NCBI RefSeq assembly: GCF_020639365.1
Contig: NZ_JAINUL010000001.1
Span: 5,749,215-5,813,214 of the forward strand
Reading direction: 5' to 3'
Length of the DNA: 64,000 bases
Source: Streptomyces flavotricini
GTDB taxonomy: Bacteria; Actinomycetota; Actinomycetes; Streptomycetales; Streptomycetaceae
The notes below the pieces were generated by a model that was not told the DNA's origin, did no database searches, and saw only the letters and a program-made list of their open reading frames with translations. The position numbers and the translations under genes are program-made. This document shows, piece by piece, positions 1-64,000 of this stretch (position 1 is its first letter; every line of letters starts with the position of its first letter).

Positions 1-145
1 AGCCGCGCAGCCGCGCCGCGACGCGCCGCGGCCCGGAGGAACGCGGCACCGGGCCGGGCACCCCGGCCGCACCGGCTGCTCCGCCGCCGTGGCCCTCGGA
101 GCGGCCCTCGTCGCCGGACTTCACACGTATCCGCATCGCTGTCAC
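1..145 (-). CDS. Partial CDS, N-terminus only; possible GlnH-like amino-acid-binding lipoprotein by context
   Basis: An open frame starts with GTG at 145 and leaves the window at the left edge, giving 48 residues. The start overlaps the TGA stop of the upstream gene (GTGA, 142-145), and a GGAG sequence lies five bases before it, so translation is probably coupled. The visible N-terminus is hydrophilic and rich in Gly, Ala and Arg (VTAMRIRVKSGDEG...), ending in an Arg-rich stretch that could precede a signal segment beyond the edge. Nothing in these residues names a family. The GlnH suggestion comes only from the upstream gene, which resembles GlnX of the mycobacterial glnX-glnH-pknG operon. 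Confidence 0.5.
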   Translation of the reverse strand, partial: MTAMRIRVKSGDEGRSEGHGGGAAGAAGVPGPVPRSSGPRRVAARLRG

Positions 146-1551
146 CTGTACTCCGAAAGCCGGCGCCCGATGCCGAGCAGTGCCGCCGCCGCGCCGACGA
201 CCGCCAGTGCCGCCGAACCCGTCACCAAACCGCCCAGCGCGCCGAGCCCGCCCCGGGCCGCCCGGGTGAACTCCTTCTGCTCGTGGGCCACGGCCTGCTC
301 CAGGGACGCGTCCACCGTGTCGAACGAGGCCCCACTGCTGTCCTTGTGGTCCTTGTCCCCGATGACCTGGGGCAGAGCGGCCTGGTAGTCCCCGCGCAAG
401 TCGGTCTCCCGGGCCGCCGCGTGCCGCTGCTTCCACTCCTTGACGCCGTCCGCGGCGCGGACCACCGGATCCCGCCCACTGCTGTCGTCGGCCAGCTTCC
501 GCGCCGTCGCCAGACCCGCGTCCAGCTCCTTCATCTCGGCCGTGAAGTCCACGTCGTACTTGTCGGACTTGTTGTCGGCGGCCAGTACGGCGCCCCGCGC
601 GATCAGCGTCAGATTCTCGCTGGCGCGCGCCTGGAGGGAGGCGATCCGCGCGTCGTTGAGCACCTTCAGGGACTCCTGCCCGTCCGCTCGCGCCTCCTCC
701 AGCCCCGACCGGGCGACCGTGTGCCCCACGGCCAGCCACAGCAGCACCACCAGCGAGGCGGCCGTCGCCGCCACGAGCCCGTGGTTGAAGACCCGGTTCG
801 TGCGGCGGTAGTTGCGGCGCTGGGCCCACGCCAGGGCGGCCAGCGCGAGCAGGCCCGTGCCGAGCGAGGCCAGCGGCAGCGCGCGGGCGTCGTCGTAGTC
901 CGTGTAGAGCCGGTCCGTCTCCGCCTCGTACAGCCGCTGCGCGGCGGGCAGCAGCTGGGTGCTCATCCGCTCGTTGGCGTACCGCAGATAGGCGCCGCCC
1001 AGCGGCAGGCCCTGCTTGTTCGTGGCCCGGGCCTGCTCGATCAGTCCCGTGTAGCGCGGCAGCTGTTCGCTCAGCAGCGCGATCTGCTTGCGCGAGTCCT
1101 CGTCCGCGCCGGTGTTCGCGGCCGCGTTCACCAGCAGCTTCGAAGCGTTGGAGATGTCCTTCTCGTACCGCTCGCGGACCTCGCGCGGCTCGTCGCCGCC
1201 GGCCAGGAACCCGCTGGAGGAGGCCGTGTCGGCATCCGCGAGGGAGCGGTAGATGCTCGCCGCGTCCGCGCTCAGCGGCTGGCTGCGGCCCACCACGTCG
1301 TCCGCGGCGCCCACCCGGGCGGAGATCTCCCAGACGGTCACCAGGCCGAACAGCAGCACCAGCGCGGCCAGGACGGCCCCGATGATCCGCAGCCGGCCGG
1401 GCTCGGTGGTGGCGGCGGCGCGCAGCCGCTCCACGCCCTCGGCCCAGGCCGTACCCGGCCGGGCGGGACCCTGCGGCGGCCCCCCGGGCGGACCCGGGGG
1501 CGGCACGGCGACGGCGCCCCCCGGCGCGGGCGCGCGTGATGTGATGGCCAC
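142..1551 (-). CDS. Four-TM sensor-like membrane protein, GlnX-like
   Basis: The product has 469 residues. The GTG at 1551 is chosen because GGGGGAG lies just upstream on the minus strand, whereas the longer frame extends through a neighbouring gene. A Pro/Gly-rich cytoplasmic tail (1-50) is followed by TM1 (about 56-75), an extracytoplasmic helical domain of about 140 residues, TM2 (about 218-236) and TM3 (about 258-277), a second helical domain and TM4 (about 440-460). Two similarly built TM-loop-TM halves fit GlnX, the membrane partner of the aspartate/glutamate-binding GlnH and the kinase PknG in mycobacteria. The four-base overlap with the downstream gene fits that operon order. The family assignment is inference from topology and context, not from a diagnostic motif. 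Confidence 0.75.
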   Translation of the reverse strand: MAITSRAPAPGGAVAVPPPGPPGGPPQGPARPGTAWAEGVERLRAAATTEPGRLRIIGAVLAALVLLFGLVTVWEISARVGAADDVVGRSQPLSADAASIYRSLADADTASSSGFLAGGDEPREVRERYEKDISNASKLLVNAAANTGADEDSRKQIALLSEQLPRYTGLIEQARATNKQGLPLGGAYLRYANERMSTQLLPAAQRLYEAETDRLYTDYDDARALPLASLGTGLLALAALAWAQRRNYRRTNRVFNHGLVAATAASLVVLLWLAVGHTVARSGLEEARADGQESLKVLNDARIASLQARASENLTLIARGAVLAADNKSDKYDVDFTAEMKELDAGLATARKLADDSSGRDPVVRAADGVKEWKQRHAAARETDLRGDYQAALPQVIGDKDHKDSSGASFDTVDASLEQAVAHEQKEFTRAARGGLGALGGLVTGSAALAVVGAAAALLGIGRRLSEYR

Positions 1552-1730
1552 CGTGACCTCCCCCTTGGTCCTCTGTTCCGCAGCAGTATGGCCGTAGTGA
1601 CGGCCAACCACAGCACCCGGTGCCGGATCACGGCGATCCACCCCCCTGGTGCGTGCCGCCCCCACTCCTTCACCGTGAATACGTCTCCACGGCCGCCACG
1701 GTTCCAGACGAGGGGCCTCCCGGGGCGGGT
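1552..1730. other. Intergenic region between sugar operon end and GlnX-like gene
   Basis: These 179 bases separate the stop of the sugar kinase gene from the GlnX-like start and should hold the promoter of the latter, together with its GGGGGAG ribosome-binding site. I see no strong hairpin and no unambiguous promoter hexamer pair. Confidence 0.35.
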
Positions 1731-2750
1731 TCACCCGAAATGGGCACGGAGTTTTCCATGGGCCTCGGGCAGGGCCCCGAGCGCGTCCAGCCCCAGCAGT
1801 CCCGCACCCAGTACGGGCGGTGCCGAGACCACCGACACCCGGGCCCGCGGTGCCCGCCGGGCCAGTCCCGCCGCGATCCGCTCGTCCAACTGCGCGTGAC
1901 CGGCGGTCAGGACGCCGCCGCCGAGCAGCACCGGAGCCTCCTCCTCCAGCAGGTCCAGCCGGGTCAGGGCCACCGAAGCCAGCGCCACCACCTCGTCCGC
2001 CTGCCGCTCCACGAGCGCAGATGCCACCGCATCGCCCGCCGCGGCCACCGAGAACAGCACCGGCACCAGCTCGTGGGTCCGCCCCTGCGGCAGGCTCCCC
2101 AGGTGCAGGGCCTCGATGAGCTCGGCCATCGAGGTGAGCCCGAAATGCCCCGGCAGCGCCGCCGCCAGTTCCGTCGGGCCGCCGCGGCCGTCCTCCGCCC
2201 GCGCCGCCCACCACAGGGCCTCCGCGGCCAGGCCGCCCCCGCCGCCCCAGTCCCCGGAGATCTGCCCGAGGGCCGGGAAGCGGGCCGTGCGCCCGTCGGG
2301 CAGCATCCCCACGCAGTTGATCCCGGCCCCGCACACCACCGCGACCCCCCGCGGCGGCTCGCCCGCGGCCAGCCCGGCGCGCAGGATCGCGAAGGTGTCG
2401 TTGAACACCCGGGTGGCCGAGCCCCAGCCGCGGGCGCCGATCGCCTCCGCGAGCTGCCGCTCCTCCACCGGGAGGTCGGCATTGGCCAGGCACGCCGAGA
2501 CCTGCTCGGCGTACGGCGCCCCGGGCGCGGACAGGGGCGGCGCGGCCGCCTCGACGGCCTCCGCGACCGCCCGCCCCAGGACGTCGACCGCCTCCTCGAC
2601 GCCGGTGCGCGGCGGCTGGAAGCCGCCGGAGCGCCCGGTACCCAGGACCGTGCCGTCCGCGGCGATCAGCGCCACGTCCGTCTTGCTGTTGCCCGCGTCG
2701 ATGGCCAGGACGGCCGGCCGGGCGGGAGGGGCGGGAGGGGTCACGCCCAT
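1731..2750 (-). CDS. N-acetylglucosamine kinase-like ATPase, BadF/BadG/BcrA/BcrD family
   Basis: A 339-residue ASKHA-fold kinase. The N-terminus shows the phosphate-1 loop AIDAGNSKTDVALIAADG (from about residue 14). It is followed by VFNDTFAILRAG, VCGAGINCVG and the phosphate-2-type GDWGGGGGLAAEAL, and by a C-terminal adenosine motif LLGGGVLTAG. This layout is typical of GlcNAc/glucosamine kinases of the BadF-type family. The ATG at 2750 overlaps the 3' end of the GH4 gene by 10 bases, so it is the last gene of the sugar operon and is translationally coupled. It probably phosphorylates the sugar imported by the operon's ABC transporter, or one released from it; the exact sugar cannot be read from sequence. 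Confidence 0.85.
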   Translation of the reverse strand: MGVTPPAPPARPAVLAIDAGNSKTDVALIAADGTVLGTGRSGGFQPPRTGVEEAVDVLGRAVAEAVEAAAPPLSAPGAPYAEQVSACLANADLPVEERQLAEAIGARGWGSATRVFNDTFAILRAGLAAGEPPRGVAVVCGAGINCVGMLPDGRTARFPALGQISGDWGGGGGLAAEALWWAARAEDGRGGPTELAAALPGHFGLTSMAELIEALHLGSLPQGRTHELVPVLFSVAAAGDAVASALVERQADEVVALASVALTRLDLLEEEAPVLLGGGVLTAGHAQLDERIAAGLARRAPRARVSVVSAPPVLGAGLLGLDALGALPEAHGKLRAHFG

Positions 2751-4015
2751 GGCAGGTGCTCCTTGTTGTGCGCGAGGAGACGGTCGGTCAGCCCCTCCGC
2801 GAGGTCGAACTGGCCGACCAGCGGGTGCGCCAGCAGCGCCTTGAAGACCCGCTCGCGACCGCCCCGTACGGCCGCGTCCAGCGCGAGGTCCTCGTACGCC
2901 GTGACGTGCGCGACCAGTCCGGCGTACAGCGGGTCGAGCCGGGGCACGGCCAGCGGCACCGGACCGGACCGGTCCACCCGGGCCTGCACCTCGATCACCG
3001 CGTCGTCCGGGAGGAACGGCAGGGTGCCGTTGTTGAGCGCGTTGACCACCTGCACGGCGGCCGGGCCCGGACCGCCGTCGCCCAGCAGAGCCGCCGCCAG
3101 GTCCACGGCAGCCTCCGAGTAGAAGGCCCCGCCCCGCTTCGCCAGCAGCTCCGGCTTCTCGTCCAGCGCCGGATCGGCGTACAGGGCGAGCAGCTCCCGC
3201 TCCATCGCGGCGACCTCGGCGGCCCGCGAGGGCTTGCCGCCCAGCTCGCGCACCACCGCGTCGTGCGCGTAGAAGTACCGCAGGTAGTACGAGGGCACGA
3301 CGCCCAGGCGGTCGAGCACCGCGCGCGGCAGCCGCAGGTCCTCGGCGACGGCCGCGCCGTGCTCGGCGAGCAGTCCGGGGAGCAGGTCCTCGCCGTCGGG
3401 GCCGCCCTTGCGCACCCCCAGTTCCCAGCTGAGGTGGTTGAGGCCCACGTGGTCCAGGTGGATGTCGGACGGGGACAGGTCCAGCAGCGCGGCGAACTTC
3501 CGCTGGAAGCCGATGGCCACGTTGCACAGCCCGACGGCCTTGTGCCCGGCCCGCAGCAGGGCGCGGGTGACGATCCCGACCGGGTTGGTGAAGTCGATGA
3601 TCCAGGCGTCCGGGTTGGCCCGTCGGACCCGCTCGGCGATGTCCAGCACCACCGGAACCGTCCGCAGCGCCTTGGCGAGACCCCCGGCGCCCGTGGTCTC
3701 CTGTCCCACGCAGCCGCACTCCAGAGGCCAGGTCTCGTCCTGGAGCCGGGCCGCCTGCCCGCCGATGCGCAGCTGGAGCAGGACTGCGTCGGCCCCCTCG
3801 ACGCCCGCGTCGAGATCGGCGGTGGTGGTGACCCGCCCGGGGTGCCCCTGCTTGGCGAAGATCCGCCGGGCCAGCGCGCCGATCAGCTCCAGCCGATCGG
3901 TGGCGGGGTCGATCAGCACCAGCTCGCCGATCGGCAGGGTGTCGCGCAGCCGGGCGAAGCCGTCGATCAACTCGGGCGTGTAGGTGGAACCGCCGCCCAC
4001 CACTGCGAGTTTCAT
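2741..4015 (-). CDS. GH4 family 6-phospho-beta-glucosidase
   Basis: A 424-residue NAD- and metal-dependent glycosidase of GH4. The dinucleotide-binding start VVGGGSTYTPELIDGF and the metal/substrate motifs CNVAIGFQRKF and VGLNHLSW are intact, as is INPV-like DFTNPVGI. These enzymes act by oxidation at C3 and elimination and normally cleave phosphorylated disaccharides. The ATG at 4015 has AAAGG nine bases upstream; an in-frame GTG at 4021 is too close to that site. The start follows the permease stop by five bases. The partner uptake system is ABC rather than PTS, so a kinase would have to make the 6-phosphate, which fits the BadF-type kinase gene that overlaps its end. Confidence 0.9.
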   Translation of the reverse strand: MKLAVVGGGSTYTPELIDGFARLRDTLPIGELVLIDPATDRLELIGALARRIFAKQGHPGRVTTTADLDAGVEGADAVLLQLRIGGQAARLQDETWPLECGCVGQETTGAGGLAKALRTVPVVLDIAERVRRANPDAWIIDFTNPVGIVTRALLRAGHKAVGLCNVAIGFQRKFAALLDLSPSDIHLDHVGLNHLSWELGVRKGGPDGEDLLPGLLAEHGAAVAEDLRLPRAVLDRLGVVPSYYLRYFYAHDAVVRELGGKPSRAAEVAAMERELLALYADPALDEKPELLAKRGGAFYSEAAVDLAAALLGDGGPGPAAVQVVNALNNGTLPFLPDDAVIEVQARVDRSGPVPLAVPRLDPLYAGLVAHVTAYEDLALDAAVRGGRERVFKALLAHPLVGQFDLAEGLTDRLLAHNKEHLPWA

Positions 4016-4020
4016 GGTCA

Positions 4021-4950
4021 CTAGCCTTTCACTCCCGTCAGGGTGACGCCCTCGACGAACGCCTTCTGGGCGAAGAAGAAGAGGACGATCACCGGTGCCA
4101 TGACCAGCACGGTCGCGGCCATGGTGAGGTTCCAGTTGGTGTGGTGCGCGCCCTTGAAGGACTCCAGTCCGTAACTGAGGGTCCAGGCGGCGGGGTTGTC
4201 CGAGGCGTAGATCTGCGGGCCGAAGTAGTCGTTCCAGGCGCAGAAGAACTGGAACAGCGCGACGGCGGCGATCCCCGGCTTGGCCATCGGCAGGACGACG
4301 CGCAGCAGGGTGCGGACCTCGCCGCAGCCGTCGACCTTGGCCGCGTCCAGGTACTCGTCGGGGATGGTCAGCAGGAACTGGCGGAGCAGGAAGATCGAGA
4401 ACGCGTCGCCGAACGCCATCGGGATGATCAGCGGCCACAGCGTGCCGGACAGGTCCAGCTGCTTGGCCCAGAACAGGTACATCGGGATGACCACCACCTG
4501 CGGCGGCAGCATCATCATGGCGATCACCAGCAGCAGCGACAGCCGCCGCCCGCGGAAGCGGAACTTGGCGAGCGCGTACGCCACGGGCACCGAGGAGACC
4601 ACGGTCAGCAGTGTGCCCAGCCCCGCGTACAGCAGGGTGTTGCGCCACCAGGTCAGGAATCCCGGGGTGTTCCACACCTTGGCGTAGTTGCCCCACTCCC
4701 AGGTGTCGGGCACCAGGTCGCGGGTCAGCGCCTGCTGGTCGCTCATCAGGGAGGTCAGGAAGAGGAAGACGAACGGGAGGACGAAGAACAGGGCGGCGGC
4801 GACGCCGAGGGCGTGCACGCCGATCCAGTGCAGGAGGGCCCTGCGGTCGGCGCCGCCGGCCCGGTCCGGTCCGGCCGTTCCCGCGGCCGCCCCGGGGTCC
4901 CGCGGGGCCGCGGCGGCCTTCGTGTGGGTCAGTTGGGCCATCTCAGTCAC
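4021..4950 (-). CDS. Carbohydrate ABC transporter permease, MalG type
   Basis: The 309-residue protein has an Ala-rich cytoplasmic leader and six predicted membrane helices (first about 49-70). The EAA loop, seen as EYLDAAKVDGCGEVRTLLRVVLP, is the contact site for the transporter ATPase. The C-terminal FVEGVTLTGVKG is typical of the CUT1 MalG/DasC group. It overlaps the first permease gene by eight bases. No ATPase gene lies in the operon; in Streptomyces such CUT1 systems commonly share the multitasking ATPase MsiK encoded elsewhere. Confidence 0.92.
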   Translation of the reverse strand: MTEMAQLTHTKAAAAPRDPGAAAGTAGPDRAGGADRRALLHWIGVHALGVAAALFFVLPFVFLFLTSLMSDQQALTRDLVPDTWEWGNYAKVWNTPGFLTWWRNTLLYAGLGTLLTVVSSVPVAYALAKFRFRGRRLSLLLVIAMMMLPPQVVVIPMYLFWAKQLDLSGTLWPLIIPMAFGDAFSIFLLRQFLLTIPDEYLDAAKVDGCGEVRTLLRVVLPMAKPGIAAVALFQFFCAWNDYFGPQIYASDNPAAWTLSYGLESFKGAHHTNWNLTMAATVLVMAPVIVLFFFAQKAFVEGVTLTGVKG

Positions 4951-5941
4951 CTGCTCCGATCAGCCCGCCACGGCGCCGCATCAGCAGTGCGGTGCAGGCC
5001 ATGGAGAGGGCGAAGAGGACCAGCGCGACGACGCAGGCGGTGCCGTAGTCGAAGCGCTGGAAGCCGACGTTGTAGACGACCTGGGGGAGGGTCAGCGTGG
5101 ACTTGTCGGGGTAGCCCGGCTCGAACTGCTGGCCCGAGCCGCCGATGACGCCCGCGGCGACCTTCCCCGCCACCAGGGGCTGCGTGTAGTACTGCATGGC
5201 CTGGATGACCCCGGTGACCACCGCGAAGAGGATGATCGGCGAGATGTTCGGCAGGGTGATGTGCCGGAACCGCGCCCAGGCGCCCGCCCCGTCCAGCTCG
5301 GCCGCCTCGTACTGCTCCTTCGGTACGTCGAGCAGCGCGGCCATGAAGATGACCATCAGGTCGCCGACCCCCCACACCGCGAGGACGGTGAGGGCGGGCT
5401 TGGACCAGTCGGCGTCGGTGAACCAGCCCGGGGCGGGCAGGCCGACCGCCTCCAGCAGGGTGTTGACCGGGCCGGTGCCGGGGTTGAGCAGGAAGACGAA
5501 GGCCAGGGTCGCGGCGACCGGCGGGGCGAGGTAAGGCAGGTAGAAGAGGGTCCGGAAGACCCCCGCCGCCGTCTTGATCTTGGTGATGAGGAGGCCGACG
5601 CCGAGGCCGAAGACGACCCGGCAGGCGACCATCACCACGACCAGCCACAGGGTGTTGCGCATGGCCGGCCAGAAGAGCGGATAGTCCGTGAAGACGTAGG
5701 TCCAGTTGTCGAGGCCGTTGAAGACGGGCGGGCGGAAGCCGTCGTACTTCGTGAAGGAGAAGTACACGGTGGACAGGAGCGGGTACGCGAAGAAGACGGC
5801 GAACCCGATCAGCCAGGGCGACATGAAGGCCGCGGTGCGCAGGGCGGCCCGCCGGCGCTTCGCCCGCAGCGGGGGCGCGACGGGGCCGGGGCCGGTGGTG
5901 ATGCCGGTTGCGATGCCGGAGCTGGTGCCGGTGCTGGTCAT
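4943..5941 (-). CDS. Carbohydrate ABC transporter permease, MalF type
   Basis: The 332-residue membrane protein starts six bases after the binding-protein stop. A Thr/Gly-rich leader is followed by six or more helices, beginning with LIGFAVFFAYPLLSTVYFSF near residue 40. The EAA loop reads EQYEAAELDGAGAWARFRHI. The pairing with the downstream MalG-type permease makes a CUT1 sugar importer. Length and layout are normal for the family. Confidence 0.92.
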   Translation of the reverse strand: MTSTGTSSGIATGITTGPGPVAPPLRAKRRRAALRTAAFMSPWLIGFAVFFAYPLLSTVYFSFTKYDGFRPPVFNGLDNWTYVFTDYPLFWPAMRNTLWLVVVMVACRVVFGLGVGLLITKIKTAAGVFRTLFYLPYLAPPVAATLAFVFLLNPGTGPVNTLLEAVGLPAPGWFTDADWSKPALTVLAVWGVGDLMVIFMAALLDVPKEQYEAAELDGAGAWARFRHITLPNISPIILFAVVTGVIQAMQYYTQPLVAGKVAAGVIGGSGQQFEPGYPDKSTLTLPQVVYNVGFQRFDYGTACVVALVLFALSMACTALLMRRRGGLIGAGD

Positions 5942-5947
5942 CGGGGG

Positions 5948-7282
5948 CTACTTCGCCTTCGCGATGTCCGTGTCGATCTGCCGGCCGGTCTTGGCGAGGC
6001 CGGCCGGGATGTCGGCGACGTCGCCCTTCTCGACCGCGTACGCGAGGTCCTGGAAGGTCAGCTGGTAGGTGCCGCCGTCGGCCTGGGCCGGGGTGGTGCT
6101 CGACTTCGGGTGCCGGGCGATGTCGAGGAAGGTCTTGAACTCCGGGGTGACCTGTAGGTCCGGGGACTCCAGGGCCGCCAGGGTGGAGGGCACGTTGTGG
6201 ATGGCGTTGGCGAAGGCCACGACCGCCTCCGTGTCGGTGGTCATGTACTTCACCAGCTCCCAGGCCGCGTTCTGCTTCTTGCTGCCCGAGGCGATGCCCA
6301 TGATCGTGCCGGAGAGGTAGCCCTTGCCGTAGTCGGCGGCCTGGTCGTCCGGCACCGGCAGCGGCGCGGTGCCGATCTCGAAGGTGACCCCGGCCTCCTT
6401 GGCCATCGAGGCCCGCCACTCGCCGTCGATCTGCATGACGACCTGGCCCTTGTGGAAGGGGTGTTCGGCGCTCCACTCGTCGCCGAAGGTGTTGCGGAAC
6501 TTCTCCAGCTTCTCGTAGCCGCCGAGCTTGGCCACCAGGTCCTTCTGCGCCGTCAGCATGCTCGCGAACGCCGGGTCCTTGGCCAGGTTCGACTTGCCGT
6601 CGGCGTCGAAGTACTTCGGGCTCCACTGCGCGGCCAGGCGCGCGGGGGTGGTCTCGTAGCCGTGGTAGGTCGGCATGATGCCGACCTGGGTGTACGAGTC
6701 CCCGTCGGGCTTGGTGAGCTTCTGCGCGACCTCGACGAACTGGCTCCACGTCCGCGGCGGTTCGGTGATGCCCGCGGCCTTGAAGGCGTCCTTGTTGTAG
6801 ACGAGGCCGTAGGCGTCGTTCAGCAGTGGCAGGGTGCACTGGTTGCCGTTGAACTGGGTGTAGTCCAGCAGGGTCTTGGGGAAGACCTTCGTCTTGTCTA
6901 TGCCGGCCTTCCGGAGGAAGGGGTTCAGGTCGCTGAAGGCACCGGAGTTGCAGAACTTGCCGACGCTGTCGGTGGTGAACGAGGAGACCACGTCGGGGGC
7001 CTTGTCCCCGCCGGCGCGGAGCGCCTGGTTGATCTTGTCGTCGGTCATGTTGCCCGTGACCTTGACCTTGATGTTCGGGTGCGCCTTCTCGAACCGGGCG
7101 ATGTTCTCCTCGATCGCCTTGGCCTCGCTCGGCGCGGACCAGCCGTGCCAGAAGTTGAGCGTGACCTCCTGGTTCGGGTCGTCGGAGGCCGCGGTGCCGC
7201 TCTGGCCCGTACACGCGGTGGCGAGGACGGACAGCGCGGCGACGGCGGTGGCCGCGGCGGTCAGACGGCGGGTTCTGGGCAT
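5948..7282 (-). CDS. Sugar-binding lipoprotein of the CUT1 ABC importer
   Basis: The 444-residue protein begins with a lipoprotein signal peptide: RTRR charges, a hydrophobic run and the lipobox VLATACTG with the modifiable Cys near residue 22. The mature part has the extracellular solute-binding family 1 look, including LNFWHGWSAP, VTGNMTDDKINQAL and a YGLVYNKDAFKAAG segment near one third of the length. It is the first structural gene of the importer, 143 bases downstream of the ROK repressor. The ATG at 7282 follows GAGAGCGAG. Substrate is unknown; GH4 and a BadF kinase in the operon point to a disaccharide or amino-sugar. Confidence 0.92.
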   Translation of the reverse strand: MPRTRRLTAAATAVAALSVLATACTGQSGTAASDDPNQEVTLNFWHGWSAPSEAKAIEENIARFEKAHPNIKVKVTGNMTDDKINQALRAGGDKAPDVVSSFTTDSVGKFCNSGAFSDLNPFLRKAGIDKTKVFPKTLLDYTQFNGNQCTLPLLNDAYGLVYNKDAFKAAGITEPPRTWSQFVEVAQKLTKPDGDSYTQVGIMPTYHGYETTPARLAAQWSPKYFDADGKSNLAKDPAFASMLTAQKDLVAKLGGYEKLEKFRNTFGDEWSAEHPFHKGQVVMQIDGEWRASMAKEAGVTFEIGTAPLPVPDDQAADYGKGYLSGTIMGIASGSKKQNAAWELVKYMTTDTEAVVAFANAIHNVPSTLAALESPDLQVTPEFKTFLDIARHPKSSTTPAQADGGTYQLTFQDLAYAVEKGDVADIPAGLAKTGRQIDTDIAKAK

Positions 7283-7365
7283 GGCGGGGCTCGCTCTCTG
7301 CGGGAGGAACTTCCGGGACGGGTGCCAGGGGGTGCGACGAGGGGTGCGGCGGGGGTGGTGACGGG

Positions 7366-7407
7366 GTGCTGGTGGTGCCGGTGGTCCGGTGGTCCGGTGG
7401 TGCCGGT
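7366..7407. repeat. GGTGGTCC/GGTGGTGCC short tandem repeats before the sugar-binding gene
   Basis: The stretch reads as repeated ggtggtgcc / ggtggtcc units (about five copies, imperfect) in the gap between the ROK gene and the binding-protein gene. It is a low-complexity repeat likely to vary by slippage; a regulatory role is possible but unproven. Confidence 0.6.
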
Positions 7408-7425
7408 TCTGCGGGGGTGGGGCGG

Positions 7426-8643
7426 TCAGCGGCGCGAGGTGTCGAAGACCTCGTCGCGGGTGGCGGCGAGGGCGCTCTCCAGCGCGCCGCGCAGTACGGG
7501 CCGGTCGCACACGGTGCCGGAGACCAGGCGCGGGCGGGAGGGGGCGAGATCGGCGAGCTCGGCCTCGACGAGCTCGCGCAGCACGTCCCCGCCGGCGGCG
7601 GTCACCGCGCCGGACAGGACCACGATCTCCGGGTCCAGTACGGCGACCAGCGAGGCGATCCCGGTGGCCAGGGCGGTGGCGTACCGCTGGAGGAGCAGCA
7701 GGTTCGCCCCCTCGGGATGCTCGGCGGCCTCCGCCAGCAGCGCGACCGCCGCGGCGACGGGCGTGGCCGCCGGCCCGGAGGAGGGGCCGGGTGGTGCCCC
7801 GATGCCCAGCGCGGCGGCCATCCCGGGCACCACCTGGACGCCGGCCAGTTCCTGGTAGCCGCCCGAGTTGACCCGGGTGACCTGCCGGACCAGGGGGTGG
7901 CCCGGTACGGGCAGGAAGCCGACCTCCCCCGCGCCGCCGGTCCAGCCGCGGTGCAGCCGGCCGCCGAGCACCAGGGCGGCGCCGAGCCCCTCCTCGTTCC
8001 ACAGCAGGACGAAGTCCCCGTGGCCGCGGGCCGCGCCGAGCCGCTGCTCGGCGACCGCGGCCAGGTTCACGTCGTTCTCGTACCCGACCGGCATCGGCAG
8101 GGCCGCCGCCAGCTCCTCCAGGAGGGTGGGGGAGTGCCAGCCGGGCAGGTGGTCGGCGTAGCGCAGGGCCCCGGTGCGCGGGTCGAAGGAGCCCGGGGTG
8201 GCGATGACGACGCGGTGGATGTCGCAGCGCCGCAGCCCGGCCCGCTCGACGGCCCCGCCGAGGGCCCGGGTGACCCGGTCGACGGCCCCGGTGCCCTCGG
8301 CGTACGGGAGCTCGTGGCTGCCGATCACCTCGCCGGTGAGGTCGGCGACGGCCGCGACGATCCCGCTCGGGGTGACGTCCAGTCCGGCGACGTGGGCGGC
8401 GCGCGGGTTGACCCCGTACAGCTGGGCGTTGGGACCGGGGCGGCCGCCCGCGGTGCCGGAGGCCACGACCAGCCCGGCGGCTTCGAGGCGGGCCAGCAGC
8501 TGGGAGGCGGTGGGCTTGGAGAGCCCGGTGAGCCGGCCGATCCGGGTCCGGGACAGGGGCCCGTGCTCCAGCAGCAGGTCCAGCGCGGCGCGGTCGTTCA
8601 TGACGCGCAGCAGGCTGGGGGTACCCGGGGTGGTGCCGGTCAT
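7426..8643 (-). CDS. ROK family transcriptional repressor of the sugar operon
   Basis: The 405-residue protein has an N-terminal winged helix-turn-helix (GPLSRTRIGRLTGLSKPTAS, about 28-48) followed by a ROK-type ASKHA sugar-binding domain (GLDVTPSGIVAAVADL, VIATPGSFDPRTG). The Cys cluster that binds zinc in ROK kinases is absent near GGAGEVGFLPVPGHP, so it is probably a sugar-sensing regulator and not a kinase. It lies upstream of, and in the same direction as, the binding-protein gene. A palindrome matching ROK operators overlaps its own promoter (8709-8725), so autorepression is likely. The inducer is probably the imported sugar or its phosphate. Confidence 0.92.
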   Translation of the reverse strand: MTGTTPGTPSLLRVMNDRAALDLLLEHGPLSRTRIGRLTGLSKPTASQLLARLEAAGLVVASGTAGGRPGPNAQLYGVNPRAAHVAGLDVTPSGIVAAVADLTGEVIGSHELPYAEGTGAVDRVTRALGGAVERAGLRRCDIHRVVIATPGSFDPRTGALRYADHLPGWHSPTLLEELAAALPMPVGYENDVNLAAVAEQRLGAARGHGDFVLLWNEEGLGAALVLGGRLHRGWTGGAGEVGFLPVPGHPLVRQVTRVNSGGYQELAGVQVVPGMAAALGIGAPPGPSSGPAATPVAAAVALLAEAAEHPEGANLLLLQRYATALATGIASLVAVLDPEIVVLSGAVTAAGGDVLRELVEAELADLAPSRPRLVSGTVCDRPVLRGALESALAATRDEVFDTSRR

Positions 8644-8708
8644 GGGCGCTCTCCGTCATCGGCTCAGTCGACGGCTCCGTCATCGGAGCACGTGGCCGTC
8701 AGGAACTG

Positions 8709-8725
8709 TTAGGTAAGTTTCCTAT
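8709..8725. promoter_or_regulatory. ROK operator palindrome
   Basis: TTAGGTAAGTTTCCTAT is a near-perfect inverted repeat around one central base (six of eight positions pair). It resembles the TTAGGAAA-type boxes known for Streptomyces ROK regulators such as CsnR. It sits just downstream of a TTGACA -35 element on the minus strand, over the expected -10, which fits repression of the ROK gene. Confidence 0.75.
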
Positions 8726-8739
8726 CGGCGTTTGAGCTG

Positions 8740-8745
8740 TGTCAA
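8740..8745 (-). promoter_or_regulatory. -35 element of the ROK gene promoter
   Basis: On the minus strand this reads TTGACA, the consensus -35. A GAAACT sequence about 18 bases downstream can serve as the -10 and lies inside the ROK operator. Confidence 0.6.
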
Positions 8746-8747
8746 TG

Positions 8748-8785
8748 CCGCTGCCCCCGCAGATGTGAACCTGCGGGGGCAGCGG
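8748..8785 (-). terminator. Hairpin terminator of the mscS gene
   Basis: A perfect 15-bp stem (CCGCTGCCCCCGCAG and its complement) with an eight-base loop lies 36 bases past the mscS stop. It ends immediately before the ROK promoter and isolates the two same-strand genes. Confidence 0.8.
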
Positions 8786-8821
8786 AGTGGTGCGGGAGCG
8801 TCCGAGGGGAAGCAGAGGCGG

Positions 8822-9907
8822 TTACTTGGTGATCCGGGGGGCGCCGGCGGCCGGCGGCGGGATCGGGGCGGTGGCCAGCGACTGGGGGGAGGCCGGGTTC
8901 GCGAGCGCCGACGGCGCGGCGACGGCGGCCGAGGGGTCGGCCGCCTCCTCCTCGTCCTCCGCGGCCGGCAGACCGCCGATGATCCGGATACCGGCCTCGT
9001 CGAAGGCCTCCTTGATCCGCCAGCGCAGCTCGCGCTCCACGGCGAACTGCTGGCCCGGCATCGTCTTCGCCGAGACCTTCACCGTCATCGAGGCCAGCAG
9101 CACCTCGTCCAGGCCCAGCACCTCCACCGGACCCCACAGGCGCTCGTCCCACGGGGACTCCTTGGCCAGGCCGTCGGCGACGTTCTTGATCACCTCGCGG
9201 ATGCGGCCGAGGTTCTCCGAGGGCTTGACGTGGACGTCCACGCCCGCCGTCGCCCAGCCCTGGCTGAGGTTGCCGATCCGCTTGATCTCGCCGTTGCGGA
9301 CGTACCAGATCTCGCCGCCGTCACCGCGCAGCTTGGTGACGCGCAGGCCGACCTCGACGACCTCGCCGGAGGCCACCCCCGCGTCGATCTTGTCGCCGAC
9401 GCCGTACTGGTCCTCAAGGATCATGAACACGCCGGACAGGAAGTCCGTCACCAGGTTCCGCGCGCCGAAACCGATCGCCACACCGGCCACACCGGCGCTC
9501 GCGAGCAGCGGGCCCAGGTTGATGCCCAGCGCGCCGAGCACCATCAGCCCGGCCGTGCCGAGGATCAGGAACGAGGCCACCGAACGCAGGACCGAGCCGA
9601 TCGCCTCGGAGCGCTGCCGCCGGCGCTCGGCGTTGACGAGCAACCCGCCGAGCGCCATGCCCTCGACGGCCTCGGCGCCCCGGTTCATCCGCACTATGAG
9701 CTTGGTCAGCGACTTGCGGACCAGCGAGCGGAGCGCGGCCGCGATCACCAGGATCAGCAGGATCTTCAGGCCGAGGTACAGCCATCCGGCCCAGTTCTCC
9801 TCGATGAAACTGGCGGCGTTCGTGACGCTCTCGTGGGCCTCCTTGACCGAAGCGGCCGGGTCCGGGGTGTCGGCTGCCAGGGGCAGCAGGGCGGCAGGCC
9901 AGGGCAC
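8822..9907 (-). CDS. MscS family mechanosensitive ion channel
   Basis: The 361-residue protein starts at GTG 9907, eight bases after GGAGG. Three membrane helices (about 33-52, 100-120 and the pore helix) are followed by the MscS signature region, seen as GPLLASAGVAGVAIGFGARN then LVTDFLSGVFMILEDQYGVGD, and by the beta domain (GGEIWYVRNGEIKRIGN). The C-terminus is a low-complexity Ala/Pro tail of about 50 residues. It should act as a tension-gated channel in the cell membrane for osmotic downshock. The frame extends further upstream but without a plausible start. Confidence 0.93.
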   Translation of the reverse strand: MPWPAALLPLAADTPDPAASVKEAHESVTNAASFIEENWAGWLYLGLKILLILVIAAALRSLVRKSLTKLIVRMNRGAEAVEGMALGGLLVNAERRRQRSEAIGSVLRSVASFLILGTAGLMVLGALGINLGPLLASAGVAGVAIGFGARNLVTDFLSGVFMILEDQYGVGDKIDAGVASGEVVEVGLRVTKLRGDGGEIWYVRNGEIKRIGNLSQGWATAGVDVHVKPSENLGRIREVIKNVADGLAKESPWDERLWGPVEVLGLDEVLLASMTVKVSAKTMPGQQFAVERELRWRIKEAFDEAGIRIIGGLPAAEDEEEAADPSAAVAAPSALANPASPQSLATAPIPPPAAGAPRITK

Positions 9908-10169
9908 GACGGGAACCTCCAGGTATAGCGGTCCGCCCGCGGAAAGGGGTGTGCGGGGCAGGCCATCCACACTAACGGGGCATTCGGGTGACCCCGTTGC
10001 CGTGTTCGAGGGAGAGACCGGGCTCACCTGGGGATGAACCGGGTGTGGTTGAAAACACCTCGGACCCGTTACGGGCGCGTGGTGGCGCTTCGACCAGCCG
10101 TAAGGGGAGACTGGAGAGCAGATCGTCCCGGCGCGAGCCACGCGCCGCCGACGTACAAGGAGGCAGTCC
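9908..10169. other. Divergent intergenic region mscS / HNH nuclease gene
   Basis: The 262 bases should hold promoters for both divergent genes. An AAGGAGG ribosome-binding site for the HNH gene is at about 10157-10163. I could not assign promoter hexamers with confidence. Confidence 0.4.
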
Positions 10170-10706
10170 GTGCCGCACGTCCTGGTCCTCAATGCGTCGT
10201 ACGAGCCGCTCGGCGTCGTACCGCTCCGCCGCGCGCTCGTCCTCGTCCTGGAGAACAAAGCCGTCTCCCTGGAAGAATCCGGCGCCTTTCTGCACAGCGC
10301 GACGAAAGCCGTCCCCGCGCCCAGCGTGGTCCGGCTCAAGCGCTTCGTGCGGGTCCCCTACCGGGGGCCCGTTCCACTCACCCGCCGCGCACTGTTCGCC
10401 CGCGACGGAGGGCGCTGCATGTACTGCGGCGGGGTCGCGACCAGTGTCGACCACGTGATCCCGCGCAGCCGGGGCGGGCAGCACGTGTGGGACAACGTGG
10501 TCGCCGCGTGCCGGCGGTGCAACCACGTCAAGGCGGACCGGCACCTGCTGGAGCTGGGCTGGCGCCTGCGTCACCAGCCGGCTCCGCCGTCGGGTCTGGC
10601 CTGGCGCATCATCGGCACGGGCCACCGCGACCCGCGCTGGATGCCGTACCTGGAGCCGTACGGTGCGGAGGCGGCCCTGGACCGCATCGGCGCGGCGGCG
10701 TCTTAG
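10170..10706 (+). CDS. HNH endonuclease family protein
   Basis: The 178-residue protein starts at GTG 10170, six bases after a full AAGGAGG. The N-terminal VLVLNASYEPLGVVPLRRAL is typical of a widespread actinobacterial HNH family. The nuclease core shows CMYCGGVATSVDHVIPRSRG (about 90-110) and then CRRCNHVKADR, so the two CxxC zinc-binding pairs flank the catalytic DHV. These proteins are conserved housekeeping-type HNH enzymes of uncertain role; a link to DNA repair or a restriction function is not shown by its neighbours. Confidence 0.92.
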   Translation: MPHVLVLNASYEPLGVVPLRRALVLVLENKAVSLEESGAFLHSATKAVPAPSVVRLKRFVRVPYRGPVPLTRRALFARDGGRCMYCGGVATSVDHVIPRSRGGQHVWDNVVAACRRCNHVKADRHLLELGWRLRHQPAPPSGLAWRIIGTGHRDPRWMPYLEPYGAEAALDRIGAAAS

Positions 10707-10707
10707 G

Positions 10708-10749
10708 GGGCGGGGACCCCGGGCCCGGGCCCGCCCCGGGGCCCCGCCC
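10708..10749 (+). terminator. GC-rich hairpin after the HNH gene
   Basis: GGGCGGGG-A-CCCCGG pairs with CCGGGGCCCCGCCC across a 13-base loop, with one bulged A, starting two bases past the stop codon. It is a plausible intrinsic terminator without a T-run, which is usual in Streptomyces. Confidence 0.65.
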
Positions 10750-11204
10750 GTCCGCCCGTCCGTTCCGCCCCGGTCCAGGGACCCGGGGCCGCCCTCTGAC
10801 GCCCCGGGGCCCCGCGGCGGGTCGAGCTCCCGGGGGGTCGCAGTACGGACGCCTGGACCCGGTTCCCGGCCCGGGAGCCGCCGGGCCCCGACGCGGGTCC
10901 CGGGTCCTGACCCGGCCGCCGCTGCGCGGACCGCGGTCCCCGGCCGCCGGGTCATGGCCTGAGCCCCGGCATCGTGGGCTGCCCTCCCGTCCTACCGCCC
11001 CGCCCTTCGCCCGTTCCCCGGACCCCGCGCCCCGAACGCCGCGGGCGGTTCGAGGCGCGGCGTCCTGAGGCGTCCGTGGGGGTTCTGACCTGGATACGCC
11101 AGGAATGCGGCGCTGCCCACGGGGTATGGCTGCGATGTTCCCGTGCGGTGTTCCATGGTCCCTGACCCACCCTCACACCCCGTACGGACAAAGGAGCAAC
11201 GCCC
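10750..11204. other. 455-bp gene-free region before the repeat peptide
   Basis: Very GC-rich with several GGGCCC/CCCGGG runs. I see no convincing gene: the short open frames here lack ribosome-binding sites and have random-looking composition. The promoter for the small repeat-peptide gene and malQ must lie in its right part; AAAGGAG at 11190-11196 is the ribosome-binding site. Confidence 0.5.
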
Positions 11205-11411
11205 GTGAACACCGCACCCGGTACCCGTCACACCCCCCTGCTCGCCCACCTGCCCGCGCAGGCCGGGCCCGCCGAGGGGCCCCTCACCAGCGAGCCCCCG
11301 CTCGCCGGTTCCGCGCACGCGCCGCTGACCAGCGAGCCCCCGCTCGCCGACGAGGCCCCGCTGACGAGCGAACCGACCACGCCCGCCGCGGCCGCTGCCG
11401 CAGGCGACTAG
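11205..11411 (+). CDS. Small repeat peptide with three LTSEPPLA-type units, function unknown
   Basis: A 68-residue frame starts at GTG 11205, eight bases after a strong AAAGGAG, and stops 22 bases before malQ. I do not recognise a family. The sequence contains three related units, GPLTSEPPLAG, APLTSEPPLAD and APLTSEPTTPA, spaced 42 and 36 bp apart, and ends in an Ala run. There is no signal peptide, membrane segment or Cys. It could be an intrinsically disordered protein, a translated leader of malQ, or a multi-core peptide precursor, though no maturation enzyme lies nearby. The strong ribosome-binding site supports translation. Confidence 0.65.
   Translation: MNTAPGTRHTPLLAHLPAQAGPAEGPLTSEPPLAGSAHAPLTSEPPLADEAPLTSEPTTPAAAAAAGD
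11280..11378 (+). repeat. Three imperfect coding repeats (about 27 bp each)
   Basis: Copies begin at 11280, 11322 and 11358 and encode PLTSEPPLA, PLTSEPPLA and PLTSEPTTP. The first two are nearly identical at DNA level; the third diverges after GAGCGAAC. Confidence 0.85.
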
Positions 11412-11433
11412 ACACAGGGACACAGGTATTCAC

Positions 11434-13416
11434 ATGGACGACCTCGCCCGGCTCGCGGCCCTGCACGGCGTCGCCACCACCTACCAGCCCGCCGAGGACG
11501 TCACCGTCCGGGTCCCGGAGGCCACCGTCGTCGCCGTGCTGCGGCAGCTGGGCGTCGACTGCGACACCCCGGAAGCCGTACGGGGGCACCTGGCCGCGGC
11601 CGAGCGCGAGGCCGCCCACCGGCTGCTGCCGCCCGTGCTGGTGTGGTGGGCCGGGTCGGAGCCGCCCCGGGAGCTGGCCGCGCTCCCTCCCGGAACGCGG
11701 CTCCGCCTGGAGGGCGACGAGGCCGGGGGCTGGGAGCCCGGCGGGCGGGGGGCGCCGCCCCTCGGGGTGCACCGGGTGGGCGTCGAGACCCCCGACGGGC
11801 GCATCGGGGACGCCACGCTGATCGTGGCCCCGGAACGGGCACCCGGTGGGGACGGGCGGGTGCACGGGGTGCTCGTACAGCTGTACTCCCTGCTCTCCGA
11901 GCAGTCCTGGGGCATGGGGGACCTCGGTGATCTCGCCGCGCTCGCACGCTGGGCCGGGCGGACCCACGGGGTCGGGTTCATCCAGGTCAACCCGTTGCAC
12001 GCCGCCGTGCCCGGGGCGCCGACCGACCCCTCCCCGTACCGGCCCTCCTCGCGCCGTTTCCCCGACCCTGTGCACCTGCGGATCGAGGACGTCCCCGAGT
12101 TCGCCGGCTGTCCGGACCGCGAGGCCCTCGCCGAACTCGCGGAGCAGGGGGCCGAGCTGCGGCGCGAGGTGCTAGACAAGGGGGCGCTGATCGACCGCGA
12201 CGCGGTGTGGGAGCTGAAGCGCCGGGCACTGGAGCTGCTGTACGCCGTCCCCCGGACCCGCGCACGCGAGGCCGGGTACCGCCGGTTCCGCGCCGAGCAG
12301 GGCGAAGCCCTCGACCGGCACGCCGACTGGTGCGCCAGGGACGGCCGGCCGGCCGACTTCCACCGCTGGCTGGTCTGGCTGACCGACGCCCAGCTCGGCG
12401 CCGCCCAGCAGGCCGCCCGCGAGGCCGGGATGGCGGTCGGCATCGTGCACGACCTCGCCGTCGGAGTGCACCCCCAGGGCTCGGACACCCTCGGCCCGCC
12501 CCTCTACGCGAAGGACGTCTGCGTCGGCGCCCCGCCGGACGCCTTCAACGCGCGCGGCCAGGACTGGGGCCTGCCGCCGTGGCGGCCCGACCGGCTGGCG
12601 GCCACCGGCTACGCGCCCTTCCGGGCCCTGCTGCGCGGGGTGTTCCGCTACGCGGGCGCCCTGCGCATCGACCACGTCATGGGCCTGTTCCGGCTCTGGT
12701 GGATCCCGGAGGGCGCCCCGCCCGCCGACGGCACGTACGTCGCGTACGACGGCGAGGCGATGCTCGCGGTCCTGGTGCTGGAGGCCCACCTGGCCGGGGC
12801 CCCGGTCATCGGCGAGGACCTCGGGACGGTGGAGCCGCGCGTCCGCGCGGCGCTGGCCCGGCGCGGGGTGCTCGGCACTTCGGTCCTCTGGTTCGAACGC
12901 GACTGGGCGGGCGACGGGCAGCCGCTCGCCCCCGGTGCCTGGCGCGCCGACTGCCTGGCCACCGCCACCACCCACGACCTCCCGCCCACCGCCGCCAAGC
13001 TGGCCGGCGCCCATGTGGAACTGCGCGACCGGCTCGGCCTGCTGACCCGCCCGGTGGAGGAGGAGCGCGCCCGGGACGCCGCCGACACCGCCCAGTGGCT
13101 GGAGGTACTGGAGGGGCTCGGACTGGACGCCAAGGGCGAGGAGGCCGCCGTGCGGGCCCTGTACGGGTTCCTGCTGCGCACCCCCGCCCGGATGGTCGGC
13201 GTATGGCTGCCCGACGCGGTGGGGGACCGGCGGCCGCAGAACCTGCCCGGGACCTGGGACCAGTACCCCAATTGGCGGCTGCCGCTCGCGGACTCGGCGG
13301 GACGGCCGCTGACCCTGGAGGCACTGGCCGCCTCGCCCCGGGCGAACGCCCTGCTGAGCGCGGTGCGGGAGGGGGCGGGTGCCCGTACGGCACCCCCGGG
13401 CGCGCGCCGCGTTTAG
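11434..13416 (+). CDS. malQ: 4-alpha-glucanotransferase (amylomaltase), GH77
   Basis: The 660-residue enzyme transfers alpha-1,4-glucan segments between maltodextrins and acts in cytoplasmic glycogen/maltose metabolism. Catalytic residues are visible: nucleophile Asp about 413 in RIDHVMGLFRLWW, acid/base Glu about 461 in GEDLGTVEP, and transition-state Asp about 515 in TTHDLPPTAAKL. The N-terminal about 140 residues form the extra domain seen in actinobacterial and E. coli-type enzymes, which explains the length. The C-terminus holds NLPGTWDQYPNWRLPL. The small repeat-peptide gene lies 22 bases upstream and may be cotranscribed. Confidence 0.96.
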   Translation: MDDLARLAALHGVATTYQPAEDVTVRVPEATVVAVLRQLGVDCDTPEAVRGHLAAAEREAAHRLLPPVLVWWAGSEPPRELAALPPGTRLRLEGDEAGGWEPGGRGAPPLGVHRVGVETPDGRIGDATLIVAPERAPGGDGRVHGVLVQLYSLLSEQSWGMGDLGDLAALARWAGRTHGVGFIQVNPLHAAVPGAPTDPSPYRPSSRRFPDPVHLRIEDVPEFAGCPDREALAELAEQGAELRREVLDKGALIDRDAVWELKRRALELLYAVPRTRAREAGYRRFRAEQGEALDRHADWCARDGRPADFHRWLVWLTDAQLGAAQQAAREAGMAVGIVHDLAVGVHPQGSDTLGPPLYAKDVCVGAPPDAFNARGQDWGLPPWRPDRLAATGYAPFRALLRGVFRYAGALRIDHVMGLFRLWWIPEGAPPADGTYVAYDGEAMLAVLVLEAHLAGAPVIGEDLGTVEPRVRAALARRGVLGTSVLWFERDWAGDGQPLAPGAWRADCLATATTHDLPPTAAKLAGAHVELRDRLGLLTRPVEEERARDAADTAQWLEVLEGLGLDAKGEEAAVRALYGFLLRTPARMVGVWLPDAVGDRRPQNLPGTWDQYPNWRLPLADSAGRPLTLEALAASPRANALLSAVREGAGARTAPPGARRV

Positions 13417-13436
13417 GTGTTCGCTACGTTTGCACC

Positions 13437-13676
13437 GTGGACAAGAAGAACGCTCTGCGCGCCGGCGCCGTCACGGCCGGATCGACGCTGATGATGCTGC
13501 TGATGACGTCTCCCGCCCTCGCGGTCACCCGCGACGACGGCGACGACCCGGGCCCGGGTCTGAGCATCGCCCAGACCCTCGGCCTGTACGTGGCCACGCC
13601 GATCGTGCTGTTCCTGGTCATCGCCGGCCTGGTGATGGTCTTCGACAAGTCGGACAAGCCGCAGCCCACCAACTGA
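13437..13676 (+). CDS. Small exported/membrane protein, 79 aa, unknown function
   Basis: The GTG start at 13437 lies six bases after TACGTT (13425-13430), with no ribosome-binding site, so the message is probably leaderless. The protein has an N-terminal hydrophobic segment (AGAVTAGSTLMMLLMTSPALA, cleavable after ALA near residue 29), an acidic linker DDGDDPGPG, a second hydrophobic helix (LGLYVATPIVLFLVIAGLVMVF) and a charged tail. This suggests a single-pass protein after signal cleavage, or a two-pass one. Similar small proteins occur in Streptomyces, but I know no function. Confidence 0.75.
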   Translation: MDKKNALRAGAVTAGSTLMMLLMTSPALAVTRDDGDDPGPGLSIAQTLGLYVATPIVLFLVIAGLVMVFDKSDKPQPTN

Positions 13677-13722
13677 ACAGGCTGAACGGCTGACCCGACC
13701 GGGTCGGTCCCCACATGGCTTC

Positions 13723-13785
13723 CGGGGCGCCGGGGGTCCGCAGGCCGAAGCCTCCTCGGCTCCGGCGCGGACCCCCGGCGCCCCG
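13723..13785. terminator. Bidirectional terminator between the small membrane protein and MarR genes
   Basis: A perfect 19-bp stem (13723-13741 with 13767-13785) encloses a 25-base loop that itself can fold as GCCGA/TCGGC. It lies between two convergent genes, so it can serve both. Confidence 0.8.
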
Positions 13786-13815
13786 TCGTGCTTTCCCGGG
13801 CCTCCGGGGCCCGCG

Positions 13816-14340
13816 CTACAACCCGGCCATCAGCTTGCGGAGCAGGCCCGCCAGGAGGGCGGCCTCCTCCTCTCCGAGCCCCTTGAGCGCGGCGCGCTGC
13901 ACCTCCAGCCCGGCGGCGACGGCCTCGTCGATGAGGGCCAGCCCGCGGTCGGTGATCGTCACCTGGAGTCCGCGCCGGTCGTGCGGATCGGGCCTGCGGC
14001 CGAGCAGCCCGGCCTTCTCCAGCTTGTCCAGGCGCCCCGTCATACCGCCCGTCGTGAGCATGAGCGTGGCCGACAGCTGGCGCGGCGAGAGCGTGTACGG
14101 GGCGCCGGAGCGGCGCAGCGTCGCGACGACGTCGAACTCGCCGCGCGAGATCCCGTACGGGGCGTAGGCCCGCTCCACGGCGTCCCCCATGGCCCGGGCG
14201 ATCCGGTAGATGCGGCCGAAGACGGCCATGGGCGCGACGTCCAGGTCCGGTCGCACGGCGTGCCACTGGTCGATGATCGCGTCGACGGCGTCGGCGGGGA
14301 CAGCTCGGCTGTCGGCGGCGTCCTTGTGGGCCTCGGTCAT
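13816..14340 (-). CDS. MarR family transcriptional regulator
   Basis: The 174-residue protein has a MarR winged helix (residues about 65-145): ISRGEFDVVATLRRSG, the recognition region SATLMLTTGGMTGRLDKLEKAG, and the wing RRPDPHDRRGLQVTITDRG. The terminal helices for dimerisation are present. It is divergent from an EamA exporter gene, and a strong palindrome (14377-14421) lies between them, so it likely represses the exporter and itself until a ligand binds. No ribosome-binding site precedes ATG 14340; GATACT seven bases upstream suggests a leaderless start. Confidence 0.93.
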   Translation of the reverse strand: MTEAHKDAADSRAVPADAVDAIIDQWHAVRPDLDVAPMAVFGRIYRIARAMGDAVERAYAPYGISRGEFDVVATLRRSGAPYTLSPRQLSATLMLTTGGMTGRLDKLEKAGLLGRRPDPHDRRGLQVTITDRGLALIDEAVAAGLEVQRAALKGLGEEEAALLAGLLRKLMAGL

Positions 14341-14376
14341 GAACCGCAGTATCCGGCCTTCCTCCGATCGTTCGCA

Positions 14377-14421
14377 AGAAAGTAGCTTGCCAGAAAGTAG
14401 CTTAGAGGTAAGCTACTTTCT
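14377..14421. promoter_or_regulatory. MarR operator: palindrome plus an extra half-site
   Basis: AGAAAGTAGCTTA (14392-14404) and its perfect complement TAAGCTACTTTCT (14409-14421) form a 13-bp inverted repeat with a four-base spacer. AGAAAGTAGCTT is repeated once more at 14377-14388, 15 bp upstream. The array lies between the divergent MarR and EamA genes. Confidence 0.88.
14387..14414 (+). promoter_or_regulatory. Promoter of the EamA exporter gene
   Basis: TTGCCA (14387-14392) and TAAGCT (14409-14414) are separated by 16 bp and lie within the MarR operator, so bound repressor would block RNA polymerase. Confidence 0.5.
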
Positions 14422-14451
14422 TGTAAGCAGCCTACTGGGGGAGTCACTGCC

Positions 14452-15414
14452 GTGAAGCGTTTCGCCACCGTCGCCCTGACCGCTCTCGCCCCGATCTCCT
14501 GGGGCTCCACCTACGCCGTCGCCACCGAACTGCTCCCGCCCGACCGGCCCCTGTTCACCGGGGTGATGCGGGCCCTGCCCGCCGGGCTGCTGCTCACCGC
14601 GCTGGCCCGCAGGATCCCGAGCGGCGCGTGGTGGTGGAAGTCCGCCGTCCTCGGCACGCTCAACATCGGCGCCTTCTTCCCCCTGCTGTTCCTCTCCGCG
14701 TACCGGCTGCCCGGCGGGGTGGCGGCCGTCCTCGGCTCCGCCGGGCCGTTGTTCGTCGTCGGACTCGCCGCCCTGGTCCTCGGGGAGCGGGCGCGGCTGC
14801 GGACCGTACTCGCCGCCGTCGCGGGGGCGTTCGGCGTGAGCATGGTCGTCCTGACCGCCGAGGCCCGGCTGGACCTCGTAGGCGTCGTCGCCGGCGTGGT
14901 CTCCTCCGCCTCCATGGCCGCGGGCACGGTCATGACCAAGCGCTGGGGGCGCCCGGAGGGCGTCGGCCCACTGGCCCTGACCGGCTGGCAGCTCACCGCG
15001 GGCGGGCTGGTCATCATCCCCGTCGCGGCGCTGGTCGAGGGGGCGCCGCCCGCGCTCGACGGCAAGGCCCTGCTCGGCTACGGCTACATGATGCTGATCA
15101 ACACCGGTATCGCGTACTGGCTCTGGTTCCGCGGGATCGGCCGGCTCACCGCCACCTCGGTCACCCTGCTCGGCCCGCTCTCGCCGCTCACCGCGGCCGT
15201 CATCGGCTGGGCGGCGCTCGGCCAGGCCCTGTCGCCCGTACAGCTGCTGGGCATGGCGCTCGCCTTCGGGGCCACGGTCGCGGGCCAGCTGTTCGCCGCC
15301 GGGACGAAGTCCGAACCGTCCGAACCCTCCGAACCGGCCGGACCGTTCAGTTCTTCTGAAGAGAATGATCGAAACATTTCGATGGACCTGACGGATGGGC
15401 CGGTGCGACGGTAG
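14452..15414 (+). CDS. EamA/DMT family exporter under MarR control
   Basis: The 320-residue membrane protein begins at GTG 14452 after GGGGGAG. Ten hydrophobic helices form two EamA repeats (ALAPISWGSTYAVATELLP in the first, VVAGVVSSASMAAGTVMTKR at the second). A hydrophilic tail rich in SEP/SEE units follows. EamA proteins export metabolites such as amino acids or their analogues. The divergent MarR gene and shared operator suggest induction by a small toxic ligand or the substrate. Confidence 0.92.
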   Translation: MKRFATVALTALAPISWGSTYAVATELLPPDRPLFTGVMRALPAGLLLTALARRIPSGAWWWKSAVLGTLNIGAFFPLLFLSAYRLPGGVAAVLGSAGPLFVVGLAALVLGERARLRTVLAAVAGAFGVSMVVLTAEARLDLVGVVAGVVSSASMAAGTVMTKRWGRPEGVGPLALTGWQLTAGGLVIIPVAALVEGAPPALDGKALLGYGYMMLINTGIAYWLWFRGIGRLTATSVTLLGPLSPLTAAVIGWAALGQALSPVQLLGMALAFGATVAGQLFAAGTKSEPSEPSEPAGPFSSSEENDRNISMDLTDGPVRR

Positions 15415-15466
15415 AGCCACATCAGACGAGAGCAGATCAGACCAGCACCCCAGGGGGAGACACACC

Positions 15467-16396
15467 GTGGCCGTCATGGACAGGGTCCGTACCGTTGCGC
15501 AGCACACGCCGGACACCCGGACGAAGCAGGGGTCCGCCGGCCTCGGCCTCCTCCTCGCCCTGGTCGCGACGGTCGTCTGGTCCGGCAGCTTCGTCGCCAC
15601 CCGGGGGATGGCCGACGCCGTCCCGCCCGTCCAGGCCGTGTTCTGGCGCTGGATCATCGCCGCCCTCGCCGTCGCCCCCTTCGCGGCCCGCCAGGCCTGG
15701 CGGCAGCGGGAGCTGATCCGCCGCCACCTCGGGTTCACCGCCCTCGCCTCGCTGTTCGGCGTCGCCCTCTACAACACGCTCGTGCACCAGGCCGGCCTGA
15801 CCACCTCCGCCTCCAACATGGGCATGATCATGGCCGCCTCGCCGGTCGTCATGGCCGTGTACGCCCGCCTCGGCGGCGAACGGCTCGGCGTCCGGCGGAC
15901 CTTCGGGCTGCTGCTCGCCGCGTTCGGGGTGCTGCTGCTCGTCGGGGACGGCTCGCTGGGCTTCGACTTCGGCGCCGGCGACCTGTGGATGCTCGCCGCC
16001 GCCCTGTCCTTCGCCACGTACAGCGCGCTGCTCAAGCGCAAGCCCGCCGAGCTCGGCGGACCGGCCTTCCTGATCACCACCTTCGTGCTCGGCGCGCTGA
16101 TGCTGGCCCCCGCGTACGCCGTGTCCGTCACCGTCCAGGGCGGCTTCGAGGTCACCGCGGGCACCGGCGGCATGCTCCTGTACGTCGGCGTCATGTCCTC
16201 CGCGGTCGCCTTCTTCGCCTGGAACAAGGCCGTCTCGCTCATCGGCGCCGCCCGGGCCGGGGTCGTCTACTACCTCCAGCCGGTGTGCGTCGCGGGCCTC
16301 GGCCTCCTGCTCCTGGGCGAGCGGACGAGCCCGGCGGAGCTGCTCTGCATGGCCCTGATCCTCGGCGGCGTCGGCCTGGGGAGTGCCCGCCGGTAG
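15467..16396 (+). CDS. DMT (EamA) superfamily transporter
   Basis: The 309-residue, ten-helix protein has two EamA domains (LALVATVVWSGSFVATRGMA near 20-40 and LWMLAAALSFATYSALLKRK near 155). The start GTG 15467 is seven bases after GGGGGAGA; an ATG at 15476 is too far from it. It lies 52 bases after the first DMT gene and 10 bases before a LysR gene. It is not a close duplicate of its neighbour. Substrate unknown. Confidence 0.92.
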   Translation: MAVMDRVRTVAQHTPDTRTKQGSAGLGLLLALVATVVWSGSFVATRGMADAVPPVQAVFWRWIIAALAVAPFAARQAWRQRELIRRHLGFTALASLFGVALYNTLVHQAGLTTSASNMGMIMAASPVVMAVYARLGGERLGVRRTFGLLLAAFGVLLLVGDGSLGFDFGAGDLWMLAAALSFATYSALLKRKPAELGGPAFLITTFVLGALMLAPAYAVSVTVQGGFEVTAGTGGMLLYVGVMSSAVAFFAWNKAVSLIGAARAGVVYYLQPVCVAGLGLLLLGERTSPAELLCMALILGGVGLGSARR

Positions 16397-16406
16397 GTTC
16401 GGTCCC

Positions 16407-17312
16407 ATGACCGAGTGGGACATCAAGAAGCTGCGGATCCTGCGGACCCTGGCCGACCGGGGGACCGTGACCGCGACGGCCGAGGCGCTGCACATGACGC
16501 CCTCGGCCGTTTCGCAGCAGCTGACCAATCTCGCCCGGCAGCTGGGGGTACCGCTGCTGGAGGCCCAGGGGCGCCGGGTCCGGCTCACGGACGCGGCGCA
16601 CCTCGTACTGCGGCACGCGGAAGCGGTCTTCGCGCAGCTGGAGCGGGCGGACGCCGAACTGGCCGGGTACCTGGCCGGGGAGGCGGGCGAGGTCCGCATC
16701 GGGGCGTTCTCCACGGCCGTGCCGGTGCTGGTGGTCCCGGCGGTGGCGGCGCTGCGGCACAGCCACCCGGGCGTGGAGGTGCGCGTACGGGAGACCGAGG
16801 CGGCGCAGGTGTACGAGCTGCTGGCGGCCGGGGCCGTGGACCTGGCCCTCTCGCTGGCGGCGCACGCCCCGACGGCCCGTGACCCGCGGTTCACCCGCAT
16901 CACGCTGATGGAGGACCCCCTCGACGTGGCCCTTCCGCCGGGCCACCCCCTCGCCGCGGCCCCGGCCCTGCGGCTGGCGGACCTGTCCGGCGATCCGTGG
17001 ATCTACGGGGGCAGCGGCCCCTGGCAGGAGATCGCCCGCAACGCCTGCGAGGCGGCCGGCTTCGTCCCGGAACAGGCACACTCGGCCTCCGGCTGGACCG
17101 CGATCCTCGCCATGGTCGAGGCCGGGATGGGCGTGGCCCTGGTCCCCCGCATGGTGTCGAGCCGCGCCTCGGGGGTGGCGGTGCGGGTCCTGGCCCACGA
17201 CCGGCCCACCCGCCACGTCCTGGCGGCCACCCGCAGCGGCGGCGAAGCCGCCCCGGCGGTGTCCCGGGTCCTGGCCGCCCTGCGCGAGGTGGCCGCGCGG
17301 CGCACCCCGTGA
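16407..17312 (+). CDS. LysR family transcriptional regulator
   Basis: The 301-residue protein starts with the LysR helix-turn-helix (LRILRTLADRGTVTATAEAL and MTPSAVSQQLTNLARQLGVP) and continues with the periplasmic-binding-like effector domain (GEVRIGAFSTAVPVLVVPAV, PLDVALPPGHPLAA, ILAMVEAGMGVALVPRMV). ATG 16407 is chosen over the upstream in-frame GTG, which lies inside the transporter gene. TAGGTT lies seven bases upstream and no clear ribosome-binding site is seen, so a leaderless message is possible in addition to read-through from the transporter. It probably controls the adjacent DMT exporter. Confidence 0.92.
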   Translation: MTEWDIKKLRILRTLADRGTVTATAEALHMTPSAVSQQLTNLARQLGVPLLEAQGRRVRLTDAAHLVLRHAEAVFAQLERADAELAGYLAGEAGEVRIGAFSTAVPVLVVPAVAALRHSHPGVEVRVRETEAAQVYELLAAGAVDLALSLAAHAPTARDPRFTRITLMEDPLDVALPPGHPLAAAPALRLADLSGDPWIYGGSGPWQEIARNACEAAGFVPEQAHSASGWTAILAMVEAGMGVALVPRMVSSRASGVAVRVLAHDRPTRHVLAATRSGGEAAPAVSRVLAALREVAARRTP

Positions 17313-17341
17313 GCGCGCACCGCGCCCGCTGACCGAAAAAG

Positions 17342-17382
17342 CCGGTGCCCCGGCCCCGCGCGAGCGGGAGCCGGGGCACCGG
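17342..17382. terminator. Convergent terminator LysR gene / pepN
   Basis: A 13-bp stem (CCGGTGCCCCGGC with its complement) topped by CCCGC/GCGGG and a four-base loop lies between the two convergent genes. Confidence 0.8.
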
Positions 17383-17404
17383 ACGGATCAGGCCGCGGGC
17401 CGGG

Positions 17405-19987
17405 TCAGGAAGCCGACGCCGCGTCCGCGGACTGGGCCTTCAGGGCGCGCTCCACGCCCGAGCGGGACTCCGAGATCAGGCGGCGCAGGGCTGCGTTCGG
17501 CTCCGCCGAGGCCAGCCAGGCGTCCGTCGCGGCCAGGGTCTCCGGGGAGACCTGGAGCGAGGGGTACAGGCCCACCGCGATCTGCTGGGCGATCTCGTGG
17601 CTGCGGTTCTCCCAGATCCCCTTGACCACCGCGAAGAACTTCTCGGTGTACGGGGCCAGCAGCTCGCGCTGGTCGGTCTGGACGAAGCCGCCGATCACCG
17701 CGTCCTGCACCGCGTTGGGCAGGTCCGCGGACTCCACCAGCGAGGCCCACGCCTCGGCCTTGGCCTCGGCCGTCGGACGCGCGGCCCGCGCCGTGGCCGC
17801 GTGGCGCTCGCCCGCCGCCGTACGGTCGCGCTCCAGCTCCGCGTCGATGGCCGCGTCGCCCAGGACGCCCGTCGCGACGAGGCGCTCCAGGAACGCCCAC
17901 CGCAGCTCGGTGTCCACGACCAGGCCCTCGATCTCCGCCGCACCGTCCAGCAGCGCGGACAGGTACGTCAGCTGGCCCTCGGTGCGGGCGGTCGCCGCGA
18001 ACGCGCGGGCCCACGCCAGCTGGTGGTCGCTGCCCGGCTCGGCGCCCCGCAGGTGCTCCAGGGAGGCCTCGGTCCAGGTCGCCAGGCCCTGCTCCCGCCA
18101 CGCCGGGTCGGCGTACAGGTCGACGGCCAGCTTCACCTGCCGGTGCAGCGACTGGACGACGCCGATGTCCGACTCCTTGCCGATGCCCGACAGGACCAGG
18201 GCGAGGTAGTCGCGCGTCGCCAGCTCGCCGTCGCGGGTCATGTCCCACGCCGAGGCCCAGCACAGCGCCCGCGGCAGCGACTCGGTGAAGTCGCCCAGGT
18301 GCGCGGTGACGTTCTCCAGCGAGACCTCGTCCAGGCGGACCTTGGCGTACGACAGGTCGTCGTCGTTCAGCAGCACGACGGCGGGACGGGTCCGGCCGAG
18401 GAGCTCCGGCACCTCGGTCAGCTCACCGTCGATGTCCAGCTCGATCCGGTCCGTACGGACGAGCTTGCCGCCGTCCAGGTCGTACAGGCCGATCGCGATC
18501 CGGTGCGGCCGCAGCGTCGGCTCGCCCTTCGCTCCCGCGGGCAGCGCCGGGGCCTCCTGGCTGACCGTGAACGCGGTGATCGTGCCGTCCGCGGCCGTCT
18601 CGATGCGGGGGCGCAGCACGTTGATGCCGGCGGTCTCCAGCCACGCCTTCGACCAGGTGGTCAGGTCGCGGCCCGAGGTCTCCTCCAGGGCGCCCAGCAG
18701 GTCCGACAGGCGGGTGTTCCCGAACGCGTGCGCCTTGAAGTACGCCTGCACGCCCTTGAAGAAGGCGTCCGTGCCCACGTAGGCGACGAGCTGCTTGAGC
18801 ACCGAGGCGCCCTTGGCGTACGTGATGCCGTCGAAGTTGACCAGGACGTCGTCCAGGTCACGGATGTCGGCCATGATCGGGTGCGTGGACGGCAGCTGGT
18901 CCTGCCGGTACGCCCAGGTCTTCATCGAGTTGGCGAAGGTCGTCCACGCCTGCGGCCACTTCGTGCCCTCGGCCGAGGCCTGGCAGGCGACCGAGGTGTA
19001 GGTCGCGAACGACTCGTTCAGCCACAGGTCGTTCCACCACTCCATGGTGACCAGGTCGCCGAACCACATGTGCGCGAGCTCGTGCAGGATCGTCTCGGCG
19101 CGGCCCTCGTACGCCGCGTCCGTCACCTTCGAGCGGAAGACGTACTGGTCACGGATGGTGACCGCGCCCGCGTTCTCCATCGCGCCCGCGTTGAACTCGG
19201 GGACGAAGAGCTGGTCGTACTTGGCGAACGGGTAGTCGTACGCGAACTTCTCCTGGAACCAGTCGAAGCCCTGGCGCGTGACGTCGAAGATCGCGTCGGC
19301 GTCCAGGAACTCGGCCAGCGACGGGCGGCAGTAGATGCCGAGCGGCACCGACTGGCCGTTCGCGCCCTCGTAGGAACTGTGCACCGAGTGGTACGGGCCG
19401 GCGATCAGGGCCGTGATGTACGTGGAGATGCGCGGCGTCGGCTCGAAGCGCCAGACGTTGTCCTTGACGTCCGCGGCCTCCGGCGTCGGGGAGTTCGAGA
19501 TGACCGTCCAGCCCTCGGGAGCCGTCACGGTGAACTGGAACGTCGCCTTCAGGTCGGGCTGCTCGAAGCTGGCGAACACGCGGCGCGCGTCCGGAACCTC
19601 GAACTGGGTGTACAGGTAGGCCTGCTCGTCGACCGGGTCGACGAAGCGGTGCAGGCCCTCGCCCGTGTTGGTGTAGGCGCAGTCCGCGACGACGCGGAGC
19701 TCGTTGGCGCCGGCCGCGAGGTGGTTCAGCGCGATGCGGGAGTCCCGGAAGACCTCGGCCACGTCCAGCGACTTGCCGTTCAGGACGACCTCGTGCACGG
19801 CCGGCGCGACCAGGTCGATGAAGGTCCCGGCGCCGGCTTCGGCCGACTGGAACCGCACGGTGGTCACGGACGGGTACGTGCCGCCCTCCTGCGCACCGCT
19901 GAGATCGAGTTCGATCTCGTACGAGTCGACGGTGAGCAGCTTCGCCCGCTGCTGAGCCTCTTCACGGGTGAGATTCGTGCCAGGCAC
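17405..19987 (-). CDS. pepN: Aminopeptidase N, M1 family (first of two copies)
   Basis: The 860-residue zinc metallopeptidase removes N-terminal residues from peptides in the cytoplasm. It has the GAMEN exopeptidase motif (EFNAGAMENAGAVT) and the zinc site HELAHMWFGDLVTMEWWNDLWLNESFA (HExxH...E), then a long helical ERAP1-like C-terminal domain. The GTG at 19987 follows AAAGGAG by eight bases; the open frame extends upstream without a credible start. A second M1 gene of similar length lies at 28464-31034. Confidence 0.96.
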   Translation of the reverse strand: MPGTNLTREEAQQRAKLLTVDSYEIELDLSGAQEGGTYPSVTTVRFQSAEAGAGTFIDLVAPAVHEVVLNGKSLDVAEVFRDSRIALNHLAAGANELRVVADCAYTNTGEGLHRFVDPVDEQAYLYTQFEVPDARRVFASFEQPDLKATFQFTVTAPEGWTVISNSPTPEAADVKDNVWRFEPTPRISTYITALIAGPYHSVHSSYEGANGQSVPLGIYCRPSLAEFLDADAIFDVTRQGFDWFQEKFAYDYPFAKYDQLFVPEFNAGAMENAGAVTIRDQYVFRSKVTDAAYEGRAETILHELAHMWFGDLVTMEWWNDLWLNESFATYTSVACQASAEGTKWPQAWTTFANSMKTWAYRQDQLPSTHPIMADIRDLDDVLVNFDGITYAKGASVLKQLVAYVGTDAFFKGVQAYFKAHAFGNTRLSDLLGALEETSGRDLTTWSKAWLETAGINVLRPRIETAADGTITAFTVSQEAPALPAGAKGEPTLRPHRIAIGLYDLDGGKLVRTDRIELDIDGELTEVPELLGRTRPAVVLLNDDDLSYAKVRLDEVSLENVTAHLGDFTESLPRALCWASAWDMTRDGELATRDYLALVLSGIGKESDIGVVQSLHRQVKLAVDLYADPAWREQGLATWTEASLEHLRGAEPGSDHQLAWARAFAATARTEGQLTYLSALLDGAAEIEGLVVDTELRWAFLERLVATGVLGDAAIDAELERDRTAAGERHAATARAARPTAEAKAEAWASLVESADLPNAVQDAVIGGFVQTDQRELLAPYTEKFFAVVKGIWENRSHEIAQQIAVGLYPSLQVSPETLAATDAWLASAEPNAALRRLISESRSGVERALKAQSADAASAS

Positions 19988-20128
19988 GCGGTCATCTCCT
20001 TTGATGGTGACGTTGCCCCGCCATCCTTCCATGCGGGGCCGACCGGGCGCCCTTGAGTAATCCACGGGCGAAACGCGACGTCCGATTTCCGCCAGCTTCA
20101 CCGGATCCGGACGCGCACGCTGGACGCC

Positions 20129-20650
20129 ATGACCCCACGTTCCGCGCCCCGACCGGCGCTCCACGCCGCACGTCCCGTCGCCCCCGCGACCCTCGCCGGG
20201 CTGCGCGCCCGTGACGACGCAGGCCGGCCCTGCCGGCCGTACGAGGACCCCGAGGGCGGCGCCCCGCTCCGCTGCTGCCTGCGCCGAAGCCGCCCCGGGG
20301 AGCGGATCGCCCTCGTCACGTACGCGCCGCTGCGCCGCTGGGCGGCCGAGCGGGGCGTCGACCCGGGTGCGTACGACGAGCAGGGCCCGGTGTTCATCCA
20401 CGCCGCCGACTGCGGCGGCCCGGCCGGAGGCTCCGGCCACCCCTTCGCCCACCCCGGGGCACTGCGCACGGCCCGCCGCTACGACGCGCGGGGCCACATC
20501 CTTGGCGGTCGCGCCCTGTCCCTCGGCGAGGACCCGGACACGGTGCTGGAGCAGGCGCTGGCGGAGGCCTTCGCCGACCCGGAGGTCGCCCTCGTGCACG
20601 TCCGCGCGACCGAGTTCGGCTGCTTCCTCTTCGAGGTCCGCAGGCCCTGA
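20129..20650 (+). CDS. DUF1203 domain protein
   Basis: The 173-residue protein matches the DUF1203 pattern: AGRPCRPYEDPEGGAPLRCC LR-type opening, SRPGERIALVTYAPL, GPVFIHAADC and a C-terminal VHVRATEFGCFLFEV. No catalytic role is established for this family. It is divergent from pepN and convergent with asd. The ATG at 20129 has only a weak GGA upstream. Confidence 0.85.
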   Translation: MTPRSAPRPALHAARPVAPATLAGLRARDDAGRPCRPYEDPEGGAPLRCCLRRSRPGERIALVTYAPLRRWAAERGVDPGAYDEQGPVFIHAADCGGPAGGSGHPFAHPGALRTARRYDARGHILGGRALSLGEDPDTVLEQALAEAFADPEVALVHVRATEFGCFLFEVRRP

Positions 20651-20665
20651 CGGCCGGGGGAACGC

Positions 20666-20702
20666 GAAGAGGGGCGGCACCTACCGGGTGCCGCCCCTCT
20701 TC
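20666..20702. terminator. Bidirectional terminator DUF1203 gene / asd
   Basis: A perfect 16-bp stem (GAAGAGGGGCGGCACC with its complement) and five-base loop lie between the convergent genes. Confidence 0.88.
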
Positions 20703-20712
20703 GTGTGCGGGA

Positions 20713-22950
<2,238 letters not shown>

Positions 22951-22965
22951 TCAGCCGGTCATCCG

Positions 22966-25900
22966 TTACGGGATGACCTTCTCGATCTGGACGCTGCCGG
23001 TGCCGGCGGCGGTGCCGCGGGCGTTGAGCAGCTTGACCTCGCCGAAGAACTGACGGCCCTCGGGGGCCGGAGCGGCGGCGAGCACGTTCGCCGTGACGGA
23101 CGCCGAGGCGCCGTTGGCGAGGTTCACCGCGGCGCCCTCGTCGACCTGGACGGAGCCCAGGGCGGACGAGAAGTACACGTCGCGGTAGTTGAAGGTGGTG
23201 GAGCCGGACGGAACGGCGTAACCGTCCACCTGGATGGTGTAGGTGCCGGCGGCCGGGTTGAGCAGGGTCACGGCCTCCTCGGAGTCGCCGTCGGCGGAGG
23301 AGCCGACCTTCACGCCGTCCTTGAGGACGGTGAGGTCGAGGTCGGCACCGGTGTCGGAGACACCGCCGATGGCCACGTCCAGGCGGGAGACGCCCTCACC
23401 GATGGTGACGGTGCTGGTCTGGGTCTCGCCGTTCGCGATGGTCGGCTTGGCGACCTTCGCGGAGCCGAGCGGGCCGCCCTGGAGCTTGCCGCCGGAGATG
23501 GCCGCGGCCTCGTTCTTGATGGTCCACTGGACCGGGGCGGGGGTGCCCTGCTTCACCTCGGGCAGGACCTTGACCGCCGGGTCGAAGGCCGCGCCGAGGA
23601 CGGAGACGTCCAGCTTGAACGGGTTGTCGAGCAGCGGCGACGTACGGCGCGACTCGACCTCGATCTCCCAGACGCCCGGCTGCGGGTTCGCGTACGAACG
23701 CAGGTCGGGGCGGCACTGGTTGGCCGGGTTGTCGTAGTTCGGGTAGCACTGCGTCGTCGCGCTGTCCTCGACGCCCACGCCGTACGGGTGGATCGAGATG
23801 AAGCGCGTCTGGCTGCCCGCCTTGAGACCGCCGAGGGCGACCTCGAGGGACTTCGCGCCCTGCGGAACGGTCACGAAGTACGACTTGTGGCTGTTGCGCT
23901 GGACCGAGGAGGTGTTCGACATCGTGAACGACGGCTTCGCCAGCGGCGTGGAGGCGACGACCGTGGTCAGGATCTGCTTGTCGATGCCCTCGGTGGTCTC
24001 GTCGTCCAGCTGCAGGATGCCGCTGTGGACGCCGGCCGACTTCGGGTTGGCCTCGACCTTGATGGTGACCGGCTTGTTCAGCGGCAGCGTGACGTAGCCG
24101 TAGCCGCCGACGACCTTGAACGTGCCGTCGTTGTTGCGCCAGGTCAGGTCGTGCCGGGTGCCGTACTTGACGCCCGTGGTGCGGGTGACGACGACGTCGT
24201 AGACCTTCTTCTGGCCGACCTTGAGGCCGCCCTCGCGGTCGTAGAGGCCGGTGCCGAAGCCCGGGGTCTTCAGGAACTGGTCGATCGCGGTGTCGACCGG
24301 GGCCTTGACGGTGAACTCGTTCGCCTTGGCGCCGCGCTGGAGGGACTCCCACGCGTCGACGATGTTGATCAGGCCCGCGCCCTGGGCGTGCGCCGGGACG
24401 TCGGCGATCTTCTTCGCGGTGCTGGTGAGCGCCACGCGCAGGCTCGCCGGGGTGACCGTCACGTGCTGCTGCTTGGCGGCCGAGAGCAGCAGGGCGCTGG
24501 CGCCCGTCGCCTGCGGCGAGGACATCGAGGTGCCCTGCAGCATCGAGTAGCCGGCCGGGAGATTGTAGCCGGCCTCCTTCACCGGGGAGCCGGGCAGCCA
24601 GGTCTGCGTGGTGTTGATGGCCGCGCCGGGGGCGGTGATGGTCGGCGTGAAGCCGCCGTCCTCACGCGGACCGCGCGAGGAGAACGGGAACATGTCGTAC
24701 TTCTTGGTCACGCCGGAGCCGTAGTTCGCGGCCCAGGTCTCCTTGGAGACCGCGGCACCCACGGAGATGACCTTGTCCGCGAGACCGGGGTCGCCGATGG
24801 TGTTGACACCGGGGCCCTCGTTGCCCGCCGAGATGACGAGCTGGACACCGTAGGTGTCGATGAGGTTCTTGTAGAGCTCGGCGCGGGCGTTGTTGCCGTC
24901 GTTCAGCGCCGGCAGACCGCCGATGGACATGTTGACGATGTCCACACCGCGGTTGACGACGAGGTCGATCATGCCCTCGGTCAGCGCGACGTTGGTGCAG
25001 CCGCCGGACCAGGAGCAGGCGCGCGAGGAGACGATCTTCGCGCCGGGCGCCTCGCCGTTCATCTTGCCGCCGAAGAGGCTGTTGGCGGCGGTGATGCCGG
25101 CGACGTGCGTGCCGTGCTCGGACTCGATGATGCCGATGTTGACGAAGTCGGCCTTCTTGCCGACCCAGTCCCCGCCGAGCGGGTCCATCGGGACGTCCTT
25201 GCGGATCTGGATCACGAACGGGATCCGCTCGGCGACGTCGGTCGCCGGGTTGTCCGTGCCGAAGTAGCCGATCTGGAAACCGTCCTTGTACGGCTTCATC
25301 GGCTCGTTGTTCGTGAAGTCGCCGTCCTGGTCGGTGTCGACGCGGACGGTGCCGGCGGCGGCGTCGTAGAGCATGCCGAACCGGTCGGTGGTGTCCCCGT
25401 CCCGGTTGACGTCGCCCTTCGCGTCACCGGTGGCGGTGATCGACTCGCTGAACCGGCTCCACTGGTAGGAGCCCTCGGGCGCCTTCCAGCTCTGGCCGCC
25501 GGCGCTGAAGGTGCCGCCCGCGGCCGTGACCGGGGTGATCTGCGCGCGCCAGGTGGCGTCGTTGTCCGTGATCGGGTCGGTCGCGGTGACCCAGTCGACG
25601 ATCTTGCGCTCGCCGGTGGTGGTCTTCTGGAGCGCCGGGTGGCCGAGGTCGACGCCCGAGTCCAGGATGCCGATGGTCACGCCGCGGCCGTCGGCCTGCG
25701 GGTTCTTGGCGACGAAGTCCACCGCGCCCGTCTCGAAGGACGGGTTGTACGGGTTCTTCGCGGGGGTGTTCTTGTCCGGCCCCGGGTAGGTCTCGGAGGC
25801 GGTCTTCCCCACCGACCCCGAGTCCTTGCCCGCGTCGGGACGCGGGTCCGAGAGCTGGATTTCGTGCTTGAGGTCCAGGGCGTGCACCGAGGACAGCTTC

Positions 25901-26292
25901 GCGGCCGCCTTCAGCGCGGCTTCGGCCTTGGCGGTCGGCAGCGTGGCGCGCACGTAGCCGAGCTTGTCGTTCGTCTGACCGACCGAGGCGCCCTGGACCG
26001 CGCCGAGCTGGTCGGCAACCTGCTTGGTCTGGCCGGGGGCGGTGGCCACCATGACGGTGACGGTCGCGTCACCCTTGGCCTTGGCCTGCTGCAGCAGTTC
26101 GGCGTCCGCCGAGCCGATCTTCTCGTCGGCGGACTTGACGGCCGGGCTCGTGCCCGGGGTCCCGGCGGGGCCGGTCGCCGCGAACACGGGCATCGCGCCG
26201 GCGGTCGCCAGCGCGGCGACCAGGCCGGCCGCGGCCGCGACGCGCGCGACGCGTCTGGCCCCGGGTATGGAGCTGGGGGATTCGAGGGTCAT
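22966..26292 (-). CDS. Large secreted S8 (subtilisin-like) serine protease
   Basis: The 1108-residue exported protease has a signal peptide (RRVARVAAAAGLVAALATAG ending at VFAA), an I9-like propeptide, and the S8 domain with Asp211 in ILDSGVDLGHP, His393 in SEHGTHVAGI, the oxyanion Asn in ISAGNEGPG and Ser589 in GTSMSSPQATG. A large insertion lies between Asp and His. The C-terminal half has beta-sandwich repeats and a pre-peptidase C-terminal (PPC) domain (DLDLTVLKDGVKVG...GTYTIQVDGYAV). ATG 26292 is preferred over ATG 26298 because AGGG is correctly spaced only for it. It is likely an extracellular protease of vegetative or developmental growth. Confidence 0.94.
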   Translation of the reverse strand: MTLESPSSIPGARRVARVAAAAGLVAALATAGAMPVFAATGPAGTPGTSPAVKSADEKIGSADAELLQQAKAKGDATVTVMVATAPGQTKQVADQLGAVQGASVGQTNDKLGYVRATLPTAKAEAALKAAAKLSSVHALDLKHEIQLSDPRPDAGKDSGSVGKTASETYPGPDKNTPAKNPYNPSFETGAVDFVAKNPQADGRGVTIGILDSGVDLGHPALQKTTTGERKIVDWVTATDPITDNDATWRAQITPVTAAGGTFSAGGQSWKAPEGSYQWSRFSESITATGDAKGDVNRDGDTTDRFGMLYDAAAGTVRVDTDQDGDFTNNEPMKPYKDGFQIGYFGTDNPATDVAERIPFVIQIRKDVPMDPLGGDWVGKKADFVNIGIIESEHGTHVAGITAANSLFGGKMNGEAPGAKIVSSRACSWSGGCTNVALTEGMIDLVVNRGVDIVNMSIGGLPALNDGNNARAELYKNLIDTYGVQLVISAGNEGPGVNTIGDPGLADKVISVGAAVSKETWAANYGSGVTKKYDMFPFSSRGPREDGGFTPTITAPGAAINTTQTWLPGSPVKEAGYNLPAGYSMLQGTSMSSPQATGASALLLSAAKQQHVTVTPASLRVALTSTAKKIADVPAHAQGAGLINIVDAWESLQRGAKANEFTVKAPVDTAIDQFLKTPGFGTGLYDREGGLKVGQKKVYDVVVTRTTGVKYGTRHDLTWRNNDGTFKVVGGYGYVTLPLNKPVTIKVEANPKSAGVHSGILQLDDETTEGIDKQILTTVVASTPLAKPSFTMSNTSSVQRNSHKSYFVTVPQGAKSLEVALGGLKAGSQTRFISIHPYGVGVEDSATTQCYPNYDNPANQCRPDLRSYANPQPGVWEIEVESRRTSPLLDNPFKLDVSVLGAAFDPAVKVLPEVKQGTPAPVQWTIKNEAAAISGGKLQGGPLGSAKVAKPTIANGETQTSTVTIGEGVSRLDVAIGGVSDTGADLDLTVLKDGVKVGSSADGDSEEAVTLLNPAAGTYTIQVDGYAVPSGSTTFNYRDVYFSSALGSVQVDEGAAVNLANGASASVTANVLAAAPAPEGRQFFGEVKLLNARGTAAGTGSVQIEKVIP

Positions 26293-26566
26293 CAGCATCC
26301 CTGGATAAGTGACAGATACGGTCCGGATTTCGGTGCCGGATGACCGGTCAGCTTTGCGCAACCGACCGCTCTTTGGGGAGGCTTGTCATTGACCGAGACC
26401 TGACATGGCGGACTCTCGCCAGGTGGGATCATGCGCCATCGAGGCCGTACCGGGGCGTACTCGTGCGAATCGCAGGGGTTGAAGTGTTGCTTTATCGACT
26501 TCCCGACCTCATTGCGAGGATGGTCCGAAGCCCGGTCTCAGATCGGGTGTGACAACTTCCGGGCCG
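26293..26566. other. Intergenic region upstream of the subtilase gene
   Basis: The 274 bases carry the subtilase promoter and the 3' flank of the CGNR gene. The base composition is less GC-rich than around it. I could not settle on one promoter; GTATCTG-type sequences about 20 bases before the start are candidates for a -10. Confidence 0.35.
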
Positions 26567-27133
26567 TCAGCGCACGCGCGTGCGCGCGTAGTGCCGCGAG
26601 GCCTTCGCCCGGTTTCCGCACGCGGACATGGAGCACCATCGCCGGGTGCCGTTGCGCGAGGTGTCGTGGAAGTGCAGCCCGCACGACTCGGAGGCGCACG
26701 TGCGGATCCGCTCGGGTGCCGTGCCCAGCAGCTCCAGGTAGTCACGGGCGGCCGTCCAGGCCGGACCCCAGGTCGGGTCCTCGAACTCGGTGCGCTCGCC
26801 CGGTCCTTCAGGGGTCAGGGTCGCCCGGATCCGGCCGTGCTCCAGGACGGCGTCGACCAGGGCGCGCGCGCTCTCGTCGGCCGGGTCCGCGACCGCGCGG
26901 GCGAGTGCCTCGCGGGCGGTCAGCAGGTGGACGAGGGTGGCGGCGTCGGCGCGGAAGCGGTCGGCCAGCCCGGTGCTGCCCAGCCAGACCGCGAGCCCCT
27001 CGACCCGGGTCAGTCCGAAGGCGCCCGCGAAGAGGTCGGCGACCTCGCCGTCCTGCGTCCAGCGCGTGTTCAGCAGGTCCAGCGGGACCGGCTCGCCCGT
27101 CAGAGGGCGGGGATCCGCCGCCGCTGCCGCCAT
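26567..27133 (-). CDS. CGNR zinc-finger protein with ABATE domain, putative regulator
   Basis: The 188-residue protein has an N-terminal ABATE-type ligand-binding domain (VPLDLLNTRWTQDGEVADLF) and a C-terminal zinc finger: CASESCGLHFHD (C-x4-C) and CSMSACGNRAKASRHY carrying the CGNR motif. Such proteins are predicted stress or ligand-responsive transcription regulators. ATG 27133 lies seven bases after GGAGGAG. It lies upstream of the subtilase gene on the same strand, 274 bases away, and could regulate it, but that is only positional. Confidence 0.92.
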   Translation of the reverse strand: MAAAAADPRPLTGEPVPLDLLNTRWTQDGEVADLFAGAFGLTRVEGLAVWLGSTGLADRFRADAATLVHLLTAREALARAVADPADESARALVDAVLEHGRIRATLTPEGPGERTEFEDPTWGPAWTAARDYLELLGTAPERIRTCASESCGLHFHDTSRNGTRRWCSMSACGNRAKASRHYARTRVR

Positions 27134-27336
27134 CTCGCCGCTCCTCCACAGGTGCCCACTAACCCCTCAAGGGTACGTGACCGGTTGAGGCTCGGCGGCG
27201 GTGCCCGGACCGAGTACGGGCCCGGCGGCAGTCGCGGCAACCGCTTCCGGGTCGACCCGGTGGTGGAGGGCCTGCACCCCGGGCGGCTGAGCCGGAGCGC
27301 CCCGGAGCGCTCGCCGGCCAACCCGGCGCTGCCGCC

Positions 27337-28296
27337 TCACCGGGGGAGTACGACCAGGTAGGCGGCGGGCTCGCGGTCGGCGGACGCCGTCAGGGCGGTG
27401 CGGACCACCGCGGCCTGCTGCTCGGGCCAGTCGCGCAGCTTGCGCGGGGTGATGTGCAGGACGGTCACGCCGAGCCGCTCCAGGGTTTCCCGCTTGTGGA
27501 CGGCCTCCGAGAACTGCTCGTCCTCGCCCTGCCGGGGCGCGCGGGTGTCGATCTCGACGGCGACCGCCTGCTCGGGCCAGTACGCGTCGACCCCGCCCAG
27601 GTGCGGGCCGCCGGGCAGGCGCAGGTCCACGTTCCAGACCGGCTCGGGGAGCTCGTGGCCCCGTACGAGCCGGTACAGCCGGTCCTCGGCGATGGCCCGG
27701 CCCTCCGCGAGCAGGGACTCGACGGCGTCCACGACGTGGGGGCGGTTCAGCAGGCGGGCCACCGTCAACTCCCGTACGACGGCGGAGGGTTCGCAGTGGC
27801 CGCCGCGGACCGCCTCGCTGAGCAGGCGGCGTACGGTACCGGCGTCGGAGAGCTGGGCGACCGCGTCGGCCAGCGCCCGCGCCACGGGGGCGACGGGCAG
27901 CCCGGTCACCTGCTGCGGGCGCGGCGCGGTGTGCGCCCGTACGATCCGCACGGCGTCGACGGAGCGGAGCCGGCGGGTGTGGGGCACCAGTACGTCGATC
28001 TGCGGGAGCGCGAGCAGCGCGGGTGCGGAGGAGAACCGGTACAGCGCGAGGGCCGCGAGTCCGGTGATCATGGCCTCGCCGCCGCGGCGGCCCGCGTACA
28101 GCAGGGCGGCGTGCAGGCGCTCCTCGCTGGTCGCGGTGCCGGGGTGCAGGAGGAACACCCCGGGGAGGACCTCCTGCCAGGGCCGCTCGGCGGCTTCGGA
28201 GGCGCTGATGCCGTGCTCGCGGAGCTGGGCGAGGCTCATGACGCGGGGGCGGCTGCCGGTGAGGTGGGCCAGGGGGAGGGGCGCGTTGTGGTTCAT
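27337..28296 (-). CDS. AbiEi-like N-terminal / DUF559-like C-terminal protein, unknown function
   Basis: The 319-residue protein resembles a common actinobacterial family. An N-terminal winged-helix-like segment (SLAQLREHGISASEAAERPW, PGVFLLHPG) is like AbiEi-type antitoxins. The C-terminus (GGVDAYWPEQAVAVEIDTRA then RETLERLGVTVLHITPRKL) looks like the DUF559/very-short-patch-repair nuclease fold with Asp and Glu in place. No AbiEii nucleotidyltransferase toxin lies next to it, so a toxin-antitoxin function is not supported. The start ATG 28296 has a weak ribosome-binding site; a longer in-frame extension upstream cannot be excluded. Confidence 0.75.
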   Translation of the reverse strand: MNHNAPLPLAHLTGSRPRVMSLAQLREHGISASEAAERPWQEVLPGVFLLHPGTATSEERLHAALLYAGRRGGEAMITGLAALALYRFSSAPALLALPQIDVLVPHTRRLRSVDAVRIVRAHTAPRPQQVTGLPVAPVARALADAVAQLSDAGTVRRLLSEAVRGGHCEPSAVVRELTVARLLNRPHVVDAVESLLAEGRAIAEDRLYRLVRGHELPEPVWNVDLRLPGGPHLGGVDAYWPEQAVAVEIDTRAPRQGEDEQFSEAVHKRETLERLGVTVLHITPRKLRDWPEQQAAVVRTALTASADREPAAYLVVLPR

Positions 28297-28418
28297 GCGG
28301 CGGAGATTCCCGCCCGGGCGGGCCCCCCTAACCCCTGTTACACGCCCGTCGGCAAATCGGGACAAGCCCGCACTAAAGTACGGCCGTTCGAAAGCCGATA
28401 CCGCCGTTCCCATCCGTC

Positions 28419-28453
28419 GGTGGGGCCGGCCGCCCAGGACGGCCGGCCCCACC
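28419..28453 (-). terminator. Hairpin terminator of the second pepN
   Basis: A perfect 14-bp stem GGTGGGGCCGGCCG with its complement and a seven-base loop begins 10 bases past the stop codon. Confidence 0.8.
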
Positions 28454-28463
28454 GCGGATCCCG

Positions 28464-31034
28464 CTAGACCGCGGCCGGACCGGCCGCGGCGGCCGCGTCG
28501 CAGGCCTGCGCGCGCAGCGCCCGGGCCAGGTCGTCACGGGCCTCCAGGACCAGGCGGCGCAGCGCCGGAGCGGCATCGGCGTGCGCGGCGAGCCACGCGT
28601 CCGTGGCGGCCAGCGTCGTCTCCGAGTCCTCCAGCGAGGGGTACATCCCCTTCACCACGTGCATGCCGATCTGGATCGACCGGTCCGCCCAGATCCGCTC
28701 GATCACCTCGAAGTAGCGCCCCGCGTAGGGCGCCAGCAGCGCCCGCTGCGAAGGCTGGTGCATGCCCGAGATCGTCGCCTCCACCAGCGCGTTCGACAGC
28801 GCGTCCGACTCGACGACCGCCGCCCACGCCTGGTCCTTGACCGCCTCGGACGGCCGCGCGGCGAGGCAGCGCACCTGGTGCCGCTTGCCCGACGCCGTGT
28901 CGTCGCGCGCCAGTTCCGCCGCCAGCACGGCCTCGTCCACCGCGCCGTGGGCCGCCAGCGGCAGCAGGAAGTCCCACCGCAGCTCCTGGTCCACGTCCAG
29001 CCCGTCGATCCGCGCCGAACCGTCCAACAGCCCCAGCAGCAGCTGGAAGTCGCCCTCGGTCGCCGCGCCCGCCGCGAAGAAGCGCGCCCAGGTCAGCTGG
29101 TGCTCCGAGCCCGGCTCCGACATCCGCAGCTCCTGCAGCGCGACCGCCGACAGCGCCCGGCCGCCCTGCTCGCGCCAGTCGGCCGCCGCGTAGTGCGTGA
29201 CCGCGGCCAGCGCCTGCGAGTGCAGCATCTGCAGCACGCCTACGTCGCTCTCGCGGCCGGCGTGGGCCAGCACCATCGAGATGAAGTCGCGCGCGGGCAT
29301 CAGCCCGTCGCGCGTCAGGTTCCACAGCGCGGACCAGCACAGCGCCCGCGCCAGCGGGTCCGCCACGCTCCCGAGCCGCTCGCGCAGCGTCGCCAGCGAG
29401 CCCTCGTCGAAGCGCATCTTGCAGTACGTCAGGTCGTCGTCGTTGACCAGCACCAGGTCGGGACGCTCCTGCCCGGCCAGCTTCGCCACGACCGTCGAGG
29501 CGCCGGCGACGTCCGCCTCGGCCTGCGCGTAGCGCACCAGCGAGCCGTCCTCCAGCCGGTACAGGCCGACCGCGACGCGGTGCGGGCGCAGCTCCTCGCC
29601 CTCCTGGACCACGGCCAGCTCGGTCACCCGGCCGCCCACGTCGTACGTCAGCACCGGCGTCAGCACGTTCACGCCGGCCGTCTGGAGCCACGCCCGCGAC
29701 CACTCGGCCATGTCCCGCCCGGAGACCTCCGCGAGGACCGACAGCAGGTCGTCCAGGGTGGTGTTCCCGTACGCGTTGGCCTTGAAGTAGCGCCGCGCGC
29801 CCTCCAGGAAGGCGTCCCGCCCCACGTACGCGACGAGCTGCTTGAGCACCGCGGCGCCCTTGGCGTACGTGATGCCGTCGAAGTTGAGCTTCGCGTCCTC
29901 CAGGTCACGGATGTCGGCCGTGATCGGGTGCGTGGAGGGCAGCTGGTCGGCCCGGTACGCCCACGCCTTGCGGTTGTTGGCGAAGGTCACCCACGCCTGG
30001 TCGAAGCGGGTCGCCTCCACCTGGGAGAAGGAGCCCATGAAGTCCGCGAAGGACTCCTTCAGCCACAGGTCGTCCCACCACTTCATGGTGACGAGGTCGC
30101 CGAACCACATGTGGGCCATCTCGTGAAGGATCGTGTTGCAGCGCCGCTCGTAGGCGGCCCGCGTCACCTTGCCGCGGAAGATGTACTCCTCGCGGAAGGT
30201 CACCATCCCCGGGTTCTCCATCGCGCCCAGGTTGTACTCGGGCACGAAGGCCTGGTCGTACTTCCCGAAGGGGTACGGGTGGTCGAAGTGCTCGTGGAAG
30301 AAGTCGAAGCCCTGCTTGGTGACCAGGAAGACGTCGTCCGCGTCGAAGTGCTTCGCCAGCCCCTTGCGGCACATCGCGCCCAGCGGGATCGTCAGGTCCC
30401 CGCGCGTGTAGGTGTCCGTCACGTAGTGGTACGGGCCCGCCACCACGCAGGTGATGTACGTGGAGATCGGCGCGGTCTCGGCGAAGCGCCGGGTCAGGCC
30501 CTCGCGGGACTCCTCGGCGCCGTTGCTCCAGACGTGCCAGCCCTCGGGCGCGGTCACCTCGAAGCGGTACGGGGCCTTCAGGTCGGGCTGCTCGAAGTTC
30601 GCGTACACGCGGCGGGCGTCGGCCGGCTCGTACTGCGTGTAGAGGTAGACCTCGCCGTCCTCCGGGTCGACGAAGCGGTGCATGCCCTCGCCCGTCCGGC
30701 TGTACGCGCAGTTCGCGTCCACCACCAGGACGTTCTCGGCGGCCAGATCGGCCAGCGCGATCCGCGCCCCGTCGAAGACGGCGGCCGGGTCCAGCTCCCG
30801 CCCGTTGAGGGTGACGGAGTTCACCGACGGGGCGATGAGGTCCGCGAAGGTGGCCGAGCCGGGGGCCGCGGCCCGGAAACGGATGGTGGTCACCGAGCGG
30901 AAGGTCCGCGGACCCTCGGCCGGTTCGGCCCCGTCCACCGCCGACCTCAGGTCGAGGACCACCTCGTACCCGTCGACGGACAGCAGCTCGGCCCGCTCGC
31001 GGGCCTCGTCACGGGACAGATTCTCTCCGGGCAC
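28464..31034 (-). CDS. pepN: Aminopeptidase N, M1 family (second copy)
   Basis: The 856-residue enzyme has the same plan as the copy at 17405-19987: GAMEN motif in EYNLGAMENPGMVT, zinc site HEMAHMWFGDLVTMKWWDDLWLKESFADF, and a helical C-terminal domain. The start VPGENLSRDEARERA parallels VPGTNLTREEAQQRA of the first copy, and GTG 31034 lies five bases after AAGGAG. The proteins have diverged substantially along their length, so this is an old duplication. It lies divergent from the Rv2466c-like gene. Confidence 0.95.
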   Translation of the reverse strand: MPGENLSRDEARERAELLSVDGYEVVLDLRSAVDGAEPAEGPRTFRSVTTIRFRAAAPGSATFADLIAPSVNSVTLNGRELDPAAVFDGARIALADLAAENVLVVDANCAYSRTGEGMHRFVDPEDGEVYLYTQYEPADARRVYANFEQPDLKAPYRFEVTAPEGWHVWSNGAEESREGLTRRFAETAPISTYITCVVAGPYHYVTDTYTRGDLTIPLGAMCRKGLAKHFDADDVFLVTKQGFDFFHEHFDHPYPFGKYDQAFVPEYNLGAMENPGMVTFREEYIFRGKVTRAAYERRCNTILHEMAHMWFGDLVTMKWWDDLWLKESFADFMGSFSQVEATRFDQAWVTFANNRKAWAYRADQLPSTHPITADIRDLEDAKLNFDGITYAKGAAVLKQLVAYVGRDAFLEGARRYFKANAYGNTTLDDLLSVLAEVSGRDMAEWSRAWLQTAGVNVLTPVLTYDVGGRVTELAVVQEGEELRPHRVAVGLYRLEDGSLVRYAQAEADVAGASTVVAKLAGQERPDLVLVNDDDLTYCKMRFDEGSLATLRERLGSVADPLARALCWSALWNLTRDGLMPARDFISMVLAHAGRESDVGVLQMLHSQALAAVTHYAAADWREQGGRALSAVALQELRMSEPGSEHQLTWARFFAAGAATEGDFQLLLGLLDGSARIDGLDVDQELRWDFLLPLAAHGAVDEAVLAAELARDDTASGKRHQVRCLAARPSEAVKDQAWAAVVESDALSNALVEATISGMHQPSQRALLAPYAGRYFEVIERIWADRSIQIGMHVVKGMYPSLEDSETTLAATDAWLAAHADAAPALRRLVLEARDDLARALRAQACDAAAAAGPAAV

Positions 31035-31158
31035 GTGCACTCCTTCGTGCGTGATCGCGATACCTGACGGAATCCTCGCACGGGGGAATGTGCGAGGTGC
31101 CGGCCTGGTTGCCGAGGGGGAACACGACCAGTGATGACACAGCGATACGAGGAGAGAC

Positions 31159-31806
31159 ATGGCCGACACCCAGGTGCGCGAGAAGACTCCGGTCGACTTC
31201 TGGTTCGACCCGCTCTGCCCCTGGGCCTGGATGACCTCCCGCTGGATGCTGGAGGTCGAGAAGGTCCGTGACGTCGAGGTGCGCTGGCACGTGATGAGCC
31301 TCGCCGTCCTGAACGAGAACAAGCTCGACGAGCTGCCCGAGCGCTACCGCGAGCTGCTCGGCCCCAAGGGCTGGGCTCCGGTCCGCGTCGTCATCGCGGC
31401 CCAGCAGAAGCACGGTGAGGAGATCACCGGCAAGCTCTACACCGCGCTGGGCACCCGGATCCACAACGAGGACAAGGGCGCGACCCGCGAGGTCATCGCC
31501 GAGGCGCTGGAGGAGGTCGGCCTGCCGGCCGAGCTGCTCGCCTACGCCGACTCCGACGAGTACGACCAGGTGCTGCGCGACTCCCACAACGACGGCATCG
31601 AGCGCGTCGGCCAGGAGGTCGGCACCCCGGTGATCTCCGTGCCCGGCGCCGAGGGCGACGAGGTGGCCTTCTTCGGCCCGGTCGTCACCCCGACCCCGCG
31701 CGGCGAGGCCGCGGCCCGGCTGTGGGACGGCACCCTGCTGGTCGCCGCCACCCCCGGCTTCTACGAGATCAAGCGCACCCGCACCAAGGGCCCGTCCTTC
31801 GAGTAG
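31159..31806 (+). CDS. DsbA-fold mycothiol-dependent nitroreductase family protein (Rv2466c-like)
   Basis: The 215-residue protein has a DsbA-like thioredoxin fold with the active site in FWFDPLCPWAWMTSRW (about 15-30). The mycobacterial homologue Rv2466c, an oxidoreductase that uses mycothiol, has CPWC; here the second Cys is Ala, leaving one Cys in the motif. A monothiol mechanism with mycothiol is therefore likely. The C-terminal VGTPVISVPG carries the cis-Pro region (TPV). GAGGAGAG precedes ATG 31159. The gene is divergent from pepN and close to sodF, fitting redox protection. Confidence 0.9.
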   Translation: MADTQVREKTPVDFWFDPLCPWAWMTSRWMLEVEKVRDVEVRWHVMSLAVLNENKLDELPERYRELLGPKGWAPVRVVIAAQQKHGEEITGKLYTALGTRIHNEDKGATREVIAEALEEVGLPAELLAYADSDEYDQVLRDSHNDGIERVGQEVGTPVISVPGAEGDEVAFFGPVVTPTPRGEAAARLWDGTLLVAATPGFYEIKRTRTKGPSFE

Positions 31807-31831
31807 GCCCGCAGGTCCGCCGCCGCACACA

Positions 31832-31868
31832 GAAGACCCCCGCAAGTCACGTCCTTGCGGGGGTCTTC
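31832..31868. terminator. Terminator after the Rv2466c-like gene
   Basis: A perfect 15-bp stem GAAGACCCCCGCAAG, seven-base loop and complement begin 25 bases after the stop; the gene beyond is convergent. Confidence 0.88.
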
Positions 31869-31963
31869 CGTTGGACGCCCCCTACGCGAAGGTTGAGAAG
31901 ACGATCACGAGGCTGGGGGCACCTCCCGGCCGGAGGCTGGGGGAGGGCTCGGTGGGGCTGCGA

Positions 31964-32620
31964 TCAGCCCTTGGCGGGGATCAGCAGCGGGGTGTTCGCC
32001 TTGGCGTCGGTGTAGCGCTTGGCCACGTCCTGCCAGTTGACGACGTTCCACATGGCCTCGATGAAGTCCACCTTCTGGTTCTTGTACTGCAGGTAGAAGG
32101 CGTGCTCCCAGGCGTCGAAGACCAGGATCGGGGTGCTGGCCACGCCCACGTTGCCCTGGTGGTCGTAGACCTGCTCGACGACCAGACGGCCGCTGACGGG
32201 CTCGTACGCGAGCACGCCCCAGCCGGAGCCCTGCGTCGCGGAGGACGCGAAGGTCAGCTGCTTCTTGAACTTCGCGAAGGAGCCGAAGGACTCGGTGATC
32301 GCGTCGGCCAGGTCGCCCAGGCCGTCGGCCGCGGTGGGCTCGCCGCCGCCTTCGCCGGTCTTCGGGCTGGCCATGTTGTGCCAGTAGATGCTGTGCAGGA
32401 TGTGGCCGGAGAGGTGGAACGCGAGGTTCTTCTCCAGGCCGTTGAGCGCGCCCCAGTTCTCCTTGTCGCGCGCCTCCGCCAGCTGCTCCAGCGTGGTGTT
32501 GGCGCCGGTGACGTAAGCCGCGTGGTGCTTGTCGTGGTGCAGCTCGATGATCTGCGGGTTGATCACCGGCTCCAGCGCCGCGTAGTCGTACGGAAGCTCA
32601 GGAAGCGTGTAGATGGCCAT
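31964..32620 (-). CDS. sodF: Superoxide dismutase, Fe(-Zn) type
   Basis: The 218-residue cytoplasmic Fe/Mn-family superoxide dismutase has its metal ligands in [14 protein letters not shown] (His28), [10 protein letters not shown] (His near 77), and [13 protein letters not shown] (Asp and His). In Streptomyces the iron enzyme is expressed when nickel is low and is repressed by Nur with nickel. A Nur-like palindrome lies 39-53 bases before ATG 32620, which supports that assignment to sodF rather than the Ni enzyme. Confidence 0.95.
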
Positions 32621-32658
32621 GCGTGTTATCCGGTCCCCTCAGCGTGCCAACTGCTTAT

Positions 32659-32673
32659 TGCAATCAATGCGCA
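32659..32673. promoter_or_regulatory. Nur-like operator before sodF
   Basis: TGCAATCAATGCGCA fits the described Streptomyces Nur pattern tGCaA-N5-TTGCA with two changes in the second half-site. It is centred about 46 bases upstream of the sodF start codon, where binding would block the promoter. Confidence 0.65.
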
Positions 32674-32732
32674 ACTGCACGCTAGCAGTATCTATTCCGG
32701 TGATCACGTAAGGGTGGCCTCTGTGAAACGCG

Positions 32733-32764
32733 GGTGGGCCCCGTGCGGACGCACGGGGCCCACC
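32733..32764 (-). terminator. Hairpin terminator of the first amino-acid permease gene
   Basis: GGTGGGCCCCGTGC and its perfect complement form a 14-bp stem with a GGAC loop, 16 bases beyond the permease stop codon. Confidence 0.8.
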
Positions 32765-32780
32765 TGGGTCCGGGGGTGTG

Positions 32781-34190
32781 TCAGCGGGCGGCCGCGGCCC
32801 GGCGCTGCATCACGTAGCCGGTCGCCGCGAGGGCGGCGGTGAGGCCGCCGGTGAAGACCACCTGGACCCGGGTGTCCTGGTCGAGGACCATCAGGGCCAG
32901 GACCCCGGCCACCCCGGCCAGCGCCACCCAGGTCAGGTACGGGAAGCCCCACATCTTCACCACCAGCTTCTGCGGATCCTCCCGCTCCAGCCGGCGCCGC
33001 AGCACGAACTGCGAGACGGCGATGAAGCCCCAGACGACGAGGATGACCCCGCCGACCATGTTCAGCAGCCAGGCGAACAGGGTGTCCGGGTACCAGTACG
33101 ACAGCAGCACGGTGACGAAGCCGAACCCGCAGGAGGCCAGCACCGCTCGACGCGGGACCCGGCCGCTGACCTTGCCCAGCGCCTTCGGGCCCTGGCCCCG
33201 GGAGACGAGCGAGTAGGCCATGCGCGAGGAGCCGTAGATGTTGGCGTTCATCGCCGACAGCAGGGCGATCAGGATGACCACGTTCATGATCTCGCCGGCG
33301 GCCGGGATGCCCAGGTGGTCCAGGGCCGCCGCGTACGGGCCGTCCTCGCTCACCGCCGGGTCGTTCCACGGCAGCAGCGTGACGATGACCAGCATGGAGC
33401 CGACGTAGACGATCGCGATCCGCCACATGGTGGTCTTCACCGCCCGGGCCACGCCCTTGACCGGGTTCTCCGACTCGGCGGCCGCGATGGTCACCGTCTC
33501 CAGGCCGCCGTACGCGACCACCGAGGCGAGCAGTCCGACCAGCAGGCCGTCCATGCCGTTGGGCAGGAACCCGCCGTCGTGCAGCAGGTTGGCGGTGCCG
33601 GGGGCGGTGCTGCCGGGCAGCAGCCCCAGGACGGCCAGCACGCCCAGGCCCAGGAAGAGCGCGATCGCGCCGATCTTGAGGGCCGCGAACCAGAACTCGA
33701 ACTCGCCGAAGTTGGAGACGGCGGCCAGGTTCGTGCCGCAGAACAGCGCCATGAAGACCAGCACCCACATCCAGGACGGGGTGCCGGGGAACCAGCCGGT
33801 CATGATGTGCGCCGCGCCGATCGCCTCGATGGCCACGCCCACGCAGAGCAGGGTCCAGAACATCCAGCCGGCCGTGAAGCCGGCCCAGGGGCCGATCGCC
33901 CGGTCCGCGTGCACGGAGAAGGAGCCGGAGGCCGGATTCGCGGCGGACATCTCGCCGAGCATCCGCATCACGAACATCACGAGCAGACCGGATACGGCGT
34001 ACGCGATCACGATCGAGGGACCCGCGGCGGCGATGCCGGCGCCGGAGCCCACGAAGAGGCCGGCGCCGATGACCCCGCCGAGGGCGATCATCGAAAGGTG
34101 GCGCTGCTTGAGGCCGTTGCCGAGGGGGGATCCGGCGCCGCCCGAGGAGGGTGCCTCCTGGGTGCGGGGTGCGGTGGATGTCTGGCTCAT
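32781..34190 (-). CDS. APC-family amino-acid permease (copy 1 of 3)
   Basis: The 469-residue protein has about 12 membrane helices and the amino-acid transporter signature in its first helices (GLKQRHLSMIALGGVIGAGL FVGSG-type, about 26-50; SFSVHADRAIGPWAGFTAGW). It belongs to the GABA/proline/aromatic amino-acid group of proton symporters. Two paralogues with the same helix 1 follow at 35212-36636 and 37583-39016. A nested palindrome lies 58-98 bases upstream of its ATG at 34190. Confidence 0.93.
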   Translation of the reverse strand: MSQTSTAPRTQEAPSSGGAGSPLGNGLKQRHLSMIALGGVIGAGLFVGSGAGIAAAGPSIVIAYAVSGLLVMFVMRMLGEMSAANPASGSFSVHADRAIGPWAGFTAGWMFWTLLCVGVAIEAIGAAHIMTGWFPGTPSWMWVLVFMALFCGTNLAAVSNFGEFEFWFAALKIGAIALFLGLGVLAVLGLLPGSTAPGTANLLHDGGFLPNGMDGLLVGLLASVVAYGGLETVTIAAAESENPVKGVARAVKTTMWRIAIVYVGSMLVIVTLLPWNDPAVSEDGPYAAALDHLGIPAAGEIMNVVILIALLSAMNANIYGSSRMAYSLVSRGQGPKALGKVSGRVPRRAVLASCGFGFVTVLLSYWYPDTLFAWLLNMVGGVILVVWGFIAVSQFVLRRRLEREDPQKLVVKMWGFPYLTWVALAGVAGVLALMVLDQDTRVQVVFTGGLTAALAATGYVMQRRAAAAR

Positions 34191-34247
34191 GAAGGTGTTG
34201 CCTGTCCGGTGTGCGGGTGGACGGGAGGAAGTGCCCCAGTCTCACCT

Positions 34248-34288
34248 TTGTCCGATCATCGGACGCCTGGCGTCCGTTATTCGGACAA
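34248..34288. promoter_or_regulatory. Nested palindrome between permease 1 and SDR genes
   Basis: An outer repeat TTGTCCGA...TCGGACAA (34248-34255 and 34281-34288) encloses an inner perfect repeat CGGACGC-CTG-GCGTCCG (34260-34276). Four TCCG-type half-sites at regular spacing suggest a regulator binding site for the divergent genes. AGTCTCACC next to it recurs before permease 2. Confidence 0.7.
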
Positions 34289-34356
34289 TGGGATGACCAT
34301 CGGTGATCACCCCCGTACGCTCGCGACAAGACACCGGAGACGCGGCAGGGGGCCGA

Positions 34357-35139
34357 ATGGACCACGGCATACGGGAATTGGCGGCGACGGGCCGGGGCGT
34401 ACTGGTCACCGGAGCCTCCCGCGGCATCGGGCGGGCCGTCGCCACCGCCTTCGCCCGTCAGGGCGACCGGGTCGCCGTGCACTGCACCGCACGCCGGGCC
34501 GACGCCGAGCGGACCCTCGCCGAGCTGCCCGGGGAGGGTCACGTCCTGCTCACCGGCGACCTCGCCGACCCCGCGCAGGTGGCGGACCTGGCCGCCGCGG
34601 CCGAAGATGCGCTCGACGGCGTGGACGTGCTGGTCAACAACGCCGCCGTCATGGTCGCGCACCCGCTGCCCACCACCTCGTACGCCGACTGGCAGGCGGC
34701 CTGGCAGCACACCGTCGCGGTCAACCTCTTCGGCGCCGCCAACCTCGTGCACTGCGTCGCCCGCCGCATGATCGACGGCGGCCGCGCGGGCCGCGTCGTC
34801 AACATCGGCTCGCGCGGAGCCTTCCGCGGCGAGCCCGACCACCCGGCGTACGGCGCCACCAAGGCGGCCCTGCACGCCCTCGGCCAGTCCCTCGCCGTCT
34901 CCCTGGCCCCGCACGGCATCGCGGTCGCGGCCGTCGCACCCGGCTTCGTGGCCACCGAACGGGTCGCCGGCCGGCTCGACGGGGAGGAGGGGATGCGCAT
35001 CCGCGCCCAGAGCCCCTTCGGCCGGGTCGGCACCCCCGAGGAGGTCGCCGCCGCGGTCCTCCACCTCGCCTCGCCCGCGGCGGCCTGGAGCTCGGGCACC
35101 GTCCTCGACGTCAACGGCGCCTCCTACCTGCGGACCTGA
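34357..35139 (+). CDS. Short-chain dehydrogenase/reductase
   Basis: The 260-residue SDR has TGASRGIGRAVATAF (NADP-binding, about 20-33), VNNAAVM, the catalytic Ser in VNIGSRGAF and YGATKAA as the Tyr-x3-Lys motif. ATG 34357 follows AGGGGG. It resembles FabG-like 3-oxoacyl reductases, but a stand-alone SDR cannot be assigned a substrate. It lies between two amino-acid permease genes facing the other way. Confidence 0.92.
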   Translation: MDHGIRELAATGRGVLVTGASRGIGRAVATAFARQGDRVAVHCTARRADAERTLAELPGEGHVLLTGDLADPAQVADLAAAAEDALDGVDVLVNNAAVMVAHPLPTTSYADWQAAWQHTVAVNLFGAANLVHCVARRMIDGGRAGRVVNIGSRGAFRGEPDHPAYGATKAALHALGQSLAVSLAPHGIAVAAVAPGFVATERVAGRLDGEEGMRIRAQSPFGRVGTPEEVAAAVLHLASPAAAWSSGTVLDVNGASYLRT

Positions 35140-35153
35140 CGGCCCCGAACGCC

Positions 35154-35192
35154 GAGCGGGCCCCCGCCGCCTTCCGGCGCGGGGGCCCGCTC
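35154..35192. terminator. Convergent terminator SDR / permease 2
   Basis: GAGCGGGCCCCCGC pairs perfectly with GCGGGGGCCCGCTC (14 bp) across an 11-base loop. Confidence 0.85.
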
Positions 35193-35211
35193 CTTCACCA
35201 CCGCCGCGGGA

Positions 35212-36636
35212 TCAGACCCGGCGGGCCCGGACCTCGCGCACCCACGCCACCACCAGTACGGCCGCCGCCGCACCCGTGGACCACAGCAGCTGCGGCCGCG
35301 CCGAGTCGTCGAACAGCATCAGCACCAGCACCGCCGCCATGCCGAGCAGCGCCACCCACGTCAGGTACGGGAAGCACCACATCCGCAGCGTCAGGCGCTC
35401 CGGCATGTCCCGCTCCAGCATGCGGCGCAGCTTCAGCTCCGAGACCGCGATCAGTGCCCACACGAACAGCAGCACCGCGCCGACCGCGTTGAGCATGTAG
35501 AGGAAGACCGTGTCCGGCCACAGCAGGTTCAGCACCACGGACACGAAGCCGAAGGCCACCGAGGCGAAGACGGCCCGGCGCGGCACCCCGCCGCCCGACA
35601 CCTTCAGCAGCGCTTTGGGCGCCTCGCCGCGCTCGGCCAGCGAGAACACCATGCGCGAGGAGCCGTACAGATTGGCGTTGAGGGCGGAGAGCAGCGCCAC
35701 GAACACCACGATGTTCATGATCTGGCCGGCCCCCGGGATCCCGATGGAGTCCAGGACGGCGACGTACGGGCTCTGCCCCGGCTCCAGCGAGTGCCACGGC
35801 AGCAAGGCCACGATGACGACCATCGAGCCGACGTAGAAGAAGAGGATGCGCCACACGGCGCTGCGCACCGCGCGGGCCACGGACTTGGCCGGGTTGTCGG
35901 ACTCGGCGGCCGCGATGGTGACGACCTCCAGGCCGCCGAACGCGAAGATGACCGCGAGCATGCCCGCGACCACCCCGCCGAAGCCCTCGGGGAAGAACCC
36001 TCCCTGGCCGGTCAGGTTGGCCATGCCGATGGGGTCCGTGTCGGGCAGCAGGCCGAAGATCGCGAGCGTCCCGAGGAGCAGGAAGAGGACGATCGCCCCG
36101 ACCTTGAGGGCCGCGAACCAGAACTCGAACTCACCGAAGTTCTTCACGGCGGCCAGATTGCTCACGGTGAAGACCACCATGAAGACCAGCACCCAGACCC
36201 ACTGGTCGACCGAGGGCAGCCAGCCGTTCGCGATCTTCGCCGCGCCGGTGGCCTCCACCGCCAGCACCACGACCAGCAGGAACCAGTAGAGCCAGCCCGC
36301 CGAGAAACCGGCCCACCGCCCCAGCGCCCGCTCCGCGTACACGGAGAACGAGCCGGAGGCGGGCATCGCCGCCGACATCTCGCCGAGCGCCCGCATCACC
36401 AGCATGGCGAGGGCGCCCGCGAGCAGGTACGAGCAGATGATCGCGGGGCCCGCGATGCCGATGCCGGCGCCGGAGCCGACGAACAGCCCGGCGCCGATCA
36501 CGCCGCCGAGGCCCAGCATGGTCAGGTGGCGCTGCTTGAGGCTGTGGCTGAGGGGCTCCACCGGGAGCTCGGGCCCGGTGGGAGGGTTGGATCCGGGCCG
36601 GCCTGCTGGGGGGCTGGTGGGCAAGCGGTCGCGCAT
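35212..36636 (-). CDS. APC-family amino-acid permease (copy 2 of 3)
   Basis: The 474-residue, 12-helix protein shares LKQRHLTMLGLGGVIGAGLF and ALGEMSAAMPASGSFSVYAE with its two paralogues. ATG 36636 is used because the upstream frame lacks a good start, though its ribosome-binding site is weak. Upstream DNA repeats the AGTCTCACC and CGGACG elements seen before permease 1. The Pro-rich N-terminus is longer than in copy 1. Confidence 0.92.
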   Translation of the reverse strand: MRDRLPTSPPAGRPGSNPPTGPELPVEPLSHSLKQRHLTMLGLGGVIGAGLFVGSGAGIGIAGPAIICSYLLAGALAMLVMRALGEMSAAMPASGSFSVYAERALGRWAGFSAGWLYWFLLVVVLAVEATGAAKIANGWLPSVDQWVWVLVFMVVFTVSNLAAVKNFGEFEFWFAALKVGAIVLFLLLGTLAIFGLLPDTDPIGMANLTGQGGFFPEGFGGVVAGMLAVIFAFGGLEVVTIAAAESDNPAKSVARAVRSAVWRILFFYVGSMVVIVALLPWHSLEPGQSPYVAVLDSIGIPGAGQIMNIVVFVALLSALNANLYGSSRMVFSLAERGEAPKALLKVSGGGVPRRAVFASVAFGFVSVVLNLLWPDTVFLYMLNAVGAVLLFVWALIAVSELKLRRMLERDMPERLTLRMWCFPYLTWVALLGMAAVLVLMLFDDSARPQLLWSTGAAAAVLVVAWVREVRARRV

Positions 36637-36922
36637 GAGTGGATGCTCGTACTCTCGTGCTCGGCAGCGGCGGTGGGGGCTCCGCATTCGGATTGGCGGG
36701 ACCCTACAGTCTCACCGGACGGCGCCCATCCGCGCAAAACGGACGTGTTGTCTAAATCTGGCTCGTGACGCGGATCACTCCACCTGGGGCGTGATCCGGC
36801 CTCTTTGTGCACTCCCCACCAAAGCGGTGAGCAGGGCTTTGTCCCGGCCGGAGGTGGGGCGGTGCCCGGCCGCGCACTAGCGTCGGTGATCGTCCCGTCA
36901 CCCTCACTCCGCGGAGCCTTTG
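36637..36922. other. Divergent intergenic region permease 2 / bioY
   Basis: The 286 bases contain AGTCTCACCGGACGG and AAACGGACG near 36710-36750, resembling the palindrome before permease 1, and the bioY ribosome-binding site GGAG at 36913. I see no biotin-type riboswitch or hairpin. Confidence 0.4.
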
Positions 36923-37504
36923 ATGAGCACTGCTTCCGTCTCCTTCCGCCCCGGCGCCGTCCTCGCCGACCTGCTGCCCGCGAGCCGCGTCCGCGACATC
37001 GCGCTCGTCGCCGGCGGAGCCGCGCTCACCGGCCTCGCCGCGCAGATCGCCGTGCCCGTCCCCGGCTCGCCGGTCCCGGTCACCGGCCAGACCTTCGCGG
37101 CCCTGCTGGTCGGCACCGCGTTCGGTGCCCGGCGCGGCTTCCTGTCCCTCGCCCTGTACGCACTCGTCGGCATGGCGGGCGTGCCGTGGTTCGCGGGCGG
37201 CACCTCCGGCGCGGGCGGCGCGTCCTTCGGCTACGTGCTCGGCATGCTCCTCGCCGCGACCGTCGCGGGTGCGCTGGCCCGCCGCGGCGCCGACCGCTCG
37301 GTCCTCCGTACGGCGGGCACGATGGTGCTGGGTTCCGCCCTCATCTACGCCGTGGGCGTGCCGTACCTGGCGCTGTCCACCGGGATGTCCTTCGGCGCGG
37401 CCGTCGCGGCGGGGCTGACCCCGTTCCTGCTCGGCGACGCGCTCAAGGCGGCGCTGGCGATGGGCCTGCTGCCCGCCACCTGGAAGCTGGTCGGCGGCAA
37501 GTAG
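36923..37504 (+). CDS. bioY: Biotin transporter S component BioY
   Basis: The 193-residue membrane protein has six helices and the BioY features VPVTGQTFAALLVGTAFGAR, ALYALVGMAGVPWFAGG and GYVLGMLLAATVAG. BioY binds biotin and works alone or with the ECF module BioMN; no bioM or bioN gene is adjacent. ATG 36923 is six bases after GGAG. Regulation by a BioQ-like repressor is known in other actinobacteria but no operator was recognised. Confidence 0.93.
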   Translation: MSTASVSFRPGAVLADLLPASRVRDIALVAGGAALTGLAAQIAVPVPGSPVPVTGQTFAALLVGTAFGARRGFLSLALYALVGMAGVPWFAGGTSGAGGASFGYVLGMLLAATVAGALARRGADRSVLRTAGTMVLGSALIYAVGVPYLALSTGMSFGAAVAAGLTPFLLGDALKAALAMGLLPATWKLVGGK

Positions 37505-37524
37505 CCGGCCGGCCGCGACGCAAG

Positions 37525-37567
37525 CACGACAGCCCCGGACCACACCTGGTGGTCCGGGGCTGTCGTG
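37525..37567. terminator. Convergent terminator bioY / permease 3
   Basis: A perfect 19-bp stem (CACGACAGCCCCGGACCAC) with a five-base loop. Confidence 0.9.
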
Positions 37568-37582
37568 TCACCGCATGCGTGC

Positions 37583-39016
37583 CTAGGCGCGCTCGGCGGC
37601 CTTGCGGCGCATGTCGCGCACCACGCCGATGACCAGCACGACGGCGGCGACCAGCAGCGACAGCATGACCGTCTCGCGGTTGTCCTTGTCGTAGACCATG
37701 TAGCCCAGGACGAAGGTGATCATCGCGGCGGTGGCCCACGTCAGGTACGGGAAGAGCCACATCTTGACCGTGAGCTTCTCCGGCGCCTCGCGCACCAGGA
37801 TCTTGCGCATCCGCAGCTGGGTCAGGCAGATGACCAGCCACACGAAGAGCGCGATCGCACCCGAGGAGTTCAGCAGGAAGCTGAAGACCGTGTCCGGGGA
37901 GCTGTAGTTGAAGTAGACGGCGGCGAAGCCGAAGACCACGGAGCCCAGGATCGCGGCCATGGGCACGCCCCGCTTGTTGACCTTGGCGAAGACCTTGGGC
38001 GCGTCACCGCGCTCGCCCAGCGAGAACGCCATGCGGGAGGCCGTGTACATGCCCGAGTTCAGGCAGGACAGCACGGCGGTCAGGACGATCACGTTCATGA
38101 TCTGGCCGGCGTGCGCGATGCCGATGGAGTCCAGGGCGGCGACGTACGAGCCCTTGTCGACGATCGACTTGTCGTTCCACGGCAGCAGGGTGAGGACGAT
38201 GAAGATCGAGCCCAGGTAGAAGACGCCGATGCGCCAGATCACCGAGTTGGTGGCCTTGGTGACCGCGCGGCGCGGGTCCTCGGACTCGCCGGCCGCCAGG
38301 GTGACGATCTCGCTGCCCATGAAGGAGAAGACGACCATCAGCACGCCGGTGAGGATGGAGCCCCAGCCGTTGGGCATGAAGCCGCCCGCGTCGGTGAGGT
38401 GCGCGAAGCCCGCACCCGGGTTGTCCGAACCGGGCAGTACGCCGAAGACGGCGAGCATGCCGACGATCACGAAGGCGCCGATGGCGACGACCTTGATGCC
38501 GGCGAACCAGAACTCGAACTCGCCGTAGGAGGCGACCGAGCCGAGGTTGGTGACCGTCAGGACCACCATCACGATCAGGGCCCAGCCCCACTGCGGGACG
38601 GCCGGGACCCAGCCCTCGAGGATCTTGGCGCCGGCGGTCGCCTCCACGGCGAGCACGACGACCCAGAAGAACCAGTACAGCCAGCCGATGGAGAAGCCGG
38701 CCCAGCGGCCGAGCGCGCGGTCGGCGTACGCGGAGAAGGAGCCCGAGTTCGGGCTGGCGGCGGCCATCTCGCCGAGCATCCGCATCACGAAGACGACCAT
38801 CGCTCCGACGAGCAGGTACGAGATCAGGATGGCGGGACCGGCCTTGGCGATACCGCCACCAGAGCCGACGAAGAGACCGGCGCCGATGACGCCGCCAATG
38901 GCGATCATGGAAAGGTGGCGGTTCTTGAGACCGGCCTTCAGACCGTCGGAGGGCTGGCCTTCACCGGAGTTACCGGTGGGGTCGCCTGCCTTCTGAAGGG
39001 TCGTCGTGGAGCTCAT
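37583..39016 (-). CDS. APC-family amino-acid permease (copy 3 of 3)
   Basis: The 477-residue protein has GLKNRHLSMIAIGGVIGAGLF, RMLGEMAAASPNSGSFSAYA and a long helical remainder (about 12 helices). It looks like the GABA/lysine permease branch. The 3' end stops 15 bases from the bioY terminator. Three such genes within 6.3 kb imply local duplications with retention, probably for different amino acids. Confidence 0.93.
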   Translation of the reverse strand: MSSTTTLQKAGDPTGNSGEGQPSDGLKAGLKNRHLSMIAIGGVIGAGLFVGSGGGIAKAGPAILISYLLVGAMVVFVMRMLGEMAAASPNSGSFSAYADRALGRWAGFSIGWLYWFFWVVVLAVEATAGAKILEGWVPAVPQWGWALIVMVVLTVTNLGSVASYGEFEFWFAGIKVVAIGAFVIVGMLAVFGVLPGSDNPGAGFAHLTDAGGFMPNGWGSILTGVLMVVFSFMGSEIVTLAAGESEDPRRAVTKATNSVIWRIGVFYLGSIFIVLTLLPWNDKSIVDKGSYVAALDSIGIAHAGQIMNVIVLTAVLSCLNSGMYTASRMAFSLGERGDAPKVFAKVNKRGVPMAAILGSVVFGFAAVYFNYSSPDTVFSFLLNSSGAIALFVWLVICLTQLRMRKILVREAPEKLTVKMWLFPYLTWATAAMITFVLGYMVYDKDNRETVMLSLLVAAVVLVIGVVRDMRRKAAERA

Positions 39017-39237
39017 GGACGGATCCTTAGGTTCTCGGGTTTCGAGGCCCCGGCATTCAAACCTGAGATGAACGCAGGACGGAAGACCTCAATCCGGATC
39101 GTTGCGTTGGGGCGAACGTCCAAGACCTGGGTCCCCCCGTGTCTCATCTGCGTTCTTTGGCTTTATTTGAGCTTTAGAAGTGACTTACGCGACACCCCTG
39201 CGAAGATCGCGTAGCCCGCTCGTGCCACACTCGTCCC
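39017..39237. other. Divergent intergenic region permease 3 / rpiB
   Basis: The 221 bases are noticeably more AT-rich than the surroundings (TTTGGCTTTATTTGAGCTTTAG near 39157-39178). They hold promoters for both genes. No palindrome like those before permeases 1 and 2 was found. Confidence 0.4.
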
Positions 39238-39723
39238 ATGCGCGTGTACCTCGGATCCGACCATGCCGGCTTTGAGCTCAAGAACCACCTGGTGGACTGG
39301 CTCAAGAACAACGGCCACGAGCCCGTCGACTGCGGGCCCCACATCTACGACGCGGTGGACGACTACCCGCCGTTCTGCCTGCGCGCCGCGGAGAAGACCG
39401 CCGCCGACGCCGACAGCCTCGGCATCGTCATCGGCGGCTCCGGCAACGGCGAGCAGATCGCCGCGAACAAGGTCAAGGGCGTCCGCGCCATCCTGGCCTG
39501 GAGCGTCGAGACCGCGAAGCTCGGCCGTGAGCACAACAACGCCAACGTGATCTCCGTCGGTGGCCGCATGCACACGCAGGACGAGGCCGTCTCCTTCATC
39601 GAGGCCTTCCTGGCGACCCCGTACTCCGGCGAGGAGCGCCACACCCGCCGCATCGAGATGCTCTCCGCGTACGAGCAGACCGGCGAGCTCCCCCCGATCC
39701 CGGCCCACCACCCGCAGGGCTGA
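39238..39723 (+). CDS. rpiB: Ribose-5-phosphate isomerase B
   Basis: The 161-residue enzyme interconverts ribose-5-phosphate and ribulose-5-phosphate in the pentose phosphate pathway. VYLGSDHAGFELK and GGSGNGEQIAANKVKG mark the actinobacterial type, in which a Glu (in GNGEQ) replaces the catalytic Cys of the E. coli enzyme. HNNANVISVGGR is also conserved. There is no ribosome-binding site; CACACT lies six bases before ATG 39238, so the message may be leaderless. Confidence 0.95.
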   Translation: MRVYLGSDHAGFELKNHLVDWLKNNGHEPVDCGPHIYDAVDDYPPFCLRAAEKTAADADSLGIVIGGSGNGEQIAANKVKGVRAILAWSVETAKLGREHNNANVISVGGRMHTQDEAVSFIEAFLATPYSGEERHTRRIEMLSAYEQTGELPPIPAHHPQG

Positions 39724-39735
39724 TCTTCCGCTTCA

Positions 39736-39769
39736 CCGTGCCGCCGTGGCTCCCGGCCCGGCGGCACGG
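39736..39769 (+). terminator. Hairpin after rpiB
   Basis: CCGTGCCGCCG and CGGCGGCACGG form an 11-bp stem with a 12-base loop, 13 bases after the stop. Confidence 0.7.
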
Positions 39770-39774
39770 CCATT

Positions 39775-39820
39775 TCCGGATCCGGATCCGGAACCAAGCC
39801 AGAGCCAGAGCCAGAGGCAG
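39775..39820 (+). repeat. TCCGGA and CCAGAG hexamer repeats before the Nei-like gene
   Basis: Three head-to-tail TCCGGA units (39775-39792) are followed by about three CCAGAG units. The stretch forms the leader of the next gene and would be prone to slippage. Confidence 0.75.
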
Positions 39821-39830
39821 GAGCAGAGCA

Positions 39831-40637
39831 GTGCCCGAGGGGCATACGATCCACCGCCTCGCCCAGGACCACACCCGGCGCTTCGCCGGGCGCCCGGTCA
39901 GGGTGAGCAGCCCGCAGGGCCGCTTCGCCGAGAGCGCCGCCCTGCTCGACGGGCGGGAGCTGGAGAGCGCCGAGGCGCACGGCAAGCACCTGTTCCTCGA
40001 ACTCGGCGACGCCTGGATCCACATCCACCTCGGCCTGTTCGGCAAGCTCGGCTTCGGCCCCGCCCCGGCGCCCCCGGCCACCGACACGGTCCGGCTGCGG
40101 CTGCGGAACGCCGAGCACTGGGCCGACCTGCGCGGCCCCACCGCCTGCGCACTGATCGGCGAGGCCGAGAAGAAGGCGATACACGAGCGGCTCGGCCCCG
40201 ACCCGCTGCGCCCGGCCGACGATCCGGACCGCGCCTGGCAGCGGATCTCCCGCTCCCGCACCACCGTCGCCGCCCTCCTCATGGACCAGAAGGTGATCGC
40301 GGGCGTCGGCAACGTCTACCGCGCCGAGGTCCTCTTCCGGCACGGCATCGACCCGTACCGGCTGGGCAAGGACCTCACGCGCGGTGAGTGGGACGCCATG
40401 TGGGCGGATCTGGCGGGGCTGATGCGCGAGGGCGTACGGAACAACCGGATCGACACCGTCCGCGACGAGCACCTGCCCGAGGCCATGGGCCGCCCGCCGC
40501 GCGTGGACGACCACGGCGGCGAGGTGTACGTCTACCGCCGGGCGAACATGCCCTGCCACATCTGCGGGGCCGAGGTCCGCACCGCCGATCTGGCGGCGCG
40601 CAACCTCTTCTGGTGCCCGTCCTGCCAGACCAGGTGA
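39831..40637 (+). CDS. Fpg/Nei family DNA glycosylase, endonuclease VIII-like
   Basis: The 268-residue enzyme removes oxidised bases and cuts the abasic strand. After Met removal the catalytic Pro-Glu is exposed (VPEGHTIHRLAQDHTRRF); the H-x-I variant marks the Nei rather than the MutM branch. A central GKHLFLEL provides the conserved Lys, MDQKVIAGVGNVYRAEVLF is the helix-two-turn-helix, and CHICGAEV...CPSCQTR is the C-terminal zinc finger. GTG 39831 is seven bases after AGGAG; upstream in-frame residues are repeat-encoded and not part of the protein. Confidence 0.94.
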   Translation: MPEGHTIHRLAQDHTRRFAGRPVRVSSPQGRFAESAALLDGRELESAEAHGKHLFLELGDAWIHIHLGLFGKLGFGPAPAPPATDTVRLRLRNAEHWADLRGPTACALIGEAEKKAIHERLGPDPLRPADDPDRAWQRISRSRTTVAALLMDQKVIAGVGNVYRAEVLFRHGIDPYRLGKDLTRGEWDAMWADLAGLMREGVRNNRIDTVRDEHLPEAMGRPPRVDDHGGEVYVYRRANMPCHICGAEVRTADLAARNLFWCPSCQTR

Positions 40638-40659
40638 GTCCGACGGGCCCGACGGCTCC

Positions 40660-41892
40660 CTAGAAGCCGTGCGGGAGCCAGGGCGCCACATCGGCGGTGA
40701 AGGCCCGCGAGGCCTCCGCCAAGGCGCCCGGGCGCAGCTCGCGCACCCGGCCGGCCGCCGCCAGCGAGGTCAGGGTGATCCCGCCGAGGTACGCCGAGCC
40801 CAGCTCCCGTACCGACAGCTCCAGGTCCGCCGGGTCCGCGGTCCGCGCACAGGACACGGCGCCCTCCGCATCGCGGACCAGCCGCCACCGCCCCTCGTTC
40901 CACGGGCAGAACGCGTCCTCGACCTCCATCACCACGTCCAGCGGAGCCGCGTACGCCCGCGCCTCCAGGGCCGCCGGCAGGTCCACCAGCCGCAGGTGCA
41001 GCGAATCGCGGACGACCGGGCGCGCGCGCCGGACGTCACTGACCAGGTGGAGCAGCGGATCGTCCGCCGGCCGCCGGCCCGCCCGTACGGTCGCGGTCAG
41101 GTCGATCTCGAACAGGTAGCGCCAGAGCGCCGCCGTCGCCGCCGGGTCCAGCGCGTCGAGGTCGGCCACCTCGACCCTGCCCTCCCAGCCGTGGTCGTAC
41201 ACGGGCTTGACCCGGTAGCGGGCGTACCCGGCGATCTCGCCGTCCGCCCGCTCCGCCACCACGCACGTGAGCGGCGAGGCGCCCTCGCGCATCGACTCCG
41301 GGTCCAGCAGGGACAACCGCTCCCAGCCCGGCTGCCGCGCGGGCATGCCGGGCCGCCGGGAGACCAGCTCCGCGTACACCTGCTCGCACTCCGGCAGGGC
41401 CTTCTCCGGATCGACGAGCCGCAGCCGCACCTCGTCCGTTCCCGGCGGCACCGTGAGCCGCACGCGGGTGGTGTCGACGGTCAGGGAAAGGGCGTACGTC
41501 GCGATGCCGTAGCCGAAACGCCCGTAGATCGCCGACTCCGAGGCCGTCAGCACGGCGATCGGCTCGCCACCCGCCCGGACGTCGTCGAGCTGGCGGCGCA
41601 TCATCGAGGTGAGCACCCCGCGGCGGCGGTGCGTGGGCGCCACGCCCACCATCGTGACCCCGGCCGCCGGCACCAGCACCCCGCCCGGCACCGACAGGCG
41701 GAAGGAGAAGGCGCCGGCCGAGCCGACGCAGGTCCCGCCGTCCCAGACCCCCAGCGAGCGCCCGAGCTCCGTCAGGGACTTGTAGAGTTCCCGCTCCTGG
41801 GGCGACTCCGGCACTCCGCCGAACGCCAGTTCCAGGTGGTCGTACCAGACATCCCACTCATCAGCCTGCAATACGCGCATCTCAAGAGCCAT
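40660..41892 (-). CDS. GNAT N-acetyltransferase, Eis-like with SCP2-type C-terminal domain
   Basis: The 410-residue protein contains a GNAT domain with the acetyl-CoA loop VGVAPTHRRRGVLTSMMRRQ (about 85-105), a second GNAT-like domain, and an SCP2-like C-terminal region. This three-domain plan is that of Eis-family acetyltransferases, which acetylate amines including aminoglycosides in mycobacteria. SAIYGRFGYG is characteristic. ATG 41892 has AAGGA seven bases before it. Substrate is unknown. Confidence 0.92.
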   Translation of the reverse strand: MALEMRVLQADEWDVWYDHLELAFGGVPESPQERELYKSLTELGRSLGVWDGGTCVGSAGAFSFRLSVPGGVLVPAAGVTMVGVAPTHRRRGVLTSMMRRQLDDVRAGGEPIAVLTASESAIYGRFGYGIATYALSLTVDTTRVRLTVPPGTDEVRLRLVDPEKALPECEQVYAELVSRRPGMPARQPGWERLSLLDPESMREGASPLTCVVAERADGEIAGYARYRVKPVYDHGWEGRVEVADLDALDPAATAALWRYLFEIDLTATVRAGRRPADDPLLHLVSDVRRARPVVRDSLHLRLVDLPAALEARAYAAPLDVVMEVEDAFCPWNEGRWRLVRDAEGAVSCARTADPADLELSVRELGSAYLGGITLTSLAAAGRVRELRPGALAEASRAFTADVAPWLPHGF

Positions 41893-42009
41893 GCGCCCAT
41901 CCTTACCAGGGCATTCCGTCACAGTCGAAGGGTTTTCGACCGGCCGGAGCCCCCGGGTCCGGGGGTCCCCCTGCGCACGCACAGCCAGGATGGATAGGGT
42001 CCCCAAGCA

Positions 42010-43152
42010 ATGGCCGGAGCACGCGTGGAGACGCTCATGGCCCGGACGCGCATGCTGTCGCACCGGGCCCGCACCGCCCTGCGCAAATCCGCCGTCGACT
42101 ACTTCCGCGGCGACGCCTCCGACTGGGTCGCCTTCGCCGGTCTGCTCCTGACCGTTCCCGCGATCGCCTGCGGCACGCTCATGCTGCCCGTCTGGTTCTC
42201 GCCCTCCGCCCTCGTCCTGCCGATCGTCGCGGGCGGCCTGCTGCTGCGCCCCGCGAGCCTGCTCGCGCTGTACGCGGCCTCCGCGGCCGCGCTCATCGTC
42301 GAGGCCCTGGTCCTCGGTCCGTACACCCTGGGCCCGGCCCGGGTCACCCCCGGCACGGTCCTGGTCGTGGCCGCCTGCGGATTCTTCGGACTGGTCATCG
42401 CGCAGTTCCGCAGCCGCGTCGGCGTGCCCTGGCGGCGCGGCGGCACCATGCTCTTCGACCTGCGCGAACGCATCCGGGTCCAGAGCAAGCTGCCGGCCCT
42501 GCCGCGCGGCTGGCACCGCGAGATGGCCCTGCGCCCGGCCGGCGGCCAGTCCTTCTCCGGCGACTTCGTCGTCGCCGCCCGTACGAACGGCGGCCGGACC
42601 CTGGAGATCGTCCTGACCGACGTCTCCGGCAAGGGCATGGAGGCGGGCTCGCGCGCCCTGCTGCTGTCCGGCGCGTTCGGAGGCCTGCTCGGCGCCCTGC
42701 CCCCGCACGGCTTCCTGCCCGCCGCCAACGGCTACCTGCTGCGCCAGGACTGGGACGAGGGCTTCGCCACCTCCATCCACCTCGTCCTGGACCTGGAGAC
42801 CGGCGACTACGAGCTCCTCTCCGCCGGCCACCTGCCCGCCCTCCAGCTCTCCGCGGGCACCGGGCGCTGGCAGGAGAAGTCCGGCGAGGGCCCGCTGCTC
42901 GGCGTGTACGACGGCGCGGAGTTCGAGCCCGCCCGCGGCAACCTCCGCCGCGGCGACGTCCTCATGCTCTTCACGGACGGGCTGGTCGAGACCGCCGACC
43001 GCGACATCAGCGAGGGCATCGACCGCCTCACCGGCGAGGCCGACCGGTACGTCGCCGCCGGGTGGGAGGGCGCGGCCTGGCACCTGATCGAGAAGGTGGC
43101 CAAGGACGTCAACGACGACCGCGCGCTGCTGCTCATCCGCCGCTCGCCCTGA
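42010..43152 (+). CDS. Membrane PP2C/SpoIIE-type serine phosphatase
   Basis: The 380-residue protein has about three to four N-terminal helices (about 38-125) and then a PP2C phosphatase domain: [49 protein letters not shown] and [11 protein letters not shown], which together give the metal-binding Asp residues. Such RsbU/SpoIIE-like enzymes dephosphorylate anti-anti-sigma factors. No anti-sigma or anti-anti-sigma gene is nearby. TAGGGT (41995-42000) nine bases before the ATG suggests a near-leaderless transcript. Confidence 0.93.
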
Positions 43153-43223
43153 CCTCCGTACGGGGGTTTTCCCCACCACCGATCCGCCTGGCTCCGCCAT
43201 GTCCCCACCCCCGCCCCCGTCCG

Positions 43224-43229
43224 TAGCGT
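43224..43229 (+). promoter_or_regulatory. Possible -10 of the ABC exporter operon
   Basis: TAGCGT would place the transcript start near 43236, giving a 34-base leader to ATG 43270. This argues against the upstream GTG at 43231 as start codon. Confidence 0.4.
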
Positions 43230-43269
43230 CGTGACCACGATCACCGACGGGTACGGAAGGCGGCACACC

Positions 43270-44154
43270 ATGGGGCTCCGGCGGAGCAGGCGGCGGCGCG
43301 AGAGCGCGCAGGCGGCGTACGAGGGCGCCGGGCGGGCGGCGTACGACGACACGGGGCGGACCGCGTACGACGACACGGGCCGGACCGCGTACGAGGGCAC
43401 GGCCGCCGTCGAGCTGCGCGGCGTACGGCGCGAGTACGGCCGGGGCGCCGCCACCGTGCACGCGCTGCGCGGGATCGACCTCAGCCTGCCGCGCGGCAGC
43501 TTCACCGCCGTCATGGGCCCCTCCGGCTCCGGCAAGTCCACCTTCCTCCAGTGCGCGGCCGGACTGGACGTCCCCACCGCGGGCTCCGTCCGCCTCGGCG
43601 GCACCGAGATCACCGGCATGAACGAGAACGCGCTCACCGAGCTGCGCCGCAGCCGCCTCGGCTTCGTCTTCCAGGCCTTCAACCTGCTGCCCTCGCTCAC
43701 CGTGGAGCAGAACGTGCTGCTCCCGATGCGGCTCGCCGGCGGCGGATCCGCGCGGCAGGGCCGGGACCGGGCCGCCGACCTTCTCGCCCGCGTCGGACTC
43801 GAAGGCAAGGGCCGGCGCCGACCCGCCGAACTCTCCGGCGGCCAGCAGCAGCGCGTCGCCATCGCACGGGCCCTGGTCACCCGGCCCGATGTCGTCTTCG
43901 CCGACGAACCGACCGGCGCCCTCGACACCACCACCGCCGCGGAGGTCCTCGGACTGCTGCGGTCCGCCGTGGACACCCTCGGCGCCACCATCGTCATGGT
44001 CACCCACGACCCGGCCGCCGCGGCCTCCGCCGACCAGGTGCTCTTCCTCGCCGACGGGCTGATCGCAGACCGGCTGCCGCGGAGCTCCGCCGCGACCGTC
44101 GCCGCCCGGATGACCGCCCTCACCGCCCCCGCGTACGCAGGAGCGGCCGCCTGA
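43270..44154 (+). CDS. ABC transporter ATPase (LolD/MacB type) with N-terminal repeats
   Basis: The 294-residue ATPase has Walker [12 protein letters not shown]-loop [10 protein letters not shown], signature [15 protein letters not shown], Walker [13 protein letters not shown] and the H-loop VTHDP. The first about 45 residues contain four tandem octapeptides ([32 protein letters not shown]) before the fold begins, which is unusual. ATG 43270 is selected for its GGAAGG site; GTG 43231 is an alternative. The gene overlaps the FtsX-type permease gene by one base and the pair should form a MacB-like exporter or extracytoplasmic mechanotransmission system. Confidence 0.92.
43312..43407 (+). repeat. 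Four tandem 24-bp coding repeats
   Basis: Units start at 43312, 43336, 43360 and 43384, with the last partial. Units two and three differ at only a few bases (GACGACACGGG core). Confidence 0.9.
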
Positions 44155-46538
44155 TGCCGTTCCACCCCAACGGCCTGGCCCGGGCGGCGCTGCGACTGCG
44201 CCCCGCCGCCTTCGCCGGCACCTTCGTCGCCCTGCTCATGACCGTCGCCATCGTCTCCGCCTGCGGGATCCTGCTGGAGAGCGGAGCCCGGGCGAGCCTC
44301 CCGCCGACCCGGTACGCCAAGGCGCCCGTGGTCGTCGCCGCCGACCAGCGGATCCACTGGCAGGCGGGCAGCGGCGAAGGCGCCTACGAGGAAGCGGTAC
44401 GGGTCCCGGAGCGGGCCAGGGTCGACGCCGCCCTGCTGGAGCGCCTCGCCCCGCTCGGCCGGGCCGTCCCCGACGTGGTGTTCCCCGTACGGGGCGACGC
44501 GGGCTCCGTGGAGGCCTCGGGCTGGGGCGCTTCGGCCTTCACGGGTGAGACGCTCACGGCCGGCCGGGCCCCGGAGGCTCCGGGGGAGGTCGTCCTGGGC
44601 ACGGGTACGGGCACGGGTACGGGTACGGGGTTCGCGGGGGACCGCGTCCCGCTCGACACCCCGGTCGGGAAGCGGGAATTCCGGGTCGTGGGACACACCG
44701 ACGGCACCGGGGTCCGGTTCTCCGACGCCGAGGCACGCGCCCTGTCCGGCCACCCCGGCGCGCTCGACGCCGTCGTCCTGTTCGACGCCGGCCCGCAGGC
44801 GGTGCGCGCCGCCGTCGACGGCCGCGCCCAGGTGCTGACCGGCGCCGACCGCGCCGTGGACCCGGGACTCGCGGGCGCCAAGGAGCTGCTGATGGGCATC
44901 GGCGGCTCCTTCGGGGGCACCGCCACCCTCGTCGCCGTCTTCACCGCCGCCGGTACGGTCGCGCTCTCCGTCGGGCAGCGCTCCCGCGAGTTCGCCCTGC
45001 TGCGCGCCGTCGGAGCCACCCCGCGGCAGATCCGCCGCACCATCGCCACCGAAGCCCTGCTCGTCGCGCCCGCCGCGGGTGTGCTGGGCTGCGTACCCGG
45101 CATCGGCCTCGCCGCCTGGTGGTTCGGGCAGCTCCAGGCCAAGGGCGCGATCCCGGGCGGCATCGAGCTCACCGTCTCCTGGATCCCGCTCGTCTCGGCC
45201 GCCGGCACCGGGCTCGTCACCGCGCTGCTCGCGGGCTGGGCCGCCGCCCGCCGGCCCGCCCGGATCCGGCCCGGCCAGGCGCTGGCGGCGGCCGCCGTGG
45301 AACGCCTCGGGCCGGGGTGGATCCGTACGCCCCTGGGCCTCGCCGCCCTGGCGGGCGGGGCCGCCTGCGCGGGCCTGGCCGCCACCTCCGGCGGGGAGGA
45401 CGCCGCCAACGCCGCGCTCGGCGTGGTCATGCTCTTCATGCTGGCCGTGGCCCTGCTCGGACCACTGATCGCCCGCGCCTGCGCCGCCGTACTCGGCTTC
45501 CCGCTGCGCGCCGGCGGGGCGTCCGGCTCGCTCGCCGCCGCCAACTCCCGGGCCCACGCCCGCCGGCTCGCCTCCGCGATCACCCCGATCGTGCTCGCCA
45601 TGGCCTTCTCCTCGACCCTGGTCTTCCTGCACACCAGCGAGGAACAGGCCACCCGGCAGCAGCAGGAGGCCGGGCTGCTCGCCGACCACGTGATCACCGA
45701 CCCGCCGAGCGACGCGCGCGGGGGAGTCGCGCTCACCCGCACCTCCGTCCTCGCGCTGCTCGGCAAGGGCGCCGAGCAGCGGCTCCAGTCCGTCTCGGCG
45801 CAGGGCGTCGCGGGCGACGTCACCACCGTCCAGGACCTGGGCGTACGCGAGGGAAGCCTGGCGGCGCTGCGCCCGGGCACGGCCGCCGTGGACCGCGGCC
45901 TCGCCGAGAACGCCCGCCTCGGGGTCGGCGACCGCGTCGAACTGCGCCTCCCCGACGGGACCCCCGCGAACCCCGAGATCGTGGCCGTCTACACCCGGGG
46001 CCTCGGCTTCGGTGAGGTCACCCTCCCGGCCGCCGACCTCACCGGCCACACCACGGCGGGGCGGGCCACCGAGCTGCTGGTCCGCGGACCGGTCCCGGCG
46101 GGCCTGGGCGCCGCGGTGTCCGCCTCGGAGTGGACCACCGGCCGGGACACGGAACGCGAGGTCAACGCCTGGGCCAACACCGTCATGGCGGCCGTCCTCG
46201 GCGGCTTCGCGGCCGTGGCCGCCGCCAACACCCTGGTGATGACCGTCCTCGACCGGCGCGGCGAGCTGCGGATGCTGCGGCTGGTCGGCTCGACCCGGCG
46301 CCAGGTGCTGCGGATGCTCCGCTGGGAGGCGCTCCTGATCGCCGGCGCGGGCGTCGCGCTGGGCAGCGCGATCGCCCTGGCCACGCTGTTCCCGCTGGCC
46401 AAGGCCCTGACCGGCGAGCCCCCGCACATCCCGCCGGTGCTGTACGCCTCCTTCGCGGCGGCGGCCCTGGCCCTGGGACTGGCGGCCACGACCCTCCCGG
46501 CCCGCTGGACCCTGCGCCGGGGGACGGACACCCCATAG
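44154..46538 (+). CDS. FtsX-like ABC permease
   Basis: The 794-residue protein has two MacB/FtsX units. The first has an N-terminal helix ([20 protein letters not shown]), an extracytoplasmic domain, then helices with [20 protein letters not shown]. The second is similar and ends with [20 protein letters not shown]-like helices. ATG 44154 overlaps the ATPase stop (TGATG). A hexanucleotide repeat at 44597-44629 encodes GTGTGTGTG in the extracytoplasmic domain. Substrate is unknown; these systems often export antimicrobials or control cell-wall enzymes. Confidence 0.93.
44597..44629 (+). repeat. Hexanucleotide (GGTACG/GGCACG) repeat in the permease
   Basis: About five units encode alternating Gly-Thr (GTGTGTGTGTG). 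Whole-unit slippage would keep the frame and change loop length. Confidence 0.85.
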
Positions 46539-46600
46539 GGGGGTGTCCGCAAAGTCCGCCTGCCCCTGCGGGCGGCCGGCGCTACTTTGCGGACACCCCC
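46539..46600. terminator. Long inverted repeat between FtsX-type and TmrB-like genes
   Basis: GGGGGTGTCCGCAAAGT (46539-46555) pairs perfectly with 46584-46600, a 17-bp stem; the 28-base spacer holds CCGCC/GGCGG. The right arm lies inside the 3' end of the convergent gene, so it is a terminator for the exporter and possibly for both. Confidence 0.8.
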
Positions 46601-47202
46601 TGGTCGAACCGGATGTGCCGGACTCCGACGAGCGTGCGCCGCAGCCTCGCGCGGAGCGGGCCGTCGGTGTCCGGGGCGGCCCGCAGCCCGGTCATGGCCG
46701 CGATCCGGCTCGCCACCTGGGACACCGTGAGGTGGTCGGTGACCAGGTGGTCGGCGAACTCCGGCCCGCGCAGCGCCTCCAGACATCCGTCGAGCCGGGC
46801 CACCGCGAAGCTCTCCCGCTTCAGCCCGCGCCCGAGCCCGCGCTCACGGAGCCTGCGCAGTACGGTCGCCCGCTCGGCCATCAGCGCGAAGTGCCGTACG
46901 TCGTGGCCCGCTGCGCGCAGCCGCCCCACCGTCTCGGCGAAGTACCGCGGCTCGGTCACCGTCATCGGCACCAGGACGGGCCCCGCGTGCCGCTCGGCGG
47001 CCAGCTCCAGCACCTCGAACACGCCCTGCCGCCACGCCGGCAGGTCCTGGAAATCCCCGCGCAGCGCCGGCGGCATCATGCGGTGCAGCCCGAACCCGAC
47101 GTGCTCCGGATCGCACACGACGCTGCCCGGCAGCCGCCGGTGCAACGCGTACGCGGTCTGCGTCTTCCCGCCCCCGAAGGGGCCGTTGATCCAGACGATC
47201 AC
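46582..47202 (-). CDS. TmrB-like P-loop ATP-binding protein
   Basis: The 206-residue protein opens with [20 protein letters not shown], where GPFGGGKT is a Walker A loop, and continues [15 protein letters not shown] and [15 protein letters not shown]. This is the pattern of TmrB-like proteins; TmrB of Bacillus gives tunicamycin resistance. The fold is related to small kinases. GTG 47202 overlaps the lipoprotein stop (GTGA). A real resistance function is not shown; Streptomyces encode several homologues. Confidence 0.88.
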
Positions 47203-47819
47203 CGGGACGCCGCCTTCCAGGGGCCGATCCCGAGCTTCCCGGTGTTCCCGAGGTCGACGGAGTGGCGGAGCTCCAGCTCCACCCGGGGCGCGCCGGGCCG
47301 CGCGGTCACGTCCAGCACCCACCCCTCGGCGGCGGGCACGGTGGAGTCGGTCACCAGGTTCCGCCACACCATGCCGAGGGAGGCCGCCTGGCCGGGCCGG
47401 AGCTCCACCTTCTGCGGGACACCCTCCACGCCGCTCGGCGCGCTGGTGATCCCGTCCGCTCCGTGGACGACGGTCACCTCGACCGGTGCCCGCTTGCGGT
47501 CCAGCAGCCGGATCTCCGGATAGCCCTCGAGCACGTACGGCTGCGTACCGCAGTTGACCAGCTGGACGTCGGCGACGCGCAGCCCCATGGCGGCGTCCCC
47601 GGGCCCTTCGAGCAGCCGCACCCCGCCCTCGGGGCACGCGGACGCCCCGGCCGCGGGAGGGGAGGCCGCGACGGTGGGAGGGGAGACCGTGACGGTGGGC
47701 GCGGGGGGCCGCAGCACACTGGGTCCGGGCGCGGGGGCAGGCGCGGGCGGCACGTCACACCCCGCCACCGCTCCCGCCACGAACACCGCTCCGGCAACCC
47801 CCGCCACCCACCGAGTCAT
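47199..47819 (-). CDS. DUF4232 lipoprotein
   Basis: The 206-residue protein has a lipoprotein signal with lipobox VAGCD (Cys near 21), a Pro-rich linker, and a DUF4232 beta-domain (MGLRVADVQLVNCGTQPYVLEGYPEIRLLD, LRPGQAASLGMVW). TAGGGT lies six bases before ATG 47819, so its mRNA may start at the ATG. It is coupled by a 4-base overlap to the TmrB-like gene, which is an unexpected partner. Function unknown. Confidence 0.88.
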   Translation of the reverse strand: MTRWVAGVAGAVFVAGAVAGCDVPPAPAPAPGPSVLRPPAPTVTVSPPTVAASPPAAGASACPEGGVRLLEGPGDAAMGLRVADVQLVNCGTQPYVLEGYPEIRLLDRKRAPVEVTVVHGADGITSAPSGVEGVPQKVELRPGQAASLGMVWRNLVTDSTVPAAEGWVLDVTARPGAPRVELELRHSVDLGNTGKLGIGPWKAASR

Positions 47820-47941
47820 CCCCCGACCCTACGCCGCCAACTCCCCCGCCGCGGTGCCCTGCACCGCCCCGTTCCGGCCCCGGCGGCGTCCGAGGCGCGG
47901 GGTGCCGGGTGCGGGCGGAGCCCCGTGCAGCCGCGCAGCCG

Positions 47942-47963
47942 GGCCAATCACCTCCGATTGGCC
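47942..47963. promoter_or_regulatory. GGCCAATC inverted repeat before the PLP decarboxylase gene
   Basis: GGCCAATC and GATTGGCC form perfect 8-bp arms around a 6-base spacer, 37-58 bases before the start codon and just upstream of a TACCGT -10. It is a good operator candidate. Confidence 0.6.
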
Positions 47964-47987
47964 GGTCCGCCGGGCCCGGCGGGTCCC

Positions 47988-47993
47988 TACCGT
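47988..47993 (+). promoter_or_regulatory. -10 element of the PLP decarboxylase gene
   Basis: TACCGT ends six bases before ATG 48000, placing the transcript start at or next to the ATG. Confidence 0.55.
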
Positions 47994-47999
47994 GCCCCC

Positions 48000-49388
48000 A
48001 TGGACCGCACGCTCGCCACCGACCTCGCCCGCCTCCCCGAGCTCCTGGAGGCCACCCGCCGCGCCGCGGCCGACGCCCTCGAAGCCCTGGACGCCCGTCC
48101 CGTCGTACCGCCCGCCGGACCCCCGCGCGCCCCCGAACCCCTGCCGGAGCACGCCTGCGGCACGGAATCGGCCCTCACCGCCTTCGCGGAGCGCTGGGCG
48201 CCCCGGCTGTCCGCCTCCGCCGGCCCCCGATACCTCGGTTTCGTCACCGGCGGCGCCACCCCCGCCGCCCTCGCGGGCGACTGGCTGACCGCCGTCCACG
48301 ACCAGAACTCCAACTCCGCCCTGGACGGCGCCGGCCAGGACCTCGAACGCGAGACCATCGGCTGGCTCCGTGATCTCTTCGGCCTCACCGACGCCCACAC
48401 CGGAACCTTCGTCAGCGGCGCCACCATGTCCAACACCACCGGCCTCGCCATCGCCCGCGAGTGGCTCGGCGAACGCCTCGGCGTCTGCCCCTCCGAGGAC
48501 GGCGCGGCGGCGCTCGGCCCCGTCCGCGTCCTGTCCGGAGCCCCGCACTCCTCCATCGCCAAGGCCCTCTCCGTACTCGGCCTCGGCCGCGGCTCGCTCG
48601 TCGCCGTCCCCACCCTCCCCGGCCGGGAGGCCGTCGACCCCGCCGCCCTCGACCGAGCCCTCGCCGACACCCCCGGCCCCGCCGTGGTCGTCGCCAACGC
48701 CGGCACCGTCAACACCGTGGACTTCGACGACCTCCGCGCCATCGCGGCCCTCCGCGAACGCCACGCGTTCTGGCTCCACACCGACGCCGCCTTCGGCGCC
48801 TTCGCCGCGCTCTCCCCGGAACACGCCCACCTCGCCGACGGCCTCGACGCCTCCGACTCCGTCTGCGTCGACCTGCACAAGTGGCTGAACGTCCCCTACG
48901 ACAGCGCCGTCCAGTTCACCCGCCGCCAAGACCTCCAGGCCCGCGTCTTCCAGAACGCCGCCGCCTACCTCGGCCCCCTGGGCGAGCATCCCGACCTCGT
49001 CCACCTCACCCCCGAGAACTCGCACCGGCTGCGCGCCCTCGCCGCCTGGTTCACCCTGCGCGCGTACGGCCGCCAGGGCCACCGGGAGATCGTCGAGCGC
49101 GACATCGCCTGCGCCCGGGCCTTCGGCGCCGCGCTGGAGCGGGACCCGGCCTTCCGCCTCCTGGCCCCGGTCCGCCTCAACGTCGTCTGCTTCACCCTCG
49201 CCGAGGACCCCACCGCGGCCCGCCTGGCGGCCCTGCGCGAGGCGGCGCAGGGCGAGGTCTTCGTCACCCCGACCGTCTACGCGGGAACCCCCGCCCTGCG
49301 CGCGGCGTTCTCCAACTGGCGTACGACGCGGGCGGATGTGCGCCGGGCCGCGCAGGCCCTGCGTACGGCGGCGAAGGGGACGGCATGA
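48000..49388 (+). CDS. PLP-dependent group II decarboxylase family protein
   Basis: The 462-residue enzyme belongs to the aromatic amino-acid/glutamate-type decarboxylase superfamily. SGATMSNTTGLAIAREW binds the cofactor, FWLHTDAAFGAFAAL supplies the Asp that pairs with the pyridine ring, and VDLHKWLNVPYDSAV carries the PLP Lys. FVTGGATPAALAGDWLTAVHDQN is the N-terminal swapped region. The substrate cannot be deduced; aspartate aminotransferase-like or tyrosine/tryptophan decarboxylase names are both used for relatives. It overlaps the downstream HD hydrolase gene by four bases (ATGA), so the two are coupled. Confidence 0.92.
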   Translation: MDRTLATDLARLPELLEATRRAAADALEALDARPVVPPAGPPRAPEPLPEHACGTESALTAFAERWAPRLSASAGPRYLGFVTGGATPAALAGDWLTAVHDQNSNSALDGAGQDLERETIGWLRDLFGLTDAHTGTFVSGATMSNTTGLAIAREWLGERLGVCPSEDGAAALGPVRVLSGAPHSSIAKALSVLGLGRGSLVAVPTLPGREAVDPAALDRALADTPGPAVVVANAGTVNTVDFDDLRAIAALRERHAFWLHTDAAFGAFAALSPEHAHLADGLDASDSVCVDLHKWLNVPYDSAVQFTRRQDLQARVFQNAAAYLGPLGEHPDLVHLTPENSHRLRALAAWFTLRAYGRQGHREIVERDIACARAFGAALERDPAFRLLAPVRLNVVCFTLAEDPTAARLAALREAAQGEVFVTPTVYAGTPALRAAFSNWRTTRADVRRAAQALRTAAKGTA

Positions 49389-49849
49389 CACAAAGGCAGC
49401 AGCGACCGCTGACCCTGATGGAGGTCGAGGCACTGGCGCGCTCCGCGCACGAGGGCCAGACCGACAAGGCCGGCCGGCCGTACGCCGAGCACCTCGCGGC
49501 GGTCGCCGAGGGAGTCCGCGTCCGCGGCGGCAGCCCGGAGCAGCAGGCGGCGGCCTGGCTGCACGACGCCGTCGAGGACGACGCGCTGAGCCGGGAGTGG
49601 CTGGATTCCGCCGCTCTGCCCCAGCCGGTCAAGGACATGGTGCTGGCGGTCACCAAGCGCTCCGGTGAGCCGGTGGAGGAGTACGCGGCGCGGATCCTCG
49701 CCACCCCGGGCGCGCTCCTGGTCAAGGAGGCCGATCTGGCGCACAACGCGGACCCCGTGAGGCTCTCCGTACTGGACGGCCCCACCCGGGACCGGCTGTC
49801 CGCGAAGTACGCGTATGTCCGCTCCCTCCTCGGCCTCACCACGCCCTGA
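49385..49849 (+). CDS. HD-domain hydrolase, MESH1/RelA-like
   Basis: The 154-residue protein matches the HD half of RelA/SpoT: ARSAHEGQTDKAGRPYAEHL, the HD pair WLHDAVEDDAL, and ADLAHNADPVR carrying the later metal ligand. No synthetase or regulatory domain follows, as in small alarmone hydrolases, so it could cleave (p)ppGpp or a related nucleotide. Its coupling to a PLP decarboxylase is unusual. Confidence 0.88.
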   Translation: MTQRQQRPLTLMEVEALARSAHEGQTDKAGRPYAEHLAAVAEGVRVRGGSPEQQAAAWLHDAVEDDALSREWLDSAALPQPVKDMVLAVTKRSGEPVEEYAARILATPGALLVKEADLAHNADPVRLSVLDGPTRDRLSAKYAYVRSLLGLTTP

Positions 49850-50025
49850 CCCCGGCCCCACGTCCGAAATATGCCCGGCGCATGGCCGGTTGGCGGGAAT
49901 GCGCCGACGCCGATTGGCCACGGGACGGATAGCCGGGGCCCGTTGGTGGGAGGATGGTCCCTGTGGGGGTGCGCGTGGCCGTGTGCCCCAGGCCGACCAG
50001 GGGACGACCGAAGGTGTGATCAGTA
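49850..50025. other. Intergenic region before the 64-aa membrane protein
   Basis: The 176 bases hold GATTGGCC (about 49911), the same half-site as before the decarboxylase gene, and the GAAGG site for the next gene. No terminator hairpin was recognised. Confidence 0.35.
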
Positions 50026-50220
50026 GTGGCCATTTCGCTGTCAGTGGTGGTTCTGTTGGCGGTCATCCTGGTGGTGCTGATCCGCGGCAACCACATCAAG
50101 GCCGGCCCCGCCATCGTCGCGGTCCTCTTCGGTTTCTTCCTGGCGTCCAGCTCCATCGCGCCGGACGTCAACCGCTTCCTCAACTCCCTCGCGGACACCA
50201 TCGCGGGAATCAAGCTCTAA
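50026..50220 (+). CDS. Small two-helix membrane protein, 64 aa
   Basis: The start GTG 50026 follows GAAGG by about 11 bases. Residues 3-20 (ISLSVVVLLAVILVVLI) and 28-47 (AIVAVLFGFFLASSSIAP) form two hydrophobic segments separated by RGNHIKAG. The C-terminus is amphipathic. Similar proteins are conserved in Streptomyces near tig; I know no function. Confidence 0.82.
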   Translation: MAISLSVVVLLAVILVVLIRGNHIKAGPAIVAVLFGFFLASSSIAPDVNRFLNSLADTIAGIKL

Positions 50221-50245
50221 CCGGGGCCCGTGTCCGTGCCGGTGC

Positions 50246-50725
50246 TCAGGGAGCGCCGGCCACCCGCCGGCACTCCAGGTCCGCGTTCACCTGGCCGCCC
50301 AGCGTCATGACGTTGAGGGTGGCCGAATTCTCGTTGGCGATCACCCTCTCCACCCGTGACACGAGCAGCGTGAACGCATCGGCCTCGGACAGCCCGGCGT
50401 ACGGGCCGACCCCGGTCTCGAAGTAGATCCGCTCGTGCCCGAGCAACTGCTCGGTCGACCGGTAGTTCTTCCACTGCTCCCGGAACCGGTACACGCTCTC
50501 GAGGGACACGGAGACGACGACGAGCAGGCTGAGCGCGGTGGCGGTGATCCGGGCGAACGGCACGTCGAGGTTGACCAGCACGGGCACGAGCGCCCCGCCG
50601 ACGACCGACAGGGTCCGCATCCGCAAATAGACGCCCTTGCTCCGCACGGCCTTGCGGTCGTACCAGGCCTGGTACTGCCCCAGCCGCGTCTCGACGTACT
50701 CCCGAGCCCCGCCCGCCCCCGACAT
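50246..50725 (-). CDS. DUF4231 (SLATT-like) two-TM protein
   Basis: The 159-residue protein has a charged N-terminal helix (REYVETRLGQYQAWYDRKAV), two membrane helices (about 38-55 and 60-80), and a long cytoplasmic helix with YRFREQWKNYRSTEQLLGHE, the recurrent DUF4231 motif. DUF4231 belongs to the SLATT superfamily, whose members are predicted pore-formers in nucleotide-signalling conflict systems. No CD-NTase-type synthase lies next to it. TGTACT six bases before ATG 50725 suggests a leaderless transcript. Confidence 0.87.
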   Translation of the reverse strand: MSGAGGAREYVETRLGQYQAWYDRKAVRSKGVYLRMRTLSVVGGALVPVLVNLDVPFARITATALSLLVVVSVSLESVYRFREQWKNYRSTEQLLGHERIYFETGVGPYAGLSEADAFTLLVSRVERVIANENSATLNVMTLGGQVNADLECRRVAGAP

Positions 50726-50793
50726 GCCGGGAGTACACAGCCCGCCCCCGACGCCGTCAAGACCATCTGCGAGATGCCGCGAGACAAACCGGA

Positions 50794-50817
50794 CGATACG
50801 ATATAAGGCGCGTATCG
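50794..50817. promoter_or_regulatory. Inverted repeat CGATACG-N10-CGTATCG
   Basis: Perfect 7-bp arms (50794-50800, 50811-50817) enclose ATATAAGG, which can act as a -10 on the plus strand. It lies between the divergent DUF4231 and secreted-protein genes. Confidence 0.6.
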
Positions 50818-50866
50818 GAGCCGTGACGCCTCACCGGCCGCACCGTCATCTTCCAAGGCAGGTCGA

Positions 50867-51196
50867 ATGATGAACCGGACACGTCGTCTTGCAGCACTCA
50901 CGCTCGTGGTCGCCCCTGCTCTCGCGCTGGGCCCCGCCGTTGCCGCACACGCCTCGACCACCGCCGTCCCGGCGGCCGCGAAGTGCAACGTCGAGGTGGA
51001 TTCGGCCGGCAAGTACCACGTGTGGGGCGAGGGATTCCCCGCCGGCACGACGGTGACGTACTCCGGCTCCAGCTCGGGCTCGGTCCCCATCGACAAGTCG
51101 GGCAGGTTCGACCTCGGCGGCCTGACCGGAGCCAAGTACGTGGTCAAGACGGCCGACGGCAAGACCACGGTGACCTGCGCCTCGGTCCACTACTGA
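50867..51196 (+). CDS. Small secreted protein, 109 aa
   Basis: A signal peptide (NRTRRLAALTLVVAPALALG ending AAHA, about residue 28) precedes an 80-residue domain with VDSAGKYHVWGEGFPAGTTV and two Cys (in KCNVEV and VTCASVHY) that could form one disulfide. The pattern resembles an Ig-like beta sandwich. ATG 50867 and 50870 are both possible. Function unknown. Confidence 0.82.
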   Translation: MMNRTRRLAALTLVVAPALALGPAVAAHASTTAVPAAAKCNVEVDSAGKYHVWGEGFPAGTTVTYSGSSSGSVPIDKSGRFDLGGLTGAKYVVKTADGKTTVTCASVHY

Positions 51197-51219
51197 GCCC
51201 CGCGCCGCTCCCGCAACGA

Positions 51220-51262
51220 CGAAGGGCCAGGTCGAGGAAACATCCTCTGACCTGGCCCTTCG
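51220..51262 (+). terminator. Terminator of the small secreted protein gene
   Basis: CGAAGGGCCAGGTC pairs perfectly with its complement, topped by GAGGA/TCCTC, starting 23 bases after the stop and eight bases from the 3' end of the tRNA-Gly gene. Confidence 0.85.
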
Positions 51263-51270
51263 TGCTTCAG

Positions 51271-51341
51271 AGCGGGCGACGGGAATCGAACCCGCGTAGC
51301 TAGTTTGGAAGACTAGGGCTCTACCATTGAGCTACGCCCGC
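51271..51341 (-). tRNA. tRNA-Gly (anticodon TCC)
   Basis: On the minus strand, GCGGGCG...CGCCCGC pairs as a 7-bp acceptor stem with discriminator T. The D arm, anticodon stem CTAGT/ACTAG with loop CTTCCAA (anticodon TCC), and T arm GCGGG-TTCGATT-CCCGT are all present. No CCA is encoded. Confidence 0.95.
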
Positions 51342-51510
51342 AACGCGTGCGCCGCAGGTCCTGGGGACCGCGGCACGGACAGCATCCTAGCGGGTCGGGC
51401 CGGGGGAGTGCACACCCCATTGCCGCGGCGCGGACGGGCGTCCGGAATCGTTCGCTCAAAACCCCGCGCATCAGAGGGTCTCCGGCCATGTACCCTACGT
51501 GTCGCACCGA

Positions 51511-51587
51511 CGGGGTGTGGCGCAGCTTGGTAGCGCGTCCGCTTTGGGAGCGGAAGGTCGTCGGTTCGAATCCGGCCACCCCGACCA
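51511..51587 (+). tRNA. tRNA-Pro (anticodon TGG)
   Basis: CGGGGTG pairs with CACCCCG. The anticodon stem TCCGC/GCGGA holds loop TTTGGGA (anticodon TGG), and the T arm has GGTTCGAATCC. Discriminator A at 51584 is followed by an encoded CCA. Confidence 0.95.
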
Positions 51588-51612
51588 CCATCACCGCCAT
51601 CACAAGATCGCG

Positions 51613-51643
51613 TTGTGGGCTGATTGCCGCTTGCGGTTACTAT
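51613..51643 (+). promoter_or_regulatory. Candidate tig promoter
   Basis: TTGTGG (51613-51618) and TACTAT (51638-51643) are 19 bp apart. A start near 51650 would give a leader of about 100 bases. Confidence 0.45.
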
Positions 51644-51750
51644 GCAAGCTGCGTGCCCGTGTGTCTGATGTACCGGGCCGAATCCGCCGAACCGCTGAAT
51701 CGCAGCGTGGACGCAGAACCCCAAGCAGTCAGCCACAAGGAGACCGAACC

Positions 51751-53148
51751 GTGAAGAGCGCCGTGGAGACCCTGAACCCGACTCGGGTTCGGCTCACTGT
51801 TGAGGTGCCCTTCGAGGAGCTCAAGGACAGCCTCGACGCGGCGTACAAGAAGATCAACCAGCAGGTCACGGTGAAGGGCTTCCGCAAGGGCAAGATCCCC
51901 GCCCGGGTCATCGACCAGCGCTTCGGTCGCGGTGCGGTGCTGGAGGAGGCCGTCAACGACGCCCTCCCGAAGTTCTACACCGAGGCGGTCAACGAGGCCG
52001 ACCTGAACCCGCTGGGCCAGCCCGAGGTCGACATCACGGAGCTGAAGGACGGCGAGCTGCTGGCCTTCACCGCCGAGGTGGACGTCCGCCCCGAGATCGA
52101 GATCCCGGACTACTCCGGCATCGAGGTCGAGGTCGACGCGGTCGAGGTTTCCGACGAGGACGTCGAGAAGTCGGTCGAGCAGCTGCGCGGCCGCTTCGCG
52201 TCCACGAACGACGTCGAGCGCGCCGCCGCCGAGGGTGACGTCGTCACCATCGACCTGGAGGCCAAGGTCGACGGCGAGGTGCTGCCCGACGGCGTCGCCT
52301 CCGACGTCTCGTACACCATCGGCTCGGGCGAGCTCCTCGAGGGCATCGACGAGGCCGTCAAGGGCCTGGAGGCCGGTGGCGAGGCCACCTTCACCTCCCA
52401 GCTGAAGGGCGGCTCCGCCGAGGGCAAGGACGCCGAGGTCACCGTCAAGGTCACCAAGGTCTCCGCCAAGGAGCTCCCGGAGCTGGACGACGAGTTCGCG
52501 CAGATGGCGAGCGAGTTCGACACCCTCGAGGACCTCAAGGCGGACAGCCGCAAGCGCCTCGAGAACATGAAGCAGTACGACCAGGCCACGCAGGCCCAGG
52601 AGCGCGTCCTGGAGAAGCTGCTGGAGCTCGTCGAGGTGCCGATCCCCGAGAAGCTCCTCGAGGACGAGGTCAACACCCGCAAGCACAACCTGGAGCACCA
52701 CCAGCTCGGCCAGATGGGCCTCACCATCGAGAAGTACCTGGAGTTCCAGGGCAAGACGGTCGAGGAGTTCGACGCCGAGACCAAGGACCAGGCGATCAAG
52801 GGCATCAAGACCCAGTTCGTCCTGGACGCGCTCGTCAACAAGGAGAAGCTGGGCGTCGACCAGGAGGAGCTCACCGAGCACCTCATGCGCCGCGCTGCCT
52901 CCTCCGGCATGTCCCCCGACCAGTTCGCCCAGGCCGTCGTCGAGGGTGGCCAGGTGCCGATGCTCGTCGGCGAGGTCGCCCGCGGCAAGGCCCTCGCGGT
53001 CGTCGTCGAGGCCGCCAAGGTCGTCGACACCAACGGTGAGGTCGTGGACCTGTCCGACGAGGACGAGGAGACGGCCGCCGAGACCGTCGAGGCCGTCGTC
53101 GACGGTGACGCCGACGCCGCCGAGGCGCAGGCCGACGAGGCCAAGTAA
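51751..53148 (+). CDS. tig: Trigger factor
   Basis: The 465-residue ribosome-bound chaperone and prolyl isomerase has the ribosome-docking motif GFRKGKIPA (about 45), a central FKBP-type domain ([14 protein letters not shown]...[14 protein letters not shown]) and a helical C-terminal domain. A highly acidic tail ([20 protein letters not shown]) extends past it, as in other Streptomyces. GTG 51751 lies eight bases after AAGGAG. tig precedes the clpP1-clpP2-clpX set, the conserved bacterial order. Confidence 0.96.
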
Positions 53149-53190
53149 CACCCTGGGCGCCGCCCTGCGCGGCGCCCGCTGAGCAGCATC

Positions 53191-53230
53191 GGGAAGGCCC
53201 GTACACAGCCGTGTGTACGGGCCTTCCCGC
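53191..53230 (+). terminator. Terminator of tig
   Basis: A perfect 17-bp stem CGGGAAGGCCCGTACAC with a six-base loop, 43 bases past the stop, separates tig from clpP1. Confidence 0.88.
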
Positions 53231-53256
53231 CTTCTCGGAGCCCCCGCGGACCTTGC

Positions 53257-53267
53257 GCTCCGAGCGA
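53257..53267. promoter_or_regulatory. ClgR-type activator box before clpP1
   Basis: CGCTCCGAGCG, followed by AAC, matches the actinobacterial ClgR consensus core CGCYNANRGCG at 10 of 11 positions and is a CGCT/AGCG palindrome. ClgR is known to activate clpP1P2 in Streptomyces and Corynebacterium. The box lies about 40 bp upstream of a TAGGGT -10 (53308-53313). Confidence 0.75.
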
Positions 53268-53307
53268 ACAGTTCGGGAAGCGGGATGGCGTTGTCCGACC
53301 TGCGCGT

Positions 53308-53313
53308 TAGGGT
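53308..53313 (+). promoter_or_regulatory. Candidate -10 for clpP1
   Basis: TAGGGT sits downstream of the ClgR-type box at a distance typical for an activator. Transcription would begin near 53320. Confidence 0.5.
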
Positions 53314-53434
53314 CCATGAATACGAGGGCACGGGAGTACTCGGACGCCGGCGGCCACCGCCGCCCCGGCCGGTCCGCGCCCCAGAACGAGACGCTGAGAC
53401 GGCAAGTGGCCGTCGGAGACGAGCAGGTGGATAC

Positions 53435-54052
53435 GTGACGAATCTGAAGCCTTACGCCGCGGGTGAGCCGTCCATCGGTGGCGGCCTCGGCGACCATGTC
53501 TACAACCGGCTGCTCGGCGAGCGCATCATCTTCCTCGGCCAGCAGGTCGACGACGACATCGCGAACAAGATCACGGCGCAGCTCCTCCTCCTGGCCGCGG
53601 AGCCGGAGAAGGACATCTACCTGTACATCAACAGCCCCGGCGGCTCGGTGACGGCTGGCATGGCGGTCTACGACACCATGCAGTACATCCCGAACGACGT
53701 CGTCACCATCGGCATGGGCATGGCGGCCTCCATGGGCCAGTTCCTGCTCACCGGCGGCGCCCAGGGCAAGCGCTTCGCGCTCCCGAACACGGACATCCTG
53801 ATGCACCAGGGCTCCGCCGGCATCGGCGGCACCGCCTCGGACATCAAGATCCAGGCCGAGTACCTGCTGCGCACGAAGCAGCGCATGGCCGAGATCACCG
53901 CCCACCACTCCGGCCAGACCGTGGAGGCGATCATCCGCGACGGCGACCGCGACCGCTGGTTCACCGCGGAGGAGGCCAAGGAGTACGGCCTCATCGACGA
54001 GATCATCTCCGCCGCGTCGCTGGTCCCGGGCGGCGGCGGCACCGGGGCCTGA
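53435..54052 (+). CDS. clpP1: ATP-dependent Clp protease proteolytic subunit 1
   Basis: The 205-residue serine peptidase has the triad Ser in [13 protein letters not shown], His in ILMHQGSAG and Asp in [20 protein letters not shown]. The start [20 protein letters not shown] is conserved in Streptomyces ClpP1. GTG 53435 has only CAGGTGG upstream. It forms a mixed ClpP1P2 barrel with the next gene's product, fed by ClpX or ClpC. Confidence 0.96.
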
Positions 54053-54138
54053 TCCCGGCCCCGGCGCGCGGGGCCTCGTACGAGGCCCCGTACGCCCGCC
54101 CGCACCCGGCAAGCCCCAGCCCGCAGAACGCCACCAGG

Positions 54139-54810
54139 ATGGTGAACACCCAGATGCACATGAACAACCTCTCTCCCGCGAGCGGCCTCCACACCGGCAT
54201 GCCGGTGGACAACCGCTACGTCGTCCCGCGCTTCGTCGAGCGCACCTCGCAGGGCGTGCGCGAGTACGACCCGTACGCGAAGCTCTTCGAGGAGCGCGTG
54301 ATCTTCCTCGGCGTGCAGATCGACGACGCCTCCGCCAACGACGTCATGGCGCAGCTGCTGTGCCTGGAGTCGATGGACCCGGACCGCGACATCTCGATCT
54401 ACATCAACAGCCCCGGCGGCTCCTTCACCGCGCTGACGGCCATCTACGACACGATGCAGTTCGTGAAGCCGGACATCCAGACGGTCTGCATGGGCCAGGC
54501 GGCCTCCGCCGCGGCCGTCCTGCTGGCCGCCGGCACGCCCGGCAAGCGCATGGCGCTGCCGAACGCCCGCGTGCTGATCCACCAGCCGTCCGGCGGCACC
54601 GGTCGCGAGCAGCTCTCCGACCTGGAGATCGCGGCCAGGGAGATCCTGCGCATGCGTGACCAGCTGGAGACCATGCTGGCCAAGCACTCGACCACGCCGA
54701 TCGAGAAGATCCGCGAGGACATCGAGCGCGACAAGATCCTGACGGCCGAGGACGCGCTCGCGTACGGCCTGATCGACCAGATCGTCTCGACCCGCAAGAA
54801 CTCCCACTGA
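54139..54810 (+). CDS. clpP2: ATP-dependent Clp protease proteolytic subunit 2
   Basis: The 223-residue subunit has Ser in [13 protein letters not shown], His in VLIHQPSGG and Asp in [39 protein letters not shown] is the conserved N-terminus, so the exact start (ATG 54139, GTG 54142 or ATG 54154) affects only about five residues. It follows clpP1 by 86 bases and should be cotranscribed. Confidence 0.95.
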
Positions 54811-54868
54811 TCCTTGCCGCCAGTTGGCGTGGGCACGTCGTCACATTCGGCGATGTGAACCACGTCAA

Positions 54869-54890
54869 GGGGGCCCCGAACGGGGCCCCC
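54869..54890 (+). terminator. Hairpin between clpP2 and clpX
   Basis: GGGGGCCCC-GAAC-GGGGCCCCC gives a 9-bp stem. It may reduce read-through so that clpX is partly independent. Confidence 0.6.
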
Positions 54891-54963
54891 GGCAAGGTAC
54901 CGTCGGATATGAGGCACCAGGAGCGCTGAACCAAGCGTCTCCCAGGCGAAGGGGAAGCACCTC

Positions 54964-56250
54964 GTGGCACGCATCGGTGACGGCGGCGACCTGCTCAAGT
55001 GCTCGTTCTGCGGAAAGAGCCAGAAGCAGGTGAAGAAGCTCATCGCAGGACCCGGTGTGTACATCTGCGACGAGTGCATCGACCTCTGCAACGAGATCAT
55101 CGAGGAGGAGCTCGCGGAGACCTCCGAGGTCCGGTGGGAGGAACTCCCCAAGCCTCGTGAGATCTACGAGTTCCTGGAGAGCTACGTCGTCGGCCAGGAG
55201 CCGGCGAAGAAGGCCCTCTCGGTGGCGGTGTACAACCACTACAAGCGCGTCCAGGCCGGCGAGAACGGCGGTGCGCAGGGCCGGGACGACGCGATCGAGC
55301 TCGCGAAGTCCAACATCCTGCTGCTGGGCCCGACGGGCTCCGGCAAGACGCTGCTGGCCCAGACGCTCGCGCGCATGCTCAACGTCCCGTTCGCCATCGC
55401 CGACGCGACGGCGCTGACGGAGGCCGGGTACGTGGGCGAGGACGTCGAGAACATCCTGCTCAAGCTGATCCAGGCGGCCGACTACGACGTCAAGAAGGCC
55501 GAGACCGGGATCATCTACATCGACGAGATCGACAAGGTCGCCCGCAAGAGCGAGAACCCGTCGATCACGCGCGACGTGAGCGGCGAGGGCGTGCAGCAGG
55601 CCCTGCTGAAGATCCTGGAGGGCACGACGGCGTCGGTCCCGCCGCAGGGCGGTCGCAAGCACCCGCACCAGGAGTTCATCCAGATCGACACGACGAACGT
55701 GCTGTTCATCGTGGGCGGTGCCTTCGCGGGCCTGGAGAAGATCATCGAGTCGCGGGCCGGCGCCAAGGGCATCGGCTTCGGGGCGACGATCCGCTCGAAG
55801 CGCGAGATCGAGGCGAGCGACCAGTTCCAGGAGGTCATGCCGGAGGACCTGGTGAAGTTCGGGATGATCCCCGAGTTCATCGGCCGTCTGCCCGTCATCA
55901 CCTCGGTGCACAACCTGGACCGCGAGGCACTGCTGCAGATCCTGGTGGAGCCGCGGAACGCGCTGGTGAAGCAGTACCAGCGCCTCTTCGAACTCGACGG
56001 CGTCGAGCTGGACTTCGAGCGCGAGGCGCTGGAGGCCATCGCGGACCAGGCGATCCTGCGCCAGACGGGCGCGCGAGGGCTGCGCGCCATCATGGAAGAG
56101 GTCCTCATGTCGGTGATGTACGAGGTCCCGTCCCGCAAGGACGTGGCCCGCGTGGTCATCACCTCGGACGTCGTCCGCTCGAACGTGAACCCGACGCTGG
56201 TCCCCCGCATCGTCCCGAAGGACCAGGGCCCGCAGGAGAAGTCGGCCTGA
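54964..56250 (+). CDS. clpX: ATP-dependent Clp protease ATP-binding subunit ClpX
   Basis: The 428-residue unfoldase has an N-terminal C4 zinc finger ([10 protein letters not shown]...ICDECIDLC), Walker [13 protein letters not shown] (about 120), Walker [12 protein letters not shown], pore loop GYVGED and the C-terminal sensor [11 protein letters not shown]. It delivers substrates to ClpP1P2 and also works alone. GTG 54964 follows AAGGGG. Confidence 0.97.
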
Positions 56251-56270
56251 CGGCCGCCTGACGACAAGCG

Positions 56271-56310
56271 CGAGGAGGGGCGCCCCGGTCACCCGGGGCG
56301 CCCCTCCTCG
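56271..56310 (+). terminator. Terminator of clpX
   Basis: A perfect 18-bp stem CGAGGAGGGGCGCCCCGG with a TCAC loop begins 20 bases after the stop. Confidence 0.9.
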
Positions 56311-56488
56311 TATGCGGACCACCTCTGCCGATGATTCGGACAAGCGGGCCGTGGCGCCTGGTGCGGCGTTTGATGGGCCTGCTCAGCATCGGGGTACGTG
56401 TCGGCCACGCGCAGTCAGCGTGCGGCGTGGCAGGGGCGGGAAAGGGGGGCCGGCGCGGGTCACGTGCCCGAGCCGGACACCGTCCCGA

Positions 56489-57430
56489 TCAGACCTTGGT
56501 CCGCGAGGTGTTGTAGAGCTTCGCGGCCAGCTTGGAGACGTCCTCCAGGGTGCCCTGGGTGCCACCGGTCAGGATGGTGGTCTGGTCCATGTGGTTCACC
56601 GCGGCCAGGGTGGAGTGGTCGCTCCAGGCGCAGGTGGGGACCACGAGGGAGCTGGGCTCCCCGGGCTTGGTGGTCTTCGTGGTGGACATCTTGATCTCGA
56701 CGCACTTCATGACGGCGCCCTTGAACCCGTCCGGCGTGAACGCCTTGGGGGTGCCGACCTTTTCGTACTTCAGGCCGAGCTTGTCGGTCTCCGGGTTGGG
56801 CGCGCCGATCGTGGCGAAGTAGGCGTCGAGGGCCCGCTCCGGGTCATCGATCTGGCCCCAGAAGCCGCTCGCGGTCATCTGCTTGGCCTTGCCCTTGACG
56901 CCGTTCAGGTACTGCTGGCTCGCCTGGTGCGGGTCCTTGATGCCGATGGCCTCGGCCTTCGTCTTCTGTTCACCCGTCAGCGGGGTGTCAGCCTTCGCGG
57001 TGCCGACCGCGTCGGGGTTCTTCGCGTAGGCGTCGACCGACTCCGGGAAGGCCAGCTTGTAGCCCTTGGTGTCCGCGGCCACCGTGCCGGAGGCGCCGGA
57101 GCCCTTCGTGAAGTACCAGCCGCCGCCCGCTATGACCGCGACCGCGACGATCACGGCGATCACCACGCCGGCCTTGGACTTCTTCGGCGGCTGCGGCTGC
57201 ATGCCGTACGGAGGCTGCTGCGGGTAGCCGTAGCCCGGCTGGGGCTGCTGGGGGTGCTGGGGCTGCTGGGGGTAGCCCTGCGGGGGGATGCCCGGCGGCG
57301 GGGGCTGCTGCGGGTAGCCGTAGCCGGGCTGCGGCGCGGGCTGCCCGTACGGTCCCGGCTGCTGGCCCCCGTACGGTCCCGGCTGCTGCGGCGGCTGGCC
57401 TCCGTACGGTCCCGGCTGGTTGTAGCTCAT
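56489..57430 (-). CDS. Membrane protein with Pro/Gly/Tyr/Gln-rich N-terminus, unknown function
   Basis: The 313-residue protein has an 80-residue cytoplasmic region of repeated PGPYG, PQQP and PGYGYPQQ units, one membrane helix (KAGVVIAVIVAVAVIAGGG, about 86-105), and an extracytoplasmic domain of about 200 residues with Cys in MKCVEIK and VVPTCAWSDHSTLA. Such domains are found in many Streptomyces surface proteins with no known role. RBS AGGGGG precedes ATG 57430. It is divergent from valS. Confidence 0.88.
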   Translation of the reverse strand: MSYNQPGPYGGQPPQQPGPYGGQQPGPYGQPAPQPGYGYPQQPPPPGIPPQGYPQQPQHPQQPQPGYGYPQQPPYGMQPQPPKKSKAGVVIAVIVAVAVIAGGGWYFTKGSGASGTVAADTKGYKLAFPESVDAYAKNPDAVGTAKADTPLTGEQKTKAEAIGIKDPHQASQQYLNGVKGKAKQMTASGFWGQIDDPERALDAYFATIGAPNPETDKLGLKYEKVGTPKAFTPDGFKGAVMKCVEIKMSTTKTTKPGEPSSLVVPTCAWSDHSTLAAVNHMDQTTILTGGTQGTLEDVSKLAAKLYNTSRTKV

Positions 57431-57545
57431 GCCCGCGTCCCCCTTCAGGAATTCTTATGCGTTTCAGACATCCTGTCGGAAGCCCGTCCCGCACAGGCCG
57501 CCGGGCCCCCGGATTACCGGTTTCATAGCTGGACTGTTACGGCTC

Positions 57546-57551
57546 TAAACT
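57546..57551 (+). promoter_or_regulatory. -10 of a leaderless valS transcript
   Basis: TAAACT ends seven bases before GTG 57559 and no ribosome-binding site is present, so transcription likely starts at the start codon. Confidence 0.55.
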
Positions 57552-57558
57552 GTGCCTC

Positions 57559-60207
57559 GTGACCGAGAACACGCAGACACCCAGCAGCCCCGACTCCGAA
57601 CTGCCGACCGCGTACGCTCCGGCCGAGGTAGAGGGGAAGCTCTACGAGCGCTGGGTAGAGCGTGGCTACTTCACGGCCGATCCCGCGAGCGAGAAGCCCG
57701 CGTACACCATCGTCATCCCGCCGCCGAACGTCACCGGCTCCCTGCACCTGGGCCACGCCTTCCAGCACACGCTCATGGACGCCCTGACCCGCCGCAAGCG
57801 CATGCAGGGTTACGAGTCGCTGTGGCTGCCCGGCATGGACCACGCCGGCATCGCCACCCAGAACAAGGTCGAGCAGCAGCTCGCCGAGGAGGGCAAGTCC
57901 CGCCACGACCTGGGCCGCGAGGAGTTCGTCGAGCGCGTCTGGCAGTGGAAGGAAGAGTACGGCGGCAAGATCCTCGGCCAGATGCGCCGCCTCGGCGACG
58001 GCGTCGACTGGTCCCGTGAGCGCTTCACCATGGACGAGGGCCTCTCCAAGGCCGTCCAGACGATCTTCAAGAAGCTCTACGACGACGAGCTGATCTACCG
58101 CGCCGAGCGCATCATCAACTGGTGTCCCCGCTGCCTCACGGCCATCTCCGACATCGAGGTGGAGTACCAGGAGGACGCGGGCGAGCTCGTCTCCATCAAG
58201 TACGGGGAGGGCGAGGACACCCTCGTCGTCGCCACCACCCGCGCCGAGACGATGCTCGGTGACACGGCCGTCGCCGTCCACCCGGACGACGAGCGCTACA
58301 AGCACCTGGTCGGCAAGCTCATCAAGCTGCCGCTCACCGACCGCTCGATCCCGGTCGTCGCGGACACCCACGTCGACCCCGAGTTCGGCACGGGCTGCGT
58401 CAAGGTGACGCCCGCCCACGACCCGAACGACTTCGCCATCGGGCAGCGCCACGGCCTGCCCAACATGACGATCATGGACGAGCACGGCGTCATCACCGTC
58501 CACGGCCCCTTCCTCGGCCTGGACCGGTTCGAGGCCCGGTCGGCGGTCGTCGGCGCCCTGCGCGAGCAGGGCCGCATCGTCGCCGAGAAGCGCCCGTACC
58601 TGCACTCCGTCGGGCACTGCTCCCGCTGCAGCACCACCGTCGAGCCGCGCCTGTCCCTCCAGTGGTGGGTCAAGGTCGAGACCCTCGCCAAGGCCGCCGG
58701 TGACGCGGTCCGCGACGACCGGGTCAAGATCCACCCGAAGGAGATGGAGAAGCGCTACTTCGACTGGGTCGACAACCTCAACGACTGGTGCATCTCGCGC
58801 CAGCTGTGGTGGGGCCACCGCATCCCGGTCTGGTACGGCCCGGACGGCGAGGTCGTCTGCGTCGGACCGGACGACCAGGCGCCGACGGGCGAGGGCTGGA
58901 CCCAGGACACCGACGTCCTCGACACCTGGTTCTCCTCCGGCCTGTGGCCGTTCTCCACGCTCGGCTGGCCGGAGAAGACCCCGGACCTGGAGAAGTTCTA
59001 CTCCACCGACGTCCTGGTCACCGGCCACGACATCATCTTCTTCTGGGTCGCCCGGATGATGATGTTCGGCCTGTACGCCATGGACGGCGAGGTCCCGTTC
59101 AAGACCATCGCCCTGACCGGCCTGGTCCGCGACGAGCGCGGCAAGAAGATGTCGAAGTCCTTCGGCAACGTCGTCGACCCGCTGGACTGGATGGACAAGT
59201 ACGGCTCCGACGCCGTCCGCTTCACCCTGGCCAAGGGCGCCAACCCGGGCACCGACGTGCCGATCGGCGAGGACTGGGTCCAGGCCTCCAGCAAGTTCGC
59301 CAACAAGATCTGGAACGCCACGCGCTTCGCGCTGATGAACGGCGCCACGATCGAGGGCGAGCTGCCGCCGGTCGAGCGGCTGTCCGCCACCGATCGCTGG
59401 ATCCTGTCCCGCCTGAACAAGACGGTCGCTCAGGTCGACGCGTACTACGAGGACTTCCAGTTCTCCAAGCTCAGCGAGGCGCTCTACCACTTCGCGTGGG
59501 ACGAGGTCTTCGACTGGTACGTCGAGCTGTCGAAGACGACGTTCTTCGCGGGCGGCGAGCAGGCCGAGGTCTCCGGCCGGGTGCTGGGCGAGGTCATCGA
59601 CGTCATGCTGCGACTGCTGCACCCGGTGGTCCCGTTCGTCACCGAGACGCTGTGGACCACGCTGACCGGGCGCGAGTCGCTGGTCATCGCCGAGTGGCCC
59701 AAGGCCGTGTCCGTCCCCGGGGCTGACGCCCCGGGCGGCTTCCGTGACGATGCCGCCGAGGCGGAGATCGAGAGCGTCCAGGCCGTCGTCACCGAGGTCC
59801 GCCGGTTCCGCAAGGAGCAGGGCCTCCAGGACGGCCAGAAGGTCCCGGCCCGCCTGGACCTGACCGGTACGGCGCTCGCCGCGCACGAGGCGGCGATGCG
59901 TCAGCTGCTGCGCCTCCAGCCGGAGGGCGAGGGCTTCACGGCCACCGCCACCCTGCCGGTCGCCGGTGCCACGGTCGCGCTCGACCTGTCGGGCACGATC
60001 GACGTGGCCGCCGAGCGCAAGCGGCTCTCCAAAGACCTCGCGGCCGCGGAGAAGGAGAAGCAGCAGGCCGAGGCGAAGCTCGGGAACGAGGCCTTCCTGG
60101 CCAAGGCCCCCGACAACGTCGTGGACAAGATCAAGGGCCGACTGGCCAAGGCCGAGGCGGACATCGCGCGGATCCAGACCCAACTGGACACGCTGCCCGC
60201 CGCGTAA
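57559..60207 (+). CDS. valS: Valyl-tRNA synthetase
   Basis: The 882-residue class I synthetase has the HIGH motif in [15 protein letters not shown] (about 60), the editing domain, KKMSKSFGN (about 530), an anticodon-binding region, and a C-terminal coiled coil ([20 protein letters not shown]). It charges tRNA-Val in the cytoplasm. The length is normal. In many streptomycetes folC follows valS; here a GH26/GT2 cassette follows. Confidence 0.97.
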
Positions 60208-60249
60208 CACGCACCACGCGACAAGCACCATGTAACAAACGGTGAACCA

Positions 60250-60280
60250 TCGGCCCCCGAGCACATGGCCCGGGGGCCGA
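60250..60280 (+). terminator. Terminator of valS
   Basis: TCGGCCCCCG pairs perfectly with CGGGGGCCGA across an 11-base loop, 42 bases beyond the stop. Confidence 0.8.
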
Positions 60281-60284
60281 CGCG

Positions 60285-60290
60285 TAGGGT
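60285..60290 (+). promoter_or_regulatory. Candidate -10 of the GH26/GT2 cassette
   Basis: TAGGGT just after the valS terminator would start a transcript near 60297 with a 69-base leader to GTG 60366. No convincing -35 is seen. Confidence 0.4.
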
Positions 60291-60365
60291 GAATCCGGCC
60301 CCGGAGGTTCGGCACGACCCTCAGGGACCGATGCCTGCCGGCTGTCGACCGAGGGGGGTCTCGGA

Positions 60366-61817
60366 GTGCGGGGTCGTGACGTGCAGACTCGCGGGGTCTT
60401 AGATCCCTTAGATCCCTTAGATCCGTTGAACCCCTCAAAACGCGAGCTGAAGCGCCGCAACCTCCTCCTGGGGGCGGCTGCCACCGCGGCCGCGGGGGGC
60501 GCCCTCGCCGGAGTGGCAGCGTTCAGCACCTCGCGCGCACCGGCCGCCGGCCTCCAGAAGGACCTGCTGTCACGAGACCCCAAGGCCTCCAAGACGGCCC
60601 AGGCCGTGTACCGGCTCCTGGTCGGCCTGGAGGCGGACGCCCGGGCCGGCCGTCGCCGCGGGACCCTCATGGGCCAGCACGCCGAAGTGCACAACGAGCG
60701 GTACAACCCCGAGTACGGCGACCACAGCGGCCCGAAACCTCCGGGTTACTACTACCGCAAACCCCGGGACATCACCGGAAAACTGCCGGCCTTCCTCGAA
60801 CTCGACCTGGGACCCGGATACCAGCAGCAGGGCTGGGGCGTGGGGGAGCCGCGGGACTACTCGCGCGCCGCCTGGCCCGCCCGCCGCGAGTTCTGGACCT
60901 ACACGAACGACGTGGTGGACCTGGCCCTCGGCGTCTGGCACGGACTGCCCCGCGCGGACGACGGCTCGTACAACCCGACCGGCACGGAACGCCTCTGGAA
61001 CGGCACCAAGACCGTGCTCCCGGAGAACGGGGGAGCACCCGCAGGCCTGGTCGGCATGTCGTTCCACCAGCCGTGGCCGGGCAGCCCCGTCAAGAGCTAC
61101 GAGCAGACGCTGCGCCGCAACGCGCCCTCCGCCAAGGACCCCGGCTGGATCGACCGGGTGCTCACTCCCGGTACCGCCGAGCACGCGGCGCTCCTGCTCG
61201 ACCTGTCCTTCCTCGCGGACCACCTCGGCCATCTGGCCGCGCACGACGTCCCCGTACTGCTGCGCCCGTACCACGAGATGAACTCGCTCGGCGCAGAGCA
61301 GAGCTTCTGGTGGGCAGGGCTCGAACCCCGGCAGTACACGGCCCTCTGGGAGCTGCTCCACCACTACCTGGTGGGCTCCCGCGGACTGCACAACCTGATT
61401 TTCGTATGGGCCCCCACAGCCTGGGACGGGGTCCACGGCGGCGAACCCTGGGACTTCTACCCGGGCGGCGAATACGTGGACGTGGTGGGGGTCGACGACT
61501 ACAGCGGAACGCCTGACCGTCCCTTCGACCCGGGCGGCTGGACATCGACCTGGCACCGCGGGCTCGCGGACTACGGAAAGCCGCGCATCCTCGCGGAGTC
61601 CTTCCACGTGCCGCTGGGCGCGGCGCAGCGTACGACCCTCGACCAGGCCCCGTGGGTGCTGTGGACGGTGTGGGGCGACGGGCTCACGGCGAAGAACTCG
61701 GACGCCGATGTGCGCCGGACGTACGACGACCCCAAGACGATCACCGGTGGCCGGGAATCCGGCCCCGCGGGCGTGCAATGGCCGACCTTGCACGACGGAA
61801 CATTCGAAGAGGAGTGA
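60366..61817 (+). CDS. Tat-exported GH26 glycoside hydrolase (beta-mannanase type) with three TTA codons
   Basis: The 483-residue protein starts at GTG 60366 after GAGGGGGG. Residues 12-23 are LDPLDPLDPLNP, encoded by three tandem 9-bp units each starting with TTA, the rare Leu codon read by BldA tRNA. A twin-arginine signal follows (LKRRNLLLGAAATAAAGGAL, about 29-48). The GH26 domain has the acid/base Glu304 in LRPYHEMNSLGA and nucleophile Glu411 in RILAESFHV; WWAGLEPRQYTALW is also typical. It should hydrolyse beta-1,4-mannan or a related glucan outside the cell. It is the first gene of an apparent operon with a membrane protein and a GT2 synthase. A TTG at 60426 would skip the TTA codons but has no ribosome-binding site. 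Confidence 0.9.
   Translation: MRGRDVQTRGVLDPLDPLDPLNPSKRELKRRNLLLGAAATAAAGGALAGVAAFSTSRAPAAGLQKDLLSRDPKASKTAQAVYRLLVGLEADARAGRRRGTLMGQHAEVHNERYNPEYGDHSGPKPPGYYYRKPRDITGKLPAFLELDLGPGYQQQGWGVGEPRDYSRAAWPARREFWTYTNDVVDLALGVWHGLPRADDGSYNPTGTERLWNGTKTVLPENGGAPAGLVGMSFHQPWPGSPVKSYEQTLRRNAPSAKDPGWIDRVLTPGTAEHAALLLDLSFLADHLGHLAAHDVPVLLRPYHEMNSLGAEQSFWWAGLEPRQYTALWELLHHYLVGSRGLHNLIFVWAPTAWDGVHGGEPWDFYPGGEYVDVVGVDDYSGTPDRPFDPGGWTSTWHRGLADYGKPRILAESFHVPLGAAQRTTLDQAPWVLWTVWGDGLTAKNSDADVRRTYDDPKTITGGRESGPAGVQWPTLHDGTFEEE
60399..60425 (+). repeat. Three tandem 9-bp units TTAGATCCC with TTA codons
   Basis: Units start at 60399, 60408 and 60417 and encode LDP-LDP-LDP; the last unit has a G in place of the final C. 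The following LNP (TTGAACCCC) looks like a diverged fourth unit. Confidence 0.92.
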
Positions 61818-61819
61818 AG

Positions 61820-62596
61820 TTGAGCGCGTCAACGCCACGCGCCCACCGTGTGGCCGCCTTCGTGGCCATGGGCTGGGCGGGCATCCTGCTCCTGTGGGCC
61901 CTGTACAACTGCTTCTGGCAGGTCGGCGCCGCCGACTTCCTCCAGGGCATCGTGTACTACGGCACGGGCGACGGCTCCGGAACCGCAGAGACGTTCAACC
62001 TCAACTGGGGTGTCGTCTACGTGGCGGGCGGACTGCTGGTCCTGCGCGGGAACTCCCTCGGGCGGGGCATCATCATCGGCGGCGCCGCCATCGAGGGCTA
62101 CAACCGGGTGCGCAGCCTGTCGGGTGCGCTCTTCGACGACAGGCAGGCCGAGTACTTCACCACGACCGTCCAGGGCGGGCTGAAGCTGGCGACCTTCGCC
62201 GTCGGTGTCTTGGTGACCTGCACCCTCATCGTCCTGCTGCTGCGGGACTTCGCGGTGTACGAAGCGTGGCAGCCGCCGGTGAACCCCTGGACCCAGCAGG
62301 CCAACGAGGCCCGGCTGGCGCAGCAGGTGCCGCAGCAGCAAGCGCCGCAGCCGGCCCACGGGTTCGGGGCACCGCAGGCCTACCCGCCGCTGCCCGGGCC
62401 GCAGTTGCCGCAGACGGGCTACGGGCAGCCGCAGCCCCAGCCCTACCCGCCCCAGCAGCCGCAACCCGGTTACGGGCCGGGCCCGTACGGCAGCCAGCCC
62501 ACCTGGCCGCCGCAGCCCCCCGCACAACAGCCCCCCGCCCAGCAGCCCCCTGACCAGCAGCCCCAGCAGTCGCCGCCGCAGCAGCGACAGCAGTAG
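61820..62596 (+). CDS. Membrane protein with Pro/Gln-rich tail, partner of the GH26/GT2 genes
   Basis: The 258-residue protein starts at TTG 61820, five bases after GAGGAG; GTG 61814, which overlaps the GH26 stop, is the alternative. Three to four helices (about 9-30, 55-70, 73-90, 118-140) are followed by a 110-residue cytoplasmic tail of PQQP/YGQPQPQ repeats that ends QQSPPQQRQQ. I recognise no family. Its place between hydrolase and synthase suggests an accessory of the polysaccharide machine; Pro/Gln-rich tails may bind partner proteins. Confidence 0.82.
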   Translation: MSASTPRAHRVAAFVAMGWAGILLLWALYNCFWQVGAADFLQGIVYYGTGDGSGTAETFNLNWGVVYVAGGLLVLRGNSLGRGIIIGGAAIEGYNRVRSLSGALFDDRQAEYFTTTVQGGLKLATFAVGVLVTCTLIVLLLRDFAVYEAWQPPVNPWTQQANEARLAQQVPQQQAPQPAHGFGAPQAYPPLPGPQLPQTGYGQPQPQPYPPQQPQPGYGPGPYGSQPTWPPQPPAQQPPAQQPPDQQPQQSPPQQRQQ

Positions 62597-62608
62597 TAGG
62601 AAACCCGA

Positions 62609-64000
62609 ATGACCTCTTCCATGACCTCCGCTCCCGTACAAGAGGTCGCGCCCGCCACCCGGCGCGATGCGAAACTGGTGCAGCGCCACGCCGAGTGGAA
62701 GCCCGGCGTGCTCCCCTTCCTGCTGCCCTTCCTGCTCCTCGCCGGCTTCGGCCTGTGGTCGTTCAAGCCGAATCCGACCCCGCTGGGCTGGACCCTGTCC
62801 GTCGTCTGGTCGCTGCCCGGCATAGGAGTCATGGTCGGCCTGCAGGGCGCCCTGCTGATCCGTCGCCGGCTGCGAAAATCGCACGAGATGGTCCCCCCGA
62901 CACCGGTGGACGAGGACTTCCTCATCGTGCTCGTGCCGACCATCGGCCGCCACGACACGTACCCGGCGCTGGAGCGCTCGGTCCTCAGCTACGTGGAGCA
63001 CCTGCCTCCGTACTTCCCGCTCATGCGGGTCGACGTCCTCACGGAGGAGGGCTGTGAGGCGGCCGAGCAGATCGACGACCTGGCCGCGATGAACCCGCTG
63101 ATCCGCGTGGTCACCGTGCCCAAGGCCTACGAGACGGCGAACGGGACCCGGTTCAAGGCCCGCGCCAACCACTACGCGCACGAACTGCGGATCGACGAGG
63201 GCGAAGCCCTGGACGACATCTGGGTGCTGCACATGGACGACGACACCGGGGTCGGCCCCGACACCGCCGCGTCGATGGCCCAGTTCGTCAACCGCCAGCG
63301 GCGGGCGGGCGCCGAGGGCAAGCACATGGCGCAGGGCATCCTCGCCTACCCGCGTGAGAACGCCGTGAACCGCTTCACCTGGCTCGCCGACGCGGTCCGC
63401 CCCGCCGACGACATAGCCCGGTTCCGAGCCCTCACCGGTCTCGGCACCCCGGTCGCCGGTGTGCACGGGGAGCTGCTGCTGCTCCGCGCCTCCATCGAGG
63501 CCACCATCGGCTGGGACTTCGGCCCGAAGGCCATCGTCGAGGACGCGCAGCTGGCGCTGACGTTCTGCCGTACGTACCCCGGCCGCAGCGACTGGTTCAA
63601 CGGTCGCTGCTACGGCGCCTCCCCGGCCACCACGAGGGACTTCGTCAAGCAGCGCGAGCGCTGGGCGTGGGGGCTGGTGGCCCTCTGCTTCAACCGCACG
63701 GTGCCGTTCCGCTACCGCTGGTTCCTGCTGCTCTGCGTGGCGACCTGGGTCTTCGGCCCGCTCCAGCACGTCGCGACCGTGCTGTTCGTGGCCTGGCTCA
63801 TCGGCGACTTCAACACCTCGCCGGTGGCCCAGACCGTCGTGATCATGTGGGCGATCAACTTCGCGTACGTCATCTGGACGTACTGGGAGGGGCTGCGGCT
63901 CAACGCCCTGGTCTCGGCGAACGGCCGGCGGCGTTGGTGGGAGCCGGTCGTCGTACTCGCCCTCATACCGGTGTTCTCCGTGATGGAGGGGCTCGGCGGC
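62609..64000 (+). CDS. GT2 processive glycosyltransferase, egghead (beta-1,4-mannosyltransferase)-like; partial
   Basis: The frame begins at ATG 62609 after AGGA and is still open at the window edge (464 residues). TM helices at about 34-52 and 61-82 precede a GT-A domain: IVLVPTIGRHDTYPAL, metal/UDP site WVLHMDDDTGVG (Asp210-212), catalytic EDAQLAL (Glu311-Asp312) and QRERWAWG (348-355). GVHGELLLLRA and GWDFGPKAIVEDAQLA resemble the Drosophila egghead family. More helices follow (from about 370). It should polymerise or extend a beta-linked sugar chain across the membrane; mannose is inferred from egghead and from the GH26 partner. Confidence 0.9.
   Translation, partial: MTSSMTSAPVQEVAPATRRDAKLVQRHAEWKPGVLPFLLPFLLLAGFGLWSFKPNPTPLGWTLSVVWSLPGIGVMVGLQGALLIRRRLRKSHEMVPPTPVDEDFLIVLVPTIGRHDTYPALERSVLSYVEHLPPYFPLMRVDVLTEEGCEAAEQIDDLAAMNPLIRVVTVPKAYETANGTRFKARANHYAHELRIDEGEALDDIWVLHMDDDTGVGPDTAASMAQFVNRQRRAGAEGKHMAQGILAYPRENAVNRFTWLADAVRPADDIARFRALTGLGTPVAGVHGELLLLRASIEATIGWDFGPKAIVEDAQLALTFCRTYPGRSDWFNGRCYGASPATTRDFVKQRERWAWGLVALCFNRTVPFRYRWFLLLCVATWVFGPLQHVATVLFVAWLIGDFNTSPVAQTVVIMWAINFAYVIWTYWEGLRLNALVSANGRRRWWEPVVVLALIPVFSVMEGLGG

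Follow-up and report, generated by a model that had tools for sequence, protein, structure and literature searches.

The operon and its probable product

The window analysed here is a stretch of 64,000 nucleotides of the Streptomyces flavotricini genome (RefSeq assembly GCF_020639365.1, contig NZ_JAINUL010000001.1, positions 5,749,215 to 5,813,214 of the forward strand), and close to its right end begins an operon in which a GH26 gene (PF02156) is followed by orf2, a GT2 gene (PF13632) and, past the window, a GH113 gene (PF22612), after which come a histidine kinase gene and, later, folC (Table 1). The GH26 gene is 483 codons long when counted from GTG 60366; between this GTG and the upstream stop there is no other possible start. 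The signal of the GH26 product, judged by eye, looks Tat-like (KRRNLLLGAAA). No Pfam family was found for orf2, and the GT2 protein has no PDB sequence match at E 0.01. Among proteins of solved structure, the relatives of the GH26 protein belong to GH26 and for the most part bear the name mannanase, and the relatives of the GH113 protein are beta-1,4-mannanases, so that the GT2 gene adjoins hydrolases of mannanase families, the arrangement expected of a synthase-dependent operon for a beta-mannan-like exopolysaccharide. Because a GH26 protein, a putative membrane protein, a GT2 glycosyltransferase and a GH113 protein are encoded together, the operon probably makes a synthase-type, beta-mannan-like exopolysaccharide, which the hydrolases would trim or release.

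Table 1. Features of the GH26 operon and of the region upstream of it, in window coordinates
Feature	Position	Strand	Evidence or remark
Hairpin rich in G+C, between valS and the operon; probable valS terminator	60251..60279	+	by eye
TAGGGT, candidate -10 element	60285..60290	+	TA..GT in 7/7, TAGGGT in 6/7 aligned loci
Conserved block: Shine-Dalgarno sequence, GTG start and codons 2-6	60341..60383	+	40/43 positions invariant in 6 clade members
Shine-Dalgarno-like GAGGGGGGT	60351..60359	+	duplex energy with the 16S tail -12.5 kcal/mol
GH26 gene, first of the operon	60366..61817	+	Pfam PF02156 E 1.1e-23; best PDB GH26 chain E 9.4e-19
Tandem repeat 3 x CTTAGATCC	60398..60424	+	Tandem Repeats Finder, 3.0 copies, 100% matches
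TTA codon 12	60399..60401	+	aligns with TTA in L070 and L045, TTG in L044 and L047
TTA codon 15	60408..60410	+	unique to the window among 7 orthologues
TTA codon 18	60417..60419	+	unique to the window among 7 orthologues
orf2, putative membrane protein with a P/Q-rich tail (by eye)	61820..62596	+	start TTG 61820 or GTG 61814
GT2 glycosyltransferase	62609..64000, continuing past the window to the equivalent of 64069	+	PF13632 E 1e-22
GH113 gene	equivalent of 64086-65417, in genome stretch L068	+	PF22612 E 2e-27

The start of the GH113 gene (positions 2301-2360 of L068, equivalent to 64086 onward in window numbering) contains a 12-bp in-frame repeat that encodes (V/M)NDE four times, each copy having its own GTG or ATG; five relatives match the GH113 protein only from residues 17-29 onward.

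The CslA/GlxA and MatAB exopolysaccharide loci of Streptomyces combine a synthase with partner enzymes, as does the operon described here. As far as the available portions of their descriptions go, the difference lies in the partners, which here are GH26 and GH113, both of them mannanase families. No title on a Streptomyces locus of the GH26-orf2-GT2-GH113 kind was found in literature searches. The putative wps-1 exopolysaccharide cluster of Actinoplanes missouriensis, also a developing actinomycete, likewise contains GH26 and GT2 genes; it differs in having 11 genes, in being discussed as Wzx/Wzy-dependent and in that the accessible part of the report describes no TTA control for it (PMC13390465).

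Orthologues of the operon

A search of 295 genomes of the genus gave GH26 matches in 77, the only close ones beyond the window's own genome being in G071 (95% identical) and G134 (94%) and the others being at most 63% identical. Scanning the GTDB species genomes yielded 9 loci, and a draw of 100 relatives of G134 gave no further close orthologues. Six orthologues form a clade, namely the window, L070 (G134), L044 (S. roseus ATCC 31245), L045 (Streptomyces sp. NRRL S-244), L046 (Actinobacteria bacterium OV450) and L047 (S. katrae NRRL B-16271), and a seventh, L049 (Streptomyces sp. APSN-46.1), is more distant. The valS gene lies upstream of the operon in all seven, a histidine kinase gene follows the operon in six, L049 being the exception, and folC lies further downstream in the window species, L070, L047 and L049, whereas the stretches read of the other three did not contain it. 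The IQ-TREE tree of the orthologues is (((WIN,(L070,L044)),L045),(L046,L047),L049), WIN being the window, with supports of 63-100, and the FastTree tree differs from it in pairing the window with L044.

In addition, 23 distant homologues were compared, and neither valS nor folC was found beside them within the flanks read; a GT2 gene is near GH26 in 19 of these loci and was not seen in L025-L028, which were read with 1.5 kb flanks. Loci of the same genome were counted once (L003 as L044, L048/L072 as L006, L052 as L005), and L024 (at a contig edge), L029-L031 (weak partial matches) and the weaker matches of the genus search did not enter the counts of homologues.

Three TTA codons in a tandem repeat

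The 5' end of the GH26 gene reads GTG CGG GGT CGT GAC GTG CAG ACT CGC GGG GTC TTA GAT CCC TTA GAT CCC TTA GAT CCG TTG AAC CCC TCA AAA CGC GAG CTG AAG CGC CGC. As a preliminary description of the window had stated, three early TTA codons are clustered here, at codons 12, 15 and 18 of the frame of GTG 60366 and within perfect copies of the repeat unit. The same description had seen no other in-frame TTA in the window, and this is borne out by a list of all TTA on both strands in frames open for at least 80 codons, in which doubtful cases were picked by codon-position GC and no further TTA lies within a likely gene. Of the doubtful cases, the TTA at 51637 is in an ORF whose trigger-factor-like sequence begins downstream, and that at 21753 of the minus strand is two codons upstream of the likely GTG start of a gene whose sequence looks aspartate-semialdehyde-dehydrogenase-like; both are thus just outside likely genes.

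If TTA codons occurred independently at the rate found in an 800-kb sample of the genome (41 in 204,497 called codons), about 0.0003 triples within seven codons would be expected in an assumed 2.5 million codons, and a tandem duplication accounts for the triple better than chance does. The nine-base spacing is rare, not unique, in the S. flavotricini genome (8.86 Mb), where TTA-N6-TTA-N6-TTA has 10 strand-wise matches against 4 for the reversed control. One other instance is an ORF (L055:1345-2274, near 2468443 of contig G000:C1) with in-frame TTA at codons 53, 56 and 59, which has no tandem repeat and for which no Pfam family was found. The matches besides these two are TTAACGGCG/TTAACGCCG palindromic repeats at four places (2221051, 8405214, 8408561 and 8410659 of the same contig), three of them near one end of the contig. 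Several candidates for translated triples were rejected: L059 is in frame, but upstream of the Na/H-exchanger domain of an over-long ORF whose start is probably downstream, L053, although in frame, immediately precedes an ATG that has a likely Shine-Dalgarno sequence, and L057 and L061 look intergenic by eye.

The start codon of the GH26 gene

Both GTG 60366 and GTG 60381 (codon 6) are candidate starts, and either puts all three TTA codons in the translated sequence. The energy of pairing with the 16S tail is lowest at the former (Table 1), -8.4 kcal/mol at GTG 60381 and -0.4 kcal/mol at TTG 60426; of 2000 random sites in the window, 1% reach -11.7 or lower. At called starts elsewhere in the window the values are -8.7 (clpX), -1.7 (valS) and -4.2 (GT2), and since pairing is poor at the called valS and GT2 starts, it is not decisive by itself and is a weak guide here. 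The block that contains the Shine-Dalgarno sequence, GTG 60366 and codons 2-6 is almost invariant in the clade, compared with 12/43 invariant positions just upstream of it in the same six members, and the stretch between codon 6 and the Tat-like core varies in length by species, always in frame.

The preliminary description had allowed for translation starting at TTG 60426 or later, in which case the repeat would belong to an untranslated leader and might be a DNA or RNA binding site. Such a start would agree with the position of the Tat-like core KRRNLLLG, which begins just after this TTG, and with distant homologues, which by eye appear to start near the same point, and weak pairing is compatible with a start in this genome. 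Nevertheless, pairing at TTG 60426 is near zero and falls far behind that at GTG 60366, the codon has no counterpart in the relatives, the GTG block is conserved and the length changes keep the frame. TTG 60426 was rejected as a start on conservation and pairing energy, and we regard a late start as highly improbable; the three TTA codons are very likely translated as part of the N-terminus of the GH26 protein.

Some further observations concern this region. Conservation of the 60341-60383 block includes third positions, and CCGAG and CTCGG could pair, which by eye would place the Shine-Dalgarno sequence in a hairpin loop. One stem pair of the probable valS terminator is G-C in L070, L044 and L045, A-T in L046, L047 and L049, and an A-C mismatch in the window. 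An Rfam search of 60180-60500 up to E 1 gave two matches, both below family cut-offs, and hence no known RNA element; a sub-threshold Ms_IGR-5 match (60245-60345, minus strand, 21 bits against a gathering cut-off of 45, E 0.0059) lies over the valS terminator region.

TTA codons are retained while their sites change

At least one in-frame TTA is present in the GH26 gene of all six clade members, the window included, and thus in six of the seven orthologues, L049 (80% identical and valS-linked) having none. TTA is at codon 11 in L070, at codon 164 in L044, at codons 12 and 72 in L045, at codon 72 in L047 and at codons 41 and 91 in L046 if numbering begins at the conserved GTG (the script placed the start five codons further in, which makes them 36 and 86). 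In the alignment, the junction site in the n-region of the signal peptide has TTA in 3/7 (the window, L070 and L045) and TTG in L044 and L047; the codon-72 site has TTA in 3/7 (L045, L046 and L047) and CTC or CTG in the others; the h-region site has TTA in L046 only and CTC in the others; and the codon-164 site has TTA in L044 only and mostly TTC in the others. TTA is therefore not conserved at the same codon across the seven orthologues, which is not a strict requirement, because low site conservation is the rule according to a published survey (PMC10327506). On either tree, judged by eye, TTA sites were gained and lost on different branches, with at least one TTA in each of the six.

None of the 23 distant GH26 homologues has a TTA codon, and together with L049 this means that the GH26 enzyme itself has no need of TTA control. 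L050 and L051, both outside this set, are also without TTA, and in L023 a TTA precedes the match by 87 codons and falls outside the likely gene. Downstream of GH26, TTA occurs at codon 6 of the GT2 gene in L046 and L047 and at codon 297 of 302 of orf2 in L046, and was not found in the GH113 genes of the orthologues; no copy read of the valS, clpX, folC, histidine kinase or DUF genes contains TTA, the gene sets being incomplete and some copies partial. In S. hygroscopicus (L052), the matched part of a divergent GT2 gene contains a TTA as its codon 15.

Codon usage

The 301 leucine codons of the six GH26 genes comprise 146 CTG, 133 CTC, 12 TTG, 10 TTA and no CTA or CTT, whereas the 23 distant homologues have no TTA, 4 CTA and 12 CTT. 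The 800-kb genome sample has 80 CTA and 374 CTT besides its TTA codons, which fall in 37 of 540 called genes, with the first TTA within 30 codons in 18 of the 37. Genes were called by a simple GC3 script which sometimes takes the wrong strand, so that this share is rough, and the TTA count of the sample includes three in an over-long ORF of L121.

Genes with TTA are 6/6 in the clade and 0/23 among the distant homologues (Fisher test, 2e-6, an optimistic value given relatedness), the corresponding test on codons gives 2e-7 (optimistic given relatedness and a single duplication), and for four distinct aligned TTA sites against the TTA share of the genome sample the value is about 5e-5 to 6e-5. 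The clade sample has only six members, and as these are related to each other, the tests are not independent; a single duplication accounts for three of the 10 TTA codons, and common descent for others.

Alternatively, the TTA codons might have no regulatory value and stem from relaxed codon choice or from AT enrichment in a gene that is weakly expressed. GC3 of GH26 is 0.92 over the seven orthologues and 0.88 in the window, compared with 0.98 for valS, and the share of A in two-fold A/G-ending codons is 0.155 in GH26 and 0.025 in valS, so some excess of A is general; most Streptomyces TTA codons are poorly conserved (PMC10327506), and L049 and the distant homologues do without them. Relaxed choice, however, predicts CTA and CTT first, and neither occurs in the six genes, while their TTA codons fall at four aligned sites plus two repeat copies and the sites at codons 72 and 164 are away from the start. 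Moreover, the histidine kinase gene, with a similar share of A (0.129), has 0 TTA. Predicting the TTA count from TTG and from how often two-fold codons end in A yields 2.35 for the six genes (10 seen) and 3.37 for the distant set (0 seen), the latter indicating that the estimate is rough. We consider it rather unlikely that relaxed codon choice explains these codons.

Proposed bldA control of the GH26 gene and the probable origin of the repeat

TTA, a rare leucine codon in Streptomyces, is read only by tRNA-Leu(UAA), which is developmentally regulated. According to published reports, charged tRNA-Leu(UAA) accumulates late, as does the expression of UUA-containing genes, with exceptions by misreading (PMC4255298; PMC4932002), streptomycete TTA codons are biased toward gene starts (PMC4255298), genomes have 177 TTA ORFs on average, and 92% of TTA ORFs carry a single TTA (PMC10327506). 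Whether bldA and its codon are a true regulatory device is a matter of ongoing debate (PMC3814723).

A tRNA-Leu(TAA) gene was found in the S. flavotricini genome by ARAGORN (L074), and as a DNA query it gave one match in each of 7 genomes; it was used instead of an IUPAC tRNA-Leu pattern, which had no match in the 7 genomes. The GH26 gene thus has what is expected of a bldA-dependent gene, namely in-frame TTA in the presumably translated region, a tRNA-Leu(UAA) gene in the genome and retention of TTA at the level of the gene. The bldA-dependent translation put forward in the preliminary description is partly supported in this way, by TTA codons that are very likely translated, by the tRNA gene and by the presence of TTA throughout the clade; the first gene of the operon is likely to depend on bldA, and the relatives are stronger evidence for this than the repeat.

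The explanation that we favour, with a probability of about 0.7, is that tRNA-Leu(UAA) gates translation of GH26 and that selection prevents the gene from losing its last TTA even as the sites turn over, the junction TTA having been tripled in the window. The GH26 mRNA would be read through only once tRNA-Leu(UAA), the product of bldA, is available, and translation would be blocked during early growth. A start codon of orf2 lies only a few bases from the end of GH26 (throughout the six clade members, the window included, a candidate start is at most 3 nt from the GH26 stop, with AGGAG just before TTG), and ribosomes blocked in GH26 would therefore be expected to restrict translation of orf2 too, and perhaps of later genes; such polarity is plausible from the spacing. 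Selection would retain at least one TTA as its site moves between the junction, the h-region, codon 72 and codon 164, and these shifting sites with constant presence hint that evolution maintains a developmental lock. In the window species, the inherited junction TTA would have been tripled by an in-frame tandem duplication, probably through slippage, in the hypervariable n-region of the Tat-like signal.

The simplest view of the tripling is that slippage, in frame, multiplied an inherited TTA in an n-region that tolerates such changes. We lean slightly toward the view, compatible with bldA control of the gene, that it is neutral, one inherited TTA being sufficient and the extra copies changing little. 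Clade members differ in the number of residues between codon 6 and KRR, which suggests an n-region tolerant of extra residues, L046 has its own GC-rich expansion without TTA, and the 12-bp repeat at the GH113 gene start of the window species means that such repeats arise elsewhere in the same operon. (The L046 expansion is a separate one within the GH26 n-region, at L046:5884-6000 of strain OV450.) Against neutrality, it was reported that in a bldA deletion of S. ghanaensis a moeE5 fusion with two UUA codons was silent while an adpA fusion with one was 15-fold lower but detectable (PMC3814723), so the number of UUA codons may matter; those genes differ otherwise too. It is possible that three codons would give tighter control than one.

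The preliminary description had further suggested that the repeat may expand or contract without changing the frame and so tune the dependency. The 9-bp unit would indeed keep the frame. The CTTAGATCC array is absent from the six other orthologues, all from other species, which have 0 or 1 TTA at the junction, the window species being represented by one genome. That the repeat acts as an evolvable counter, in which slippage adds or removes TTA and thereby sets the amount of charged tRNA-Leu(UAA) needed before the operon is expressed, seems to us quite doubtful. Contingency loci have coding tandem repeats near the gene start, as the GH26 gene does. They differ from it in that, here, a change in copy number of the 9-bp unit leaves the frame intact, and there would therefore be no on/off frameshift, only a change in TTA number.

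The GH26 gene resembles adpA, moeE5 and other TTA genes under bldA control in its rare in-frame TTA, the tRNA-Leu(UAA) gene, its auxiliary function and the early position of the codons. It is unlike them in having three TTA within seven codons in a tandem repeat in the signal n-region, in that its clade shifts the TTA site but keeps TTA present, and in that the target is a probable polysaccharide operon. Three TTA codons in one Streptomyces gene are also found in peuR (PMC10786969) and epn/tmcA (PMC8988807); these are regulators of secondary-metabolite clusters, and no tandem array is described in the accessible parts of those reports. In the available portions of the literature on genes with multiple TTA codons, no case of TTA in a tandem repeat was found.

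Concluding remarks

In this contribution, we described a locus at which TTA is retained at the level of the gene in a small clade despite turnover of its sites, which surveys that treat each site separately could overlook. That individual TTA sites are poorly conserved is already on record (PMC10327506). Since members of the clade carry one, two or three TTA in this gene, dose effects could be studied in naturally occurring alleles. If the repeat does act as a counter, the timing of matrix formation could shift between lineages through repeat number, with the protein left unbroken. More generally, the locus may tie an exopolysaccharide operon to developmental timing.
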